From the NCBI RefSeq assembly GCF_003247215.1, contig NZ_QKAP01000092.1:1-64000 (forward strand): a stretch of DNA of 64,000 nucleotides. The letters run 5' to 3'. The position numbers and the translations under genes were made by a program. The notes beneath the pieces were generated by a model that was not told the origin of the DNA, did not search any database, and was given only the letters and a program-made list of their open reading frames with translations. The DNA is from Malonomonas rubra. Its GTDB lineage: Bacteria; Desulfobacterota; Desulfuromonadia; Desulfuromonadales; Geopsychrobacteraceae. This document shows positions 1 through 64,000 of the stretch, piece after piece (positions within the stretch are counted from its first letter, which is position 1; each line of letters begins with the position of its first letter).

Positions 1-835
1 ATCCGTGGAATGCTATGTTGTCGCGAGTTTTGCCCATGAGGGAGGCGCGGCCTGGTGCTTTGCGGATGCCCGGAGTCGGGGTCATGTGGCAGTTCTGACA
101 AGTGATGCTCTGCTGGGCGTATTCCGTTGTCTGGTAATCCTGCCATGTGTCGATGATGTGGGTTCCATTGGCTGGATTGATGACCATGTGACAGGAACCG
201 CAGAATTCCGCTTTCGTATGCAACATAGTGTTTTTGATTTTGTGGTAGAGGGACCGACCATCGTTCCGTGGGCCGATCTTTGTGCCGCCCGGTTCAGACA
301 CATGCCCCATGTTGTGCATCTGTGCGACTCGGCTGACGGTATGGCAGAAATCGCAGGAGATGCCGCGGCGGGATGTCGCATCGAACTGGCTGCCATCGGC
401 AGGCGGCAGCTGATCGGTGCGAGCTGCAATCGGGGCATGACAGGCTCCGCAGAGCAGGTCGGTTGCGCCTTCGGTTTCCGAGTGTCCGAGCATGTAATCG
501 GCCTGGTACCAGCGATCTTCCCAGGCGAAAGCGTGCATTGACTTGGACCAGTCATTATAAATATCGCGGTGGCAGTTTACGCAGCGTTCCGGGCTTTCAA
601 AATCGCCAGCGGAAAAAATCTGCGGTTCCAGCTCTTTGGGTTCTAGCTTCTCTTCGTCGATCGAGGTTTGCTGGGACGGGTCTGTCTGAGGTGCCACTTC
701 AGCATTCGTTTCTTGGATGACTTCGGGCTCGGCAGGTTGTTGTTGCACGATCTCCTCAGAAGAGCTTAAGTAGCTGCACCCGGAAAATAGGGCGGCGGAG
801 AAAAAGAGCAGGGCTGTCAATGCAAAGCGTTTCAT
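1..835 (-). CDS. Multihaem c-type cytochrome lipoprotein (C-terminus beyond window)
   Basis: This reading frame is missing from the ORF track because its stop lies outside the window. From the ATG at 835 it stays open for 278 codons. The N-terminus is a lipoprotein signal ending in FSGC (Cys20), followed by a Glu/Gln/Pro-rich linker to about residue 75. Five CXXCH haem c sites follow: CVNCH (85), CGACH (129), CDFCH (161), CGSCH (212) and CQNCH (246). Additional His residues could be distal haem ligands. The visible end, DNIAFHG, is typical of multihaem cytochromes of this kind, so more protein should follow. An AAGGAGG ribosome site sits just upstream of the start. The protein should be exported and lipid-anchored, and carry electrons in the periplasm or at the outer membrane. 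The redox partner is unknown; a role in extracellular electron transfer is only an inference. Confidence 0.88.
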   Translation of the reverse strand, partial: MKRFALTALLFFSAALFSGCSYLSSSEEIVQQQPAEPEVIQETNAEVAPQTDPSQQTSIDEEKLEPKELEPQIFSAGDFESPERCVNCHRDIYNDWSKSMHAFAWEDRWYQADYMLGHSETEGATDLLCGACHAPIAARTDQLPPADGSQFDATSRRGISCDFCHTVSRVAQMHNMGHVSEPGGTKIGPRNDGRSLYHKIKNTMLHTKAEFCGSCHMVINPANGTHIIDTWQDYQTTEYAQQSITCQNCHMTPTPGIRKAPGRASLMGKTRDNIAFHG

Positions 836-954
836 GTACCCTCCTTGAAACATAGGCTTCTCTGGGTAAAGACACATAAATTACGGGACTTTATGGGCAA
901 TGCTATTCCATATAAGAACTTAATAAAACTGAAAAGTGCTTTTTGGGGTGGAAA

Positions 955-980
955 TAAAAAGGGGCCGACGAAGCGGCCCC
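955..980 (-). terminator. Intrinsic terminator downstream of purB
   Basis: On the minus strand GGGGCCG, a short loop and CGGCCCC are followed directly by TTTTT. It lies about 25 bases after the purB stop and separates purB from the cytochrome gene downstream. Confidence 0.85.
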
Positions 981-1003
981 TAGATTCCAGCAAAGAAGTT
1001 TAC

Positions 1004-3098
<2,095 letters not shown>

Positions 3099-3160
3099 GG
3101 GCTGAATTCCGTTACAGCTATAATTTCTTGCTTAAGCATAGTGGCAGAAGGTGTCAGACG

Positions 3161-4837
3161 CTAGTATTTCAGAACTTCACGAGCCCTCTTCAGTGAGGAG
3201 TCGATGTCATCGAAAACATTTTCCTCGCCGATGTTATTCAGAAAACCGGAACGTTGCAATTCGATCAGTGGTTGCGCGTGGACCCCGGAGAGGATCAACT
3301 GGGTGCCAGTTTTTTTAGATCTGGAATAAACGCTCTCCAAGGCCTTGAGCGCCGTAGCGTCAAGGGTCAGGGCGTGGCGCATCCTCAGGATCAGAACCTT
3401 CGGCGGCGGGCTGATTTCACCAAGGGCATTTTTGAACTTGTCTGCCGCACCGAAGAAAAACGGGCCATTGATCTCGAATACCTCGACGCCCTCCGGGACA
3501 TGGCGATCGCGTAAGCGTTTCGGGTCGGCTTGCAGGTCCTCTTCAATCTCGTTCAACTCGCGAGAGATAAAGCCGACCTGGGTAGCTTCCGCCATGCGTC
3601 GCATGAACAGGAACGCCGCCAGCACCATGCCGACCTGAATCGCAACGGTCAGATCGATCAGGACGGTCAGCCCGAAGGTCGAAAGAAGCACCAGAATATC
3701 ACCGCGTGGACCTTTGAGCAATTTAAGGAAGAGGGGCAATTCACTCATATTCCAGGCGACAACAATCAGGATACCGGCCAGGGTTGGCATCGGGATCATG
3801 GTGGCCCATTTACCGAAGAACAGCAGGATTAAAAGCAGGGTGATTGCATGAACAATTCCGGCGATCGGGGTGTGGCCGCCGTTTTTGATATTGGTCGCCG
3901 TGCGGGCAATCGCCCCGGTGGCCGGAATGCCCCCAAACAATGGAGAGATCATGTTCGCTGCCCCCTGGGCGATCAATTCCATGTTGCTGCGATGGCGCCC
4001 TTCGGTCATGCCGTCGGCGACCACGGCTGACAGTAACGATTCGATCCCGGCCAAAATGGCGATGGTCAATGCCGGAGAAAACAGCATGCTTAAACGGTCC
4101 CAGCTTGGCAAAGCTGGGAGTTGGGGCAGCGGCAGTGTGTTGGGGACGTCACCGAATCTGCTGCCGATAGTTGCAACCGGCAAATCAAACAGGCCGACGA
4201 TGGTGGTTGTCACCAGGATCGCGATCAATGAACCGGGAATTCTGCGGGTCAGTTTCGGCCAAAGGAGAATGATGGCGATGGTACCAAGCCCGATGAGCGT
4301 AGCGGACCAGGATACGCTGTTTAGGTGCTGTTCGTAGGCGTAGAGTTTATCCAGAAACTCGCTTGGAACCTCATCCATCTGCAGTCCGAGGAAATCCCTC
4401 AGTTGGCCAGCAAAAATAATTAGCGCGATCCCACTGGTAAACCCGACTGTCACCGGATAGGGGATAAACTTAATGATGCTGCCCATCCGGGCAAGCCCCA
4501 TAACGATCAAGAGTGCTCCGGCCATCAGTGTTGCGATCGCCAGTCCGTCATAACCGAATTTTTGGATAATGTCGAAGACGATGACGACAAAGGCGCCGGT
4601 CGGTCCGCCAATCTGTACGCGGCTGCCGCTGAGCACGGAAATAATGAATCCGGCGACGATGGCGGTGAATAGCCCCTGTTCCGGTTTTACGCCGGAGGCG
4701 ATGCCGAAGGCGATTGCCAGCGGCAGGGCGACAATGCCGACGATGATGCCGGCCAGCAGGTCGTTGAGAAACATTTGACGTGTGTAGCCAGCTCGCAAAC
4801 TGCTCCACAGTTTGGGTACAAAAGATGATTGGGACAT
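3161..4837 (-). CDS. SulP-family anion transporter with C-terminal STAS domain
   Basis: This 558-residue inner-membrane transporter has about 400 residues of hydrophobic helices, starting with the sulphate-transporter stretch [24 protein letters not shown] cytoplasmic STAS domain follows at roughly 440-555 ([18 protein letters not shown], then [17 protein letters not shown]). SulP proteins move sulphate, bicarbonate or dicarboxylates, usually by H+ or Na+ coupling. The substrate cannot be read from sequence, and no carbonic anhydrase or sulphate-reduction genes are adjacent. The ATG at 4837 is preceded by AGAGGAGAA. It appears to be a single-gene unit divergent from hypF across about 270 bases. 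Confidence 0.93.
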
Positions 4838-5105
4838 ACGTTCTCCTCTAAGGTAAAGAAGTCAACGATGTCCGTCGGCAGCGAGGGCGGTGTGTCCAGG
4901 TGTCGGCGGATTAATGCCGGGCAGAGGCCTACTACTGGAAAGGTCTTGTCCAACGAAAGGTGGCGATTTTTGCGCGTTTGGATTAAAAATGCAACCAGAT
5001 TTTTTTATTTAGTGAAACAGTGGAACGACGCTTGTTTTTATGTATTCGCCGTTGCTGTATCGGTGCTGAAAATGCCAAAATGTCAGCAAGGGAAAAGGAT
5101 CATTG

Positions 5106-7388
5106 ATGTCTGCAGTTATCGCCAAACAGATCAGGATCGAAGGGATCGTTCAGGGAGTCGGTTTTAGGCCATTTGTCTACCGGATGGCAAGCGAACGTGA
5201 ACTTTTTGGGACGGTCCTGAACGACAGCCAGGGGGTGCTGATCGATATCGAGGGGGAAGAGGAGACGGTTAGCGCTTTTATCCTAGCTATTAAGACCGAG
5301 CTGCCGCCGCTGGCGTCGATCAGTCGTATGCAGATAACCGATATCCCGGCTGTCGGAAAAACCGGGTTTGCCATCGCTGAAAGCCGCTTAGGTAGCTCAC
5401 ATGTCGCTCAGATTGCGCCCGATTCCTATGTTTGTTCCGATTGCCTACGGGAAATGTTCGATCCTGCGAATCGGCGTTACCGGTATCCCTTCATCAACTG
5501 CACTAACTGCGGCCCCCGCTACAGTATCGTTACCGACATCCCTTACGACCGCCCGTTGACCACCATGGCTGATTTCCCGATGTGCCCGGCCTGCAAGGAG
5601 GAATATGAAGATCCTGCCTCGCGCCGCTTTCACGCCCAGCCGAATGCCTGTGCTGAATGTGGTCCGCAGTTATCCTTTGCCGACGCTGCTGGTCAACAGC
5701 TTGCGGTCGCAGACCCGCTTGAGGAGGCCATCAAGCGGTTAAAGGCGGGGGAGGTCGCTGCCATTAAAGGTTTGGGGGGCTACCATCTGGCGGTCGATGC
5801 TACCAACGATACGGCGGTTAAGAGGTTGCGACAACGAAAGCATCGTGACGAAAAACCGTTTGCCCTGATGAGTTTCGATCTGAGCAAGATTCGCCGTTTT
5901 GCTACGGTGTCCGAGCTGGAAGAACGATTGTTGACCAGTGTGGAACGGCCGATTGTTCTGCTGCGTCGCAGGGATGATCATCCGCTTTCAATGAATGTCG
6001 CCCCTAAAAATAAATTCTTTGCAACTATGCTTCCTTACACTCCACTTCATTATCTGTTACTTGAACAATTTGAGGCCCTGGTGATGACCAGCGGCAACCA
6101 GAGCGACGAGCCGATCGCCTTCGAAAACAGTGATGCGCAGCAGAGGTTGGAGGGAATTGCCGACTGCTATCTGCAGCACAACCGGCGCATCCATATCCGT
6201 ACCGACGATTCGATCGCCCGACTGCTTGATGGCGAGCCGGTTCTCTACCGTCGCTCGCGCGGATATGTGCCGCGCGGCGTGAAACTGCCGAGTGAGCAGC
6301 TGCCGGTGTTGGCGGTCGGTGCCGAACTGAAGAACACTATTTGCCTATCCCGTGGCGACCAGGCTTACCTGAGTCATCACATCGGCGATTTGAAGAATCA
6401 GCAAGTGGTCGATTCAATGAAACAGGCGGTCGAACATTTTGAGGGTTTGCTGGAGGTGCAGCCGGAATTAATTGCACACGATCTGCACCCCGATTACCTC
6501 TCTACGCATGTTGCTGGAGAGCTGTCGAATGGGCGACCGCTGGTCGCCGTGCAGCATCACCATGCCCATCTGGCCAGTTGTCTGGCCGATAACGGCAGAA
6601 CCAACAAGGCGATCGGGGTGATTTTCGACGGAATCGGCTACGGCAGTGACGGACATATCTGGGGCGGTGAATTTCTGGTTGGCGACCTGCATGAATTTCA
6701 ACGGGTTGGGCAGTTCGCGTATCGCCCGATGCCAGGCGGGGATGCGGCTACCAAGGAACCTTGGCGGATGGCGGTCAGCTATCTGCATGCTGCTTATGGT
6801 GGTCAGCTACCTAAGCTGCCTTTTTTGCAGGACATCGATGAGGCAGCCCTGAAGCTGCTGCTGCAGATGATCGAGAAGCGGCTTAATTCGCCGCTGATCA
6901 GTAGTGTTGGCCGGCTGTTTGATGCTGTTGCCGCTTTGGCCGGAGTGAGACAGCATGTCAGCTATGAAGGACAGGCCGCGTTGGAACTAGAGATGCTGAT
7001 CGAGTCGGATGATTCTGATGAGATTGCCTACCCGCTCGATCTGGAAAAAAAAGACGGGCTGTTGCAGGTCGATGCGGTGCCGATGGTCAAGCAGCTTGTC
7101 CTGGATCTGGAGAACGGGATACCGGCCGGTAAAATAAGCGCCCGGTTTCACAACGGTCTGGCTTGGCTGATTCTTGAAGTTTGCGAGCAGTTGTCGGAGG
7201 CATTTGGTCCGCTGCCTGTGGCTCTGTCCGGTGGCGTTTTCCAAAATCGCTACCTGACCGAGCGGGCAGCCAAACTGCTGCGTGAAGCCGGTTTTGAACT
7301 GTTGCTGCATCGACAGGTCCCGCCGAACGATGGAGGGTTGGCTTTGGGACAGGCGGCGATCGCCGGGGCTAAAGCAGCGCGCGGATAA
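5106..7388 (+). CDS. hypF: Carbamoyltransferase HypF, [NiFe]-hydrogenase maturation
   Basis: HypF makes carbamoyl-AMP from carbamoyl phosphate and ATP and passes the carbamoyl group to HypE, the source of the cyanide ligands of [NiFe] hydrogenases. All domains are visible in order. First is an acylphosphatase domain with VQGVGFRPFVYR (residue 15 on). Next are two zinc fingers with CX2C pairs (CSDC...CTNC and CPAC...CAEC, about 108-187), then a YrdC-like domain. Last is a Kae1-like domain with metal-binding HDLHPDY and QHHHAH. The 760 residues match the usual length. The ORF track uses TTG at 5103; the ATG at 5106 follows AAGGAT. No hypA-E or hydrogenase genes lie in the window. The last 20 bases overlap the convergent TSUP gene. 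Confidence 0.96.
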   Translation: MSAVIAKQIRIEGIVQGVGFRPFVYRMASERELFGTVLNDSQGVLIDIEGEEETVSAFILAIKTELPPLASISRMQITDIPAVGKTGFAIAESRLGSSHVAQIAPDSYVCSDCLREMFDPANRRYRYPFINCTNCGPRYSIVTDIPYDRPLTTMADFPMCPACKEEYEDPASRRFHAQPNACAECGPQLSFADAAGQQLAVADPLEEAIKRLKAGEVAAIKGLGGYHLAVDATNDTAVKRLRQRKHRDEKPFALMSFDLSKIRRFATVSELEERLLTSVERPIVLLRRRDDHPLSMNVAPKNKFFATMLPYTPLHYLLLEQFEALVMTSGNQSDEPIAFENSDAQQRLEGIADCYLQHNRRIHIRTDDSIARLLDGEPVLYRRSRGYVPRGVKLPSEQLPVLAVGAELKNTICLSRGDQAYLSHHIGDLKNQQVVDSMKQAVEHFEGLLEVQPELIAHDLHPDYLSTHVAGELSNGRPLVAVQHHHAHLASCLADNGRTNKAIGVIFDGIGYGSDGHIWGGEFLVGDLHEFQRVGQFAYRPMPGGDAATKEPWRMAVSYLHAAYGGQLPKLPFLQDIDEAALKLLLQMIEKRLNSPLISSVGRLFDAVAALAGVRQHVSYEGQAALELEMLIESDDSDEIAYPLDLEKKDGLLQVDAVPMVKQLVLDLENGIPAGKISARFHNGLAWLILEVCEQLSEAFGPLPVALSGGVFQNRYLTERAAKLLREAGFELLLHRQVPPNDGGLALGQAAIAGAKAARG

Positions 7389-8082
7389 TCATCCGTAGAG
7401 CGAGGACGGTGATCAGCAGTTTGAAGATGTTTTTGAACAGCTGTTCGGGGATCTTGCTACGTAGTTTGGTGCCAACAAAAGAACCGGCTATCACCGCGAT
7501 CACCATGCCGACCATTAACTGTAAGTAGCTGGCGAAGGCGAAGCCGATAAAGCCGAAGGTGATGATTTTTGCCAGATGAACGAGGGTCATCAGCGCCGAA
7601 GCGGTGACCACGATCTGATCTTTCGAGAGGCCCTCGCGCAACAGGATTGGCATGTTCAAAGGGCCGGTTGCGCCGACGAACAGGGTCAGCACCGCCTGAA
7701 CGAATCCGAGGCCGAAAAAACGCCCCGGTAGCCGGAAGTTTTTTTCCCACTGCGGCAGCCACGTCATTATCAAGATGAAGATTCCGAGCGGGATCGGTAG
7801 AAATTCACTCGGAAAACGGATCAGCAGGTTGGAGCCGAACAGCGAACCGAGGAGACAGCCGCACAGGAACGGCCAGACGATCTGCCAGCTGATTTCTTTG
7901 AGGGCAAAAATCCCGCGACTGGCGTTGCTGGCCAACTGGGCGACACCGTGCACCGGGACGATCGCGACTGGCGGCATGGAGACCGCCATCACCGAGATCA
8001 ACAGCATCCCGCCCCCAACACCGATCACGGCAGTCAGGGTTGATGATAGGAAGGCAGCAATGATCAGGAATGTATTCGTCAT
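7369..8082 (-). CDS. TSUP (TauE/SafE) family permease
   Basis: This is a 237-residue inner-membrane protein of about eight helices. The TSUP signature glycine-rich first helix is present (AVIGVGGGMLLISVM), repeated in weaker form in the second half (LFVGATGPLNMPILL). Family members export sulphite, sulphoacetate or related organosulphur anions, or import small organic acids; the substrate here is unknown. The C-terminus overlaps the 3' end of convergent hypF by 20 bases. Its position near a SulP transporter hints at sulphur-anion handling, but that is speculation. Confidence 0.88.
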   Translation of the reverse strand: MTNTFLIIAAFLSSTLTAVIGVGGGMLLISVMAVSMPPVAIVPVHGVAQLASNASRGIFALKEISWQIVWPFLCGCLLGSLFGSNLLIRFPSEFLPIPLGIFILIMTWLPQWEKNFRLPGRFFGLGFVQAVLTLFVGATGPLNMPILLREGLSKDQIVVTASALMTLVHLAKIITFGFIGFAFASYLQLMVGMVIAVIAGSFVGTKLRSKIPEQLFKNIFKLLITVLALRMIIRALL

Positions 8083-8123
8083 AGTCTTAATGTGTTAATT
8101 AGTGTTTCAAGCTGGGGGCAGCG

Positions 8124-8714
8124 ATGAAAAATTTCAGTGAAGCCTGCGAACGTAACAAGGAGCCGATCCTGCAGGTGCTACAGGCCGAGTTGGCCGAAAT
8201 GGAGACCGTTTTGGAGATCGGCAGCGGTTCTGGGCAGCACGCTCTCTATTTTGCCGAGCAACTGCCACATTTGCAATGGCAACCGAGTGAACGACCGGAG
8301 TTGGTGTCGGATCTACAGGCCAATCTTGCCGGATGTGGTCTGAAAAATCTGCTCATGCCATTCAGCCTGGACGTTAATCATCTTCCCTGGCCGGTGTCAT
8401 CCCTCTCCTCGATCTTCTCTGCCAATACCCTGCATATCATGTCACTTGCTTCCGTGGCTAATTTTTTTCATGGTGCGGGAACCGTATTGATTTGCGGTGG
8501 CAAGCTCTGTGTTTATGGCCCGTTTCGGTATCAGGGAGATTTTACTTCCGCAAGCAATGCAGAGTTCGATCGTTTTTTGAAAAGCCTTGACCCGCAACGT
8601 GGTATCCGCAATTTTGAACTGCTTGATCAGTACGCGAATGAGCAGGGGTTACACCTTTTGCATGACCATCAGATGCCGTCCAACAATCAGCTGCTGGTTT
8701 GGCAGAAATACTAA
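8124..8714 (+). CDS. DUF938 family SAM-dependent methyltransferase-like protein
   Basis: The 196-residue protein starts with the family hallmark FSEACERNKEPIL. It then has a class I methyltransferase motif, VLEIGSGSGQHALYFA (about 31-46), followed by WQPSERPE. These match the DUF938 (UPF0585) family. The fold predicts S-adenosylmethionine binding, but no substrate has been assigned to the family as far as I know. It stands alone between a divergent TSUP gene and a response regulator. Confidence 0.88.
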   Translation: MKNFSEACERNKEPILQVLQAELAEMETVLEIGSGSGQHALYFAEQLPHLQWQPSERPELVSDLQANLAGCGLKNLLMPFSLDVNHLPWPVSSLSSIFSANTLHIMSLASVANFFHGAGTVLICGGKLCVYGPFRYQGDFTSASNAEFDRFLKSLDPQRGIRNFELLDQYANEQGLHLLHDHQMPSNNQLLVWQKY

Positions 8715-8843
8715 ATGAGTGCGGTATACCCGTACTAAAGTTAGTTGAAATTAATATTTTCTTGATTTCAATCCTTCCTCCTGATAAATCTATCCTTGTC
8801 ATTTTACCAAATAATTGCTTCTCACCTGCGTGGAGGAGTTCCA

Positions 8844-9518
8844 ATGCATCTACTCGTTGTTGAAGACGAAAAGAAAGTCGCTTTATTTCTCAAAAAAAGT
8901 CTCGAGGAAGAAGGCTATAAGGTTGATCTAGCACATGATGGTGAAGAGGGCGTTCTTCGTGCAACCAGTTCTAACTATGACTTGATCATCATGGATGTGA
9001 TGATGCCAAAGAAGGATGGCTTAACGGCAAACAGGGAAATCAGAGGGAAGGGGATTACTGTTCCTATCCTCTGCTTAACGGCAAAAGACACTCCAGAAGA
9101 TGTCGTCAACGGGCTTGGTTCCGGTGGCGATGACTACCTGACAAAACCGTTCGCCTTCGCCGAGCTTAACGCTCGTTGCCGAGCGTTGATTAGACGTAGC
9201 AGGCAAAAAAGAGGCGCCGAAATCTTTTATGCTGATTTACGTCTAGATCCGGTCAGCCATAAAGTCTGGCGTTCCGGCAACGAATTGGAATTATCTCCGA
9301 AGGAGTATGGACTGATTGAATATTTCATGCTAAACCCCGAGCAGGTTTTAACTCGGTCAATGATTGCCGAACATGTCTGGGATTATACTTTCGATTCTTT
9401 CACCAACATTATCGATGTCTATGTCAACTACCTTCGTAAAAAGGTTGATCAAAATTATGATAATAAGCTGATCCGGACCGTACGTGGCGTTGGCTACGCC
9501 CTGAGGGAAGGAGCCTGA
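8844..9518 (+). CDS. OmpR/PhoB-family response regulator, no adjacent kinase
   Basis: An N-terminal receiver domain has acidic residues E7/D8, phospho-acceptor Asp51 (IIMDVMMPKKDG) and the KPF lysine (YLTKPF). A C-terminal winged-helix DNA-binding domain follows (LSPKEYGLIEYFMLNPEQVLT ... DVYVNYLRKKVD ... RTVRGVGYAL). The arrangement most resembles CusR/CopR-type metal or envelope-stress regulators. The ORF track starts at 8796, but the ATG at 8844 follows GGAGG and begins directly with the receiver strand MHLLVVEDE. The length is 224 residues. No histidine kinase is encoded nearby, so it is an orphan by position. Confidence 0.92.
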   Translation: MHLLVVEDEKKVALFLKKSLEEEGYKVDLAHDGEEGVLRATSSNYDLIIMDVMMPKKDGLTANREIRGKGITVPILCLTAKDTPEDVVNGLGSGGDDYLTKPFAFAELNARCRALIRRSRQKRGAEIFYADLRLDPVSHKVWRSGNELELSPKEYGLIEYFMLNPEQVLTRSMIAEHVWDYTFDSFTNIIDVYVNYLRKKVDQNYDNKLIRTVRGVGYALREGA

Positions 9519-9621
9519 CCCTGCCTCAGGAAAAGGACGGATAGATCACCTTTCTAGAGAGTTTGTTGCCATCCAACGCTTTGTCCTGTGATGGTTATGT
9601 TCTAAGGGAGATGGCCATTTC

Positions 9622-11043
9622 ATGGCTTTGAAAAAGAAAATCCTAGTTGTTGATGACGAAGTTTTCTTCAGATCAATTCTTAAAGATGGCCTGAAGGGGG
9701 GGTACGATATCATCGAAGCCGAAAATGGCGAAGAGGGAATCGCCCTTGCACTCTCATCCAAACCAGACCTGATTATTTTGGATGTCGAAATGCCGAGGAT
9801 GTCAGGATTTGAGGTATGTAAGGTTCTTAAGGGAAAAGCGGAAACCAGGAAAATTCCGCTGATTATGTTTACCTCTCTTGCTAAGAAAAAAGACCTTGTG
9901 CACGGCCTGCAGGCGGGTGCTGACGACTATGTCTCAAAGCCTGTCTCCCTCCCAGAGGTTCTGGCACGGGTTGAAGCGCATCTTAGAACCACCGATTATT
10001 ATACCGATCTAAAGCACAGTGACCTGCTGTTTCTGCTGCAACTCACCGAAATAATTTCTGCTGTTCGTAACCCTATGACGGTTCTTCAGCTAATCGTTGA
10101 GAAAATGTCGAATATCATCGATGTTGCGCGTTGTTCCATTGTCAGTGTCGACGAGAATGGGGTTGCGACGGTCAGAGCGAGCAGTGATTTTAAGGGGAAT
10201 GAAGAACTAGGGATCGATGTCGGAAAATATCCGGAAATCAGAAAGTCTTTGGACACCAAGCAAGTGATCGTTGTTAATGATATGAAAAATGATCCTTTGA
10301 TGACATCGGTCCGCGATCAGATCAAAAATCTGCCCTACAATTCAATAATCGTTGTCCCGGTTATCAAAAAAGAGAGTGTTATTGGAACATTTTTGTTGAG
10401 TACCACCTCTTCGAACGTGCAAGGAATTACTGAGAGAGTCAACAAACTCTGCCAAATGGTCGCAAATATTTCCGCTAATGCGCTGGAAAATGCGATCCTG
10501 TTCCGATCCATGAAAACATCCTCGGAATATTTCGAAGAGATGGCGATTCGCGATAGTTTGACTCTACTCTACAACCATCGTCATTTCTACTGTTGCCTGG
10601 AAAGGGAGTTCAGCCGAGCACAACGCTATAACTCTCCACTATCCTTGGTTTTTTTTGATCTTGATGAGTTCAAAGGCGTCAACGATACCTTTGGCCACTT
10701 AATTGGCGACAAGGTACTGTGCCAGTTAGGAGAAATCATTCGGAATGTTGCTAGGGAGAGTGATGTGGCAGCACGTTATGGTGGGGATGAGTTCGCCATT
10801 CTTTTACCAAACACAGCACAACAAGGAGCAATTGACTTGGCAAACCGGTTGTGCACGATTATTCATGAACATGCTTTCCAAGGGCTCAGTGATAGTCTGA
10901 TAACTATCAGCGTCGGGCTATCCACCTTTGAGGACGGCAATATTCAATCCTTCGATCGATTGGTAAGACATGCCGATGAGGCGATGTATAAGGCAAAGGC
11001 AAGTGGGAGAAATCAGATCATCCATGCTTCAGTGCACTTATGA
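9622..11043 (+). CDS. REC-GAF-GGDEF response regulator, probable diguanylate cyclase
   Basis: The 473-residue protein has three parts. A receiver domain with acceptor Asp54 (IILDVEMPRM) is followed by a GAF-like sensor domain (about 145-300, including NSIIVVPVIKKESVIGTFLLS). A GGDEF domain (about 315-470) ends it, with an intact active site YGGDEF near residue 387. An inhibitory RxxD site (RESD) lies exactly five residues before the GGDEF motif, so product feedback is likely. It should make cyclic di-GMP from two GTP under control of phosphorylation and possibly a GAF ligand. It lies 103 bases after the OmpR-type regulator in the same direction; the two may share a signalling pathway. Confidence 0.93.
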   Translation: MALKKKILVVDDEVFFRSILKDGLKGGYDIIEAENGEEGIALALSSKPDLIILDVEMPRMSGFEVCKVLKGKAETRKIPLIMFTSLAKKKDLVHGLQAGADDYVSKPVSLPEVLARVEAHLRTTDYYTDLKHSDLLFLLQLTEIISAVRNPMTVLQLIVEKMSNIIDVARCSIVSVDENGVATVRASSDFKGNEELGIDVGKYPEIRKSLDTKQVIVVNDMKNDPLMTSVRDQIKNLPYNSIIVVPVIKKESVIGTFLLSTTSSNVQGITERVNKLCQMVANISANALENAILFRSMKTSSEYFEEMAIRDSLTLLYNHRHFYCCLEREFSRAQRYNSPLSLVFFDLDEFKGVNDTFGHLIGDKVLCQLGEIIRNVARESDVAARYGGDEFAILLPNTAQQGAIDLANRLCTIIHEHAFQGLSDSLITISVGLSTFEDGNIQSFDRLVRHADEAMYKAKASGRNQIIHASVHL

Positions 11044-11061
11044 CTTACCTCAGATTTTACC

Positions 11062-11520
11062 TTAATAATAGTCGACAGATGTTGCAAAAAAGGTAATCGA
11101 TTCAAGTTGTTTTTCCTTATTGCTATCTAGCGCTTCCGGTTTGGGACAGCTTTCACCTTCCTTTATCCCTTCTGCCTGTTTCTTTTCTATCGCACAGAGG
11201 TCAATGTACTGGCCAACGGCAAAACCCTTCAACATAACTTTTGTGCCAGTTGCATCGGTTCTGAATTTGAAGGCGTTGTCTTTTGCCCAAACCAGAATGA
11301 CCGGATCGCCTTTTTTGTAGTTGCCCTCGATAAGCCACATTTTACAGCCGCTCTTACATGCCCCTGCAATGGTGCCGGTCAGTGAAATGGTTTGCTTTTC
11401 GAGATCCGTGATTTTTTCGGTGAGTTGGGATACCGTTAACTGATCAGATGCAGTTGCCAACCCCGTTGAGAGAAACAGGGCAGCGAGCAGGCAGAGGATA
11501 ACGAAAGCGATTCTTGTCAT
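11062..11520 (-). CDS. Small secreted protein, possibly OB-fold
   Basis: The 152-residue protein has a clear signal peptide (MTRIAFVILCLLAALFLSTGLATASD). The mature part is about 125 residues. A short heptad-like helix (LTEKITDLEKQT) leads into beta-rich sequence: SLTGTIAGACKSGCKMWLIEG, then VMLKGFAVGQYIDLCAIEKK. The pattern 'xGTIxxxCxxGCxMWL' recalls DUF4920/OB-fold-like periplasmic proteins, and CKSGC could bind metal or form a disulphide. The start overlaps the stop of the PepSY-helix gene (ATGA), so the two are translated together. No function can be assigned. Confidence 0.72.
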   Translation of the reverse strand: MTRIAFVILCLLAALFLSTGLATASDQLTVSQLTEKITDLEKQTISLTGTIAGACKSGCKMWLIEGNYKKGDPVILVWAKDNAFKFRTDATGTKVMLKGFAVGQYIDLCAIEKKQAEGIKEGESCPKPEALDSNKEKQLESITFFATSVDYY

Positions 11521-11975
11521 TTTAAGACTTCCTTTCTCTGTTTGTTAAAGCGTGGCTTGACTAGGTGAAGATAACAGCCGGAAATGGCAAGAAAAATCAT
11601 GACGACTCCGAGGAAATCGTAAAAAATTCGCCCCCAGAACCCAAAAATCTGTCCTGTATGAAGATCTTGAATCAACCACATCACCGGGACGCTGTTGGCC
11701 TCATCAGGGAAAAGATTTTCCAGTCCTTGGGCCTTGCGGGTGCGCTCAAGCCGCTCCTGGTAGCCGTCGGGAAGAAAACTGGTTGAGATTCGACCTTTCT
11801 CCAGGAATTCAAAGTCACGATGGTGGTTGTAGAAGATACCGGTCAGTGAACATATGACTAAGAATGTTGAGATCATCAGGGCCAGCCATCTGTAATGTCC
11901 GAAACCGTAAAGATGAATTTTTAACCAGAAGGAGATGGTTTTATTTCTCCTTGGTGTTTTTGTGCATTGAACCAT
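11517..11975 (-). CDS. PepSY-associated transmembrane helix protein
   Basis: The 152-residue membrane protein begins with a basic stretch and WLKIHLYGFGHYRWLALMIS, a typical PepSY_TM start with conserved His. A periplasmic loop of about 70 residues (PVMWLIQDLHTGQIFGFWGR) precedes a second helix, FYDFLGVVMIFLAISGCYLHL. Family members occur with iron, haem and metal uptake or reductase systems. This is a minimal two-helix form. It overlaps the secreted-protein gene by four bases, so the pair probably acts together in the envelope. The partner system is not in the window. Confidence 0.75.
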   Translation of the reverse strand: MVQCTKTPRRNKTISFWLKIHLYGFGHYRWLALMISTFLVICSLTGIFYNHHRDFEFLEKGRISTSFLPDGYQERLERTRKAQGLENLFPDEANSVPVMWLIQDLHTGQIFGFWGRIFYDFLGVVMIFLAISGCYLHLVKPRFNKQRKEVLK

Positions 11976-12115
11976 TAGTGAAACCTGTGAACAATATGGT
12001 GCTCATGTATTGCGTCAGATAATTTCCGCATAAATAATTGCACTTTTTTAGGGTTAAGAATATAGAAAAATTTAAGATTCGTGACGCGCATCGGAGTGAT
12101 AACAGAAACTAGAAT

Positions 12116-12160
12116 AAAAGAGGCTGCCGGTCGCACCGCAGGTTCTGCTGCTGCGACCGG
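12116..12160 (-). terminator. Possible pfkA terminator
   Basis: A perfect 9-base inverted repeat (CCGGTCGCA / TGCGACCGG, loop 16) lies about 60 bases past the pfkA stop. On the minus strand it is followed within ten bases by TCTTTTATT. The loop is long and the T-run imperfect, so the call is tentative. Confidence 0.4.
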
Positions 12161-12218
12161 ACATCCTAAGGATGCTCAGTACTCAATGCTGCGTGTTGAA
12201 CAGCATAAAGTAAATGGT

Positions 12219-13181
12219 TTAAACCGAAAGCCGGTTTGCCAATAAAGGAAGCATCGGGTCGATCGGACGGCTTTTCGTTTTGACAACTTTTTCAAGGTTG
12301 GTCAACTGGATCTCTGCTGATTTCAGTCCAACCATTTTACCGTGATTGCCTTTCAGCATATTTTCAATGGCCGCCTCGCCGAAGCGAGCGCCGAGCAGCC
12401 GGTCAAAGACTGTCGGTGAGCCTCCCCGCTGGTAGTGTCCGAGGACAATGACGCGAGTTTCGAAACCGATCTTGTCCTTGATCTGATCGGCAATGTCCTG
12501 TGCTTTTCCTGCTCCTTCGGCGACCAGGATGATGGAATTGCTGCGTCCTTCCCGGTAGCGGCGGCGCAAATCTTCACAAATTACTTCCAAGTTATAATCT
12601 TCTTCCGGGATTAGGCTGTACTCAGCACCGGACGCTATTGTCGCGACAACCGCCAGATAGCCGCAGCCACGGCCCATGGTTTCTACCACGAAGGCGCGGT
12701 CGTGGGAAGAGGCGGTGTCCTTTAAATTGTCGACTGCGGAAACGATGTTGTTCAGCGCTGTGTCAACCCCAAGCGACATATCGGTGTAGGGGATATCGTT
12801 ATCGATCGAGGCGGGGATGCCGATTACCGGGACCCCTTGTTGATGGATGGCGTAGCCGCCCTTGAGAGAGCCGTCGCCGCCAATAACGATTAGGCCTTCC
12901 ACGCCCATCCCTTTGAGGTTAGCAGTTGCCAGCTGCAGGCCTGCTTTGGTTTTCATTTCCAGGCAGCGGGCACTTTGCAAAAAGGTACCACCACGTTGCA
13001 GCACGTTGCTGACAGATTTTGTCGTCATATTTTCATAAAGTCGATCGATCAGTCCCTGGAAGCCTTTGTAAATTCCGATGATATCAACTTGTGAAGCCAG
13101 TCCGGCACGAACTACGGCGCGAACCGCTGCATTCATTCCTGAACAATCACCTCCACTGGTCAACACGGCAATACGTTTCAT
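12219..13181 (-). CDS. pfkA: ATP-dependent 6-phosphofructokinase
   Basis: The enzyme phosphorylates fructose 6-phosphate to the 1,6-bisphosphate, the committed step of glycolysis. The nucleotide site TSGGDCSGMNAAVRAVVR (8-25) is present. So is GGDGS (101-105), where glycine rather than aspartate in the fourth position indicates ATP and not pyrophosphate use. The substrate and catalytic region SIDNDIPYTD and MGRGCGYLA are also present. The 320 residues match the short bacterial PfkA type. It is transcribed alone, divergent from lon. Confidence 0.95.
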   Translation of the reverse strand: MKRIAVLTSGGDCSGMNAAVRAVVRAGLASQVDIIGIYKGFQGLIDRLYENMTTKSVSNVLQRGGTFLQSARCLEMKTKAGLQLATANLKGMGVEGLIVIGGDGSLKGGYAIHQQGVPVIGIPASIDNDIPYTDMSLGVDTALNNIVSAVDNLKDTASSHDRAFVVETMGRGCGYLAVVATIASGAEYSLIPEEDYNLEVICEDLRRRYREGRSNSIILVAEGAGKAQDIADQIKDKIGFETRVIVLGHYQRGGSPTVFDRLLGARFGEAAIENMLKGNHGKMVGLKSAEIQLTNLEKVVKTKSRPIDPMLPLLANRLSV

Positions 13182-13413
13182 TTTAAAACTCCATCTATCG
13201 AGAATGATTTGTTTTTTAAATGGAAAAACGAAATGCTCTTTTTCTTACAGGAAGTTAAACAGTCGATGTCCTGTTTGTCAAAAGAATATCTTCCCTTGAC
13301 GGGCTCTGAATAGCTGTTAGTTTATTTTAGTAACTACTTGATATGACAATATGTTGTTTGATTAGCGCTTTGCCTGTTAATGAACAGCCACAACAGCTTT
13401 CGAGGTGCTGGAA

Positions 13414-15732
13414 ATGCCGAGTAGCATACCGATACCGAGTGTCTTGCCGATCTACCCGGTAAAAGAGCAGATCGTTTTTCCCTATATGGTTTTGCCGGTT
13501 TTTTTTGATCGTGAAACGGCAGCGATTATCGAAGAGGCGATGCGGAATGATCAGCTGATCGGGATGGTTTTTTGTCCTGGTAATAAGAATATCTGTACCT
13601 TTGATGAACACCCGCGGGTCGGTACGGTTTGTAAGATCAATCAATTGATCAAGTTCCCAAGCGGTGGGGGGAAGGCGACTGTCGAGGGGATCAGTCGTTT
13701 TGCGCTCAGTTCTTCGGTGTCGAACGATCCATGTCTGATGGCGTCAATCCGCGTTATTCCGGAGCAGGACTGCCAGGGGATTGTTTCCGAGGCGTTAGTT
13801 CAGAGTGTCAACGCATTGTTAAAGATCGCTTTGGCCTATGGACAACCACTACCGGATGATGTGATGAAAATTATCGATCGCATTGAACATCCTGGCCGCC
13901 TGGCAGACATGGTTTCGGTTTATATTGGGATACCGCTTGAAATTCAGCAGCAATTGCTGACGATAATCGACCCGATTGAACGGTTGAAGTCTGTATTTAT
14001 CCATCTGACCAACGAAGTCCAGAAGCTTCAGATTAAAGGCGAGATCCAGACTGAAGTGACAAAAAAACTCGGGAAAAATCAGAAAGAGCAGATTCTACGC
14101 GAGCAGATGAAGCAGATTCAGCAGGAGCTTGGTGAGCAGGATCCGCGCCAGGCAGAAATCAATGAGCTGCGTAGCCGTATCCGGCGGGCGAAAATGTCTG
14201 ATGAGGTACTGTCGGTAGTGGAGAAGGAATTACGTCGACTGGAACAGATCAATCCAGCGTCACCCGAATATACGGTTTCGCGCAGCTATCTCGATTACCT
14301 CTGTACGGCCCCCTGGCAGCAAGGAACAGAAGATAATCTTGATATCAATAAAGCAGAGCGGGTGCTCAATGAAGACCACTATGACCTTAAAGAGGTTAAA
14401 CAGCGGATTCTCGAATATCTTGCCGTCCGCTCGTTGCGTGACACCACCAAGGGTCCGATTCTATGCTTCGTAGGCCCTCCGGGGGTTGGGAAAACCTCTT
14501 TGGGACGATCTATCGCCCGAGCCATGGGGCGGAAGTTTATTCGCTTCTCTTTGGGGGGAATGAAGGACGAAGCGGAAATTAGAGGTCATCGGCGTACTTA
14601 TATAGGCGCCTTGCCGGGGAGGGTCATTCAGGAATTGTGTCGCGTTGAGTCGAACAATCCGGTTTTTATGCTCGATGAGGTTGATAAGATTGGTCAGGAT
14701 TTTCGTGGAGATCCTTCGTCGGCATTGCTGGAGGTTCTTGACCCTGAACAGAACGATAGTTTCAAGGATCATTATCTCGACGTCCCATTCGACCTGTCAA
14801 AGGTGATGTTTATAACCACCGCTAATCTGCTCGATCCTATTCCTCACGCGCTTAAAGATCGGATGGAGGTAATTCGTCTGAGCGGTTACAGCGAGGAGGA
14901 CAAGTCGCAGATTGCCTATAAATATCTGATTCCAAAAGCGATCGAGGAGAATGGGCTGGCGAAGTATCCGTTGACCTTCGGTCAAGATGCGGTTGATAAA
15001 ATTATTCATGATTACACCCGTGAAGCTGGAGTGCGTAATCTGGAGCGGAAGTTGTCGGCGGTCTGTCGCAAGGTTGCCAAGGAAATTACTCAAGGTGAGG
15101 ACCCGCGACAAAAGATTCATTCTGCTGAGGTGGAAGAACTGCTCGGCCCTTGTACCTATTTTGTTGATGTTGCCAGCGAAGAAGACCGGGTTGGTGTGGT
15201 TACCGGATTGGCTTGGACTGAATCGGGGGGCGACATCCTGTTTATTGAAGCGGCCAAGATGCCAGGTCGCAAAGACTTGACATTAACCGGCAGCCTTGGG
15301 GATGTAATGCAGGAATCGGCTCGCGCCGCATTGTCCTACGTTCGAGGCCGGGCTACCGATTTCGGTGTCGCAGCAGACTTTTTTGAAAATCACGACCTTC
15401 ATATTCATGTGCCATCGGGAGCGATCCCGAAAGATGGACCATCTGCCGGGGTGACGATTGCCACGGCGATCATTTCACTATTAACTGGGCGGCCCGCTCG
15501 GCGAGATATCGCAATGACCGGTGAATTAACCCTGTCGGGTCGGATTTTGCCGATCGGGGGGGTCAAGGAGAAAGTATTGGCCGCCCGGCGAGCAGGAGTG
15601 AAAACCGTTTTGTTGCCAGCGAGAAACAAGGAACATCTGGTTGAGCTGGAAGATGTGAATATCGAAGACATCAATATCGAACTGGTTGAATCGGTCGATC
15701 AAATCATTGAAAAAATTCTGTTACCTTCCTGA
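13414..15732 (+). CDS. lon: ATP-dependent Lon protease
   Basis: Lon is a cytosolic hexameric protease that unfolds and degrades damaged and regulatory proteins. An N-terminal substrate domain ([18 protein letters not shown], residue 10 on) is followed by a coiled-coil region (about 200-290). The AAA+ module has Walker A GPPGVGKT near 354 and Walker [10 protein letters not shown]. The Ser-Lys protease domain has Ser677 in DGPSAGV and Lys720 in GGVKEK. The ORF track begins at GTG 13405, which overlaps the likely ribosome site GAGGTG; I place the start at ATG 13414, giving 772 residues. A TTGAC element lies near 13296, but no convincing -10 or heat-shock promoter was seen. Confidence 0.97.
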
Positions 15733-15854
15733 GCCATCGCTTGCTGACTAGCGCTCTGCCAAGAAATATAACCTCGTCCTGTGGTTATTCTCTGAACAAT
15801 GAGTTACTATAACGGTCAATAATTATATTGCTGGCTGATTTATAGGGGTATCGC

Positions 15855-17333
15855 ATGGTTAGATGTCGAATTTTACTTTTCCTACTGGTGTTGATCTGGC
15901 CGGGGATGGTGTCTGCGCAGACATTGGCAGAAAAGGTTCAGGAGTATAAACTTGATAATGGGTTGACCCTGTTAATGGTGGAACGGCATGCAGCACCTAC
16001 AGTTTCAGCCTATATCAGTTTTAAGGTTGGTTCGGTCAACGAAGACAGCAGTCATCGCGGGGTTGCTCATCTGCTTGAGCATATGTTGTTCAAGGGAACC
16101 AAAACCCTAGGCACCAAAAATTATCAGACGGAAAGCGGACTTCTGAAAAAGATCGAGGATTTGGGCGATCGCATTGATTTTCTGAAAAATCAACCTGAAG
16201 CCGATCCTCAAGAGTTGGAAAAATTAAGGAACCAGCTGGGGGTGTTACAGGAAGAACACCGGCAACTGGTCGTCAAGGATGAGTTTTCGAAGATCTACGC
16301 TGAAAACGGCGGAGTCGGGTACAATGCCTTTACCAGCAAGGATCAGACCACTTATCTGATTAATCTCCCCTCCAATAAGCTGGAATTGTGGGCAGCGATC
16401 GAATCGGATCGCTTACACAATGCCGTCCTGCGCGAGTTCTATACGGAACGCGAGGTTGTCCGTGAAGAGCGGCGCCGATCCTATGAAAGCAACCCTCAAG
16501 GAATGATTTACGAAACCTTGCTGGCAACCGCCTATAAGGTTCATCCTTATCGTAATCCGATTATCGGCTGGGATTCCGATATCGCCAACTTGACCTTGTC
16601 CGAAACACGTGCTTTCCTCCATAATTATTATTCACCAGCCAATATGGTGATCACTCTGGTAGGAGATTTTGAAAGTGCACAAGCGCTGGAACTGGTGAAC
16701 CGCTATTTCGGTTCACTGAATCCGGGTGTTCCGGTGCCGCCGGTGGTAGAGGCCGAACCGCCACAAACTGGAGAGCGAAGGGCGATTGTGGAGTTTGATA
16801 CCGAGCCACAACTGATGATCGCCTATCATAAACCGACCATGCCGCAGCGCGAGGATTACGTTTTTGACATTCTGATGCAGGTGTTGGGGGAAGGCCGAAC
16901 CTCGCGGCTTTATCAGTCGCTGGTCGTTGATAAGCAGCTGGTGACAGAGGTGGCCGTGTTTGGTGTACCCGGTTCCCGCTACAATAATTTGATGACGATC
17001 GCGTTGACGCCTCGACAGACCTGCACCTGTATCGATATTGAAGGGGTGATTTATGAAGAGTTGGAACGCTTGAAGACTGAGCCGATCAGCCAGCACGAAC
17101 TGAAAAGAGCCAAGCGGCAGATCTCGATCTCAATTTTACGAAGACTTAAAGGTAACAGCGGTCTGGCGCGGATGCTCTCCTCGTACGAAACGCTGGGCGG
17201 TTGGCAGTATCTGGTCGATTACGAGCAGCAGTTGAATTCGATTACTGCTGAAGAAGTGATGGAAGTAGCGCGAACTTATTTTCATGCGGCAAATCGGACT
17301 GTTGTCAGCATTGGTCGGGAGGGTTTTGAATGA
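15855..17333 (+). CDS. M16 family zinc metallopeptidase, active subunit
   Basis: A signal peptide (ILLFLLVLIWPGMVSAQ) directs this 492-residue protein to the periplasm. The inverted zinc motif HLLEH (72-76) is intact, with a downstream glutamate in the EREVVREER region as probable third ligand. Between them lies a charged coiled insertion (about 100-145), as in many bacterial pitrilysin-like subunits. The second M16 half has the usual YHKP and GEGRTSRLYQSLV segments. Its stop overlaps the start of the next M16 gene by four bases, which argues for a heterodimer like mitochondrial processing peptidase. Substrates are unknown. Confidence 0.92.
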   Translation: MVRCRILLFLLVLIWPGMVSAQTLAEKVQEYKLDNGLTLLMVERHAAPTVSAYISFKVGSVNEDSSHRGVAHLLEHMLFKGTKTLGTKNYQTESGLLKKIEDLGDRIDFLKNQPEADPQELEKLRNQLGVLQEEHRQLVVKDEFSKIYAENGGVGYNAFTSKDQTTYLINLPSNKLELWAAIESDRLHNAVLREFYTEREVVREERRRSYESNPQGMIYETLLATAYKVHPYRNPIIGWDSDIANLTLSETRAFLHNYYSPANMVITLVGDFESAQALELVNRYFGSLNPGVPVPPVVEAEPPQTGERRAIVEFDTEPQLMIAYHKPTMPQREDYVFDILMQVLGEGRTSRLYQSLVVDKQLVTEVAVFGVPGSRYNNLMTIALTPRQTCTCIDIEGVIYEELERLKTEPISQHELKRAKRQISISILRRLKGNSGLARMLSSYETLGGWQYLVDYEQQLNSITAEEVMEVARTYFHAANRTVVSIGREGFE

Positions 17334-18739
17334 TACGCCTGATATTTTGTTGCCTGTTATTCCTACTGTTTGGCTGTGACCAGACGGTAAAGACCGCGCA
17401 AGTGCGACCAGATCAGTTGCAGTTCCCTAAACTGGAATTTACCTTTCCTGAAGTCAGCAAACAACAACTCGCCAACGGAATGAAGCTCTACATGAAAGAA
17501 GATCATGAGCTGCCGTTGGTTGATATTACCATGATGATAGACGGTGGTAGCATTGAAGATTCGCTAGCCCAGACTGGTCTGTCGCAGTTTTTTGCTGCTG
17601 CGCTGGAGACCGGTGGGACTGAGTCCCTGTCTCCGATTGAGCTTGAATCAGAACTTGAGGATATGGCGGCTGAACTCTCGGTAGAAAGCGACAGTTATAA
17701 TCTTTCAATTCATCTGTCCATCCACCAGCAGGATCTGCGGCGCGGTCTTGAAATCCTCGCTGATATGCTGCGTCGACCACGTTTTGATGCTGAACGGGTG
17801 GAACTGGCGCGAAAGCAGCTTCTTGAAGTGATCCACAGACAGAATGATGATCCGGGCATGGTTGCTGAGCGGATACTGAGTGAAGCAGTCTTTCCGCAAC
17901 ATCCACTGGGCAGTACCGCGAAGGCGGCAGCGGTAGAAGCATTCAGTCGTGAAGATCTGCTGAAAAAACAGCAGCGTTGCCTGCAACCGAACAATATCTG
18001 GATCGCCGTATCCGGCGCTGTGGAACAAAGACAAATGATCGATCTGTTAAATGACAATTTTGCCGATTGGCAACCGGTCGTACAGATCACAGCGCCGCTT
18101 CCACCTTTGCCACCTACCCCGGAAGGTCGGGTTTGGATGGTCAGCAAGGACATTCCTCAAACCAGTATCATGATTGGTCATCCGGGCATCAATAAGGATA
18201 ACCCAGACCTGTTCGCATTGCAGATCGCCAATTTCATCCTCGGTGGCGGTGGCTTTAATTCGCGAATGATGCGAGAAATTCGTTCAAATCGTGGTCTAGC
18301 GTATTCTGTTTATTCTTATTTCAAGGTAGGTCGGCGTTTGCCGGAACTGTTTATCGCTGCCGCGGAAACCAAATGTGCCACTACGGGCGAGGTTGTTTCT
18401 TTGATGCAACAGTTGATGCAGCAATTAAGGGACGAACCTGTTTCGGCTGAAGAGTTGGAATTGGCGAAACAGAGTCTGATCAATTCCTTTGTTTTTGCTT
18501 TTAATGACACCCATTCAATTGTCACCCGCAAAGTGAGGCTCGACTTCTTCTCCTACCCGGAAGGTTACCTGGAAAACTATCGTGATCGAATTGCTGCTGT
18601 AACGATAGCGGATGTTCAGCGAGTTGCCCGGAAGTACCTACATTCGGATCAATTGCAGATTGTGCTGGTTGGCGATCTGAATCTGTTTGTCTCCGATGTG
18701 GATGATTTTGGTTTGCCGGTTGAACAGGTAGAATTATAA
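17330..18739 (+). CDS. M16-family lipoprotein subunit lacking the zinc motif
   Basis: The 469-residue protein starts with a lipoprotein signal (LIFCCLLFLLFGC). It shows the M16 fold (KLYMKEDHELPLVDITMMIDGGSIED), but where HxxEH should be it has LSQFF, so it cannot bind catalytic zinc. The second half keeps the glycine-rich substrate loop (LGGGGFNSRMMREIRSNRGLAYSV), the usual trait of the non-catalytic partner. Four bases overlap with the active subunit gene. It probably anchors the complex to a membrane and helps hold substrate. Confidence 0.92.
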   Translation: MIRLIFCCLLFLLFGCDQTVKTAQVRPDQLQFPKLEFTFPEVSKQQLANGMKLYMKEDHELPLVDITMMIDGGSIEDSLAQTGLSQFFAAALETGGTESLSPIELESELEDMAAELSVESDSYNLSIHLSIHQQDLRRGLEILADMLRRPRFDAERVELARKQLLEVIHRQNDDPGMVAERILSEAVFPQHPLGSTAKAAAVEAFSREDLLKKQQRCLQPNNIWIAVSGAVEQRQMIDLLNDNFADWQPVVQITAPLPPLPPTPEGRVWMVSKDIPQTSIMIGHPGINKDNPDLFALQIANFILGGGGFNSRMMREIRSNRGLAYSVYSYFKVGRRLPELFIAAAETKCATTGEVVSLMQQLMQQLRDEPVSAEELELAKQSLINSFVFAFNDTHSIVTRKVRLDFFSYPEGYLENYRDRIAAVTIADVQRVARKYLHSDQLQIVLVGDLNLFVSDVDDFGLPVEQVEL

Positions 18740-18770
18740 TTTATTTGTTGCTGTGTTTTAGGGTTAAGGG

Positions 18771-20171
18771 ATGGGGATGGCGGGGATCAAAAAGACGCAA
18801 CATAATATCCGTCACAAAACCAAACAACTGCTTTGGGAACAGAACCTCAACGAGCTGAATTTTGGGCAGCGGATTCTACTGCGTCAAGTCCAGACCGCAG
18901 TTCTGGTGGTGCGCGATTTCGGTGTCAACCAGAGTCTGTTGCGTGCTTCGGCACTCACTTATTACACAATGCTGTCGATCGTACCGCTGTTGGCCTTGAC
19001 CTTCGCTCTTTTAAAAGCATTTGGTGTGCAGAATCTGCTCGAACCGCTGATCATGGAAAAACTTCAGGTCGGCGACGGGGAGGTTGTGCAGGCGATTCTC
19101 GGCTACATCAACAACACCCAGGTTGGCAAGATGGGGGCCATCGGCCTGATTTTTCTTCTGTTTGGGGTTGTCTCGCTGCTGACCAACGTTGAGAAAGCCT
19201 TCAATCATGTCTGGGGGATTCGTGAAACCCGCCCCCTGATGCGTCGGTTCTCCGATTATCTTTCCGTGATTCTGGTTGGCCCGGTGCTGATTATTTCCGC
19301 GATCTCGATGACCTCCAGCCTGGCTAGCAACAATCTGGTGCATAAACTGATCGAGATGGAGATGGTTGGGACCCTGATCCTGTTGCTCTTTAAATTTGCT
19401 CCCTTCGTCTTCATGTGGCTCGCCTTCACCGTGTTGTATGTCTTTATGTCGAATACCCGGGTCGAGTGGCGGGCTGCATTTGTTGGTGGGATCGTTGGGG
19501 GGACACTCTGGCAGCTCGCCCAGTGGGCGTACATCAATTTTCAGGTTGGCGTTGCTAAGTACAATGCTATTTACGGAACCATGGCGGCGCTGCCTATCTT
19601 TATGATTTGGGTGTATTTCTCCTGGGTGATTGTGCTGTTCGGACTCGGGGTTACCTACGCGAAACAGAACCTGCGCACCAGCGGACGCGATTTGCGCGGT
19701 TCGGAGGTCAGCCGCAACTGTTATGAAAAAGTGTCGTTGATTATTCTGGTGACTTTGGCCGATCGTTTTTCCCGTGGTAAGAGTGCTCTCTCCCAGCAGG
19801 AGCTAGCCAAGTTTCTGTACATACCAGCCCGGCTTTGTAGCAGTATCCTGCGTCAGTTGGTTGCGGTGGGGTATGTTTCTGAACTTTGTAGCCGGCTTGG
19901 TCGGCGAAACTACCAACTCGGTCGTGCTGCGGAAAATTTGTCCTTGGCAGAAATTCTTGAAACCTTGCGTAATACAGGGGAAGAAGTCTTTCACCTCCAT
20001 CCGCATCCGCAGACGCTGGTCGCTTTAGAAACGTATAAAAAGATGAAATCTCTGGTTGAAGAAGGGTTGGGGGGGATGAGCTTACGCGATATGGTGTTGC
20101 GTTCTCAGCAAAATGTTGAGCAGGCAGATGGTGGGTCACTTGAGAATCGCGATAAAACTCAGGCCGGATAG
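18771..20171 (+). CDS. YihY/BrkB family membrane protein with C-terminal winged-helix-like region
   Basis: The 466-residue protein has the YihY/virulence factor BrkB membrane core: LLRASALTYYTMLSIVPLLAL, then PIFMIWVYFSWVIVLFGLGVTYA. There are about six helices between residues 45 and 300. Past the membrane part, residues 325-420 (FSRGKSALSQQELAKFLYIPARLCSSILRQLVAVGYV) look like a winged helix, as in the longer YihY proteins. The family was once called RNase BN, but that activity belongs to another protein; the role is unknown. Its 3' end overlaps the convergent LpxH-like gene by 13 bases. Confidence 0.87.
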   Translation: MGMAGIKKTQHNIRHKTKQLLWEQNLNELNFGQRILLRQVQTAVLVVRDFGVNQSLLRASALTYYTMLSIVPLLALTFALLKAFGVQNLLEPLIMEKLQVGDGEVVQAILGYINNTQVGKMGAIGLIFLLFGVVSLLTNVEKAFNHVWGIRETRPLMRRFSDYLSVILVGPVLIISAISMTSSLASNNLVHKLIEMEMVGTLILLLFKFAPFVFMWLAFTVLYVFMSNTRVEWRAAFVGGIVGGTLWQLAQWAYINFQVGVAKYNAIYGTMAALPIFMIWVYFSWVIVLFGLGVTYAKQNLRTSGRDLRGSEVSRNCYEKVSLIILVTLADRFSRGKSALSQQELAKFLYIPARLCSSILRQLVAVGYVSELCSRLGRRNYQLGRAAENLSLAEILETLRNTGEEVFHLHPHPQTLVALETYKKMKSLVEEGLGGMSLRDMVLRSQQNVEQADGGSLENRDKTQAG

Positions 20172-20866
20172 CTTTTCAGCTCAATTTGGCCGTTGATCAT
20201 TTCTGCGTAAGAAAATTGCCCCATCCAATCGCCGACTGCAATCAGCTGTTTTCCTTGGTACTCTGTACTTAGGGGCTGATGAAAATGTCCGCAAATGATC
20301 GCGTCGGCTGGTTTCGCTTCATCTGAATCCGCAAGGGGAAGGATCAGGTAGGACGGATCCCAGTTTTTACTTCTGAGGCGTTTTTTGCGACTTTGATTAC
20401 TCAGCCAGATGGCAAATGCCCAGACCGTATCGGGATGGACGATCTTGCTTAAAAAACGGATTATGCCACTGCGCCAGAAGGCGCGCATGCGGTGATAACT
20501 TCGGCTTGGGTTGAGGAGGTCTCCATGGCTCAGTAGCAGTTGTTTGCCGTCCCACTCGACCAGCTGTTGATCAGTGATCAGGGTGCAGCCGAGGGTTTCA
20601 GTGAAGTAGGGACCGAGATTGAAGTCGTGATTCCCTTCAACGAAAAAAATCCGGGTTCCGTTGGTGGCAAGCTGACGTAGCTTTTCCAAAATCGGTATGT
20701 AGGCGGAAAAGGTCAAATATTTGTAGCCAAGCCAGAATTCGAAAATATCACCGAGCAGAAACAGACCGTCAACATCCTTGTTCTGCTCGAGGAATTCGAG
20801 TAGCTGTTGATAATTATGATCCTGCGGCTGGCGCAGGTGGGCGTCGGCAAGAAAAATAGCTTTCAT
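20159..20866 (-). CDS. lpxH: UDP-2,3-diacylglucosamine hydrolase-like metallophosphoesterase
   Basis: The 235-residue calcineurin-like phosphoesterase carries the full metal-site series: DAH (8-10), LLGDIFEFW, EGNHD, SHGD and GHFHQP. The GDIFEFW and HRMRAFWR segments resemble LpxH, which removes UMP from UDP-diacylglucosamine to give lipid X in lipid A synthesis at the inner membrane face. No other lipid A genes are adjacent, and related LpxH-like proteins can have other substrates, so the symbol is probable rather than certain. Confidence 0.75.
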   Translation of the reverse strand: MKAIFLADAHLRQPQDHNYQQLLEFLEQNKDVDGLFLLGDIFEFWLGYKYLTFSAYIPILEKLRQLATNGTRIFFVEGNHDFNLGPYFTETLGCTLITDQQLVEWDGKQLLLSHGDLLNPSRSYHRMRAFWRSGIIRFLSKIVHPDTVWAFAIWLSNQSRKKRLRSKNWDPSYLILPLADSDEAKPADAIICGHFHQPLSTEYQGKQLIAVGDWMGQFSYAEMINGQIELKSYPA

Positions 20867-20937
20867 GGTCGGTCACTATAAAGAGAGGATCAACCCTTGT
20901 CAATTACACAGCGGACATCACTATAAGGAGGATTTTT

Positions 20938-21327
20938 ATGGAATATCCGATGATTCACATCTGTTACCGGGTCATGGACCTTGAGGCCAGTGAATCGTTT
21001 TACCGCAAGGCCTTCGGTTTTGAAGTTTCCCGCAAGAAGGACTATCCCGAAGGGCGGTTCACCTTGAGTTATATGACCTCGGCCGGTTTGCCCTTCGAAC
21101 TCGAACTAACGTACAACTATGATCAAAAGGATCCGTATGTGATCGGCGATGGATATTCCCATCTAGCGGTAGCGGTCGCCGATTTGGAAGCTTCCCACAA
21201 ACACCATACCGAGATGGGGCTGCAAGTGACACCACTAAAAGGGTTGAGTGAGGGACAGCCGATGTTTTATTTTGTCACCGACCCTGACGGTTTCAGGGTG
21301 GAAGTTGTGCGTCGGAAAAATTTATAG
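20938..21327 (+). CDS. Glyoxalase I-like (lactoylglutathione lyase family) protein
   Basis: A 129-residue vicinal-oxygen-chelate protein with two beta-alpha-beta-beta-beta modules. The four expected metal ligands are present: His in MIHICYRV, Glu in FELELTYNY, His in GYSHLAVAV and Glu in FRVEVVRR. ASESFYRKAFGFEVSRKKDYPEGRF matches GloA-type enzymes, which convert the methylglyoxal-thiol hemithioacetal. The thiol cofactor is unknown. A strong AAGGAGG lies upstream. The TPR gene follows after nine bases. Confidence 0.85.
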   Translation: MEYPMIHICYRVMDLEASESFYRKAFGFEVSRKKDYPEGRFTLSYMTSAGLPFELELTYNYDQKDPYVIGDGYSHLAVAVADLEASHKHHTEMGLQVTPLKGLSEGQPMFYFVTDPDGFRVEVVRRKNL

Positions 21328-21336
21328 GAGTTTTGG

Positions 21337-22107
21337 ATGTCGTTTGAGGATTTGCTCAGTCAGGGGCAACGGGCCCTTGATGAAGATAATAGTCGCAAGG
21401 CGTTGGATCTGTTCCAAGAGGCAATCAAACTGGAGCAGACGGCAGAAGCCTGGTTGCTGTTGGCCGAAGCTCAGTTGGACGAAAATCAGCTGTTCAAAGC
21501 GAAAAAAAGTGTTATCTCCGGTCTTAAGTTGCAGGAGAATAATATCGATCTGCTCTATCTCTCTGCTGACATCAGCTTGGAGGAAGATCATATCGATCAG
21601 GCTCTTCAAACCTACCTGCGGATTATTGAGATCGACCCGGAGCAAATAGATGCGCGGGTCAATAAGGCGATGCTCGAATTGGAAAAGGATAACTTGGATG
21701 TCGCTGAGCAGACTTGCCGCGAAGCACTGCAGGCAGATCCTGAATCGGTATTGGCCCTGAATGCCCTAGGCGATATTCAAATTGCGGCTGGTAAAAATCA
21801 GGCTGCAATGGACGCTTACCTGAAAGCCGCCGAGATCGATCCGGACGAACCGCAAACTTATCTCAATTTGGCAGATCTCTATTATGAACAAGGGAAGTTG
21901 GATCAGGCCGAAGAGTCATGCCAGAAGGCTTTGCAGTTAGACGCCGGATTGTCGGCCGGTTACCTGACGCTCGGATATATCTATATGGATTTGGATCGAA
22001 GTCGGGAAGCAGTGGAGAACTTTCAGCAATTTCTGAAGCTGGAAAAAAGCCTTTCTTCCAAGCAGCTCCGTGATGAAGTGAGTGCTGTCATTGAAGGCTT
22101 GAAGTAA
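21337..22107 (+). CDS. Tetratricopeptide repeat protein
   Basis: The 256-residue protein is almost all TPR, about six tandem 34-residue units. Examples are EAWLLLAEAQLDENQLFKAKKSV, PESVLALNALGDIQIAAGKNQAA and PQTYLNLADLYYEQGKLDQAEES. No signal peptide or membrane helix is seen, so it should be a cytosolic protein-protein adaptor. It lies nine bases after the glyoxalase gene and just ahead of lrgAB. No partner can be named. Confidence 0.88.
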   Translation: MSFEDLLSQGQRALDEDNSRKALDLFQEAIKLEQTAEAWLLLAEAQLDENQLFKAKKSVISGLKLQENNIDLLYLSADISLEEDHIDQALQTYLRIIEIDPEQIDARVNKAMLELEKDNLDVAEQTCREALQADPESVLALNALGDIQIAAGKNQAAMDAYLKAAEIDPDEPQTYLNLADLYYEQGKLDQAEESCQKALQLDAGLSAGYLTLGYIYMDLDRSREAVENFQQFLKLEKSLSSKQLRDEVSAVIEGLK

Positions 22108-22133
22108 GTCGAGAATACTGTCTGGAGAATGTT

Positions 22134-22478
22134 ATGTTGCAGGGAATGGTTCTGCTGTTGTTGTTTCAGTTTCTGGGGGAGGGGATATCGCGTTTTTTAG
22201 CGCTGCCGATTCCTGGGAATGTCATCGGCATGGCATTACTGCTGGCAGCCCTGTCTGCCGGTTGGGTCAAGTCGGAGTGGCTTCAAGAGGCGGCTGAACT
22301 GCTTTTGTCCTACATGGCGATGTTCTTCGTCCCGGCTGGCGTTGGCGTGATGCTCTATTTTGACCTGATTGGTCGTGAGTGGTTACCGATTATTGCTGGG
22401 ACCGTGATTAGTACTTTCGTGGTGATGGCGGTGACGGGCTGGAGTGAGAATCTGCTCGACAAGCATGAGGAATCATAA
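22134..22478 (+). CDS. CidA/LrgA family holin-like protein
   Basis: The 114-residue membrane protein of about four helices carries the family signature FLALPIPGNVIGMALLL and the helix SYMAMFFVPAGVGVML. LrgA/CidA proteins are holin-like and act with LrgB/CidB. Proposed roles include control of murein hydrolase export, programmed lysis and transport of small carboxylates such as pyruvate or glycolate. The lrgB gene follows after two bases, so the pair is translated together. Confidence 0.92.
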   Translation: MLQGMVLLLLFQFLGEGISRFLALPIPGNVIGMALLLAALSAGWVKSEWLQEAAELLLSYMAMFFVPAGVGVMLYFDLIGREWLPIIAGTVISTFVVMAVTGWSENLLDKHEES

Positions 22479-22480
22479 CA

Positions 22481-23173
22481 GTGCGTGAACTACTCGCATC
22501 ACCATTATTCGGTGTTGTCCTGACCCTGTTGACATATCAGTTGGCAGAGTTACTTTACCGCCGTACCCGTTTTATTCTCTTTAACCCGGTTGCGGTTTCA
22601 ATTGTCAGTATCATTCTGTTGCTAAAGTTGTGCGACATTCCATATCAAAATTTCAATAGTGGCGGCCGGATGATCCTCTTTTTGCTCGGCCCTTCAGTTG
22701 TGGCGCTGGCGGTTCCGCTTTATCAGAGGCGCCAGGAAATCCTTAAACGAAAGCTGCCAATTCTAATCGGCATCGTTGCTGGAGCCATTTCGTCTATTAT
22801 TTCGGCAGCCGGGATCGCCTGGCTGCTTGGTGGAGGTCAAGGGGTAGTTTTGTCGTTAGTTCCCAAATCGGTCACCACACCTATTGCCATCGGCATATCT
22901 GAAAAGATCGGTGGCATTGTGCCTTTGACAGCCGCATTGGTGGTATTGACCGGCTGTCTCGGCGCCATCTGTGGCCCAGAGTTCTGTCGTTTGATCGGCA
23001 TTCGTTCTAAAGCCGCAATGGGATTGGCGGTTGGCACTGCTTCGCATGGCATCGGGACTGCTCGAATGTTGGGTGAGGATCGTTTCGCCGGAGCGATCGC
23101 CGGGTTGGCGATCGGCTTAAACGGACTGGCGACGGCATTGCTGGTTCCGCTGCTCTGGTTGTTGTTTGGTTGA
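22481..23173 (+). CDS. LrgB/CidB family membrane protein
   Basis: The 230-residue integral membrane protein has the LrgB signatures FLLGPSVVALAVPLY, LVPKSVTTPIAIGISEKIGG and GTASHGIGTARML. It starts with GTG two bases after the lrgA stop. It probably forms one complex with the LrgA-like protein. In plants and some bacteria the homologous pair moves glycolate or pyruvate; the substrate here is unknown. No LytSR-type or LysR-type regulator is adjacent. Confidence 0.93.
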   Translation: MRELLASPLFGVVLTLLTYQLAELLYRRTRFILFNPVAVSIVSIILLLKLCDIPYQNFNSGGRMILFLLGPSVVALAVPLYQRRQEILKRKLPILIGIVAGAISSIISAAGIAWLLGGGQGVVLSLVPKSVTTPIAIGISEKIGGIVPLTAALVVLTGCLGAICGPEFCRLIGIRSKAAMGLAVGTASHGIGTARMLGEDRFAGAIAGLAIGLNGLATALLVPLLWLLFG

Positions 23174-23868
23174 ATCTTTTTAACGCTTAAGGTAGGTCGA
23201 GCGAAAAAGATTTCTCTTAGTCCTAACACTAGATCGATAGTGTCGTCGGTGGTTGGGACGATACTGGTCTGACCGCTTTAGGGAAAAATCATGCAGCTGC
23301 GATTGAGGTGTCTTTGTGCAAGCAATCGGTGGCCCAGCGGGCAATCGTCCTTAATACGTGTCCCGGAAACAGCAGCTGTTATCGACCGAAAATTATGCTG
23401 GTAAGCCGATTTTTCTGCCGAGATTTAGCTAATTTAACTGTGGCGAGGGGGACGGTCAACTGACAGCTTGGCTGGAACAGTATAAGTAGCCATTAGCTTC
23501 GACTGATCTTCTCGGATATCGGGTCCGCGGTTGCGGCGAATAGTGAGGTGAATGTGCTGGGCGAATTTATACGGCTGTGGAAGCTTGGCTCGACGGTGAA
23601 GCAGAAAATCTAATTGTGGTCAACTATTCTTTTGTTCTCACCTGTCTGGTAATGGGCACGCTGATAATTTCACTGAATGATATAGGAAACTGTCATCTGT
23701 CGATAGCCCCCCCCAGTATCAGCTTGTTGCAGCTAAAAGATGATAGTCGCCGCTCGCTGGAATTCTTGAACCGTTCAGATGATCTGAACTCTTTGTTATT
23801 ACACTGAATTAAACACTTCTATCCATCAAACAAAGGTGGATGTGACATAGGTTGATAAAATTACAATG
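23174..23868. other. About 700 bases without a recognisable gene
   Basis: Reading both strands gave only short frames with no known motif. The longest, 23577-23807 plus, begins inside a longer unstarted frame and resembles nothing I know. A run of eight C lies at about 23707. Next to the broken transposase, this stretch is best read as decayed or inserted DNA. No tRNA or riboswitch fold was evident. Confidence 0.5.
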
Positions 23869-23896
23869 GGACCTATCTTCGAAGGGAGATAGGTCC
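23869..23896 (+). repeat. Perfect hairpin abutting the transposase start codon
   Basis: GGACCTATCT and AGATAGGTCC form a 10-base perfect stem with an 8-base loop (TCGAAGGG). The 3' arm ends on the base before the ATG at 23897, and the purine-rich ribosome-site sequence GAAGGGAGAT sits in the loop and stem. In a read-through transcript this would hide the ribosome site, a known way for insertion sequences to limit transposase made from outside transcripts. Confidence 0.6.
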
Positions 23897-24744
23897 ATGG
23901 ATATCAATCAGTTTTGCAACATGTTTTTAGATGAGGTGATCTGCCGTCGTTATCTGGAAAATGTGATTTGGCCCTTCGGCCGGTTTTGCCCGCATTATGG
24001 TTGCCTGAAGTCGTGGAGGATCAAAGGAGAGTCTTCTCGCTCTGGGCTTTACGAGTGCGCCGGTTTTTCTGGGCAGTTCACGGTGACAACCAAGACTCCC
24101 ATGCACAGCACCAAGCTGTCGCTGCAGATCTGGTTGATTGCGATGTGTCTCATCATCCGCTCCAGTAAGGGCATTTTCTCGGTTGGTCTGGCTCGATGGC
24201 TCGGGGTCTATCAAAAGACCGTCTGGAAAGTCGTCCACGCTATTCGTGCCATAATGGATGTACACACTGATACCGTAGGGATGTTGACCGGCATCGTTGA
24301 ACTGGATGAAAAATATCTTGGCGGAAAACCGAGATTCCAGCATGGGGTAAGCATCCCAAGGGCAGAGGAACCAAGAAGACCTGGGGGCACGTGGTAGTCA
24401 GCCGCAAAGGACCGGTCCGAACAGGGGTAATCACTAACGATAGCTATGCGACCCTGACACCCCATGTCAAGCAGGCCTTTTTTACTGGAGGCTTTGTTGA
24501 TAACAGATCAATTACACACCTACATGACGCTGGAAAAAGAATTTTCCGATCATGTAAGTGTTAATCACGGCCACAGGGAATACGCTTACGGAGAAGCACC
24601 CGTCAATACAGCGGAGTCCTTTAACGCGATTCTGGGAAGAGCGAAGCAGGGGGGATTTATTTTGTCAGTCGACAACATCTGCCGCGCGATCTCAGTGGGA
24701 TCGTCTTTCGCTGGAACAACCGGGGTCCAGTGAAAAAGAAGTGA
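23897..24744 (+). pseudogene. IS1595-family (ISXO2-like) transposase, frameshifted
   Basis: The 5' part starts MDINQF. It has a zinc-ribbon-like FCPHYGC, a helix-turn-helix region (SSKGIFSVGLARWLGVYQKTVWK) and the catalytic-domain start GIVELDEKYLGGKP, all typical of IS1595. The frame then breaks near 24345. The next part (KGRGTKKTWGHVVVSRKG) is in another frame. It returns to the first frame at a T-run near 24480 (LITDQLHTYMTLEKEF, then EAPVNTAESFNAILGRAKQGG). It shifts again near 24690 to reach the conserved ending IVFRWNNR. At least three shifts make it inactive. Clear terminal inverted repeats could not be found. The element lies between lrgB and the antiporter gene. Confidence 0.85.
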
Positions 24745-24897
24745 AACGGATTGTCAAAGATCGTGAGGCAAGCAAAGCCCGTTCAGGAACAGTTTGATGA
24801 CTTGCTTCAGCATGTGGTCGGCACTCAGCTTCGAAGAACCATCTGGGGCGGACCTGCTCAACCCCATCCTTTGTATTGTGGATAGAAACGAAATTAA

Positions 24898-26847
24898 ATG
24901 GGCATAGCTGCTGATATTGTCATTATTGTTGTTACCGCTCTGTTCGGTGGTTTGCTGGCGCAAAAATTCCGTCAACCCTTGATCTTGGGGTATATTCTAG
25001 CCGGCGTGGTCATCGGACCATTTACCGGCGGTGCGGTGACCGATGTCTACGAGGTCGAGAAACTCGCCGAGATAGGTGTGGCTCTTCTGTTGTTCGCTCT
25101 CGGCCTAGAGTTTTCCCTCAAAGAGTTGAAACCGGTTAAATATGTCGCTCTGCTCGGTGGTCCCATTCAGATAGTTTTGACGATCGGTTATGGTTATTTG
25201 ATCGGCCGATGGATCGGTTGGGAGACAGTGCCTTCCCTCTGGTTGGGAGGGATTGCGTCACTTTCTAGCACCATGGTGATTTTGAAGACCCTGATGAACC
25301 AGGGGATGATGGGAACCCTGTCCAGTCGCGTGATGATCGGTGTGCTGATTGTGCAGGATCTGGCTGTGGTGCCGCTGATGATCATGCTGCCACAACTCTC
25401 CGATCCGGCCAGTGGCTTGCCAATTCTCGGTGTCGCTGTAATAAAGTCGGTGGTCTTTCTTTTACTGATGTTTCTGGTCGGCACCCGCCTTTTACCCTGG
25501 TTGCTGGCAATTGTTGCCCGCTGGAATTCTCGCGAACTTTTTCTGCTGACGATCACAGCAATCGGGCTGGGAATAGGCTATGCTACCTATCTGGTCGGGT
25601 TGTCGTTCGCCTTCGGTGCATTTGTTGCCGGGATGGTGCTGAGTGAGTCGGATTATGGACATCAGGCGCTGAGCGATATCATCCCGCTGCGTGACCTGTT
25701 CGGACTGCTTTTTTTTACCTCGGTCGGCATGCTGCTGGAGCCTAATTTTCTATTAGAAAACTACGCCAGAGTATTGCGACTGGTCGGCTTGATCGCGGTC
25801 GGCAAAGGGGTGTTGATGGCCGCAATTGCGCGCGGGTTCGGCTACGGCAATGTGGTGCCGCTGGCGGTCGGTTTGGGTATGTTTCAGATTGGCGAATTTT
25901 CCTTCGTTCTCGGCCAAGTCGGACATGCGGGGGGATTCCTTGATGGTGTGCAGCATGCCTATATTCTTTCCGCTGCGATCTTCAGCATGGTGATTACCCC
26001 GCTGGCATCAGGATTGACGGCACCTCTTTATGGCATGAAGCGGCGTCTGATGAAAACCGATACGCTGGAAACCGTCAACCTGCCGCAAGAAGGGCTACAT
26101 CAACATATCGTAATTGCTGGTGGCGGTCGCGTCGGTCAACATATCGCTCAGGTGCTGCAGCAATTGGACGTTCCGTTCGTCGTCATTGAGTTGAGTCACC
26201 GCCTGATTGATATTTGTAAAAAATGTGGCTACCCTGCAATTTATGGAGATGCTGGTCAAGAGACGATTCTTGAGGCTGCCAATCTGGCTGAAGCACAACA
26301 GCTGCTAATTACCATGCCGAACATTACGACAACGGAAAGCATCGTTCGTTATGTACATCGCAATTATCCGGAACTGAATATCGTTGCCCGTGCCAATGGG
26401 GTGGAACAGATGGCGGCACTTTACGAAGACGGGGTGTATATGGTGATCATGCCTGAACTTGAGGCCGGTCTGGAAATAGCCCGGCAGGCGTTGCTCAATC
26501 TGAAGATTCCGATTCCGACCATTCAACGCTATACCGACTCGGTGCGACTCGATCATTATCACTCCGAAATACTGAACCAAGCGGGGAATCAGGAAATTCG
26601 TCTGTTGAAAAATGCTCGAGAACTGCTCGAATTGAGCTGGGAGCGACTGGGGGAGGATAGCCTGCTGGTTGGAAGGAGTTTAAGAACACTTGAGCTACGC
26701 CAAACGCTCGGTGTGTCTATTGTCGGGGTGCTGCGCGACGGAAAGTTCACCTTGAATCCGTCAGCCGATTTTGTTTTTCAGGTCGATGATATGATTGCCA
26801 TTATCGGCAGTCCGATTCAGCAGCAGGCGCTGCAGAATTTTAATTGA
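24898..26847 (+). CDS. CPA2 family cation/proton antiporter with RCK (TrkA-N and TrkA-C) domains
   Basis: The 649-residue protein has about 12 helices (residues 1-375) of the Na+/H+ exchanger fold, starting [30 protein letters not shown] cytoplasmic RCK N domain follows with a dinucleotide site ([20 protein letters not shown], about 402-421). A TrkA-C domain ends the protein (about 560-645). The layout is that of KefB/KefC/YbaL-type potassium or sodium efflux systems gated by a nucleotide. No KefF/KefG-type ancillary gene is adjacent. The ATG at 24898 has a weak ribosome site. A strong terminator follows. Confidence 0.92.
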
Positions 26848-26862
26848 GTTATCAAATGAAAT

Positions 26863-26899
26863 AAAAAAGGCCGTCGGATTTCCGACGGCCTTTTTTTTC
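26863..26899. terminator. Bidirectional intrinsic terminator
   Basis: AAAAAAGGCCGTCGGA followed by TCCGACGGCCTTTTTTTT forms a 10-base perfect stem with A- and T-tracts on both sides. It ends transcription of the antiporter gene on plus and the PxxKW gene on minus. Confidence 0.93.
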
Positions 26900-26918
26900 A
26901 TAATGCAAAGCCGTGGTC

Positions 26919-27209
26919 TTACTTCTTTTTACCGGCAGCGGCCCGCTTGGCAGCTTTAAGCGGGTTGATACGAACATCATCAATCTTGATATCGATCTTC
27001 TTGTGGGTTGCAAAGTTACACAGCCCGGATGCCCACTTGACGGACGGACTCGGATAAGAGCTGCAGACATCGCCGATCGAGCCTTTGACGATACGCTCAC
27101 AACCCTGACATTCTTCAACAACAACCTGGCAGCTACCGCCTTCGGCAGAGCAGCCGGCTTTTTTCCAGAAAGTACATTCGGTACCTACGAGAACAGTTTG
27201 GCACAGCAT
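26919..27209 (-). CDS. PxxKW family cysteine-rich protein
   Basis: The 96-residue protein carries seven cysteines in its first 55 residues, spread over LCQTVLVGTECTFWKKAGC and CQVVVEECQGCERI, and more after. It has the family-naming PSVKW segment (PSPSVKWASGLCNFATHK) and a Lys/Ala-rich basic tail. Such proteins are found mostly in anaerobic deltaproteobacteria; the cysteines suggest metal or Fe-S binding, but the function is unknown. The ribosome site AGGAGGAAT precedes the ATG at 27209. It is a single-gene unit sharing the terminator with the antiporter gene. Confidence 0.82.
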   Translation of the reverse strand: MLCQTVLVGTECTFWKKAGCSAEGGSCQVVVEECQGCERIVKGSIGDVCSSYPSPSVKWASGLCNFATHKKIDIKIDDVRINPLKAAKRAAAGKKK

Positions 27210-27357
27210 GTTTCTATTCCTCCTAGCTTTATGCTTTGGTTCAGCGTTTAGAACGCTTACTAATAGCGAATTTCATTTCCTGAGTCAACGCTTTTTCTTT
27301 GTTTTTCGTGGTAGCAATCCATTGACGGGAGTTGCCGATTCTGGGTAGTCTGTGTTC

Positions 27358-27660
27358 ATGACCAAGATAAAGAAAGATCTCATGCCGGGTAGCGCAGAGT
27401 GGGAAGAGGTTTGCAAGCGTTGCGGTTGTTGCTGTTATGAAAAACTTGATTATCAGGGGCGTATCTATTACACGGATGTTCCCTGCCCACATCTGGATGT
27501 CGAACTTAACCAGTGCCGAATATATGAACAGCGCTCGGAACTGCATCCTGAATGCGCCCAATTGACACCTGAATTGGTTGCTGCCGGTATTCTTCCCGCA
27601 GATTGCCCCTATGTTGCAGGGATAGAAGACTATCCGGCCCCGGAAATCGATGCTGGTTGA
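27358..27660 (+). CDS. YkgJ/YcgN-type cysteine cluster protein
   Basis: This 100-residue protein is built round the cluster CKRCGCCCYEK and later CPHLDVELNQC and LHPEC, the pattern of the CxxCxxxxCC zinc- or iron-chelating family. The ORF track starts at GTG 27352; the ATG two codons later (27358) gives MTKIKKDLMPG and is the more natural start, though the ribosome site is weak. Family members are poorly understood; metal or Fe-S cluster binding is likely. Confidence 0.82.
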   Translation: MTKIKKDLMPGSAEWEEVCKRCGCCCYEKLDYQGRIYYTDVPCPHLDVELNQCRIYEQRSELHPECAQLTPELVAAGILPADCPYVAGIEDYPAPEIDAG

Positions 27661-27780
27661 GTTTTCGTAATAATTCCTGAACATTTCAGTTTGTGCTGTA
27701 GCCCCGCAGGATCATTTTCCTATGGTATATTTTACTTTTCAGTTTCTTATTTCCAACAAAACCAGCAAGGAGGGTTTTCA

Positions 27781-29202
27781 ATGTCTCAGATTAAGTTCGG
27801 GACTTCCGGATGGCGTGGGATTTTTTGCGAAGATTTTACCCTGAGCAATGTTCGCGTTGTGACTCAGGCAATTGCCGACCATCTGCACGCGGAAGGTTTG
27901 GCCGGCAGTGGTTTGATCATCGGTTACGATGCACGTTTCATGGGGGGGGACTTCGCGAGGGAAGCTGCTCGTGTCCTGGCTGGTGCTGGTATCAAAAGTT
28001 ATTTCTGCAAGCGGGACACACCGACTCCGGTCATTTCTCACGAATTACTCCGTCGCAAGTTGTCAGGTGCGATTAATTTCACTGCCAGCCACAATCCCTA
28101 TAATTATAATGGGATAAAATTCTCTCCTGCCTGGGGAGGTCCAGCCCTGCCCGAAACCACCGGGGATATTGAAAAACGCGCCAACGAAATGATCGGCGAA
28201 ATCGTTTTTAAGGATGTGAACGTGCACCGGGCTATCGAATTAGGCCTATTTGAAGAGATCGATCCGCGTGACGAGTATTTTAAGACCTTACACACATTGA
28301 TCGATTTTGAGGCGATTGCCGCTTCGGGGATGAAGATCGCGATTAATCCCCTCTTCGGTTCCGGACGTGGTTATCTAGACGATATTCTTGAACAAGCTGG
28401 TGTTGAGATTGTAAAGATCAATAATCACCTGGATCCCTATTTTGGCGGGGAACCGCCGGAGCCGGCTGAAGCCCATATCCCAGACTTTATTGAGTTGATC
28501 AAGTCTGACCCCGCGATCGGTCTTGGCCTAGCCACAGACGGCGATGCGGACCGTTTTGGCATCGTTGATGCCGACAGCAGCTACATCGAACCGAATTACA
28601 TTCTGGCACTGTTGTTCGATTATATGATCCGTCGCAAGGGGATGAAAGGAAACGCAGCGCGCAGCGTGGCGACGTCGCACCTGATTGACGCAGTTGCTAA
28701 ATATCACGGTGTCGAAGTTCTGGAAACACCCGTTGGTTTCAAGTACATAGGCGAGTACATCAGTGATGACAAGATTCTGATCGGTGGAGAAGAGAGTGCC
28801 GGACTGAGTATCTGTGGGCATGTTCCGGAAAAAGACGGCATCCTAGCCTGCCTGCTGGTGGCAGAGATGGTGGCTGTGGAAAAACGCACCCTTTTAGAGT
28901 TGCTTGATGACCTGTATTCCCGTGTCGGTGAAATTTACACTAAGCGGATCAATATCCGACTTTCTCCAGAGTTGGAAGCGGCATTGTCGGAGAAACTACA
29001 GAATCCGCCACAGCAGTTCGGTGGTCATCAGGTTAGTGAAGTAATTAAAATTGATGGAAATAAATTTATCTTTGCCGATGGCAGCTGGATGTTGTTTCGG
29101 AAGTCAGGGACTGAACCGGTTGTTCGTCTCTATGGAGAAGCTGTGACCGCCGAACGGTTAGACGAGTTGCTGAAACAGGCGGAACAATTCATCCTCAATT
29201 AG
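27781..29202 (+). CDS. Phosphoglucomutase/phosphomannomutase family protein
   Basis: This alpha-D-phosphohexomutase interconverts sugar 1- and 6-phosphates. The metal/phosphoserine site TASHNPYNYNGIK (near residue 101), Mg-binding DGDADRFG, sugar-binding GGEESAGLS and phosphate-binding RKSGTEP are all present in order. The 473 residues fit the family. The ORF track's start is 30 codons too early: the ATG at 27781 has AAGGAGGG upstream and starts with MSQIKFGTSGWRG, the family N-terminus. Glucose versus mannose specificity cannot be read off. It probably supplies sugar phosphates for glycogen, envelope polysaccharide or sugar nucleotides. Confidence 0.93.
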   Translation: MSQIKFGTSGWRGIFCEDFTLSNVRVVTQAIADHLHAEGLAGSGLIIGYDARFMGGDFAREAARVLAGAGIKSYFCKRDTPTPVISHELLRRKLSGAINFTASHNPYNYNGIKFSPAWGGPALPETTGDIEKRANEMIGEIVFKDVNVHRAIELGLFEEIDPRDEYFKTLHTLIDFEAIAASGMKIAINPLFGSGRGYLDDILEQAGVEIVKINNHLDPYFGGEPPEPAEAHIPDFIELIKSDPAIGLGLATDGDADRFGIVDADSSYIEPNYILALLFDYMIRRKGMKGNAARSVATSHLIDAVAKYHGVEVLETPVGFKYIGEYISDDKILIGGEESAGLSICGHVPEKDGILACLLVAEMVAVEKRTLLELLDDLYSRVGEIYTKRINIRLSPELEAALSEKLQNPPQQFGGHQVSEVIKIDGNKFIFADGSWMLFRKSGTEPVVRLYGEAVTAERLDELLKQAEQFILN

Positions 29203-29222
29203 GCCTTGCTTTAAAGATGCTA

Positions 29223-29256
29223 AAAAGAGGGAGATGCGGATGCTTCTCCCTCTTTT
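29223..29256 (+). terminator. Intrinsic terminator after phosphohexomutase
   Basis: AAAAGAGGGAGA pairs perfectly with TCTCCCTCTTTT across a 10-base loop, 20 bases past the stop codon. Confidence 0.85.
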
Positions 29257-29533
29257 GCTTGAGAGTTGAATTTATGAAATTATTATTAAAATATTTGACT
29301 AAAGTGTGTTCCTGTCTGTCATATATGGAAATGTGAATGTTGATTGTAAATGTATATACCATATCGATAACAGCAAAACTGGGAATCTCTCGATATCTAT
29401 TGCCGCGAGTTCATAACTCTGAATAATCTGATAACCGGGGCGTCGAAGAGTGAAATAATGCAGGACAAAGGATGGGTCTTAGCGTCTTTTTTATATAGGA
29501 ACAGACGCTTTTCAGTGTAAATGGGCTGATTTT
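29257..29533. other. A/T-rich intergenic region upstream of the HDOD-GGDEF gene
   Basis: The stretch has no open frame of note. It is locally A/T-rich (ATTATTAAAATATTTGAC) and probably holds the promoter of the next gene. No cyclic di-GMP riboswitch pattern was seen. Confidence 0.5.
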
Positions 29534-31048
29534 ATGATTGATCCAAAACTTAGCAATTTAATAAAAAATGAGGTGAAGTTTCCAACCTTGCCGGCAATTG
29601 CGTCTGAAATTTTACAGGCGGTGAGCAAAGATGATGCGGCACTGATTGAGTTGAGCAGTATTATTTCTCTCGCCCCTGCGTTATCGGTCAAGATATTGCG
29701 AGTTGCTAATTCCAGCCTGTTCGGATGCAACCAGGAAGTTACAGATATCAAACGTGCGGTTTCTATTTTGGGGACCAACACGGCCAAAAGTATTGCCTTG
29801 TCTTTTGTCATTACCGCGAATCTGAGCAAGCAACAGGATGTAGCATACAGTCTCGACCAATTCTGGCGTCATTCGGTGACTGCTGCCGTCGCTGCGGAGT
29901 TACTGTCGCAAAAATTGCAACGGGACATTCCTGACATTTTTCTTGTCGCCCTGTTGCAAGATTTAGGGGCACTGATGATTTTGTTAACGAAGGGAAGAGA
30001 ATACAAAGAGGTACTCGATGAGCTTTCCGATAACCCAACCGATTTGTGTCATCAGGAACATGAGCAATACGGTTTCGATCATCAGCAGGTCGCCTCATTG
30101 CTATTTTACCATTGGAACTTTCCCGAAAACCTTTTTACGCCAGTTCTTTATCATCATCATCCGGATCATGCCCCGGAAGAATTCAAGGGGAAAGTTGAAG
30201 TTCTATTTTGGGCAGATCAACTTGCAGAAATTTATACCGGAAAGAAGGTTGCGGAAAAGGCTCGTCAAGTGCAGTCAGCTTTAATGGCCGCCTACGGAAT
30301 GAATGAGGCCGAATCTCTTGAGCTTTTGGATGAAGTGGCCGAAAAAAGCCGAGAAATAATCACCTTGTTCGATATCGATCCACTCGACATGCAGCCGTTT
30401 TCGCAGGTATTGCAGCAAGCTAATCAGGACTTAGGTAGGTTGAATTTGAGCAAAGCTCAACTGTTTCTGGAACTGCATGAAGCCAAGGAACAGAACCAGC
30501 GCCTAATCCAAAAATTGCAGGATGCAAAAAATCGGTTAACTGAGATGGTTTCTCACGACAGCCTGACCAGTGTTTATAACCATCGTTATTTTCAGGAAGC
30601 GCTTGAGGCAGAGTTGGCCCGTGCGATCCGCTATCGTTCCTCTGTTTCGTTGGTACTTTTCGATATCGATTATTTCAAGCTGGTGAACGATAATTATGGT
30701 TATCTGGTCGGCGATATGGTGCTGATGAATATTGCCAAGGCGATTATTTCCACCGTACGAACCAACGATGTTGTTGCGCGTTTCGGCGGGGATGAGTTTG
30801 CAATTATTCTACCCTCGACGAATCGTGAGGGAGCCAGAACTTTCGCAGAGCACCTGCGTTCGTGTGTTGAGGGGATTGCGACCTCGGTCGAAGGAAAATG
30901 GGTTACCGCTACCATCAGTATCGGAACTGCGACCGCCGTTCCCTCTGAACAACAGATACAAAAGGATCAACTGATCGGGGCTGCCGACCGTGCTCTTTAT
31001 CAAGCCAAAAACGCGGGGCGGAACCAGGTTGTCCTGGCCGAAGGATAA
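29534..31048 (+). CDS. HDOD-GGDEF signalling protein, probable diguanylate cyclase
   Basis: The 504-residue protein has an N-terminal HDOD domain (about 15-215; FPTLPAIASEILQAV, SIISLAPALSVKILRVANSSLFG, ALLQDLGALMILL). A helical linker with coiled-coil character (about 290-340) leads to a GGDEF domain. The active motif RFGGDEF near 418 is intact, and an RxxD inhibitory site (RTND) lies five residues upstream. HDOD is a degenerate HD-GYP relative used as a signal-response domain. The protein should make cyclic di-GMP. It is the second cyclase with an intact feedback site in the window. Confidence 0.92.
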   Translation: MIDPKLSNLIKNEVKFPTLPAIASEILQAVSKDDAALIELSSIISLAPALSVKILRVANSSLFGCNQEVTDIKRAVSILGTNTAKSIALSFVITANLSKQQDVAYSLDQFWRHSVTAAVAAELLSQKLQRDIPDIFLVALLQDLGALMILLTKGREYKEVLDELSDNPTDLCHQEHEQYGFDHQQVASLLFYHWNFPENLFTPVLYHHHPDHAPEEFKGKVEVLFWADQLAEIYTGKKVAEKARQVQSALMAAYGMNEAESLELLDEVAEKSREIITLFDIDPLDMQPFSQVLQQANQDLGRLNLSKAQLFLELHEAKEQNQRLIQKLQDAKNRLTEMVSHDSLTSVYNHRYFQEALEAELARAIRYRSSVSLVLFDIDYFKLVNDNYGYLVGDMVLMNIAKAIISTVRTNDVVARFGGDEFAIILPSTNREGARTFAEHLRSCVEGIATSVEGKWVTATISIGTATAVPSEQQIQKDQLIGAADRALYQAKNAGRNQVVLAEG

Positions 31049-31115
31049 TGATCTGCCCACCTTCCGCTAGCAGTTCCTGATAAAGGGCAGGTTGATCCGT
31101 TGTTGCACAGCAAAC

Positions 31116-31151
31116 AAATCACCCAGCTGTTATCTGGTTGGGCTGATTTTT
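31116..31151 (+). terminator. Probable terminator after the HDOD-GGDEF gene
   Basis: AAATCACCCA and TGGGCTGATTTTT pair with one bulge and end in a T-run, before the convergent Mla-type operon. Confidence 0.45.
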
Positions 31152-31173
31152 CGAGATCGATTCTGTTAAGGTT

Positions 31174-31758
31174 TCACTGTTGTGTCGTCAGCATCGAGGC
31201 TATTTCCTGACTCAATTCTGCAAGCGTACTGTTAAGTCCATCAACTAGCCCTCGGTGATTTTCATCGATCGGTAACTGTGCCCGGAAATGCCGACGGGCT
31301 ATTTCTGTATTAGTTTTATAGTTAACGAGTGTCCAGCGGATGTCGACGGCGGTCTGTTGCCCAAGCACACCGTCAAAACGGTTCACTGTAAGCTGAAGCA
31401 GGTACACTGGCGCAGAGGACTGGTTCCAGGGGGCTGAACTGATCCGTACATTCGGCAGCTGGTTGCGCAGGTTTTCCTGTAAAGTTCTGGTCAGATTTTC
31501 CGATAGCGGTTCAGCCCACCGATCATATTCGGCGATCTGAATGCTGTTGTTGATGTTGTGAGTGACGATCTGCGGCCGATCGAGGTAGCTTGGGAAGATA
31601 ATGGGGCTTAGCTCAAGCTGCAACGGTTGGTCATTGGCAGCCGAGCGGACATCGGCTACCGGTTCAAGAAGATAGTAACGTGTCGGGTGCGGTTCGTTGC
31701 CCAGTTGGATACAGGCGCTGCAGAGCAACAGGGTAAACAGGCATAAATATCTCATCAT
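31174..31758 (-). CDS. PqiC-like ABC transport auxiliary lipoprotein
   Basis: The 194-residue protein has a lipoprotein signal (YLCLFTLLLCSAC). It then follows the family pattern: RYYLLEPVAD, LSPIIFPSYLDRPQIVTH, RWAEPLSENLTRTLQENL and a late RRHFRAQLPI. PqiC/YmbA-type lipoproteins sit in the outer membrane and link MCE proteins to it. The start overlaps the MCE gene stop by four bases. It is the last gene of the Mla-type operon and probably receives or delivers lipid at the outer membrane. Confidence 0.85.
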   Translation of the reverse strand: MMRYLCLFTLLLCSACIQLGNEPHPTRYYLLEPVADVRSAANDQPLQLELSPIIFPSYLDRPQIVTHNINNSIQIAEYDRWAEPLSENLTRTLQENLRNQLPNVRISSAPWNQSSAPVYLLQLTVNRFDGVLGQQTAVDIRWTLVNYKTNTEIARRHFRAQLPIDENHRGLVDGLNSTLAELSQEIASMLTTQQ

Positions 31759-32789
31759 TGCTCACCTCCAGACATACGCCCGCGCAACAGAATCTGTGGG
31801 TCTCGTTCCAGTTCTGAAGAAAGATAGCGGATTGAGCGGGCCGCGCGATTCAGTTCATGCAGTGTGAGGCTCAGCTGCTGCTGTAAACGGGAATCGTTGG
31901 CGGTCATCTGTTGTACACTCTGCATCACAAGTTCGGTCTTTTCCGAGGCAGAAGAAAATGCTTGCATGGCGGTAGTAAATTCTGAACTGAGTGGATCTAT
32001 TCTGGTGTCGATATGCTTAAGGGTATCCTGAGTTGTGCTCAAGGTCTGTTGCGTGGTTTGCAGGGTTGACTGCATGTCGCCCGATAAAGTAGTCAGTTTC
32101 TGATTCAAACCAGCTAAAAGGGCATTCAGCTGCGTCGTGGTTTCATCGAATTTTGCCAGACCGTTGTGCAAGCTGGGCGAAGTAACCAGCCGCTCGAATC
32201 CGTCTGCCGAGCTGATCAATTTGGCGGACAGTTCGCGTAGCGGCAAATCTTCGAAGGTTTTCGCCAATTCACTCATGCTTGAGCTGATCGTCGGTAGCGA
32301 AGGGTATTTGGATGGATAATCGACCTGATAGATCGGTTCATCCGGGTGCATGTCGAAGTTGACGTAAAGACGTCCTGTCACCAGACTGTCCATCTGCAAT
32401 TGCGCCCGCAAGCCCTTTTCGACCAAGCGGGTCAGTGGATGTTCTCCCTTGACAGTACTTTTCAGGGTATCGAAGAGGCCTAGGTTGGTGCCGTCAGCTT
32501 CAATTCTGGATGGCTCAATTTCGATAATGACTGGGATATGAAATTCAAAATCGCTGGGCCTAACCCGTACGTTGATGTCTTTGACTTGGCCAATTTTGAC
32601 TCCGCGAAAACGCACCGGGGAGCCGACCGTAAGTCCTTTTACCGAGCTGTCAAAATGGAGCACGTAGAGTACGGTTTCCGAAATCAGCCCGCCGGGCCCG
32701 AAAAAAATTAGCCCGGCGACACTGAGGAGGATCGCTCCGACAACAAAACTACCTATAACTCGTGGGTCTACACGTTTTCGCCGCTGCAT
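31755..32789 (-). CDS. MlaD/PqiB-type MCE domain protein
   Basis: The 344-residue protein has one N-terminal membrane helix (VIGSFVVGAILLSVAGLIFF). A single MCE domain follows (VKGLTVGSPVRFRGVKIGQVKDI, about 45-130). The rest is a long helical periplasmic region (about 180-320) rich in Gln/Thr/Ser, suited to a needle-like oligomer. MCE proteins form hexamers that carry phospholipid across the periplasm. It begins 24 bases after the ATPase gene and overlaps the PqiC-like gene. Confidence 0.9.
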   Translation of the reverse strand: MQRRKRVDPRVIGSFVVGAILLSVAGLIFFGPGGLISETVLYVLHFDSSVKGLTVGSPVRFRGVKIGQVKDINVRVRPSDFEFHIPVIIEIEPSRIEADGTNLGLFDTLKSTVKGEHPLTRLVEKGLRAQLQMDSLVTGRLYVNFDMHPDEPIYQVDYPSKYPSLPTISSSMSELAKTFEDLPLRELSAKLISSADGFERLVTSPSLHNGLAKFDETTTQLNALLAGLNQKLTTLSGDMQSTLQTTQQTLSTTQDTLKHIDTRIDPLSSEFTTAMQAFSSASEKTELVMQSVQQMTANDSRLQQQLSLTLHELNRAARSIRYLSSELERDPQILLRGRMSGGEQ

Positions 32790-32813
32790 AACTGTCTCAT
32801 TTAAGGTTGCAGG

Positions 32814-33563
32814 TTAACTTTCACGGGTCAAAAATTTTCGCACCCGCGCATCTTGACAATTTTTCAATAATTCAATTGGAGCGCCTCTGGCGATGATCGT
32901 TTTGCTCTCCGTATCGAGGAAAATCGAATTGTCGCCAACGGCAAAAATGCTGGCTAGTTCATGTGTGACGATCACCACTGTTGAGCCGAGGCTGTCACGC
33001 AGTTGCATGATCAGGTCGTCCAGTAAGCGCGAACTGATCGGGTCAAGTCCGGCGGAAGGTTCGTCGAAGAATAGAATGTCTGGATCGAGCGCCATGGCCC
33101 GCGCCAGCCCAGCTCTTTTTTGCATGCCGCCGCTGATTTCAGAGGGGTAGTAGTCCTCGAAACCGGCCAACCCAACCAGTGAGAGCTTGTAGGAGATGAC
33201 CTCACTAATCTGCTTCGCATTCAGATTGGTGTATTCCTTGAGAGGAACCTCTATATTCTCAGCCAGGGTCATAGAACTCCAGAGGGCTCCTCCTTGGTAG
33301 AGAACGCCGCAGCGACTGATTAGCTGGTTGCGTTCGTCCTGAGACGATTCCCAAAGATCCACTCCACCGATCAGAATCTTCCCTTTGTAGGGTTGCATCA
33401 GGCCGATCAAATGACGCAACAGAGTGCTTTTACCGCAGCCGCTGCCGCCCATAATGATAAAAATCTCGCCGTGTGCAACTCTAAAATCAAGGTTTTCCTG
33501 AATAATATTGTCGCCGTAGGCCATGGTCAGATTCTGAATGTCGAGATGGTTTTTAGTAGACAT
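32814..33563 (-). CDS. MlaF-type ABC transporter ATPase
   Basis: The 249-residue ATPase has Walker A GGSGCGKST, signature ISGGMQKR, Walker B ILFFDEPSAGLD and the switch His in IVTHE. The sequence GGMQKRAGLARAMALDP is typical of MlaF/Mkl rather than amino-acid importers. It powers retrograde or anterograde phospholipid transport with the MlaE permease encoded just upstream (one-base gap). Confidence 0.93.
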   Translation of the reverse strand: MSTKNHLDIQNLTMAYGDNIIQENLDFRVAHGEIFIIMGGSGCGKSTLLRHLIGLMQPYKGKILIGGVDLWESSQDERNQLISRCGVLYQGGALWSSMTLAENIEVPLKEYTNLNAKQISEVISYKLSLVGLAGFEDYYPSEISGGMQKRAGLARAMALDPDILFFDEPSAGLDPISSRLLDDLIMQLRDSLGSTVVIVTHELASIFAVGDNSIFLDTESKTIIARGAPIELLKNCQDARVRKFLTRES

Positions 33564-33564
33564 G

Positions 33565-34701
33565 TCAGTACCCCAATATCTGGCAGATAATGGTCACCAA
33601 GGCATCGGCGACAACAATCAACACGATCGAGGTGACAACTGCATTCGTCGCGGCAAAGCCTACTTCCGAGGCGCTACGGCCACATTGCATCCCTCGAAAA
33701 CAGCCGGAGGTGGCTACTATGAGGCCGAATATGGTCGCCTTGATGACGCCTATCAGGAAGTGCTTCAGCGCTACTGCCGATTGTAATTGCTGATAGTACT
33801 CGAAAAAAGAAATGTCGAGCATCAAAGCACTGACCACCGCTCCGCCGAGGATTCCCATGAAGTCTGCATATACGCAGAGTAGCGGCATCATCAGGAAAAG
33901 GGCTAGCAGGCGTGGCAAAACAAGAAATTCGATCGGCGAGATACCCATCGTTTTCAGCGCGTCGATCTCCTCGTTGACCTGCATGGTGCCGATCTGCGCC
34001 GCATATGCAGCTCCGGTGCGGCCAGCCATGATGATAGCAGTCATCATGGCGCCCATCTCCCTGGCTATGCCGAGGCCAACTAGGTTGGCGATAAAGATCT
34101 GTGCACCGAACATTCTCAACTGGACCGCGCCGACAAAAGCCAGAATCATCCCGACCAAGGTGCTGATCAGGGTAATGATCGCCAGCGCCATCGGGCCGGC
34201 TCCTTCGATCTGATACATCAGGTCGGAAGAGCGGAAACGAGCGCGGCCGCGCAGTAGGTTGAGAACGGCATAAAAGGTTTCGCCGAGAAATGCCAGCAGG
34301 TCTCCCCAGTTGCGGTGCATTTCGACAGTGACATTGCCGATGCGGGCCAGGACAGGTTGCCCGAGTACTGGGCGTCGGGTGCCCTCGCGTTCCGGGACGC
34401 TAGTAGCAAGTTTCAATAGTTGTTGAATTCCCTCTGGCAACCCTTTTGGATCGACAGTAATGTTTTGCTCACTGCAATTTGCTAACAGGCCGATTAAAAA
34501 AGTCATTAGGCCCGAGTCCCAGTCTCCAAGCTTTTCAAAGTTAAAGGTAAGATCTCGACAGCCGGTAACTGTTGCCAACTGTGCGGCAAGTGGCTCGAGT
34601 TGAGGGATGCCGGTGGAAAAGTTCCAGTCTCCGTAAATGTGCAAGGTGGCACAGGAGTCGGAAACTTCAAGCTGGTATTTGTCTAGATTGATTGTGGACA
34701 T
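33565..34701 (-). CDS. MlaE-type permease fused to an N-terminal STAS domain
   Basis: Residues 1-110 form a STAS-like domain (ATLHIYGDWNFSTGIPQLEPLA ... LTFNFEKLGDWDSGLMTFLIGL), the role played by separate MlaB in E. coli. The rest is an MlaE permease of five or six helices with IANLVGLGIAREMGAMMTAIIMAGRTGAAYAAQIGTM. The ORF track starts 16 codons earlier (34749); I prefer the ATG at 34701 (MSTINLDKY), though neither start has a strong ribosome site. The length is 378 residues. It heads the operon of permease, ATPase, MCE protein and lipoprotein, a whole inner-membrane lipid transporter lacking only a soluble MlaC. Confidence 0.9.
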   Translation of the reverse strand: MSTINLDKYQLEVSDSCATLHIYGDWNFSTGIPQLEPLAAQLATVTGCRDLTFNFEKLGDWDSGLMTFLIGLLANCSEQNITVDPKGLPEGIQQLLKLATSVPEREGTRRPVLGQPVLARIGNVTVEMHRNWGDLLAFLGETFYAVLNLLRGRARFRSSDLMYQIEGAGPMALAIITLISTLVGMILAFVGAVQLRMFGAQIFIANLVGLGIAREMGAMMTAIIMAGRTGAAYAAQIGTMQVNEEIDALKTMGISPIEFLVLPRLLALFLMMPLLCVYADFMGILGGAVVSALMLDISFFEYYQQLQSAVALKHFLIGVIKATIFGLIVATSGCFRGMQCGRSASEVGFAATNAVVTSIVLIVVADALVTIICQILGY

Positions 34702-34849
34702 AATTCCGTGCCGGGCAAATAGGTAAAATCGTTGAAATAAAAATATCATGCCGATAGAAGAGTATCCAGCTTTTGCTGTAACAATTCTGCAGCTGTCGGA
34801 TCTTTCGGGAAAGCTGGTAAACTGATATCTATCTCACTTGGAGTTGTTT

Positions 34850-35452
34850 ATGAATAAATCCGAAAAAATTCTACGATACTGGTTCGGTTCTAGTGAGGAT
34901 GATTTGCAGGTGATGGAGCAGAAGGTCAAACTTTGGTTTGGGAAAGATGAACAGGTTGATCGTGAAATCGGAACAATCTTCGGATCTTGGATCGCAACCG
35001 CAGCCGCAGAAGGGGTGTTGCCGGGAGATGAGCAGGTTGGCCAGCGGTATCTGGCCACAATCATTTTGCTCGACCAGTTTACCCGCAATATTTACCGGGG
35101 GGATGCTCGTGCCTTTACCAGTGACTCAATTGCATTGCGATTGGCGATGGACTCTTTGCAAAATAACTACGACAGTGGACTAAGGCCGATCGAGAGGGTT
35201 TTTATCTACCTACCGCTGGAACACGCTGAGGAAATGGAGATGCAGAATCGCTCCGTTGCCTTGTTTGAAGAGTTGACTAGGAATGTTCCCAAGCGGATGC
35301 GGTCGGCCTTTGAAGGTTTTCTCGATTACGCTGTACGGCATCGAGAAATCATTACCAGATTTGGCCGTTTTCCGCATCGTAACCTGATACTTGGAAGGGA
35401 GTCGACTGCCGAGGAGATTGAATTTCTCAAACAACCGAACTCATCGTTTTGA
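34850..35452 (+). CDS. DUF924 family protein
   Basis: The 200-residue protein has the family hallmarks ILRYWFG, LATIILLDQFTRNIYRG and IFIYLPLEHAEE-like FIYLPLEHAEEMEMQ. The fold is helical and TPR-like; the function of the family is unknown. The ORF track uses TTG 34838; the ATG at 34850 has TTGGAG at good spacing and gives MNKSEKILRYW. It is a single gene between the divergent Mla-type operon and a convergent hypothetical gene. Confidence 0.85.
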   Translation: MNKSEKILRYWFGSSEDDLQVMEQKVKLWFGKDEQVDREIGTIFGSWIATAAAEGVLPGDEQVGQRYLATIILLDQFTRNIYRGDARAFTSDSIALRLAMDSLQNNYDSGLRPIERVFIYLPLEHAEEMEMQNRSVALFEELTRNVPKRMRSAFEGFLDYAVRHREIITRFGRFPHRNLILGRESTAEEIEFLKQPNSSF

Positions 35453-35476
35453 GGATTGTTGATCTTCGGCTAAGAA

Positions 35477-36271
35477 TCAGCCGCCGCAACGTTTTTTCAA
35501 TTCATTCTGAATCAGATGCTTCTGGCTTGCATTGAACCGTTGCCTGGAAAACATCTGTTTGATTATCGGTAGCGATAAATTCGGTAGCCAGAGGGTGAAC
35601 CAGACGTCAGGGGTTTTTTGATTGCGTAAAATTGCTTGGCGTAAATTTGTCCGGTGTTGCCAGCGTTGGTGGCGGGCGATCATCGATATGGTTTCTGCTG
35701 TAGCTTTGGGGCCTGTCAAGAACTGATAAATGGACGCTTCTTTGAGCCGTGGGCTGCTCAAGCAAATTTCTGTCAGCGTGGGATGTCCTTCTTTGAGCAA
35801 CTCGCCTACAATGTTCGCTGTCGCCCTGCGTGCCAAGGTGAGCTTGTTACCTAACGGGGTGGTCGGTAGCCGCTGCAGGATATTGCGTTCCGCGGCCAGA
35901 CGCTTGTCTGCCCCTGCGCCGGGCAGAAAACAGACATCGACCAGTTCGAACAGCCTCAGATGCGGCATCAGGGAACGGGCTAGGAAATCAGACGTTGCCG
36001 GATTTTTGATCAGAGCTAAAATCAATCGGTGGCTGAGGGTCTTGCTGCAGCGCTGATGTATCCTGTCCAACAGATCTGTAGATAAATCCCGTCTTTTCAG
36101 CAGCGCCAGCAGATGCTCTTCGCTTAAATGAGGATTTTTCAGGGTATTGAAAAGGACCTCTTCATTTGCATTAAGAACTAGCTGAAACAAGGCATCGCTG
36201 CTAGCTGTCAACGCTTGGACAAGTTTTTTGGCAACATCAGGATTCGGCTTGTTTCTTTCTCTGCTGCTCAT
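35477..36271 (-). CDS. Uncharacterised helical-repeat protein
   Basis: I do not recognise this 264-residue protein. It is rich in short amphipathic helices with recurring 'NP.L....L..L' patterns (VLFNTLKNPHLSEEHLLALLKRRDL, LILALIKNPATSDFLARSLMP, AILRNQKTPDVWF), as in HEAT-like or leucine-rich-variant repeats. There is no signal peptide or membrane helix. The tail is basic. The gene starts one base after the stop of the MshEN protein, so the two are surely co-translated. A scaffolding role with that protein is an inference. Confidence 0.7.
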   Translation of the reverse strand: MSSRERNKPNPDVAKKLVQALTASSDALFQLVLNANEEVLFNTLKNPHLSEEHLLALLKRRDLSTDLLDRIHQRCSKTLSHRLILALIKNPATSDFLARSLMPHLRLFELVDVCFLPGAGADKRLAAERNILQRLPTTPLGNKLTLARRATANIVGELLKEGHPTLTEICLSSPRLKEASIYQFLTGPKATAETISMIARHQRWQHRTNLRQAILRNQKTPDVWFTLWLPNLSLPIIKQMFSRQRFNASQKHLIQNELKKRCGG

Positions 36272-36272
36272 G

Positions 36273-37487
36273 TCAAATCGAAAGAATCTTGTTTTTGAGA
36301 ATCAACAAGGTAAAGGCCATCTGGGCTTTTTGAGCCATTTTCTGGACCTCGAAAAAGTTCTTTTCCAAAATCTCTAATCGATCCTGCAGGTATAAAATAC
36401 TTACGAGCCGATCTTTTACCAGCAACGGAACAATCAGTGCTGTTTGCGGTGGCTGGGTGTCAAAGAACTTCAGTAAGAGGCTGTTTTGAGGTGTGTCGCT
36501 GACAGACCCGAGAAAATATGATTTGTTTTCGACAAGCTGATTAAAAATGGATTGCTTCTGTAGATTAATCTGCAACCGATCAAAGCCGGTAGGCTCGATA
36601 TTGCCGTACTTAACCAACCAGCCGTGGACAATGTCCGCCCGAACCATGAAGAGTGCACTGACAGAAAATTCTTGGGCTAGGTAATTGATTAGCGAACGGG
36701 CAATGTCGTTTCGATCCGTTGCGGATACCAACTGTTGTGCGAGACTGGTTTGCGACATTTCTTTGGGCGAGGTGCCGAAATCGAAATATACAGAGTCTTC
36801 AACTATAGCTTCTTGATCGTTTCCCTCCCCGAGTAGTGGCCAGGAATCGCTTTGTTCTGAGGAGTGTTCTTTTTCTAAGTTTATTACTCTTTTGATCGAA
36901 ATTTTTGATGGAATTTTATTATTGGGATTGCCATTAGTTTTTGAACTGGTTTCAGGAGCCTTTGGGAGGGGAGAATCAGGATGATCGATTTTCGCTTCGA
37001 TACTTTCAAAGCGTGGAGACAGCTCTAAACCGTAGTGCTTTTTCAACGCCAGCATCAGTCTAACTTCTGGAACTGCCAGTGGGATGATGATGTGATTAAG
37101 CTGAAAAGATAATTCATCGATCACTGCTAAATTCGATGAATCTTTCATAGCAAGAAAAATTTTCTCTTTTTCCTTATGATAAGGGACTACTTGATGTTTC
37201 AACGCAAGGTTTTGTGGTACCAGATCGAGGATTTTTTCCGGAACGTTCATCAGTAATTTCGGTTTGATGTAGTGTAAATTCAGTTGCTGACTCAATATCT
37301 TGGCAAGATGTTCTTCTTCGATCAGCCCCAGCTCAATCAGGTTGGTTCCGAGTTTGCCCCCAAAGATGCATTGAGATTCAATCGCTTCATCAAGTAGTTC
37401 AGGAGTGATAATCCCTGCACTGATCAGGTAATCACCAAGACGGCGTTTAAGAGTGTTGGTTTTCAATTGGTATTCTGGCAGATCCAT
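36273..37487 (-). CDS. MshEN-domain protein with C-terminal GAF-like region
   Basis: The N-terminus (about 10-150) is a GspE/PilB N-terminal (MshEN) domain: LKRRLGDYLISAGIITPELLDEAI, then GTNLIELGLIEEEHLAKILSQQL. In PilB-like ATPases MshEN domains bind cyclic di-GMP, though I cannot confirm the binding motif here. A disordered linker follows (about 155-240). The C-terminal 160 residues (SATDRNDIARSLINYLAQEFSVSALFMVRAD ... TALIVPLLVKDRLVSILYLQD) read as a GAF-like domain. No ATPase module is present. The start at 37487 has GAGG at good spacing. It is the first of a two-gene operon with the helical-repeat protein. A cyclic di-GMP-responsive regulator is a reasonable guess. Confidence 0.75.
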   Translation of the reverse strand: MDLPEYQLKTNTLKRRLGDYLISAGIITPELLDEAIESQCIFGGKLGTNLIELGLIEEEHLAKILSQQLNLHYIKPKLLMNVPEKILDLVPQNLALKHQVVPYHKEKEKIFLAMKDSSNLAVIDELSFQLNHIIIPLAVPEVRLMLALKKHYGLELSPRFESIEAKIDHPDSPLPKAPETSSKTNGNPNNKIPSKISIKRVINLEKEHSSEQSDSWPLLGEGNDQEAIVEDSVYFDFGTSPKEMSQTSLAQQLVSATDRNDIARSLINYLAQEFSVSALFMVRADIVHGWLVKYGNIEPTGFDRLQINLQKQSIFNQLVENKSYFLGSVSDTPQNSLLLKFFDTQPPQTALIVPLLVKDRLVSILYLQDRLEILEKNFFEVQKMAQKAQMAFTLLILKNKILSI

Positions 37488-37664
37488 GGTTTACCTCATT
37501 TTAATTTTTATAATAGAGCATTCTAACAAAAAATGTGCAGATAAGTAGTGATAATCGTCTTTAAGTTAAAAGGAGTTGCAGGTTCACCAGTGGACAGCTC
37601 TCATCAATATGCGTAAAGTGATATTTATTTTCAGCAACATAAATGGAGGAGATTTCGAGAAGAT

Positions 37665-38906
37665 ATGGCATTACGAGGACTCGTCGGCATTCTGTTTCTA
37701 TTGCTTTTAAGCTGGCTCTGCAGTGAAAGACGGCGTGACGTCAACTGGCGATTAGTTATCGTCGGAGTCGGTTTGCAATTTTTTCTGGCACTGTTGCTGC
37801 TAAAACTGCCAGCGTTTAAAGATGTCTTCCTGATGCTGAATCGGTTGACACTTGCGTTGGAGGAGGCTACCGCTGCAGGAACCTCGGTCGTCTTCGGATT
37901 TCTCGGCGGTGCCGATCTGCCTTATGTAGAGCATCTGGCGGGTGGTTCCTTTATTCTCGCCTTCCGGGCTCTGCCGATTGTTCTGGTGATCAGCGCACTT
38001 TCCGCTCTACTGTTCTACTGGCGGTTCTTGCCGCTACTGGTCAAAAGTTGTTCGGTTCTGCTGGAGAAAAGTTTGCAGATCGGTGGCGCAGTTGGCATTG
38101 CCGCAGCCGCCAACGTTTTTGTCGGTATGGTGGAGGCACCGCTATTGGTCAAACCGTACCTGAGCAAGATGTCGCGCGGCGAGCTCTTTATCCTGATGGT
38201 CTGCGGGATGAGTACCATCGCCGGGACTGTTCTGGTTTTATACGCCAGTATCCTGCGCGAAACTTTACCTGGTGCACTGGGACATATTCTCACAGCGTCA
38301 ATCATCAGCGCACCTGCAGCCATAGTCGTCGCGGCGTTGATGGTTCCTCATCAGGGTGAGATTACGGTCGGTCGAGAAATTGTCAAAAGCGAGGCTCGTG
38401 GGGCGATGGATGCGATCACTACCGGTACCATCGATGGAATCAAACTGCTGTTAAATATTGTTGGTATGCTGATCGTATTGATCGCGTTGGTTTCTTTCTG
38501 CAATCAGCTGCTTGGACTGTTGCCTGAATTTTCCGGTGCGCCGCTGACTTTGCAACGGTTGTTGGGAATGGTGACCGCTCCAGTCGTATGGCTGCTGGGG
38601 GTCCCGTGGGATGAAGCTTTTGTCGCCGGTGGGCTGCTCGGCACCAAGACGATTATCAACGAATTTGTTGCCTATCTGCAGCTGGCGGCTATTCCGATGG
38701 AGCAGCTTGGCGAGCGCAGCCGGCTGATCATGGTCTATGCCATGTGCGGGTTCGCTAACTTTGGTAGCCTCGGGATCATGATCGGTGGACTTGGGGCAAT
38801 GGCTCCTGAGCGGCGCGATGAAATAGTTTCACTTGGAATGAAATCGATTCTGGCGGGAGTTATCGCCACCTGCATGACTGGAGCTGTGGTTGGCTTAATT
38901 TATTGA
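37665..38906 (+). CDS. NupC-type concentrative nucleoside transporter (CNT family)
   Basis: The 413-residue inner-membrane protein has CNT family segments: NVFVGMVEAPLLVKPYLSKMSRGELFILMVCGMSTIAGTVL, then LLGTKTIINEFVAYLQL and MCGFANFGSLGIMIGGLG. CNT proteins import nucleosides with H+ or Na+. The purine/pyrimidine range is not readable. It precedes the split methionine synthase genes by 36 bases and might share their transcript. Confidence 0.93.
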   Translation: MALRGLVGILFLLLLSWLCSERRRDVNWRLVIVGVGLQFFLALLLLKLPAFKDVFLMLNRLTLALEEATAAGTSVVFGFLGGADLPYVEHLAGGSFILAFRALPIVLVISALSALLFYWRFLPLLVKSCSVLLEKSLQIGGAVGIAAAANVFVGMVEAPLLVKPYLSKMSRGELFILMVCGMSTIAGTVLVLYASILRETLPGALGHILTASIISAPAAIVVAALMVPHQGEITVGREIVKSEARGAMDAITTGTIDGIKLLLNIVGMLIVLIALVSFCNQLLGLLPEFSGAPLTLQRLLGMVTAPVVWLLGVPWDEAFVAGGLLGTKTIINEFVAYLQLAAIPMEQLGERSRLIMVYAMCGFANFGSLGIMIGGLGAMAPERRDEIVSLGMKSILAGVIATCMTGAVVGLIY

Positions 38907-38942
38907 ATTAATATGAGCTAGATAGCGAACAAAGGTTGATAG

Positions 38943-39866
38943 ATGACATTAAGGGATAATGAACTGTTGATTTTCGATGGAGCCTGCGGCACCAACCTGC
39001 AGCAGATGGAAATTCCGAGGTCTGCCTGGGATGACTGTGAGGGCTGTAACGAAATTCTCAACCTGACAGCCCCCGAGGTTATTGTTGCCCTGCATAAGAG
39101 CATGTACGAGGCCGGGGCGATGGTGGTCGAAACCGACACCTTCGGAGCCAGCAGGATCGTGTTGGGAGAATATGCCTTGCAGGACAAAGTCAAAGAGATC
39201 AACCGGCGGGCAGTGGAAAATGCTCACGCTGCAGCAAATGGAAAGTCTGGTCGATATGTGGCCGGCTCGATTGGTCCCGGCACCAAGCTGCCGTCACTAG
39301 GGCACATCGAGGTTGCTGAACTGGCGGCTGCGACTCGTGAACAGGCCGAAGCATTGTTGGAAGCTGGAATCGATTGTCTGATCATTGAGACCTGTCAGGA
39401 CTTGTTGCAGACCAAAACAGCGCTGGTCAGTCTGTTTGAGGTGTTGGATACGGCTAAACTCGAACTGCCGGTACTGGTTTCTGTGACCATTGAGCAGCAG
39501 GGAACCATGCTGGTTGGCTCCGATATTGGTGCAGTGCTGGCCACACTGGAGCCGTACCCGATTTTTTCCCTTGGCCTTAACTGCGCAACCGGGCCGCAGG
39601 ACATGCGCTCACATATCCGCTATTTGAGTCAACACTGGTCGCAGCGGATCTCCTGTATCCCGAATCAGGGGCTTCCCGAGGTGATTGATGGGCAGACGGT
39701 TTACCCGTTGACTCCGCATGAATTCGCCGAACAGATGTATCAGTTTGTCACCGAACAGGGGGTCAGTATCGTCGGCGGATGCTGCGGCACCAACCCGGCG
39801 CATATCAAGGCACTGGCCGATAAGTTGAACTGTGTCAAACCTCTGCCGAGGGAGGTGAGCCGATGA
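38943..39866 (+). CDS. Methionine synthase homocysteine-binding subunit (split MetH N-terminal module)
   Basis: The 307-residue protein is only the zinc-dependent homocysteine methyltransferase module. DGACGTNLQQMEIP opens it, and the zinc ligands are in GLNCATGP and GGCCGTNPAHI. In the usual cobalamin-dependent MetH this is the first 330 or so residues of one long chain. The next gene starts inside its stop codon (ATGA, four-base overlap) and carries all remaining modules. The two should form one enzyme that methylates homocysteine using methyltetrahydrofolate. Ribosome site AAAGG. Confidence 0.9.
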   Translation: MTLRDNELLIFDGACGTNLQQMEIPRSAWDDCEGCNEILNLTAPEVIVALHKSMYEAGAMVVETDTFGASRIVLGEYALQDKVKEINRRAVENAHAAANGKSGRYVAGSIGPGTKLPSLGHIEVAELAAATREQAEALLEAGIDCLIIETCQDLLQTKTALVSLFEVLDTAKLELPVLVSVTIEQQGTMLVGSDIGAVLATLEPYPIFSLGLNCATGPQDMRSHIRYLSQHWSQRISCIPNQGLPEVIDGQTVYPLTPHEFAEQMYQFVTEQGVSIVGGCCGTNPAHIKALADKLNCVKPLPREVSR

Positions 39867-42292
39867 AAACGTCCGTTGCTAGCCTCTACCAAGCAGTTGA
39901 GCTGAATCAGGAAATTCCGCCATTGTTGATAGGCGAGCGTTGCAACCCGAACGGCTCCAAAGCCTTCCGCGAAGCTCTGCTGGCCGAAGATTGGGAAAAA
40001 TGTCTGAAGGTGGGGCTCGATCAGGAAGCGCGTGGGGCGCAAGTGCTTGACCTCTGCGTCGCTTATGCCGGTCGTGATGAACTGGAAGACATGATCCGAC
40101 TGGTCAAATTATTTGCCGGCTCCTGCAAGTCGCCGTTGATGCTCGATTCAACCAATCCTGAGACCCTGGCAGCGGTGCTGCCGCTCTACCCGGGGCGGGC
40201 GATCATCAACTCCATTAATCTGGAAGACGGCGGCGCTATTCTCGATAAAATTTGTATGCTGGCAAAAAAATACGGCGCAGCCGTGGTTGCCCTGACTATC
40301 ACCGAGGAAGGGATGGCGCTGAGCTGTGAAAAGAAGGTCGCCACCGCCAAGCAGATTTACCGACTGGCAGTCGATAAACATGGCCTGCGGCCACAGGATA
40401 TTCTCTTTGACCTGCTCACTTTCACCGTTGGTTCAGGCGATGAAAAAATGCGTAACGCGGCGATTGAGACGCTGAATGCCATCAAGCAGGTCAGAAAGGA
40501 ACTGCCGGAGGTTAATTTTACCCTCGGGATCAGTAACATCAGTTTCGGCTTGCGCCCAGCAGCCCGTAAGGTGCTCAATTCGGTGTTTTTGCACGAAGCG
40601 GTCACTGCCGGTCTAAACACAGCTATTGTGGATGCCGCCAAGGTATTGCCATATGCCGCGATCAGTGATGAGGAGCGTAGCTACTGCCTCGACTTGCTTT
40701 ACGACCGCTCTGATGATGCGCTGATGAAATTTATCGAGCATTTCGAACAAGCTGTGGAGGAGAACGACGAGGGCGAGGACGAATCCCTGCTTGAAGAGCA
40801 GATAAGACACAAGCTCCTCAAAGGGGATAAGGATGGGTTGGAGGATTTGTTGAGTGAGCTTCGCGGCCGCTGGCAACCGCTTGACATCATCAATGGATTG
40901 TTGGTACCGGCGATGCGTGAGGTCGGTGAACTGTTCGGGCGCGGCGAGTTATTACTGCCATTCGTGTTGCAATCGGCTGAGGTGATGAAGCACTCAGTGA
41001 CGTTGCTGGAACCATATATGGAAAAGCTTGCCGATGAAGGGCGCACCAGCATCCTGCTGGCGACGGTTGCTGGGGATGTTCACGATATCGGCAAGAACTT
41101 GGTTGACATCATCCTCTCCAACAATGGTTATAAGGTGTACAATATCGGCATCAAGGTGCCTGCTGAAGAAATTATTGCCAAGGCGAAGGAGTTGCAGGTT
41201 GATGTCATCGGTCTCTCCGGTCTGCTGGTAAAGTCGGCGCTATTGATGAAAGAGAATATGGTTCAGTTCCAAGCAGCGGGTCTGACCCAACCGGTGCTGC
41301 TTGGTGGTGCAGCGCTGACGCCGAAGTTTGTCGCTGAGGATTGTGTGCCGAGTTATGAGAAACCGGTGGTCTATTGTGCCGATGCCTTCGCCGGCTTGAA
41401 GGCAATTCGCGATTTCGAGGCGGGCAAGTTACTGGCGACTCGCTGGGATTCCGCCGTTTTCCCAAGTAATCGGCCTAGCCCACAAGTGGAAGTGCTGGAT
41501 CGCTCACAGGAACCGCCTAAGGTACCTTTTCTTGGCGAACAGTTCGTTACTGATCTGCCAGCAGAGCCGCTTTTTGCCTATCTGAACCAGGCGGCACTGT
41601 TTCGTGGACGTTGGGGGTATCGGCGCGGCAAGATGTCGAAGGAGGAGTATGCCGAGCTGACCGAGGGGACGGTATTGCCTCTTTATGCTCGTTTGAAAGA
41701 GCAGGTATTGAGCGGAGGCTGGCTGCAACCGAAGGTGGCTTACGGCTACTTCGATTGCTGCAGTGAAGGAAACAGTCTGCTGGTGCAAAGCGCAGCCGGA
41801 GAAAAGCAGTTTAACTTTCCGCGGCAGTCCGCAGCACCGCATCTCTGTATCGCTGATTATTTTCGCACGCCAGAGGAGGGAGGCGACAGGGTCGGTTTCT
41901 TCATCGTCACCATTGGTGAAATGCTTGCGGAGCGAACCCACGAACTCTTTGCTGTGGATAGTTATCATGACTACCTGATGTTACATGGCCTCGGGGTCGA
42001 GCTGACAGACGCGCTGGCCGAATATTGGCACGAACAGATGCGTATTGAAGTGGGGATTCAACAGCAGCGCGATGCCGATATCGCTGCCTATGTCGCGCAG
42101 AGCTATCAAGGGTCACGGTACGGTTTCGGGTATCCGGCCTGTCCTGATCTGTCAGCGCACCTGCCACTGTTTGAACTCCTACAGGCGGAGCGGATCGGAA
42201 TAAAACTGACAGAATCTTTCGAGATGGTCCCCGAAATGAGCACTTCGGCGATCGTCGTTTATCATCCACAAGCCAAGTATTTTGCTGTCTGA
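39863..42292 (+). CDS. metH: Cobalamin-dependent methionine synthase, folate/B12/activation modules
   Basis: The 809-residue chain starts with a pterin-binding barrel ([24 protein letters not shown] ... [10 protein letters not shown], about 1-280). A B12 cap follows (about 300-400), then a Rossmann B12 domain with the lower-ligand motif DVHDIGKN. Last is the reactivation domain ending in [15 protein letters not shown], which binds S-adenosylmethionine. Presence of the activation domain is noteworthy, because many split methionine synthases lack it. The homocysteine module is in the preceding gene, overlapping by four bases. GGGAGGTG precedes the start. A rubredoxin gene follows after 14 bases. 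Confidence 0.95.
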
Positions 42293-42306
42293 GCGAGGTG
42301 TATTCG

Positions 42307-42465
42307 ATGCGATATATCTGTACCTGTTGTGGTTATACCTACGATCCGACAAACGGGGACGGTATGAATGGGGTGATGCCGGGTGTCGCTTTCGAGGATC
42401 TACCTGAAGGATGGGTTTGTCCGCTCTGCTATGCTTCCAAAGATCAGTTTGATCCACTCGATTAG
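42307..42465 (+). CDS. Rubredoxin (52 residues)
   Basis: Too short for the ORF track. ATG at 42307 with GAGGTG upstream encodes [18 protein letters not shown] and ends [19 protein letters not shown]. The two CX2C knuckles (Cys5/Cys8 and Cys38/Cys41) bind one iron, and the aromatic pattern (Y10, Y12, W36) is that of classical rubredoxin. It should be a low-potential one-electron carrier. It follows metH by 14 bases, so it may be a source of electrons for reductive reactivation of the cobalamin; that link is inferred. It otherwise could serve oxygen or peroxide reduction. Confidence 0.93.
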
Positions 42466-42554
42466 TTCACCTAGATCAAGAACGGTAAATAAACGTTCTA
42501 CTACGTTGGATAAAAATTAATCCTTTTTTCGAACAGAGGTGTCGTGCGCGCAAA

Positions 42555-42768
42555 TTGATTCTCCTTCGCATCTTGATCACTGGCATGTTGATCAACAGTG
42601 CCTTCGCTGAAGAATTGGCTATTAATTGCCACTGCTTTACCGATCGCAGATACGATCAAAAAAATCCTGAAGAGGTCGTTCCTTACCTGCAGGCAACGAA
42701 TCAGAACTCGTTTTTTGCAGTTTTTTAATGCCCAGAAATTCAAGCTGGTGAAGGCCCTGATGAACTGA
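42555..42768 (+). pseudogene. Possible frameshifted small secreted protein gene
   Basis: One frame gives a signal-peptide-like start (LILLRILITGMLINSAFAEE) and then LAINCHCFTDRRYD and YLQATNQNSFFAVF before a stop in a T6 run at 42721. Shifting by one base there continues FNAQKFKLVKALMN and stops. No ATG begins the frame properly; TTG 42555 and ATG 42585 are the options. It recalls short periplasmic proteins with a CHCF motif, but I cannot name a family. The rest of the interval 42466-42839 shows nothing clear. Confidence 0.35.
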
Positions 42769-42839
42769 GTGGACGGCCAAGCTTAATGGAATAGGGAGAT
42801 CCAGTTAGATCGCCACAATCCGTTAAGCGATAAGAGCTT

Positions 42840-43580
42840 TTAGAGAATCCCATCCAGGTAGGCGGCGATATCGGTACGAATCGGCATGAAGTAGATGTTG
42901 TCGTTATGTTCTTTGGCAAACTGGAGTGCTTTTTGTGCAAACGCTCGGTTCCACTCCAAGGTCGGCTCAAAATCGGGTGGGAAGACGGCGTTGTTCTTGT
43001 TTTCCCAATAATTCTGGCTGTTCTCGGTCAATACCGGAGATATCCCCCAAAAGACAGTACAGTCCCGCATGAAGCCCTGATAGATCTCCATCAGCCGCAG
43101 GTCAAAGAAGGGTTGGGTGAAAAACGCCTCTGCTCCGGCATCCTGCTTGGCTTTCAGATAGTCGATTTCCTCTTTGATCCCGTTCCGATAGGGGTCCATC
43201 CCGGCATAAACTTTGAGTTGTGGTAACTCTCTTTTCAGACGGCGGATCATCTCTAGGCAGCTAGTCCTATAGCATTTGTGGGCCATGTCCTGAGGTAGGT
43301 CGCCGGTGATGACCAGTACCGCTTCCACTTCTTGACGGCACAGTTCATCGACAATCTGAATCGGCTTGTTAGGATCGAAATCGATCGCCCGCAAGTGCGG
43401 GATGGTCTTCGGAAAAACATCACCGGCGATCATGCATCCCTGCCAGCTGCGCATGTCGAAGCGGAGAATGTCCGGAATATTGATGCGGTCGACGGATGGG
43501 AAATGGTTACGGATCAGTTCCAGCTCTTTTTTTAGGGAACCTTCACTACGGGGAACAAGTTCGATCGATATTTCAGTCAT
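42840..43580 (-). CDS. Methylenetetrahydrofolate reductase-like protein
   Basis: The 246-residue protein has MTHFR-type barrel features: ISIELVPRS at the start, VLVITGDLPQ for the flavin/substrate strand, and DAGAEAFFTQPFFD. It is shorter than E. coli MetF (296) and diverged. It would reduce methylene- to methyltetrahydrofolate, the methyl donor of the nearby methionine synthase, though it lies on the opposite strand. It begins seven bases after the AMMECR1 stop, so both genes form an operon. Its electron donor is unclear, as anaerobes may use ferredoxin-linked forms. Confidence 0.75.
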   Translation of the reverse strand: MTEISIELVPRSEGSLKKELELIRNHFPSVDRINIPDILRFDMRSWQGCMIAGDVFPKTIPHLRAIDFDPNKPIQIVDELCRQEVEAVLVITGDLPQDMAHKCYRTSCLEMIRRLKRELPQLKVYAGMDPYRNGIKEEIDYLKAKQDAGAEAFFTQPFFDLRLMEIYQGFMRDCTVFWGISPVLTENSQNYWENKNNAVFPPDFEPTLEWNRAFAQKALQFAKEHNDNIYFMPIRTDIAAYLDGIL

Positions 43581-43587
43581 GCTCTTC

Positions 43588-44133
43588 TTAATTCTGTTCT
43601 TTTATAATTTGGGCACTGAAGATATAGATGTCAGCGTCTGTTTCTTGCCAGGCGTCCGGCATAAGACCCGCTTTCTGACAGGTTTGTTGCAAGAAGGTAA
43701 CGCGGTCCCAGCCGTATTGGGCCGCTACTTGGGGCAATAAGACGCCCCGGCTGAAGTTTTTTTCCAGGTAAATGCCATGGGTGCCAACTTCTATCTGTTC
43801 GACATCGTCAATCTTTTCCAGCGGCGACAAGATCGAAAGCTCCAAACTGAAATTGTCGAGTTCAGCTTTTTCCATTGGCGGGAAACGGGGATCCTTGGTT
43901 GCTGATGCGACAGCCATTTCGGCAACTTCCATATAGAGAGGACGTTCGCTCTGAAAGTTGCCTATACATCCACGCAGTTTGTCATTCTGCTTGAGGGTGA
44001 CAAAGCAGCCGGAACGCTCGTTCAGGGCTTTTTCCTCTCTCGGGAGTGGAAGGTGATCCCGCTTTTCAACAATGCTGATGATAGCATCTCTGGCTATGGC
44101 CAGAAGGGTTGATGCGTCCTTTTCTGATAGCAT
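43588..44133 (-). CDS. AMMECR1-domain protein (AmmeMemoRadiSam system protein A)
   Basis: The 181-residue protein carries the AMMECR1 hallmark LRGCIGNF (near residue 53). It also has SERPLYMEVAEMAVASATKDPRFPPM and LELSILSPLEKI. Members often occur with a Memo-like dioxygenase and a radical SAM enzyme in the so-called AmmeMemoRadiSam set, but neither partner is in this window. The start ATG 44133 has GGGAGA upstream. It leads an operon with the MTHFR-like gene. The biochemical role is unknown. Confidence 0.88.
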   Translation of the reverse strand: MLSEKDASTLLAIARDAIISIVEKRDHLPLPREEKALNERSGCFVTLKQNDKLRGCIGNFQSERPLYMEVAEMAVASATKDPRFPPMEKAELDNFSLELSILSPLEKIDDVEQIEVGTHGIYLEKNFSRGVLLPQVAAQYGWDRVTFLQQTCQKAGLMPDAWQETDADIYIFSAQIIKEQN

Positions 44134-44161
44134 CTAATGTCTCCCAATTTGATAGCAAAAG

Positions 44162-44191
44162 TTGTCACTTCATAGAGTGTTCATTTATAGT
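44162..44191 (+). promoter_or_regulatory. Predicted sigma-70 promoter of the M48 protease gene
   Basis: TTGTCA, 18-base spacer, TATAGT. The expected start is near 44198, giving a leader of about 85 bases before the ATG at 44283. Confidence 0.45.
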
Positions 44192-44282
44192 GTCTGAGAT
44201 GGATGTACGCAACATTTTTATCGAAATGTAGTATACGTCATTGCGTTGAGTTTTTTCTGTGGTTTGTTTTTGGAGAGTGCAA

Positions 44283-45572
44283 ATGAGAACTGTTACCCGT
44301 TTTTTCTGGTTGTTGGTACTTTTGGGAGCGCTTGTCGGCTGCGCCGTTAACCCGGTGACTGGCAGGAAAGAGTTGGCTTTGATGCAGGTTTCCCCAGAGG
44401 AGGAAATTCTGTTGGGAAAGAAATCCTTCGGTCAGGCCATGCAGACCATGGGGGGGATTTATCCGGATGATTCGGTCAACGATTATGTCGATCGAGTTGG
44501 GCAGCGGGTCGCTAAGCGCAGCCACCGGCCGGAATTGAATTATTCATTTAAGGTCGTCAACGATTCTTCACCCAACGCATTTGCGTTGCCCGGAGGATTC
44601 ATCGGGGTGTCCCGCGGGCTTCTGATTAATCTGGAAGATGAAGCACAGCTTGCGGCGGTATTGGGGCATGAGATAGGTCATGTGACAGCCCGACATAGTG
44701 TTCAGGGTATGCAGCGCTCGACTTTTTTGGATACGGTAGTCGGACTGGCGGGAATTGCAGCGGGAGAACAATATGGGGATTTGGCGTCGCAGATCGGGGG
44801 AGTCACAGCAAACCTAATTGATAAGCGTTACAGCCGTGACCAGGAAAGCGAGTCGGATTGGCTCGGGATCGATTATATGGTTCTTGCCGGATATGACCCG
44901 CAGGGGGCGATTGAATTGCAGGAAATTTTTTACCGTAAGATTGAAAATGGACAGAATACTGACTGGTTGAGCGGTCTGTTCCGCAGCCACCCCTTTTCTA
45001 AGGAACGCCTCGATGCTAACCGGACTTATGTCGCCGGGAAGTATTTGGACCGTTCCGGTTATGGTCTCGATCGGAACAGCTATCAGCAGTCAATAGAAGC
45101 AGTGCTGAAAACACAGGAAGCCTATGAATTATATGATCAGGCGTTGAAATTGGAAAGCCAAGGCCAACTTGAAGCGGCGATCGAGACCTATCATCAAGCG
45201 ATGCAAAATGCTCCGACCCACGGGTTGCTGCTGAATGCTCTGGGAATGGCCTATCTACGCAAGGAGGACCTGATTCCGGCCAAACGTTATCTATTGAAGG
45301 CAATCAATACAGACCCCGACTATTATCAGTCCCGCATGGGACTCGGTTATCTTTACCTGAAAGACAGGAAATTTGCTGACGCATCTTCTCAATTGAAGAA
45401 ATCGCTCGAGTTGATGCCGACTGTACAAGCGGCCTACCTGCTCGGTGAAGCCGAAGAAGCACAAGGGAATCTTGCGCAGGCGCGCGAACTCTATCAAGCA
45501 GTTAGTCAGGCTGATGCCAATGGCAAGTTGGGACAAGCAGCAGCGGCTAAACTGAAAGGGCTTTCTGAATGA
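44283..45572 (+). CDS. BepA-like M48 metalloprotease lipoprotein with TPR domain
   Basis: The 429-residue protein has a lipoprotein signal ending LVGC (Cys20). Its M48 protease domain has zinc motif HEIGH (129-133) in LGHEIGHVTARHSVQGMQ and third ligand Glu in RDQESESDWLG. A C-terminal TPR array follows (about 285-425; LEAAIETYHQAMQNAPTHGLLLNALG). This architecture is that of BepA (YfgC), which acts on stalled outer-membrane protein assembly. The ORF track start is eight codons early; ATG 44283 follows TTGGAG. It overlaps the next gene by four bases. Confidence 0.9.
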   Translation: MRTVTRFFWLLVLLGALVGCAVNPVTGRKELALMQVSPEEEILLGKKSFGQAMQTMGGIYPDDSVNDYVDRVGQRVAKRSHRPELNYSFKVVNDSSPNAFALPGGFIGVSRGLLINLEDEAQLAAVLGHEIGHVTARHSVQGMQRSTFLDTVVGLAGIAAGEQYGDLASQIGGVTANLIDKRYSRDQESESDWLGIDYMVLAGYDPQGAIELQEIFYRKIENGQNTDWLSGLFRSHPFSKERLDANRTYVAGKYLDRSGYGLDRNSYQQSIEAVLKTQEAYELYDQALKLESQGQLEAAIETYHQAMQNAPTHGLLLNALGMAYLRKEDLIPAKRYLLKAINTDPDYYQSRMGLGYLYLKDRKFADASSQLKKSLELMPTVQAAYLLGEAEEAQGNLAQARELYQAVSQADANGKLGQAAAAKLKGLSE

Positions 45573-46096
45573 ACGGACTCGACTGGCAGTGGCCGTTATC
45601 AGCTGGTGAAACGCTTCGCTGGCAAGGCCGCCCGGCGCCGCGCTGCTTTGTCTGGCGCAACTGGAAACAGGCCGCCGTTGGTACCATGCTTTTTCTAGCG
45701 AGCAGCTTCTGGCTGATGCTTGCCTATGAACTGTTCAAGAAGGATGGCTCCCCTTGGTGGTTGCTGCTGATCCCGGTTCCGCTGGTGCTGCTTTCGCTCT
45801 GGTTTGGACCGGTAAACTTACTCCTGACTCGAATTCGTTGGGAGAAGGTTTTTTATGCTGTAACCGAGCAAAGACTGTTGGTTCGCGATGGCCAGTTTAA
45901 GGCTCGTTTCGCTAGTTTCCCGCTTGACGAGATCGAGGGTTGGCAACAAAAGAAGTATGGTGCTCAGCTGATCGGCCTGCGGCTGCAACTTCGGAATCGC
46001 CCTCCGGTTATCCTGCATTGCATTGAACAGCCACAGAACTTGGTCGAATGTCTGCAGTGTGAACTTACACCGAGCACAACCAAGGAATCTGTTTGA
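45569..46096 (+). CDS. Membrane protein with PH-like domain
   Basis: The 175-residue protein starts with a WQGRP box typical of bacterial PH-like membrane proteins (ETLRWQGRPAP). Two hydrophobic helices follow (AAVGTMLFLASSFWLMLAY and WWLLLIPVPLVLLSLWF). The C-terminal half is a beta-rich PH-like domain (YAVTEQRLLVRDGQFKARFASFPLDEIEGW). The start overlaps the M48 protease stop, so they are co-translated; a joint role in envelope upkeep is inferred. The miaB promoter overlaps its stop. Confidence 0.75.
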   Translation: MNGLDWQWPLSAGETLRWQGRPAPRCFVWRNWKQAAVGTMLFLASSFWLMLAYELFKKDGSPWWLLLIPVPLVLLSLWFGPVNLLLTRIRWEKVFYAVTEQRLLVRDGQFKARFASFPLDEIEGWQQKKYGAQLIGLRLQLRNRPPVILHCIEQPQNLVECLQCELTPSTTKESV

Positions 46097-46122
46097 CTTG
46101 CCGGAAAATCAGCCGTTATGAT
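46093..46122 (+). promoter_or_regulatory. Predicted sigma-70 promoter of miaB
   Basis: TTGACT, 18-base spacer, TATGAT. The transcript would start about 28 bases before the miaB ATG. The -35 box overlaps the end of the PH-domain gene. Confidence 0.55.
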
Positions 46123-46156
46123 GCGCGGAATTTTGCATAGCGGATAGTTAGGAATT

Positions 46157-47473
46157 ATGGGAAAAGCTTTTTATTTAGAAACGTTCGGATGTCAAATGAA
46201 TGTCGTCGATTCGGAGAGGATCGTCGATTTGTTGGAAGGGATTGGTTATGCACAGGTCGATGCAGCAGAAAAAGCTGACTTGGTTCTGTTGAACACCTGC
46301 TCGGTGCGCGACAAAGCCGAGCGCAAGGTCTACGGCCATCTTGGTCGTTTCAAGCCGATCAAGGACCGTCGCCCTGAATTGATCATCGGCGTCGGTGGTT
46401 GTGTCGCCCAGCAGGAAGGGGAAAAGATGCTCGAAACCGTCCCTTACCTAGACTTGGTGTTCGGTACCCACAATATACATCGATTGCCGGAGTTGGTTCT
46501 GCAGGCAGAAGAAAAACGCCGCGGCAGTGTCACCGATTTTCTTGACCGAGAAACTCGGCTCAACCTGTTTCCACATCGGAGTGTGCGCGACAATGTGACC
46601 CGGTTTGTAACGGTCATGCAGGGCTGCGATAATTTTTGCTCATACTGCATCGTGCCCTATGTCCGTGGCCGTGAAGTAAGTCGCCCAAGTGGTGAGATCA
46701 AAGCTGAAATCGAAGGCTTGGTCGCGCAAGGGGTTCGCGAAGTGACCCTGTTGGGGCAGAACGTAAACTCCTATGGTTTAAAGGAAGATGGGGAACTCTC
46801 TTTCGCCGAGTTGCTGAACGAGGTCAATCAGGTAGCTGGTCTGGAGCGGCTTCGTTTTGCGACCTCGCATCCGAAGGATATGACCGATGAGCTGATCAAT
46901 TGTTTTGGTCGGCTCGACAAATTGTGCAAGCATATTCACCTGCCGGTGCAAAGTGGTTCCGATCGAATTCTCGAGTTGATGAATCGTGGTTACACGGCAG
47001 CCGATTACCTGCGCAAGGTGGAGGGCTTGAAATCGGTCTGCCCTGAAATCCGTTTGACTACCGATATCATTGTCGGCTTTCCTGGTGAAACTGAGGATGA
47101 TTTTCTTGCCACCCTCGAAATGGTTGAGATGGTGCGCTATGCTGATGCCTTCACCTTCCTCTATTCGCCTCGTTCCGGAACCAAGGCGGCGGAATTGCAG
47201 GATGACCAATCGAGCGTGCTGAAGCAGGAACGTTTCGAGAGGCTTTGCGCCCTGCAGAACCGGATTGGTGAGGAGATTTGGCAGCAGGATCTAGACAAAG
47301 TCTTGCCGGTGCTGGTCGAAGGGGAAAGCAAGCAGGGGGACGGCCAACTGTTCGGTCGAACTACCTGGAACCGGATTGTCAACTTCGTAGGGGAAAAGGA
47401 ACTGATTGGTATGACTGTGCCAGTCAAGATTGTTAAAGTTTTCCGTAACTCGAACCTGGGTGAGTTGATATAA
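46157..47473 (+). CDS. miaB: tRNA-i6A37 methylthiotransferase MiaB
   Basis: MiaB adds a methylthio group at C2 of N6-isopentenyl-A37 in tRNAs reading U-starting codons. The N-terminal domain has the cluster cysteines in LETFGCQMNVVDSE, LLNTCSVRDKAE and GVGGCVAQQEG. The radical SAM core has CX3CX2C in GCDNFCSYCIVPYVRGREVSR. A C-terminal TRAM domain ends in KIVKVFRNSNLGEL. The 438 residues match the family. MiaB rather than RimO or MtaB is indicated by YVRGRE-S and the early sequence. It has its own promoter. Confidence 0.96.
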   Translation: MGKAFYLETFGCQMNVVDSERIVDLLEGIGYAQVDAAEKADLVLLNTCSVRDKAERKVYGHLGRFKPIKDRRPELIIGVGGCVAQQEGEKMLETVPYLDLVFGTHNIHRLPELVLQAEEKRRGSVTDFLDRETRLNLFPHRSVRDNVTRFVTVMQGCDNFCSYCIVPYVRGREVSRPSGEIKAEIEGLVAQGVREVTLLGQNVNSYGLKEDGELSFAELLNEVNQVAGLERLRFATSHPKDMTDELINCFGRLDKLCKHIHLPVQSGSDRILELMNRGYTAADYLRKVEGLKSVCPEIRLTTDIIVGFPGETEDDFLATLEMVEMVRYADAFTFLYSPRSGTKAAELQDDQSSVLKQERFERLCALQNRIGEEIWQQDLDKVLPVLVEGESKQGDGQLFGRTTWNRIVNFVGEKELIGMTVPVKIVKVFRNSNLGELI

Positions 47474-47516
47474 ACCCTTAATTCTTAATGTTTCATCATA
47501 CATATGGGAGACGGAT

Positions 47517-48173
47517 ATGATCGATCTGCATACCCACACCTTTTTCAGTGATGGCGAACTGGTACCTGCTGAGCTAGTCCGCCGCGCCGCGGTGGCTGGT
47601 TACCGGGCGCTGGCGATTACCGATCACGCTGATCAGAGTAATATCGCCTGGCTGCTATCGAAGCTGGTTGGCGTCGTCGATGATATCGGCAGGTCGAACA
47701 ATATGCAGGTGCTGGCTGGCGTCGAGTTGACCCACGTCGCTCCGCACATGATCGCTGACACTGCAAAGCTGGCGCGCGACAATGGTGCTGAAATCATCGT
47801 TGTACACGGGGAAACCATCGTTGAACCGGTGATGGAGGGAACCAACCGGGCGGCGATAGAAGCGGGCGTCGACATTCTCTCTCATCCCGGCCTGATCGCA
47901 GAAGAGGATGTCAAACTTGCGGCAGAAAAAGGTGTCTACTTGGAAATTACTACCCGCAAAGGGCATTCGCTGACCAATGGGCATGTCGCTAAGCTGGCGC
48001 TCAAATATGGAGCCAAGGTGGTTATCGATAATGATGCGCACGGTCCTGGCGATCTGGTTTCCCTGGAGATGGCGCGTAAAGTAGCATTGGGTGCTGGCAT
48101 GACCGAGGAACTGTTTCAGCAGGCACGTAAAAATTCCGCAGCACTGGTCACTAAGGTGAAGGGAAAGGCCTAG
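47517..48173 (+). CDS. PHP-domain phosphoesterase (histidinol phosphatase-like)
   Basis: The 218-residue protein starts with DLHTHTFFSDGEL and has ALAITDHADQSN, then IIVVHGETI, ILSHPGL and a final IDNDAHGP. These are the metal-binding His/Asp set of the PHP family. Such stand-alone proteins hydrolyse histidinol phosphate or small nucleotides and oligonucleotides. The substrate cannot be told. Ribosome site GGGAGACG. The next gene (M42 peptidase) begins on the base after its stop. Confidence 0.88.
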   Translation: MIDLHTHTFFSDGELVPAELVRRAAVAGYRALAITDHADQSNIAWLLSKLVGVVDDIGRSNNMQVLAGVELTHVAPHMIADTAKLARDNGAEIIVVHGETIVEPVMEGTNRAAIEAGVDILSHPGLIAEEDVKLAAEKGVYLEITTRKGHSLTNGHVAKLALKYGAKVVIDNDAHGPGDLVSLEMARKVALGAGMTEELFQQARKNSAALVTKVKGKA

Positions 48174-49238
48174 ATGAAAAAGAAGGATTTCGCGTTTCTA
48201 AAGCAACTGGTCGAAACCCCTAGCCCCTCTGGTTATGAACAACCGGCGCAGCGGGTCATTCGTGCCCAGCTTGATGGTGTCGCTGATGAAATACACACAG
48301 ATGTCATGGGTAATTTGATCGCTCATCTTGAGGGGGATGGTGGCCCTAAGCTGATGCTTGCCGGGCACTGTGATGAGATCGGATTCATGGTGCAGTATGT
48401 TGACGACAACGGTTTTATCTACTTTGGTGCCATCGGTGGCGTTGATCCGCATCTGATACCGGGACAACGGGTTTCAATCCATGCCGCAGATACAATTATC
48501 CCTGGGGTTATCGGCAAGAAGGCGATTCACCTGATCGACCCGGCTGACCGGGAAAAAGTCATCAAACTGAAAGAACAGTACATCGATATCGGTTGCAGCA
48601 ACAAGGAGCAGGTGCTGAAGCTGGTCAAGATCGGTGACCCGATAACCTTTTCCGTCGGTGTCGAAAAGCTGCAGGGGGACCGGGTTGCCTCACGTGCTTT
48701 TGATGACAAAATGGGCTCTTTTATCGTCACTGAAGTGATGAAGAGGGTCAAAGAGCAGGGTGGTGCGACAGCCGAACTCTTTTCAGTTTCTACTGTACAG
48801 GAAGAGGTCGGCCTGCGTGGCGGCACAACCAGCAGCTACGGCGTCAACCCGGATGCCGGAATTGTCGTCGAAGTGACCCACGCCACCGATTATCCCGGAG
48901 TTGAAAAGCAGGGGATTGGTGAGGTTATGGTCGGCGAGGGGCCGGTGATTGCTCGTGGCGCAAACATCAACCCGGTGTTGTTCGACCTGCTGATGCAGAT
49001 CGCCGAAGCAGAGAAGATCCCGGTGCAAGTAATCGGTGTGCCGCGTGCTACCGGCACCGATGCTAACGCGATGCAGCTTTCGCGGGGCGGAGTGGCGACG
49101 GCCCTGGTCGGTATCCCACTGCGCTATATGCACACCCCGGTCGAGGTTCTTTCTCTGAGTGATCTGGAGAACGCCATTAAGTTGCTGACATCTTTTACAC
49201 TGCGGCTCGATAAAGACCAAAGTTTTATTCCACAATGA
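48174..49238 (+). CDS. M42 family metallopeptidase (tetrahedral aminopeptidase type)
   Basis: The 354-residue protein has metal ligands in LAGHCDEIGFMV, SRAFDDKMGSF, TVQEEVGLRGGT (catalytic Glu pair), VEVTHATDYPG and RYMHTPVEVLS. An inserted beta domain at about 70-165 is usual for M42 enzymes, which form 12-subunit tetrahedral shells and trim short peptides. Some relatives are labelled endoglucanase or deblocking aminopeptidase. It is translated right after the PHP gene and closed by a strong terminator. Confidence 0.93.
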   Translation: MKKKDFAFLKQLVETPSPSGYEQPAQRVIRAQLDGVADEIHTDVMGNLIAHLEGDGGPKLMLAGHCDEIGFMVQYVDDNGFIYFGAIGGVDPHLIPGQRVSIHAADTIIPGVIGKKAIHLIDPADREKVIKLKEQYIDIGCSNKEQVLKLVKIGDPITFSVGVEKLQGDRVASRAFDDKMGSFIVTEVMKRVKEQGGATAELFSVSTVQEEVGLRGGTTSSYGVNPDAGIVVEVTHATDYPGVEKQGIGEVMVGEGPVIARGANINPVLFDLLMQIAEAEKIPVQVIGVPRATGTDANAMQLSRGGVATALVGIPLRYMHTPVEVLSLSDLENAIKLLTSFTLRLDKDQSFIPQ

Positions 49239-49255
49239 GGGAACCAATAGTCAGA

Positions 49256-49296
49256 AAGAAAGCCCCGTCAAATTCTGGTGGGGCTTTCTTGTTTTT
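49256..49296 (+). terminator. Intrinsic terminator after the M42 peptidase gene
   Basis: AAGAAAGCCCC and GGGGCTTTCTT form an 11-base stem with a 13-base loop, followed by GTTTTT. Confidence 0.9.
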
Positions 49297-49393
49297 ACGC
49301 ACGAGAAGCAGCGGCCTGGAGCGCCTGGAAGAGAGTAAAAAACTCTTTTAGTAGCGTGTTTTTACTTTTCTTTTTAGCTTGTTGGCTCTATTA

Positions 49394-49421
49394 TTGCGCG
49401 CTTTTTGCGCTAAAGTATGGT
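49394..49421 (+). promoter_or_regulatory. Possible promoter of the RimK-type operon
   Basis: TTGCGC, 16-base spacer, TATGGT, about 45 bases upstream of the first gene. The spacer is slightly short and the boxes imperfect. Confidence 0.3.
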
Positions 49422-49465
49422 TACACTGCCGCGAGCAGGTCAAGCTTTAACCCAGATGAGGTGTA

Positions 49466-49900
49466 ATGGATAAACTGATTGTAGGGTGGCGGGAATGGAT
49501 GTCGCTACCCGAACTGAACATTCCGGCAATCAAGGCAAAGGTCGACACTGGAGCGCGAACCTCTGCTCTGCACGCGTTTTTTGTCGAACCCTTCACGAGA
49601 GATGGCATCGAGATGGTGCGCTTCGGGGTGCACCCGCAGCAGAAACGTGGGGATGCTGAAGTTATCTGCGAGTATCCGGTTAAGGATTATCGGCAGGTCA
49701 GCGATTCAGGCGGTCATAAAGAGATGCGTTATGTTATCGAAACAGAGGCTCGGCTTGGTGATCGGAGCTGGAATATCGAGATGACCCTGACCAATCGAGA
49801 TAGCATGAAATTCCGCATGTTGCTGGGACGTACGGCGATGAGAGGGATACTGGTCAATCCGAAGAAGTCTTTTCTGGTTGGGCGAGAGCCCGCCGAATAA
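49466..49900 (+). CDS. RimK-associated retropepsin-like protease ('ATP-dependent zinc protease' family)
   Basis: The 144-residue protein carries KVDTGARTSALHA (Asp27), the hallmark of the DUF785/'zinc protease' family. The DTGA triplet is the retropepsin-type aspartic protease motif, so the 'zinc' name is probably wrong. The C-terminal LLGRTAMRGILVNP matches the second conserved block. Homologues sit next to RimK ligases, as here (24-base gap). A likely job is to remove or process the amino-acid tags put on by RimK. GAGGTG precedes the start. Confidence 0.85.
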   Translation: MDKLIVGWREWMSLPELNIPAIKAKVDTGARTSALHAFFVEPFTRDGIEMVRFGVHPQQKRGDAEVICEYPVKDYRQVSDSGGHKEMRYVIETEARLGDRSWNIEMTLTNRDSMKFRMLLGRTAMRGILVNPKKSFLVGREPAE

Positions 49901-49923
49901 ATTGGTTTTAAAAAGAGGTTGTA

Positions 49924-50829
49924 ATGAAAATAGCCATTCTTTCAAGAAATCCGGAGTTGTATTCGACCCATCGTTTAGTGGTGGCGGCTAAAGAGAGGGG
50001 GCACGAGGTGCGGGTTATCGATCCGTTGCTTTGCTACATGACGATCGCCACCCAGCGCCCGACAATCCATTATAAAGGTGAAGAGCTGGTTGATTACAAT
50101 GCGATCATTCCCCGTATCGGTGCGTCGATTACTTTTTACGGCACTGCGGTCGTCCGGCAGTTTGAAATGATGGGGGTTTACAGTGTCAATGAGTCGGTGG
50201 CTATCAGTCGCTCACGGGACAAACTGCGCAGTTTGCAGCTGCTTGCGCGAAAAGGGATTGGTCTGCCGGTAACCGGTTTCGCCCATTCGACCAAGTACAC
50301 CAATGATCTGATCAGCCTAGCGGGAGGAGCACCCCTCGTGATCAAGTTATTGGAAGGAACTCAAGGGGTTGGAGTCGTCCTGGCCGAAACCGGCAAGGCG
50401 GCAGAGAGTGTTATTGAAGCCTTTCGTGGGCTGAAGGAGAATATCCTTGTTCAGGAATTCATCAAGGAGGCCCAAGGGGCTGACTTGCGCTGCCTGGTCA
50501 TTGGTGACAAGGTTGTCGCGGCGATGAAGCGGCAAAGCAAGGAAGGTGAGTTCCGTTCCAACCTGCATCGCGGTGGCAGTGCCACCGTTGCTCGCTTGAC
50601 GCCGAGCGAGCGAGCGACAGCGGTCCGCGCTGCGAAAATTATGGGATTGAACGTCGCTGGCGTTGATCTGCTTCGTTCCAATCATGGTCCGGTGGTGATG
50701 GAGGTTAACTCCTCTCCCGGGCTTGAAGGGATAGAAACCGCCACCGAAAAGGATGTCGCCGGGATGATCATTCAATTCGTCGAAAAACAGGCAAGGCCGG
50801 GGAATACCAGGACCAGAGGGAAGGGATGA
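49924..50829 (+). CDS. rimK: RimK-type ATP-grasp glutamate ligase
   Basis: The 301-residue ATP-grasp ligase matches E. coli RimK along its length: [121 protein letters not shown]. coli RimK adds glutamates to the C-terminus of ribosomal protein S6 and makes poly-alpha-glutamate. Here it is flanked by a retropepsin-like protease gene and an AstE-like hydrolase gene (four-base overlap with the latter). Its target may be S6 or another peptide. Confidence 0.93.
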
Positions 50830-51857
50830 GTCGTAACGGTCCGTTTGAAATTTGTGGTAAGACGGTTGCTCCGGGCAGTCGTGCAACGGTCGATTTGCCG
50901 ATGGCACGTCTATATACCCACAACGAAATCACTTTGCCGGTGCATGTCGTGCATGGCAAAAGAAGCGGGCCCGTCATCTTTGTCAGCGCCGCCGTCCATG
51001 GTGATGAGATTAATGGTGTTGAAATTATTCGTCGCCTACTGAAAGTAAAGGCCCTCTCCAGTATCAAAGGGACCCTCCTGGCGGTACCGATAGTCAATCC
51101 GTTCGGCTTTATCCAGCGATCCCGCTACATGCCTGATCGGCGTGATCTTAATCGCTCGTTTCCAGGCACCCCGAAAGGGTCGCTTGCGGGTCGCCTTGCC
51201 AATCTGTTTATGACTGAAATCGCCGAACGCTCCGATTTCGGGATAGATCTGCATACCGGCTCAAATTTTAGATCCAACTTGCCGCAAGTGAGGGCGAGCC
51301 TGGATGACGAGCAGACGATCGCGCTTGCCAGGGCATTTGGCACACCGGTCATTGTGCCATCAGAACTGCGCGAAGGATCCTTGCGCGAAGCGATTGCCGA
51401 TCTCGGTAAACCAGTTTTGGTGTACGAAGGCGGAGAAGCGCTCTATTTCAACGAAGCTGCCATTCGAACCGGGTTGAATGGCATCGTCAGGTTGATGCGG
51501 CATGTCGGAATGTTGCCGAAGGGGCGAAAGCAGAAGCTTGTCGAGCCAATTATCACTCACAAAACCAGCTGGATTAGAGCGACGATGAGTGGGACTTTTA
51601 CCCGCAAGGTGAATTTGGGCGAGTTGGTTAGACAGGGAACTCGAGTCGGGATACTCAGTGATCCTTTGGGGGATGATCGCGAAGAAGTCGTTGCACCTTT
51701 TACTGGGGTTGTTATCGGTCAGTCGAACCTGCCTCTGGCGCACGAAGGAGATGCCTTGATTCATCTGGCCAGGGTGCCGGATGCCAGTGAAGCGGAGAAT
51801 GCTCTCGATGATTACACCTCAAATTTGACTGAGGATGATTTCAGCTTGGAGCGCTGA
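50826..51857 (+). CDS. Succinylglutamate desuccinylase/aspartoacylase (AstE-like) family protein
   Basis: The 343-residue protein has the M14-type zinc site of the AstE/aspartoacylase family: [13 protein letters not shown] (His and Glu) and third ligand in GIDLHTGS. A catalytic Glu is likely in VYEGGE. A C-terminal beta-barrel domain follows ([21 protein letters not shown], about 240-330), resembling a biotinyl/lipoyl-type hammerhead. The start overlaps rimK by four bases. The family removes acyl groups from amino acids; in this context it may cut an amide made by RimK. Confidence 0.88.
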
Positions 51858-51868
51858 AACGTTCATAC

Positions 51869-51897
51869 TTGACAACTCATTAGTGTTGCCGTAAGTA
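51869..51897 (+). promoter_or_regulatory. Possible cfa promoter
   Basis: A perfect TTGACA box with a weak TAAGTA 17 bases on, about 130 bases upstream of cfa. The 3' box is poor. Confidence 0.3.
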
Positions 51898-52028
51898 TTT
51901 AGATTATTGGTCAATTTGTTGATCTAGTTAGATTATGGATTGAAAGTTCAGCGAAGTCAGGGGCTCATTCCCTCCTTTCTCTCTTGCTTCATCCTCCTGA
52001 CATTGCTGTTTAGTGGTGGGAGGTTTGT

Positions 52029-53147
52029 ATGTCTATAGCACCATTTCGACGCCGTGTAGAGCAATTACTTGAGCAGGCTGATGTTGCCGTCGATGGCAAC
52101 CGCCCTTGGGATCTTCAGGTAAAGCATCCGAGGTTTTTTCAGCGGGTTCTGGCTCAGGGTTCGCTCGGTTTCGGAGAATCCTACATGGATGGCTGGTGGG
52201 AGGCGAAGTCTCCTGATCAGCTGCTCACTCGGCTGATAAGTGCCAAAATAAACAGTAAAGTCAAATCTGCCGTGGTCGCTTTTGATGCTTTTAAAGCAAA
52301 ACTGTTTAACCGACAGACTACCAAACGAGCCTTTCTGGTCGGAGAAAAGCACTATGATGCCGGCAATGATTTGTACCAGAAAATGCTCGATAAACGGATG
52401 ATCTACAGCTGTGCTTACTGGCAGGATGCCGAAACTCTCGATCAGGCGCAGGAGCAGAAACTTGATCTGATATGTCGCAAGTTGGATTTGAAGCCTGGGG
52501 AGAAGGTACTCGATATCGGTTGCGGCTGGGGGGGCACTGCCAAGTTCATGGCGGAACGCTACGGGGTAGAGGTGGTTGGCGTAACTATTTCTAGCTCACA
52601 GGCGGAACTAGCTCGAGAAAAATGTAAAAACTTGCCGATCGAGATCAGACTGCAGGATTATCGTAAGCTGAAAGGGGAATTTGATAAGATCGTCTCGGTT
52701 GGCATGTTCGAGCACGTCGGGCACAAGAATTATCGTACCTATTTTTGTAAAGTTTCCGAGTTGTTAAAGGATGATGGCTTGTTTCTTCTGCATACCATCG
52801 GTGGAAACCGGCCGGCATCCCGCACCGATCCCTGGATCGAGCGTTACATCTTTCCGAACGGGGTGATCCCCTCGTCACAGCAAATCAGTAAGGCGTTTGA
52901 AGGGATCTTTGTGCTAGAAGACTGGCACAACTTCGGGCCTGATTATGATCGGACCCTGATGGTTTGGCAGGAGAATTTCGAACATGCTTGGTCTGAACTG
53001 AAAGCTAATTACGACGAGCGCTTCCGACGGATGTGGCTCTATTATTTGAGCTGCTCGGCCGCCTCCTTCAGGGCACGTGACAACCAGGTCTGGCAGCTGG
53101 TCCTGTCCAGATATGGTATCCCAGGGGGACGACGGTTCCCGCGTTAA
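52029..53147 (+). CDS. cfa: Cyclopropane-fatty-acyl-phospholipid synthase
   Basis: This membrane-associated enzyme adds a methylene from S-adenosylmethionine across the double bond of phospholipid acyl chains. The N-terminal lipid-binding part has LGFGESYMDGWW. The methyltransferase core has HYDAGNDLYQKMLDKRMIYSCAYW, VLDIGCGWGGTAKFMAERYGV and SVGMFEHVGHKNYRTYF. The 372 residues are close to E. coli Cfa (382). GGGAGG precedes the ATG. Its end overlaps the convergent helicase gene by four bases. Confidence 0.95.
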   Translation: MSIAPFRRRVEQLLEQADVAVDGNRPWDLQVKHPRFFQRVLAQGSLGFGESYMDGWWEAKSPDQLLTRLISAKINSKVKSAVVAFDAFKAKLFNRQTTKRAFLVGEKHYDAGNDLYQKMLDKRMIYSCAYWQDAETLDQAQEQKLDLICRKLDLKPGEKVLDIGCGWGGTAKFMAERYGVEVVGVTISSSQAELAREKCKNLPIEIRLQDYRKLKGEFDKIVSVGMFEHVGHKNYRTYFCKVSELLKDDGLFLLHTIGGNRPASRTDPWIERYIFPNGVIPSSQQISKAFEGIFVLEDWHNFGPDYDRTLMVWQENFEHAWSELKANYDERFRRMWLYYLSCSAASFRARDNQVWQLVLSRYGIPGGRRFPR

Positions 53148-54907
53148 GCCTTATCGGTTTTACGTTTTTTGCCACCACGGCGCTGTAGAGGACTTTTCCC
53201 GGGTGATTTCTTGCGGCCTAAGGTCCCCTTGCCAAAGGCCTTACGCTCTTTTCTTTTGTCCCAACGCGGCTGTTTTTCACCACTGTCAACACTGATCTGC
53301 AGTTGTTCGTCACAGACCCAGACAGTTTTCAGCTTGTGTAGCTGTTCTGCCGGAAGATCTTTCGGCAGGTCGATCAGGCTGAATTGGTCAAACAGTCGAA
53401 TTCGGCCGATGTTGCGGCTGTTGAGCTTCGCTTCGTTGCTAATTGCACCGACAATGTTGCCCGGTTCGACACCGTGTGCCCGGCCGACCTCGATACGATA
53501 AGTCTGCATTTCGCTATCCAGTTTCCGGGCAGGGCGCTTTTGTGTGTTCGGCTCTGGTTTTTCAGGCGGTAGTTCTTCAGCAAACCTTTCTTCCGGTTGC
53601 AGGGGGCGTTCTTTCTGCAGCAGGTAGGAGAGGGTGGCTGCTATTTTCCGATGACCAACCTCATATTCACTCTGGTACTGGTCAATCAGTTCTTCGAAGA
53701 ATTCAAGATCTTGGGATTCCATCGCCCGAGCGATCTGTTCTTTGAATAGGCCGATCCGCCGATCTGTGATGTCTTTGCGGCTCGGCAGAGCCATCGCCTT
53801 GATAGGCTGCCGGGTCGCACGTTCAATGGCCGCTAGCATCCTTTTTTCCCGAGGTGCGACAAATAGGATCGCTTTTCCTTCTCGTCCGGCGCGACCGGTT
53901 CTGCCGATGCGATGGATATAGGCTTCAATGTCATGTGGAATGTCGTAATTTACTACATGGGTGATACGTGGCACATCGAGGCCGCGGGCAGCGACATCGG
54001 TTGCAACGACGATATCGAGCGAACCGTCCTTGAGCCGATCGATTGTTTTCTCGCGCAGCATCTGGGTCATATCCCCATTCAGCGCTGCACTTGAGAATCC
54101 CCTTGCCTCCAGTTTTTCCGCCAGTTCGACAGTCGCTAGCTTAGTGCGAACGAAGATGATCATCGCCTCGATCTCTTCCGCTTCTAGAATCCGGGTCAAA
54201 GCATCAAGTTTATGTAACCCCTTTACCTGCCAGAAATGCTGACTGATTTTCTCCACTGTGGAGGTTTTGCTTTTGATACGGATTTCGACCGGATTCTGCA
54301 AATGCTTGCGAGCGACTTCCAAAACTTCTTTGGGCATCGTGGCTGAAAAAAGAGCTGTTTGTCTTTCATGGGGGGCGAATTGGAGAATCTGTTCGACCTC
54401 TTCGATAAATCCCATTTTCAGCATTTCATCTGCTTCGTCGATGACAACCGCAGAAAGCTCATCCAGTTTCAACGTGCCACGATTGAGGTGATCCTGGACA
54501 CGTCCCGGAGTACCGACGACTACTTGTACTCCTCTCGCCAACTGTCGGAGTTGTTGCGTGTAGTTCTGGCCACCGTAGACAGGTAGTACATGAAAATTTT
54601 TCAGGTGACGGGCGTAGGTCTGCATTGCTTCCGCAACTTGCAGGGCAAGTTCACGGGTCGGTGTCAAAACTAGCACCTGAGGCGCCTTTAATTTCGGTTT
54701 GATGCGACTGAGCAGTGGCAGAGAAAAGGCTGCCGTTTTGCCGGTTCCGGTCTGTGCCTGGCCAAGAAGGTCGCGCCCCTCCAGTAGGGGGGGGATACTT
54801 TGTGCTTGAATCGGCGAAGGGGTTTCATAGCCGACTTCGTGAATAACCTTAAAGATGGCAGGCGCCAGGTTCAGGTCTGCAAATGATGCTGCAATAGTTT
54901 CGCTCAT
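53144..54907 (-). CDS. deaD: DEAD-box RNA helicase with DbpA-type RNA-binding domain
   Basis: The 587-residue helicase has the Q motif (GYETPSPIQAQSIP), AQTGTGKT, PTRELALQ, DEAD, SAT, and HRIGRTGRAGR in order. A spacer with helical content is followed by a DbpA/CsdA RNA-recognition domain (about 455-530; RIEVGRAHGVEPGNIVGAISNEA). A very basic Lys/Arg/Gly tail ends it (WDKRKERKAFGKGTLGRKKS). The layout equals CsdA (DeaD), which aids ribosome assembly and mRNA unwinding, especially in the cold. The symbol is by architecture. Confidence 0.92.
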   Translation of the reverse strand: MSETIAASFADLNLAPAIFKVIHEVGYETPSPIQAQSIPPLLEGRDLLGQAQTGTGKTAAFSLPLLSRIKPKLKAPQVLVLTPTRELALQVAEAMQTYARHLKNFHVLPVYGGQNYTQQLRQLARGVQVVVGTPGRVQDHLNRGTLKLDELSAVVIDEADEMLKMGFIEEVEQILQFAPHERQTALFSATMPKEVLEVARKHLQNPVEIRIKSKTSTVEKISQHFWQVKGLHKLDALTRILEAEEIEAMIIFVRTKLATVELAEKLEARGFSSAALNGDMTQMLREKTIDRLKDGSLDIVVATDVAARGLDVPRITHVVNYDIPHDIEAYIHRIGRTGRAGREGKAILFVAPREKRMLAAIERATRQPIKAMALPSRKDITDRRIGLFKEQIARAMESQDLEFFEELIDQYQSEYEVGHRKIAATLSYLLQKERPLQPEERFAEELPPEKPEPNTQKRPARKLDSEMQTYRIEVGRAHGVEPGNIVGAISNEAKLNSRNIGRIRLFDQFSLIDLPKDLPAEQLHKLKTVWVCDEQLQISVDSGEKQPRWDKRKERKAFGKGTLGRKKSPGKSPLQRRGGKKRKTDKA

Positions 54908-55086
54908 AATGCCTAACCGGATGAGAGTGCGTAATTTTTACAATAATTCAGCAAAAGATGCGAACACTACCTCATATCGGCAGTAAGTGCTAGTCTTTTT
55001 CATCATGAATTTGATTTAGGGGTTATGGTAAAGGCCTCGATAGTTAAGATTATTCTAGGACTATCCTTTTTACAAGGGGATATGGG

Positions 55087-55215
55087 ATGGGTGAGGAGTT
55101 GAAGCAGGAAATTTCACTCGAAAGCGGAACCAATGAAATGGAGATCATCGAGTTTTACGTTGGAACCAAACCTCTTGGCAATAATGTACGGAAGCGAAAA
55201 AAGATTATCTTTTAG
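55087..55215 (+). pseudogene. CheV/CheW N-terminal remnant
   Basis: A 42-codon frame starting ATG at 55087 encodes MGEELKQEISLESGTNEMEI, then IEFYVGTKPLGNNV, then a Lys/Arg-rich end and a stop. The start strongly resembles CheV proteins, whose CheW domain begins 'xxSGTNELEIVEFY...GINVAKVREI'. Here the segment after the glycine is degenerate (NNVRKRKKIIF), and the remaining 250 or so residues are missing. A terminator 77 bases later could be the original one, so an internal deletion is likely. It might instead be a short expressed peptide. Confidence 0.6.
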
Positions 55216-55270
55216 AATGAATCGGCATTGACGGTCATTCCTGAATGTGATCCGGCAATGACGTCCTGAA

Positions 55271-55290
55271 GCCAAGAAATATTTCTTGGC
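55271..55290. repeat. Perfect 20-base palindrome
   Basis: GCCAAGAAATATTTCTTGGC reads the same on both strands. It lies one base upstream of the terminator that follows the CheV remnant and could be a protein-binding site or part of a complex 3' hairpin. Confidence 0.6.
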
Positions 55291-55291
55291 T

Positions 55292-55324
55292 AAGGCTCCT
55301 TACAAGGGGAGCCTTTGTTGTTTT
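55292..55324 (+). terminator. Intrinsic terminator downstream of the CheV remnant
   Basis: AAGGCTCC and GGAGCCTT form an 8-base stem followed by TGTTGTTTT. Confidence 0.7.
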
Positions 55325-55668
55325 GCGACTGCTAGATAGATTTCCAGCCAATGCAAAACACCTGCAATCCACGTAAGGACGCTGGTATTTTACTGTGTCG
55401 CTTAAAAATCAACAGGTGGAGCAACCCCCGGCCATTCCATCGCAGGGGGTCGCCTATGAATGTCTAGGCCGATCTAGAACGGTTCGGTTTTATGTGTCGG
55501 TAAAAAGGAGTGAAGAACTGATAAGCTGTATCTTGCCATGTTGGCCACATGACTTGTTCAGAAATGCGGATTTCTTTCAAGTCTATCGTGGAGACCAACA
55601 TAGTATTTTGTGTTGGAGTTGGCTCTAAAAACAAAGGCCGGATTTTCCAATGATTTTTCAGGTGTTGA
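55325..55668. other. Region without a supported gene
   Basis: ORFs listed at 55395-55628 plus and 55464-55703 minus show no known motifs, no good ribosome sites and overlap each other. A short inverted repeat ACCCCC/GGGGGT lies near 55425-55451. Nothing else was seen. Confidence 0.5.
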
Positions 55669-56022
55669 TTATTTATTTTTGAACTGCTCGCCCAGCCCCG
55701 CAAAGGGGGAATGTTTTAACTCAGGGCGGGCACTTTCCTGTACCCCGGCCAAGCGCTCTTCTTGAACGCCGCGGGTATGCTCATGGTCGTGACAGTAGAT
55801 GCAGAGCAATTCCCAGTTACTGCCGTCCGGCGGATTGTTGTCATGGTTGTGGTCCTTGTGATGAACGGTCAACTCGCGCAGTTGTTTGCCGGAAAACTCC
55901 CGCGTACATCGAGCACAGACGTGCGGGAACAATTTTAACGCCTGTTCCCGATAACCGGATTGCCGTTCTTGTTCTTCCTGGCGCATCCGGGCGACCATTT
56001 CTTTGCGTTGTCGATCATCCAT
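55669..56022 (-). CDS. YajD-type HNH nuclease family protein
   Basis: The 117-residue protein has the YajD pattern: a charged N-terminal helix (KEMVARMRQEEQERQSGYREQALKL) and zinc-binding HVCARC. The HNH core is LTVHHKDHNHDNNPPDGSNWELLCIYCHDHEH. It resembles small HNH endonuclease-like proteins of unknown role. Its ATG overlaps the MMPL gene stop by eight bases, so it is co-translated with that exporter for no obvious reason. Confidence 0.88.
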   Translation of the reverse strand: MDDRQRKEMVARMRQEEQERQSGYREQALKLFPHVCARCTREFSGKQLRELTVHHKDHNHDNNPPDGSNWELLCIYCHDHEHTRGVQEERLAGVQESARPELKHSPFAGLGEQFKNK

Positions 56023-58525
56023 TGCTTCTATCTTTAGCCGGGAATTTCAACAGCAACAGTGCCAGCAACGTAAGGTTGGCGAACATGGCAACTAGCATGG
56101 CCATCCCAGTGAACAGTCCGAAGTAGATAGTCGGGATGAAACTCGACAAGCCAAGGATCGAAAAGCCGATAATGATGGTGATCGAGGTGTAGTACATGGC
56201 CCGACCAACCGAATGGTGGCAGCGCTTCATGGCCGCTAGGTAATCTCCATCGACAGCCATTTCCTCGGTGAAGCGGTGTACGTAGTGGATGGTGTCGTCA
56301 ACCGCAATGCCGATGGTGATGGCGGCGATGGTGATGGTCATGATGTCGAGTGGGATGTGGAGCAGACCCATCAGGCCGAGTACCATCCCGGCGGAAATCA
56401 GGTTGGGGATGATGGCAATAATTGCCAGACGCAGCGAATGGAACTGCAGCATGAACATGATCATGATGACGAAAAAGACTACGCCGATAGTCATGATCTG
56501 CGAACTGAACAGGCTCTGCAGGACGTTGTTATAGAGCACGAACATGCCGGTCAGGTGCACCTGCTCGTCTTTCAGGCCAAGCTTTTCAGTCAGGTTAAGA
56601 CGGATTTTTTCCAGCAGTTTGTTACGCTGCAGATTCGGGTCTGAATCGATCACCCGTAAGGAGAACCTTACCTGATTGCCATCCTCCGACATGTAGGGGT
56701 GGAAAAGGGCATCAGCGATCGCCTTCGGCAGTTTTTTATGGATGACCGCCAGAGAAATGTTGTCGAGCGGCTTGTCCTCATTGACTATCTGCATCATTTC
56801 CATGGTGGTGGCCATCGACAATACCTTGCCGGTTTCCGGAAGTGCGTTCAAATAATTATGGATCTTTTCCAATGTATTAATTCGGTAGCTGTTGTACCAG
56901 TAGCTGCTGCCAGATAAACCGGCATCCGCCTGATCCTCACCGAAGAAATCGTCCGCAAACGGATCTTCTTCCGCCGCCTGTTTCTCCGCCTTTTGGGCAG
57001 CAAGAAACCCGGGGTCAGCATCAATAATGACATCGAGCGGTGTGGTCCCACCGAGCTGCTGGTCGATCAGCTCCATCCCTTGGTAGATTTCTGTGCTTGG
57101 TTTGAAATAGTCGATAAAGCGGTTTTCTACCGTAAGCTTTGAAATGCCGACGACGCTGAGAATAGCGATGCCAAGGAAAATGCTGGCAGTCAAACCGCTG
57201 CGATATTCAACCAAGTACGCGCAGGCGGCGGTGATCTTTCCGGTAATATCGTGGCGTGGGGTGAAATGGTTCGGTTTTTTAAACAGCATCAGGCCGGCGG
57301 GGAAGAGGGCAAAGGAGAGCAGGAGCGCGAAGGTGATGCCTATCGCCATCATCCAGCCGAAATCTATGACCGGGCGAATATCGCTGGTCAGCAGCGAGAC
57401 GAAGGCGACGATGGTGGTCAGGGCGGTGTAGATGCTCGGTACCGCTTTGGTGCGCACCATCTCCCGAACCATGGTCAATTGGTCGGCGTTTGGGATTTCC
57501 TCGAATAGCTCGTTGTAGCGGACAATCAGGTGGACGCAGAGCGACAGGGTGATAATCAACAGCAACGAGGTGAAGTTGGAGGAAACCACGGTGACTTTCC
57601 ATTCGATCCAGCCGAGAAAGCCGAACATAAACAGCACCGAAACGGCACAGCAGAGCATCGGCAGGATAACCCAACGGGGCTTGCGGAAGATCAGGATCAG
57701 CATCGAGACCAGAAACACCAGCACGCCAATACCGAACGAAGCCAGGTCGTGGCGGATAAAGTCGATCATGTCTGAGACGATCATCGGCACGCCACCCAGA
57801 TGCAGATTGGCCTTGTCACGGTGCTTGGCCATAATAGTGCGCACGACGGCAATGTCGTGTGCCTCCTGATCTGCCAACTGGGCACTGTAATTATCAAAAG
57901 CTTTTACCGCCTTTTCCAGTTGACGATTTTCTTCCTCCGTCAGGGGTTGTGTCAGCATTTTTTCCCGCAGGGAGTTGCGCTTTCCAAGAAGCTGATGATA
58001 GGTCTCATCTCGTTTGAAAATGACCTGCAGCGCCGTAGTTTTGGCGTCAGGGCTGACCAGCAGGTTGCTGTAAAATGGGCTGGTGGCAAACTCATTGCGG
58101 GCCAGATCGATATTGATATCTGGGGACTCCAAGGTTTTGACACCGTTACTTAGATCTCCCAGTGACAATCGGGGACTTTCGATCAAGGGAACATCGAGGA
58201 TACTGAAAACGGTTGCAACCCGTTCGATCTGCAGCAGACTGTTACGCAGCTTCCGCAAGTCATTAAGGGTATCAGTCGCGTAAAGATCAGCTTTTGGCGT
58301 GTAGGTGATGACAAGAAAGTCGTCTGAGCCGTATTTGGCGCTGATCGAACGGTAGTACTTCAGATCCTGATCGTTTTCCAGCAGTAAAGAATCGGCTGAT
58401 GCATCGAGGCGGAAGTTTCGGCTGTATGAACCGACCATCGCTACCAGCAGTAGCATGATTAAAATCGTGATAACTGGATGCTTGAGGACCAGACGCTCGT
58501 AGAATTTGAGGATTGCTTCGTACAT
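56015..58525 (-). CDS. MMPL/RND-family exporter with sterol-sensing-type membrane domain
   Basis: The 836-residue protein has two repeats of the RND/MMPL fold. Helix 1 (HPVITILIMLLLVAMVGSY) is followed by a periplasmic domain and a five-helix block (FGIGVLVFLVSMLILIF ...). Then come a second helix, a second periplasmic domain and a second block with MTITIAAITIGIAVDDTIHYVHR, the proton-relay region. It resembles MMPL proteins that move lipids (MmpL3, HpnN) more than drug pumps. No adaptor or outer-membrane channel genes are adjacent. It is divergent from the ACP-FAAL-acyltransferase gene, 275 bases away. Confidence 0.88.
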   Translation of the reverse strand: MYEAILKFYERLVLKHPVITILIMLLLVAMVGSYSRNFRLDASADSLLLENDQDLKYYRSISAKYGSDDFLVITYTPKADLYATDTLNDLRKLRNSLLQIERVATVFSILDVPLIESPRLSLGDLSNGVKTLESPDINIDLARNEFATSPFYSNLLVSPDAKTTALQVIFKRDETYHQLLGKRNSLREKMLTQPLTEEENRQLEKAVKAFDNYSAQLADQEAHDIAVVRTIMAKHRDKANLHLGGVPMIVSDMIDFIRHDLASFGIGVLVFLVSMLILIFRKPRWVILPMLCCAVSVLFMFGFLGWIEWKVTVVSSNFTSLLLIITLSLCVHLIVRYNELFEEIPNADQLTMVREMVRTKAVPSIYTALTTIVAFVSLLTSDIRPVIDFGWMMAIGITFALLLSFALFPAGLMLFKKPNHFTPRHDITGKITAACAYLVEYRSGLTASIFLGIAILSVVGISKLTVENRFIDYFKPSTEIYQGMELIDQQLGGTTPLDVIIDADPGFLAAQKAEKQAAEEDPFADDFFGEDQADAGLSGSSYWYNSYRINTLEKIHNYLNALPETGKVLSMATTMEMMQIVNEDKPLDNISLAVIHKKLPKAIADALFHPYMSEDGNQVRFSLRVIDSDPNLQRNKLLEKIRLNLTEKLGLKDEQVHLTGMFVLYNNVLQSLFSSQIMTIGVVFFVIMIMFMLQFHSLRLAIIAIIPNLISAGMVLGLMGLLHIPLDIMTITIAAITIGIAVDDTIHYVHRFTEEMAVDGDYLAAMKRCHHSVGRAMYYTSITIIIGFSILGLSSFIPTIYFGLFTGMAMLVAMFANLTLLALLLLKFPAKDRSNG

Positions 58526-58800
58526 GGATGCCCTTTGCCTGAGATGTTAACCACAACAAACTTTGAATTATAACTTTGATGCCGGCTCATGGAAATGACT
58601 GTTTTTTCTTTGGACGCTTTTTTGTAACCAGTCGATAACAACGATACCTGATGCTAACAGTATGCAACGTTTTTCTTAATGAATTCAAAGTTTATGGATA
58701 ATGGATGAAGGGGATTGGATTGTACCATGTTGAAGCCTGATACTTGTACAATTCCTGATAGTATTGAGGGTAATCATCCCTGCTGGATAATGGATCTTCT

Positions 58801-61620
58801 ATGAGTGGGCAACAACAGTCAGAGCGAGATCTGCACGATTTGCTGGATATCATACAGCAACTCAGCATGCAGTTACATCCTGACCAGTCGCAACGGACTG
58901 TTGCAAATCTTGATAGCTCACTCGATAAAGACCTGGGGCTTGACAGCTTGGGAAGGATGGAACTGCTGCAAAGGCTCGAAAATCACTTTCAAGTCAGTTT
59001 GTCAGAACAGGTCTTTATCGATGCCGAAAAGGTTTCCGATCTCTGGATGGCTGTGACTAAGTCTTCGCCTGCTGGAGATTCTGGAGTGGCTGGGAAACTG
59101 GATCATAGAGTGTTCTCTGTCACAGGTGAGGATGTTGGTGTTCCGTACAGCGCCGAGACACTGACGGAAGTTTTGAGCTGGCACAATGACAGGCATCCCA
59201 ACCGTACTCATGTCTATTTTTATGCTGATCAAGACGAAGCTGAAGAGCTGACCTATCGTCAATTGTACAATGGTGCAATTCGAGTAGCCTCAGGGTTGCA
59301 TAGGCATGGTTTAAATGTTGGTGATCCTGTAGCGATTATGCTGCCAAGCTCAGCCGACTATTTCTTTGCTTTTTTCGGTATATTAATGGCCGGTGGGGTT
59401 CCGGTACCTATTTATCCGCCGGCACGAAAATCTCAGATGGAGGAGCACTTACGCAGACAACAGGTAATTCTAGACAACTGCGCAGCGAAGTTGATGATCG
59501 GCATGCCGGAAACGCTGCTTTTTAATCGCCTTTTACAAGCCAGTTTGTCTGAGTTGATGGAGGTCTTGACGGTTTCGGAACTTCAGGAATCTGCAACATC
59601 AGGTTTTGTCTTGCAAATTCTCCAGCCAACCGACACCGCATTTTTGCAATATACTTCCGGATCGACCGGCAACCCGAAGGGAGTCGTGTTGAGCCATGCA
59701 AACCTACTGGCCAATATCAGGGCAATGGGGGGTGCGATCAAGGTCGATGAAAAAGACATTATCGTCAGTTGGTTGCCTCTCTATCACGACATGGGGTTAA
59801 TCGGCTGTTGGCTTTCCTGCCTATATTTCGCTGCCCCGCTAGTCTTGATGTCGCCGTTCGACTTTCTCTCTCGGCCATTGCGTTGGCTGCAGGCGATTCA
59901 CCGTTTCCGCGCCACCATATCGGCAGCACCGAATTTTGCCTATGAAATTTGTCTGGCCCGGCTCTCCGAAAAACAACTTATGGGCCTCGACTTATCTTCC
60001 TGGCGTTGTGCATTCAACGGCGCTGAAGCTGTCAGTGCCGATAGTGTGGAACGGTTTGTGAAACGCTTTTCCGCATATCGGTTCCATCACGAAGCGATGA
60101 TGCCGGTTTACGGTATGGCTGAATGTTCGGTCGGGCTGGCTTTCCCGCCGCTTGGGAGAGGGCCGGTAATTGATTTGATCAACCGTGAAATATTTACCCG
60201 TTCCGGGCAGGCAAGGCTTGCCGCTGAGGACGAAAAAAATCCATTGCAGTTTGTTGCTTGTGGGCAACCGCTCTATGACCATGAAATTCGTATTGTTGAC
60301 CGACAGGGGCGTGAACTCCCAGAGTGCCAAGAAGGGCGCATCCAGTTTCGCGGTCCTTCTACTTGCAGCGGTTATTACCGCAGTCCGGAAAAGACAGCCC
60401 AGCTGTTCGATGGTGATTGGTTGGATTCGGGTGATCTCGGCTATATACGCTCGGGGGATGTATTTATAACTGGGCGTTGTAAGGATCAGATTATCATTGC
60501 CGGACGTAATATCTATCCGCAGGAACTGGAAGAAGCGGTCGCTAAGATTAAAGGAGTGCGCAAAGGCAATGTAGTGGTCTTTGGTTCCTCCGATCCGAAA
60601 ACTGGGACCGAAAGACTGGTAGTGCTGGCGGAAACCCGAGAAACAAATACGAAGGTATTGGGTCAGATACGCACTGCTATTACAAAACTGTCCTTCGATC
60701 TTCTCGGGGTGCCTTTGCATGAAATTGTCCTTGCTCCACCGCAGACAGTACCCAAAACATCAAGTGGAAAAATCCGTCGTGCGGCTACTCGTGAATTCTA
60801 TGAAAAGGGATTGCTTGTTCAATCGCTGAAACCCTGGAAACTGTATTTTCATATTGTGATGCTCGGCGGAACCGGTCTTTGGCGCAGAACTTGGCGGTAT
60901 TTTGGACAAATCACTTTTGCCGGTTGGAGCTGGGGGGTCTTTTGTTTGCTTTCGCTATTGCTCTATCTTTCACTGATTTTGTTGCCGAAGTTCAGTTGGC
61001 GCTGGGCGGCGATGCGCTTAGCTGTTAATGGCTTGCGTTACCTCACTATGGCGTCAGTGACGGTAGAAGGGAAGAATAACTTGCCGAAAGTTCCTTGCGT
61101 CATAGTTGCCAATCATGCCAGCTACCTGGATGGTTTCGCTCTGGTCGCTTGTTTGCCTAAGCATCTGGTGTTTGTAGCCAAGCGGGAATTGTCGAAAAAT
61201 ACTTTGCTGCGACTGCCTTTTTTACGGCTTAGGGCCGAATTTGTTGAGCGATTCGACCGACAGCAAGGACTTAAGGATGCTCGAAGGTTGGGGCAGCGTG
61301 CCAAAGGAGGAGAGTCGTTGATGTTTTTCCCGGAGGGCACCTTTACTCGACAGCCAGGGTTGCAGGAATTTTACATGGGAGCTTTCGTGATCGCCGCTGA
61401 AGCTGATCTGCCGGTGGTGCCGATTGCAATCCGCGGAACCCGTTCGATTTTGCGCGGTTCGGATAAGTTCCCCCATCGTGGGACGATCTGTGTCACTATC
61501 GGTGAACCGATAAGCCCAAATGCAGCAAACAGGTCAAACTGGCAAAAGGCACTTTTCCTGCGTGAGCGCAGTCGGCGTTTTATCGCTCAAAATTGCGGTG
61601 AACCGGATCTAGTCCGCTAG
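58801..61620 (+). CDS. Fused acyl carrier domain, fatty acyl-AMP ligase and PlsC-type acyltransferase
   Basis: The 939-residue chain joins three enzymes. Residues 10-85 are an acyl carrier domain with the phosphopantetheine serine in DLGLDSLGRMELL (Ser49). Residues 115-690 are an AMP-forming fatty-acid ligase with YTSGSTGNPKG (about 285), SWLPLYHDMGLIG (about 322, the FAAL hallmark), CRDQ-like GRCKDQIIIAGRNIYPQELE and PKTSSGKIRR. A hydrophobic stretch (about 700-730) is followed by an LPLAT domain with NHASYLD (His772/Asp777) and FPEGTFTR (about 844). A plausible flow is: fatty acid activated as acyl-AMP, loaded on the built-in ACP, and transferred to a lysophospholipid or other acceptor. It is divergent from an MMPL exporter gene. 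The domain order differs from Aas, which has the acyltransferase first and no ACP. Confidence 0.9.
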   Translation: MSGQQQSERDLHDLLDIIQQLSMQLHPDQSQRTVANLDSSLDKDLGLDSLGRMELLQRLENHFQVSLSEQVFIDAEKVSDLWMAVTKSSPAGDSGVAGKLDHRVFSVTGEDVGVPYSAETLTEVLSWHNDRHPNRTHVYFYADQDEAEELTYRQLYNGAIRVASGLHRHGLNVGDPVAIMLPSSADYFFAFFGILMAGGVPVPIYPPARKSQMEEHLRRQQVILDNCAAKLMIGMPETLLFNRLLQASLSELMEVLTVSELQESATSGFVLQILQPTDTAFLQYTSGSTGNPKGVVLSHANLLANIRAMGGAIKVDEKDIIVSWLPLYHDMGLIGCWLSCLYFAAPLVLMSPFDFLSRPLRWLQAIHRFRATISAAPNFAYEICLARLSEKQLMGLDLSSWRCAFNGAEAVSADSVERFVKRFSAYRFHHEAMMPVYGMAECSVGLAFPPLGRGPVIDLINREIFTRSGQARLAAEDEKNPLQFVACGQPLYDHEIRIVDRQGRELPECQEGRIQFRGPSTCSGYYRSPEKTAQLFDGDWLDSGDLGYIRSGDVFITGRCKDQIIIAGRNIYPQELEEAVAKIKGVRKGNVVVFGSSDPKTGTERLVVLAETRETNTKVLGQIRTAITKLSFDLLGVPLHEIVLAPPQTVPKTSSGKIRRAATREFYEKGLLVQSLKPWKLYFHIVMLGGTGLWRRTWRYFGQITFAGWSWGVFCLLSLLLYLSLILLPKFSWRWAAMRLAVNGLRYLTMASVTVEGKNNLPKVPCVIVANHASYLDGFALVACLPKHLVFVAKRELSKNTLLRLPFLRLRAEFVERFDRQQGLKDARRLGQRAKGGESLMFFPEGTFTRQPGLQEFYMGAFVIAAEADLPVVPIAIRGTRSILRGSDKFPHRGTICVTIGEPISPNAANRSNWQKALFLRERSRRFIAQNCGEPDLVR

Positions 61621-61623
61621 CCC

Positions 61624-61650
61624 GAATAGAGAGATACTGTCACTCTATTC
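61624..61650 (+). terminator. Weak hairpin after the FAAL fusion gene
   Basis: GAATAGAG and CTCTATTC form a perfect 8-base repeat a few bases past the stop. No good T-run follows, so termination is uncertain. Confidence 0.3.
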
Positions 61651-61694
61651 CTTCAAGAAAATTATTTGATTCGTTCCGACATCAGTTTGTTAAT

Positions 61695-61904
61695 TTACCA
61701 ATAATTTTCAGCATAAGCCTCTTTGTTAAGGCGTTCATTGCCTTGGTATGGAACGTTTTTGCCACGCATTTCGTTTCGTCCTTCAAAAATCCATCCGCTA
61801 TTTCGCTTAAAGAAGAGAACCTGTTTGCTGACCAGTAACTATGGAATCCTGTCCTTGTCGACTGTAAGTTCTTGACCATCTTTTAGCACCACAGGAATGT
61901 ATAT
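61695..61904 (-). pseudogene. Decayed GSU3473-like small protein gene
   Basis: On the minus strand a 69-codon frame reads IYIPVVLKDGQELTVDKDRIP, an in-frame TAG, then LLVSKQVLFFKRNSGWIFEGRN, then EMRGKNVPYQGNERLNK and a stop. The pattern (PVVLKDG, V-LFFKRxxGW, R-xxRGK, YQGNER) resembles a small family I know from Geobacter-type genomes ('P..xxDG ... FxRSxGWV..GxDPxRG ... YxGPERR'). The expected start codon is ATA instead of ATG, with an AGGAG-like site upstream. Two lesions, at the start and codon 22, make it a probable pseudogene. The family call is from memory. Confidence 0.6.
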
Positions 61905-62189
61905 CCTAGGACTCCTATCTCATTGAGGTTTTTTACTTCAGTGGTCTTTGGATGAATCAGACTGTCTTGAAGGAGAGGCTATCATTCGGACGAAGCTCTC
62001 ATTGTAAGCTCTAATGCAATTTACAAAGAAAACCATCTGCAGAAGGTAGCGAGTCGAAGCAGGGCAAAGTTGTTTGCCTAAAATTACGATATTTTTAATA
62101 TGAAAGGATGTTGTTCAACGTGAGCTTGTTGTATTTGTAAAGCATATCATTGGTGAATGGATAAGTATAAGAAAAATAATACCAATTTG
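61905..62189. other. A/T-rich intergenic region
   Basis: No open frame or RNA fold was recognised. It lies between the decayed GSU3473-like gene and the promoter of the small membrane peptide. Confidence 0.45.
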
Positions 62190-62219
62190 TTGACTTGGCG
62201 AGAGGGGAGAAGCTAAAAT
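62190..62219 (+). promoter_or_regulatory. Predicted promoter of the 44-residue membrane peptide
   Basis: TTGACT, 18-base spacer, TAAAAT. The expected transcript begins near 62226. The leader then contains the palindrome CGACAATTGTCG at 62267-62278, overlapping TTGTCGACAA, a possible operator or small hairpin. Confidence 0.45.
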
Positions 62220-62300
62220 TTAGTATATAGGTAGGGAAAGTGAAAAATCATTACGCTAAAACTGTGCGACAATTGTCGACAAGTCAATGCAGAGGACGCT

Positions 62301-62435
62301 ATGGCTAAAATTCGAGAAAAGTATGAAGATGAAACCGAAAAAAGGATGTGTAGTTTTGCATGTAAATTGTTGATTTTCGCTCTGTTGACAGCTGCGCTGT
62401 TCGTCGGCTATTCATTCAGTGTTTTGATTGGTTAG
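62301..62435 (+). CDS. Small single-helix membrane protein (44 residues)
   Basis: Too short for the ORF track. ATG 62301 follows AGAGGA. The peptide has a charged N-terminus (MAKIREKYEDETEKRM), two cysteines (C17, C21) and one hydrophobic helix (LLIFALLTAALFVGYSFSVLI). A fair promoter lies about 80 bases upstream. I do not recognise a family. The charged head and single helix suit a small inner-membrane regulator or subunit. Confidence 0.55.
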   Translation: MAKIREKYEDETEKRMCSFACKLLIFALLTAALFVGYSFSVLIG

Positions 62436-62504
62436 CTTTAGATCGCTTGCATCAGTTTAGAGAATTATCGTTCGGCGACAACAGGTTGGAATGTCATGGC
62501 TTGC

Positions 62505-62545
62505 CCCAAAGGCCCCACGCAATGTATTTGCGTGGGGCCTTTGGG
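62505..62545. terminator. 18-base perfect hairpin downstream of fumarase
   Basis: CCCAAAGGCCCCACGCAA pairs with TTGCGTGGGGCCTTTGGG around a 5-base loop. It lies 20 bases past the fumarase stop and about 70 bases past the small peptide gene, between convergent genes. The core GGCCCCACGC stem is followed by TTTGGG on both strands rather than a long T-run, so it should act in both directions but may stop transcription only partly. Confidence 0.65.
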
Positions 62546-62564
62546 TTACAAACGCTTATCAAAT

Positions 62565-64000
62565 TTAGAGGCCGAGCTTCTTGAAAAAGTCATTGCCTTT
62601 GTCGTCGACCAGAATGAATGCCGGGAAGTCTTCGACTTCGATCTTCCAAACTGCCTCCATTCCCAGTTCCGGGAAATCGATGCACTCAACCTTCTTGATG
62701 TTTTCTTCTGCCAGAACAGCAGCTGGACCACCAATCGAACCGAGGTAGAATCCGCCATGCTCTTTACATGCATCGGTGACCTGTTGGCTACGGTTGCCTT
62801 TGGCGATCATGACCATAGAACCGCCGTTGCTCTGGAGCAGACCGACATAAGAGTCCATACGACCAGCGGTGGTCGGACCGAAAGAGCCGGACGCTTTGCC
62901 TTTAGGGGTCTTGGCTGGACCTGCATAGTAGATCGGGTGGTTCTTCAGGTAGTCGGGAAGTGGTTTGCCGCTGTCAAGGATCTCTTTGAATTTGGCGTGC
63001 GCAATATCGCGCCCGACAACGATGGTGCCCTTGAGCAACAGCGGTGAGCCGACTTCTAGCTTGGTCAGATCGGCAAGGACTTCGCTCATCGGGCGATTGA
63101 GGTCGATCGGGGTTCCAGCGCTGTGCTTACCGCGATACTGCTCAGGAATCAGGCGACCCGGGTTGCGATCCATTTCTTCGATGAACAGGCCATCTTTGGT
63201 GATCTTGGCTTTGATGTTGCGGTCTGCCGAACAGGAGACAGCCATGCCGACCGGGCAGGACGCTCCGTGACGGGGCAGGCGGACAACGCGGACGTCGTGG
63301 GCGAAATACTTACCGCCGAACTGGGCGCCGATGCCGAGTTCCTGAGCTGCCTTCAGTAGTTTCGCTTCCAGTTCAAGGTCACGGAAAGCCTGACCATGTT
63401 CGTTGCCTTCGGTCGGCAGGCCGTCAAGTTCTTTGGCGGTTGCCATCTTTACAGCCTTCATACAGGCGTCAGCCGAGGTCCCACCGATGACAAAGGCGAT
63501 ATGGTAGGGCGGGCAAGCAGCTGTGCCGAGGTATTTCATCTTTGAAACCAGAAAATCGTAAAGCTTGTCAGGGGTTAGCAGAGCCTTGGTCTCCTGATAG
63601 AGCATGGTTTTGTTGGCACTGCCACCACCTTTGGCCATGAACAAGAACTTGTAGGCGTCACCTTCGGTGGCCATAATATCGATCTGCGCCGGCAGGTTGG
63701 TGCCGGTATTCTTTTCCTTATACATGTCGAGCGCGACAGTCTGGCTGTAGCGCAGGTTTTCTTCGGTGTATGTTTTGAAGACGCCTTCGGAGATCCGCTC
63801 GGCGTCGTTGCAGCCGGTCCAGACTTGCTGGCCTTTCTTGGCCAGAACGGTCGCTGTGCCGGTGTCTTGGCAGATTGGCAATTCGAAGTTAGCTGCGATT
63901 TCTGCGTTGCGCAAAAATGCCATGGCGACGCCCCGGTCATTCTGCGAAGCTTCCGGGTCGCTGAGGATTTTGGCGACTTGTTCATTGTGTTCCGGACGTA
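62565..64000 (-). CDS. Class I (Fe-S) fumarate hydratase, N-terminus beyond window
   Basis: The enzyme interconverts fumarate and malate in the citric acid cycle, using a [4Fe-4S] cluster in the class I type. [74 protein letters not shown] and a beta-subunit-like C-terminal half ([40 protein letters not shown]) match the long FumA/FumB type. The ORF track starts at 63923, but the frame is open to the window end with [33 protein letters not shown], which is the normal upstream sequence. So the gene is cut and the true start lies outside. About 478 of some 540 residues are present. Confidence 0.96.

Follow-up and report, generated by a model that had tools for sequence, protein, structure and literature searches.

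A widely scattered family of ACP-FAAL-PlsC fusion proteins with a recurrent UMF1-type neighbour suggests a lipid-repair system

The 939-residue protein encoded near the end of the window (the whole stretch of 64,000 nucleotides analysed here) belongs to a widely scattered, established family in which an acyl carrier (ACP) domain, a fatty acyl-AMP ligase (FAAL) and a PlsC-type acyltransferase are fused in that order; the arrangement is neither rare nor peculiar to the window genome. Judged from sequence, we put it at somewhat better than even that the fusion is a single-chain, CoA-independent, fatty-acid-activating O-acyltransferase, Aas-like in its work, built differently and using a lyso-lipid as acceptor. 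The gene is often found beside a UMF1-type membrane transporter, which suggests a lipid-repair system. The novelty lies in the wiring of the family and in its link to UMF1 rather than in the individual domains, and no description of either was found in the open-access literature, whose coverage is incomplete and in which subscription papers are mostly not included. Features of the locus are collected in Table 1.

Table 1. Positions of the fusion gene, its domains and its divergent neighbour in the window
Feature	Position	Strand	Basis
ACP-FAAL-PlsC fusion gene, 939 aa	58801..61620	+	Intact ORF, lone ATG start; full-length relatives found
Acyl carrier domain, residues 36-81	58906..59043	+	Pfam PP-binding 2.1e-8; phosphopantetheine S49 at 58945-58947
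FAAL-type adenylating domain, residues 118-672	59152..60816	+	Best structural match 3pbk, E. coli FAAL, TM 0.92 by target
FAAL-specific helix, CoA pocket entrance, residues 352-359, PFDFLSRP	59854..59877	+	Model, alignment
Long helical hairpin, residues 678-727 and 731-749	60832..61047	+	AlphaFold models, pLDDT about 90
PlsC-type acyltransferase core, NHASYLD 771-777, FPEGTF 843-848	61057..61431	+	Pfam 3e-25, PDB 5kym
MMPL/HAE3-type RND transporter, 836 aa, divergent from fusion	56015..58525	-	Possible partner, weakly supported

The window is contig C101 of a MAG of 3.13 Mb (99.5% complete, 3.75% contamination). An ORF check of the window found exactly one ATG start for the fusion and a closing TAG, and the reading frame and Pfam agree with the first-pass annotation, which had described one chain carrying ACP, FAAL and PlsC domains in succession. 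All three Pfam matches exceed their curated cut-offs: PP-binding at residues 36-81, AMP-binding at 127-526 (2e-75) and Acyltransferase at 753-877. The motifs quoted in that annotation are present exactly, with DSL at 48-50, SWLPLYHDMGLIG at 323-335 and NHASYLD and FPEGTF as tabulated. Across the family, conservation of these motifs and of the catalytic residues is far beyond chance.

FAALs adenylate fatty acids and load them onto holo-ACP while refusing CoA; in the E. coli enzyme (EcFAAL), residues W224, M231 and F279 lie at the bottom of the CoA pocket and T252-R258 make up the FAAL-specific helix (PMC8460268). The nearest solved structure to the middle domain by sequence is that of E. coli FAAL (3pbk), and alignment to it places W324, M331, F379 and residues 352-359 of the fusion in register with these features. 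Of the CoA-rejection residues, W324 and F379 occur in all 110 aligned fusions and M331 in 108 of them; K657 is present in 110 of 110, and F355 and P359 of the FAAL-specific helix are invariant in the same set. Structure prediction, suggested earlier as a way to look for the CoA-blocking insertion, found it: the AlphaFold model of the fusion (mean pLDDT 85.6) has a helix at 352-357. Both the 4-residue helix insertion and the W/M/F residues are missing from E. coli Aas, the genome's own Aas-like protein, ElbD-like ligases and CoA ligases. The top 24 PDB fold matches of the middle domain are all FAALs, with TM scores up to 0.92, and CoA ligases score 0.67-0.83; among NCBIfam models, PRK09192 'fatty acyl-AMP ligase' ranks first, with a score below its full-length cut-off. 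Because of the CoA-rejection residues, the FAAL-specific helix and the fold match, the middle domain is, by alignment and model, a true FAAL and not a CoA ligase. The first-pass assignment thus holds, and the placement among CoA ligases that it had named as the competing outcome did not emerge.

The same annotation had identified the carrier domain by its DSL serine, and had asked whether that serine is conserved. S49 is kept in 106 of the 106 aligned fusions that reach the site; the remaining 4 of the 110 start at contig ends and have no S49 column. The C-terminal part, read earlier as a PlsC-type acyltransferase, is modelled as a PlsC fold preceded by a helical hairpin (mean pLDDT 89.8) and matches T. 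maritima PlsC (PDB 5kym) in sequence (2e-33) and in fold (TM 0.77). The hairpin is placed like the N-terminal helices of 5kym and, going by the models, probably attaches the protein to the membrane. Among relatives with sequence there, the catalytic residues H772 and D777 are found in 108 of 108 and E845 in 107 of 107. NCBIfam models rank AGP-acyltransferase, then LplT-Aas, then OlsA for this domain, and its score against TIGR00530 (1-acylglycerol-3-phosphate acyltransferase), 84.5 bits, is under the cut-off of 102.95; this counts against the lyso-lipid acyltransferase reading preferred here.

Among 10 genomes of the window's genus, 5 have a strong match to the fusion, as do 16 of 200 genomes in the class sample. 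In the phylum sample the fusion is found in 17 of 394 genomes, a count that leaves out three stand-alone FAALs (G227, G356 and G394), which matched through the middle domain alone and were rejected as members. A species-wide scan returned at least 591 related stretches, other FAALs among them; the 80 that were kept are all fusions or fragments cut at contig ends. The kept fusions span Pseudomonadota, Thermodesulfobacteriota, Actinomycetota, Planctomycetota, Acidobacteriota, Nitrospirota and others, and the fusion also occurs on plasmid replicons in Methylobacterium, Sinorhizobium, Cupriavidus, Paraburkholderia and Photobacterium. Its presence across phyla and on plasmids marks it as a scattered but established family and no oddity, and a survey of domain order gave ACP-FAAL-PlsC in every relative not cut at a contig end.

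Phyla are intermixed in the fusion tree, and the version present in two members of the window's genus (G002 and G008) is distant, at 52% identity, and falls among other families. Since the tree mixes phyla and one genus holds two distant versions, the pattern points to repeated horizontal gain, the alternative being differential loss of old paralogues. In these two genomes (loci L020 and L021) the 52% identical fusion adjoins homologues of the window's metH-type genes (38943-42292), which in the window lie 16.5 kb from the fusion; this suggests a separate acquisition at another site. The scattered spread, taken with the two separate versions within one genus, suggests that the fusion is an accessory, mobile trait of lipid repair or fatty-acid salvage.

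A four-step scheme may be drawn from the domains. A phosphopantetheinyl transferase would arm S49, and the window genome has two candidate genes of the phosphopantetheinyl-transferase (ACPS) family. The FAAL domain, whose catalytic residues are all present, would make acyl-AMP from free fatty acid and ATP, as its family does. With its CoA pocket blocked, the FAAL domain would, by analogy with FAAL biochemistry, pass the acyl group to the fusion's own ACP arm. The carrier would in this way be loaded in cis and would feed the PlsC domain, which, held at the inner membrane by its hairpin, would pass the acyl group to a lyso-lipid hydroxyl. The likeliest acceptor would be a lysophospholipid arriving from the outer leaflet, and the UMF1/Atg22-type MFS protein encoded next to the fusion in many relatives is a candidate flippase, as LplT is for Aas. 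Counting against a CoA-free scheme is an adjacent CoA-type long-chain ligase in six loci, which the scheme leaves unexplained.

Aas acylates lysophospholipids with free fatty acid that it has activated on ACP; through its PlsC-type domain it binds the flippase LplT, an MFS protein, and the two form a physically coupled MFS-acyltransferase pair (PMC11416262). The fusion is similar in that a single chain would activate free fatty acid and bears a PlsC-type acyltransferase, and in that an MFS protein is a frequent neighbour or fusion partner. However, in Aas the PlsC domain comes first, the synthetase is not of FAAL type and the ACP is a separate cellular protein, whereas the fusion has an ACP built in at the N-terminus, a FAAL ligase and PlsC last; the associated MFS protein, moreover, is of UMF1/Atg22 type and not LplT. 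That Aas has its acyltransferase first and lacks a carrier had been claimed at the outset and proved correct for both E. coli Aas and the window genome's Aas-like protein. Because domain order, ligase type and the built-in carrier all differ, the fusion was rejected as a member of the Aas family. Full or partial LplT-Aas family matches are also held by 7 of 25 fusion genomes, the window's among them, and the window genome has a PlsC above cut-off and, on a short contig, a 718-codon piece of an Aas-like gene. Since such genomes carry these genes too, the fusion is no simple replacement for Aas or PlsC; it is likely to add to them, with a differing acyl chain, acceptor or growth condition.

Neighbour genes were clustered at 112 loci, taking every ORF that lies no more than 400 bp from the fusion. 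None of them is universal across those loci, and in most genomes the fusion gene is isolated. The commonest immediate neighbour is the UMF1/Atg22-type (PF11700) MFS transporter, found at 12 of 112 loci by clustering and 13 of 112 by profile; a rough estimate puts the expected number of adjacent cases at about 0.06 if the gene is single-copy in a genome of about 3,500 genes. It is followed by the CoA-type long-chain ligase (6 of 112 loci) and then by generic ABC and signalling families. The transporter gene occurs in four geometries (same-strand upstream, same-strand downstream, divergent and convergent), and on the fusion tree its adjacency must have changed at least 11 times. The linked MFS proteins fall in at least three UMF1 subclades, so the link has probably formed more than once. 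Of the 17 fusion genomes in the phylum sample, 15 have PF11700, versus 173 of 394 genomes overall, with a Fisher p of 1.5e-4 by genome and 0.015 by genus, ancestry not being corrected for. Nonetheless, UMF1 is not adjacent in about 88% of fusion loci, which, together with the several subclades, leaves room for a loose partnership or one of a different kind. The sole PF11700 gene of the window genome is at contig position 72808-74103 (-), 8.8 kb past the end of the window; that it shares a contig with the fusion, 11 kb away, is suggestive only. It may be that the fusion and a UMF1/Atg22-type MFS form a second, independently evolved counterpart of LplT-Aas, in which lysophospholipids moved inward by UMF1 would be given back an acyl chain by the fusion, which would draw on free fatty acid and its own carrier and need neither CoA nor free ACP, but we hold this larger proposal only tentatively and consider it rather doubtful.

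As a multi-domain comparison, ElbD is nearer than Aas. This myxobacterial ether-lipid enzyme has reductase, ligase, carrier and acyltransferase domains (PMC9426513, PMC9131029), and like the fusion it joins a ligase, a carrier and an AGPAT-type acyltransferase on one chain; it differs in its N-terminal fatty-acyl reductase, its non-FAAL ligase and its carrier, which sits between ligase and acyltransferase. The comparison was made through descriptions of ElbD and through ElbD-like proteins of the same phylum found through PF07993. Pfam finds the reductase domain NAD_binding_4 in one of these proteins, L176, with no match in the window protein; L176 has the order reductase-ligase-ACP-PlsC, and its ligase differs from that of the fusion at all FAAL-specific sites. 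On the grounds of this order, the non-FAAL ligase and 25% identity to L176, the reductase-free fusion was rejected as an ElbD family member. Three complete genes of this ElbD-like order (L176, L177 and L178), encoding about 1450-1470 aa, were observed in one Desulfobacterota family (f78); a HAD-type gene lies just upstream in two of them, and an ether-lipid cluster there is possible.

Stand-alone and didomain FAALs (E. coli FAAL 3pbk; NocH and the hapalosin FAAL-ACP) share the catalytic and CoA-rejection features of the fusion, and the two didomain proteins also have a cognate ACP fused. Their product feeds PKS/NRPS, whereas in the fusion the FAAL stands between an N-terminal ACP and a C-terminal PlsC acyltransferase; the PlsC fusion and the non-PKS/NRPS setting are unlike the FAALs described in PMC8460268 and PMC11837247. 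PlsC/LPLAT enzymes such as T. maritima PlsC have the same NHxSxxD and FPEGT motifs and the same fold with its N-terminal hairpin, but in the fusion this domain sits downstream of its own acyl-activating module and is under the curated LPA acyltransferase score.

These comparisons bear on three other explanations. The fusion could be a specialised second-acylation enzyme of lipid synthesis, not of repair, that places a particular free or unusual fatty acid on a lyso-aminolipid, as OlsA does, or on another polar lipid. The lyso-ornithine-lipid acyltransferase OlsA does follow PlsC and Aas among the models matched by the PlsC domain (45.6 bits), enzymes of the LPLAT family take many lyso-lipids as acceptors (PMC11631085), and the gene is accessory and patchy in a host that already has PlsC and an Aas-like protein. 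We nevertheless think it unlikely, if worth serious consideration, as the OlsA score is weaker than those of the AGP-acyltransferase and Aas models and no aminolipid N-acyltransferase recurs as a neighbour in the 112-locus clustering. Far less probable is an ElbD-like enzyme of ether-lipid synthesis that has shed its reductase domain. Reductase-less homologues have been reported (PMC9131029, PMC9426513) and the joining of ligase, carrier and acyltransferase is shared, but the domain order and ligase type of the same-phylum protein speak against it, as do an identity of 25% to the window protein versus 39% for a stand-alone FAAL and the lack of any recurring Elb-type flanking gene among the 112 loci.

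A secondary-metabolite loading enzyme, whose PlsC domain would release the fatty acyl chain onto a natural-product hydroxyl, would accord with the service of most described FAALs to PKS/NRPS lines (PMC8460268, PMC11837247), with the second ligase that adjoins the fusion in L138, L144, L146, L160, L162 and L104, and with the divergent MMPL/RND exporter in the window. However, no PKS/NRPS genes are present in the fusion flanks examined, and the MMPL gene is linked to the fusion in two genomes only; we regard this explanation as improbable. At one of these loci, on a Cupriavidus plasmid (L160, 5077-15039), the fusion lies within a same-strand gene run with a second AMP-binding ligase, an acetate-CoA ligase, pyruvate dehydrogenase E1/E2 and a free acyl carrier protein; FtsH and a universal stress protein are encoded nearby, and pieces related to this run are also found near loci L075 and L162.

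A CoA-independent acyltransferase acting on lyso-lipids, which is the reading preferred here, would matter beyond this genome. The FAALs described so far serve polyketide and lipopeptide synthesis, and a widespread FAAL family wired to a membrane-lipid acyltransferase would place FAAL chemistry in general lipid metabolism. The fusion would show acyl transfer that stays inside one protein and does not draw on the CoA and ACP pools. The UMF1 link, if true, would give a large MFS family that is still uncharacterised ('unknown major facilitator 1') a role in transport and extend the flippase-acyltransferase principle beyond LplT-Aas.

In the window the fusion gene is solitary, with the divergent MMPL/HAE3 gene upstream and a convergent class I fumarase gene downstream. 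A 66% identical copy of the MMPL/RND gene is divergent from the fusion in one same-genus genome (L018) and absent at other fusion loci; as it adjoins the fusion in only that one genome besides the window's, the transporter was rejected as its partner. A second membrane-lipid gene, encoding a 372-aa cyclopropane-fatty-acid synthase-like methyltransferase (CMAS), is located about 6 kb from the fusion, at 52029-53147 (+). Between the fusion and the fumarase gene is about 0.9 kb without a long gene, and a possible 44-residue single-helix membrane protein is encoded at 62301-62435 (+). A strong G+C-rich hairpin, at about 62507-62545, is located 3' of this small reading frame and is common to the convergent fumarase gene.
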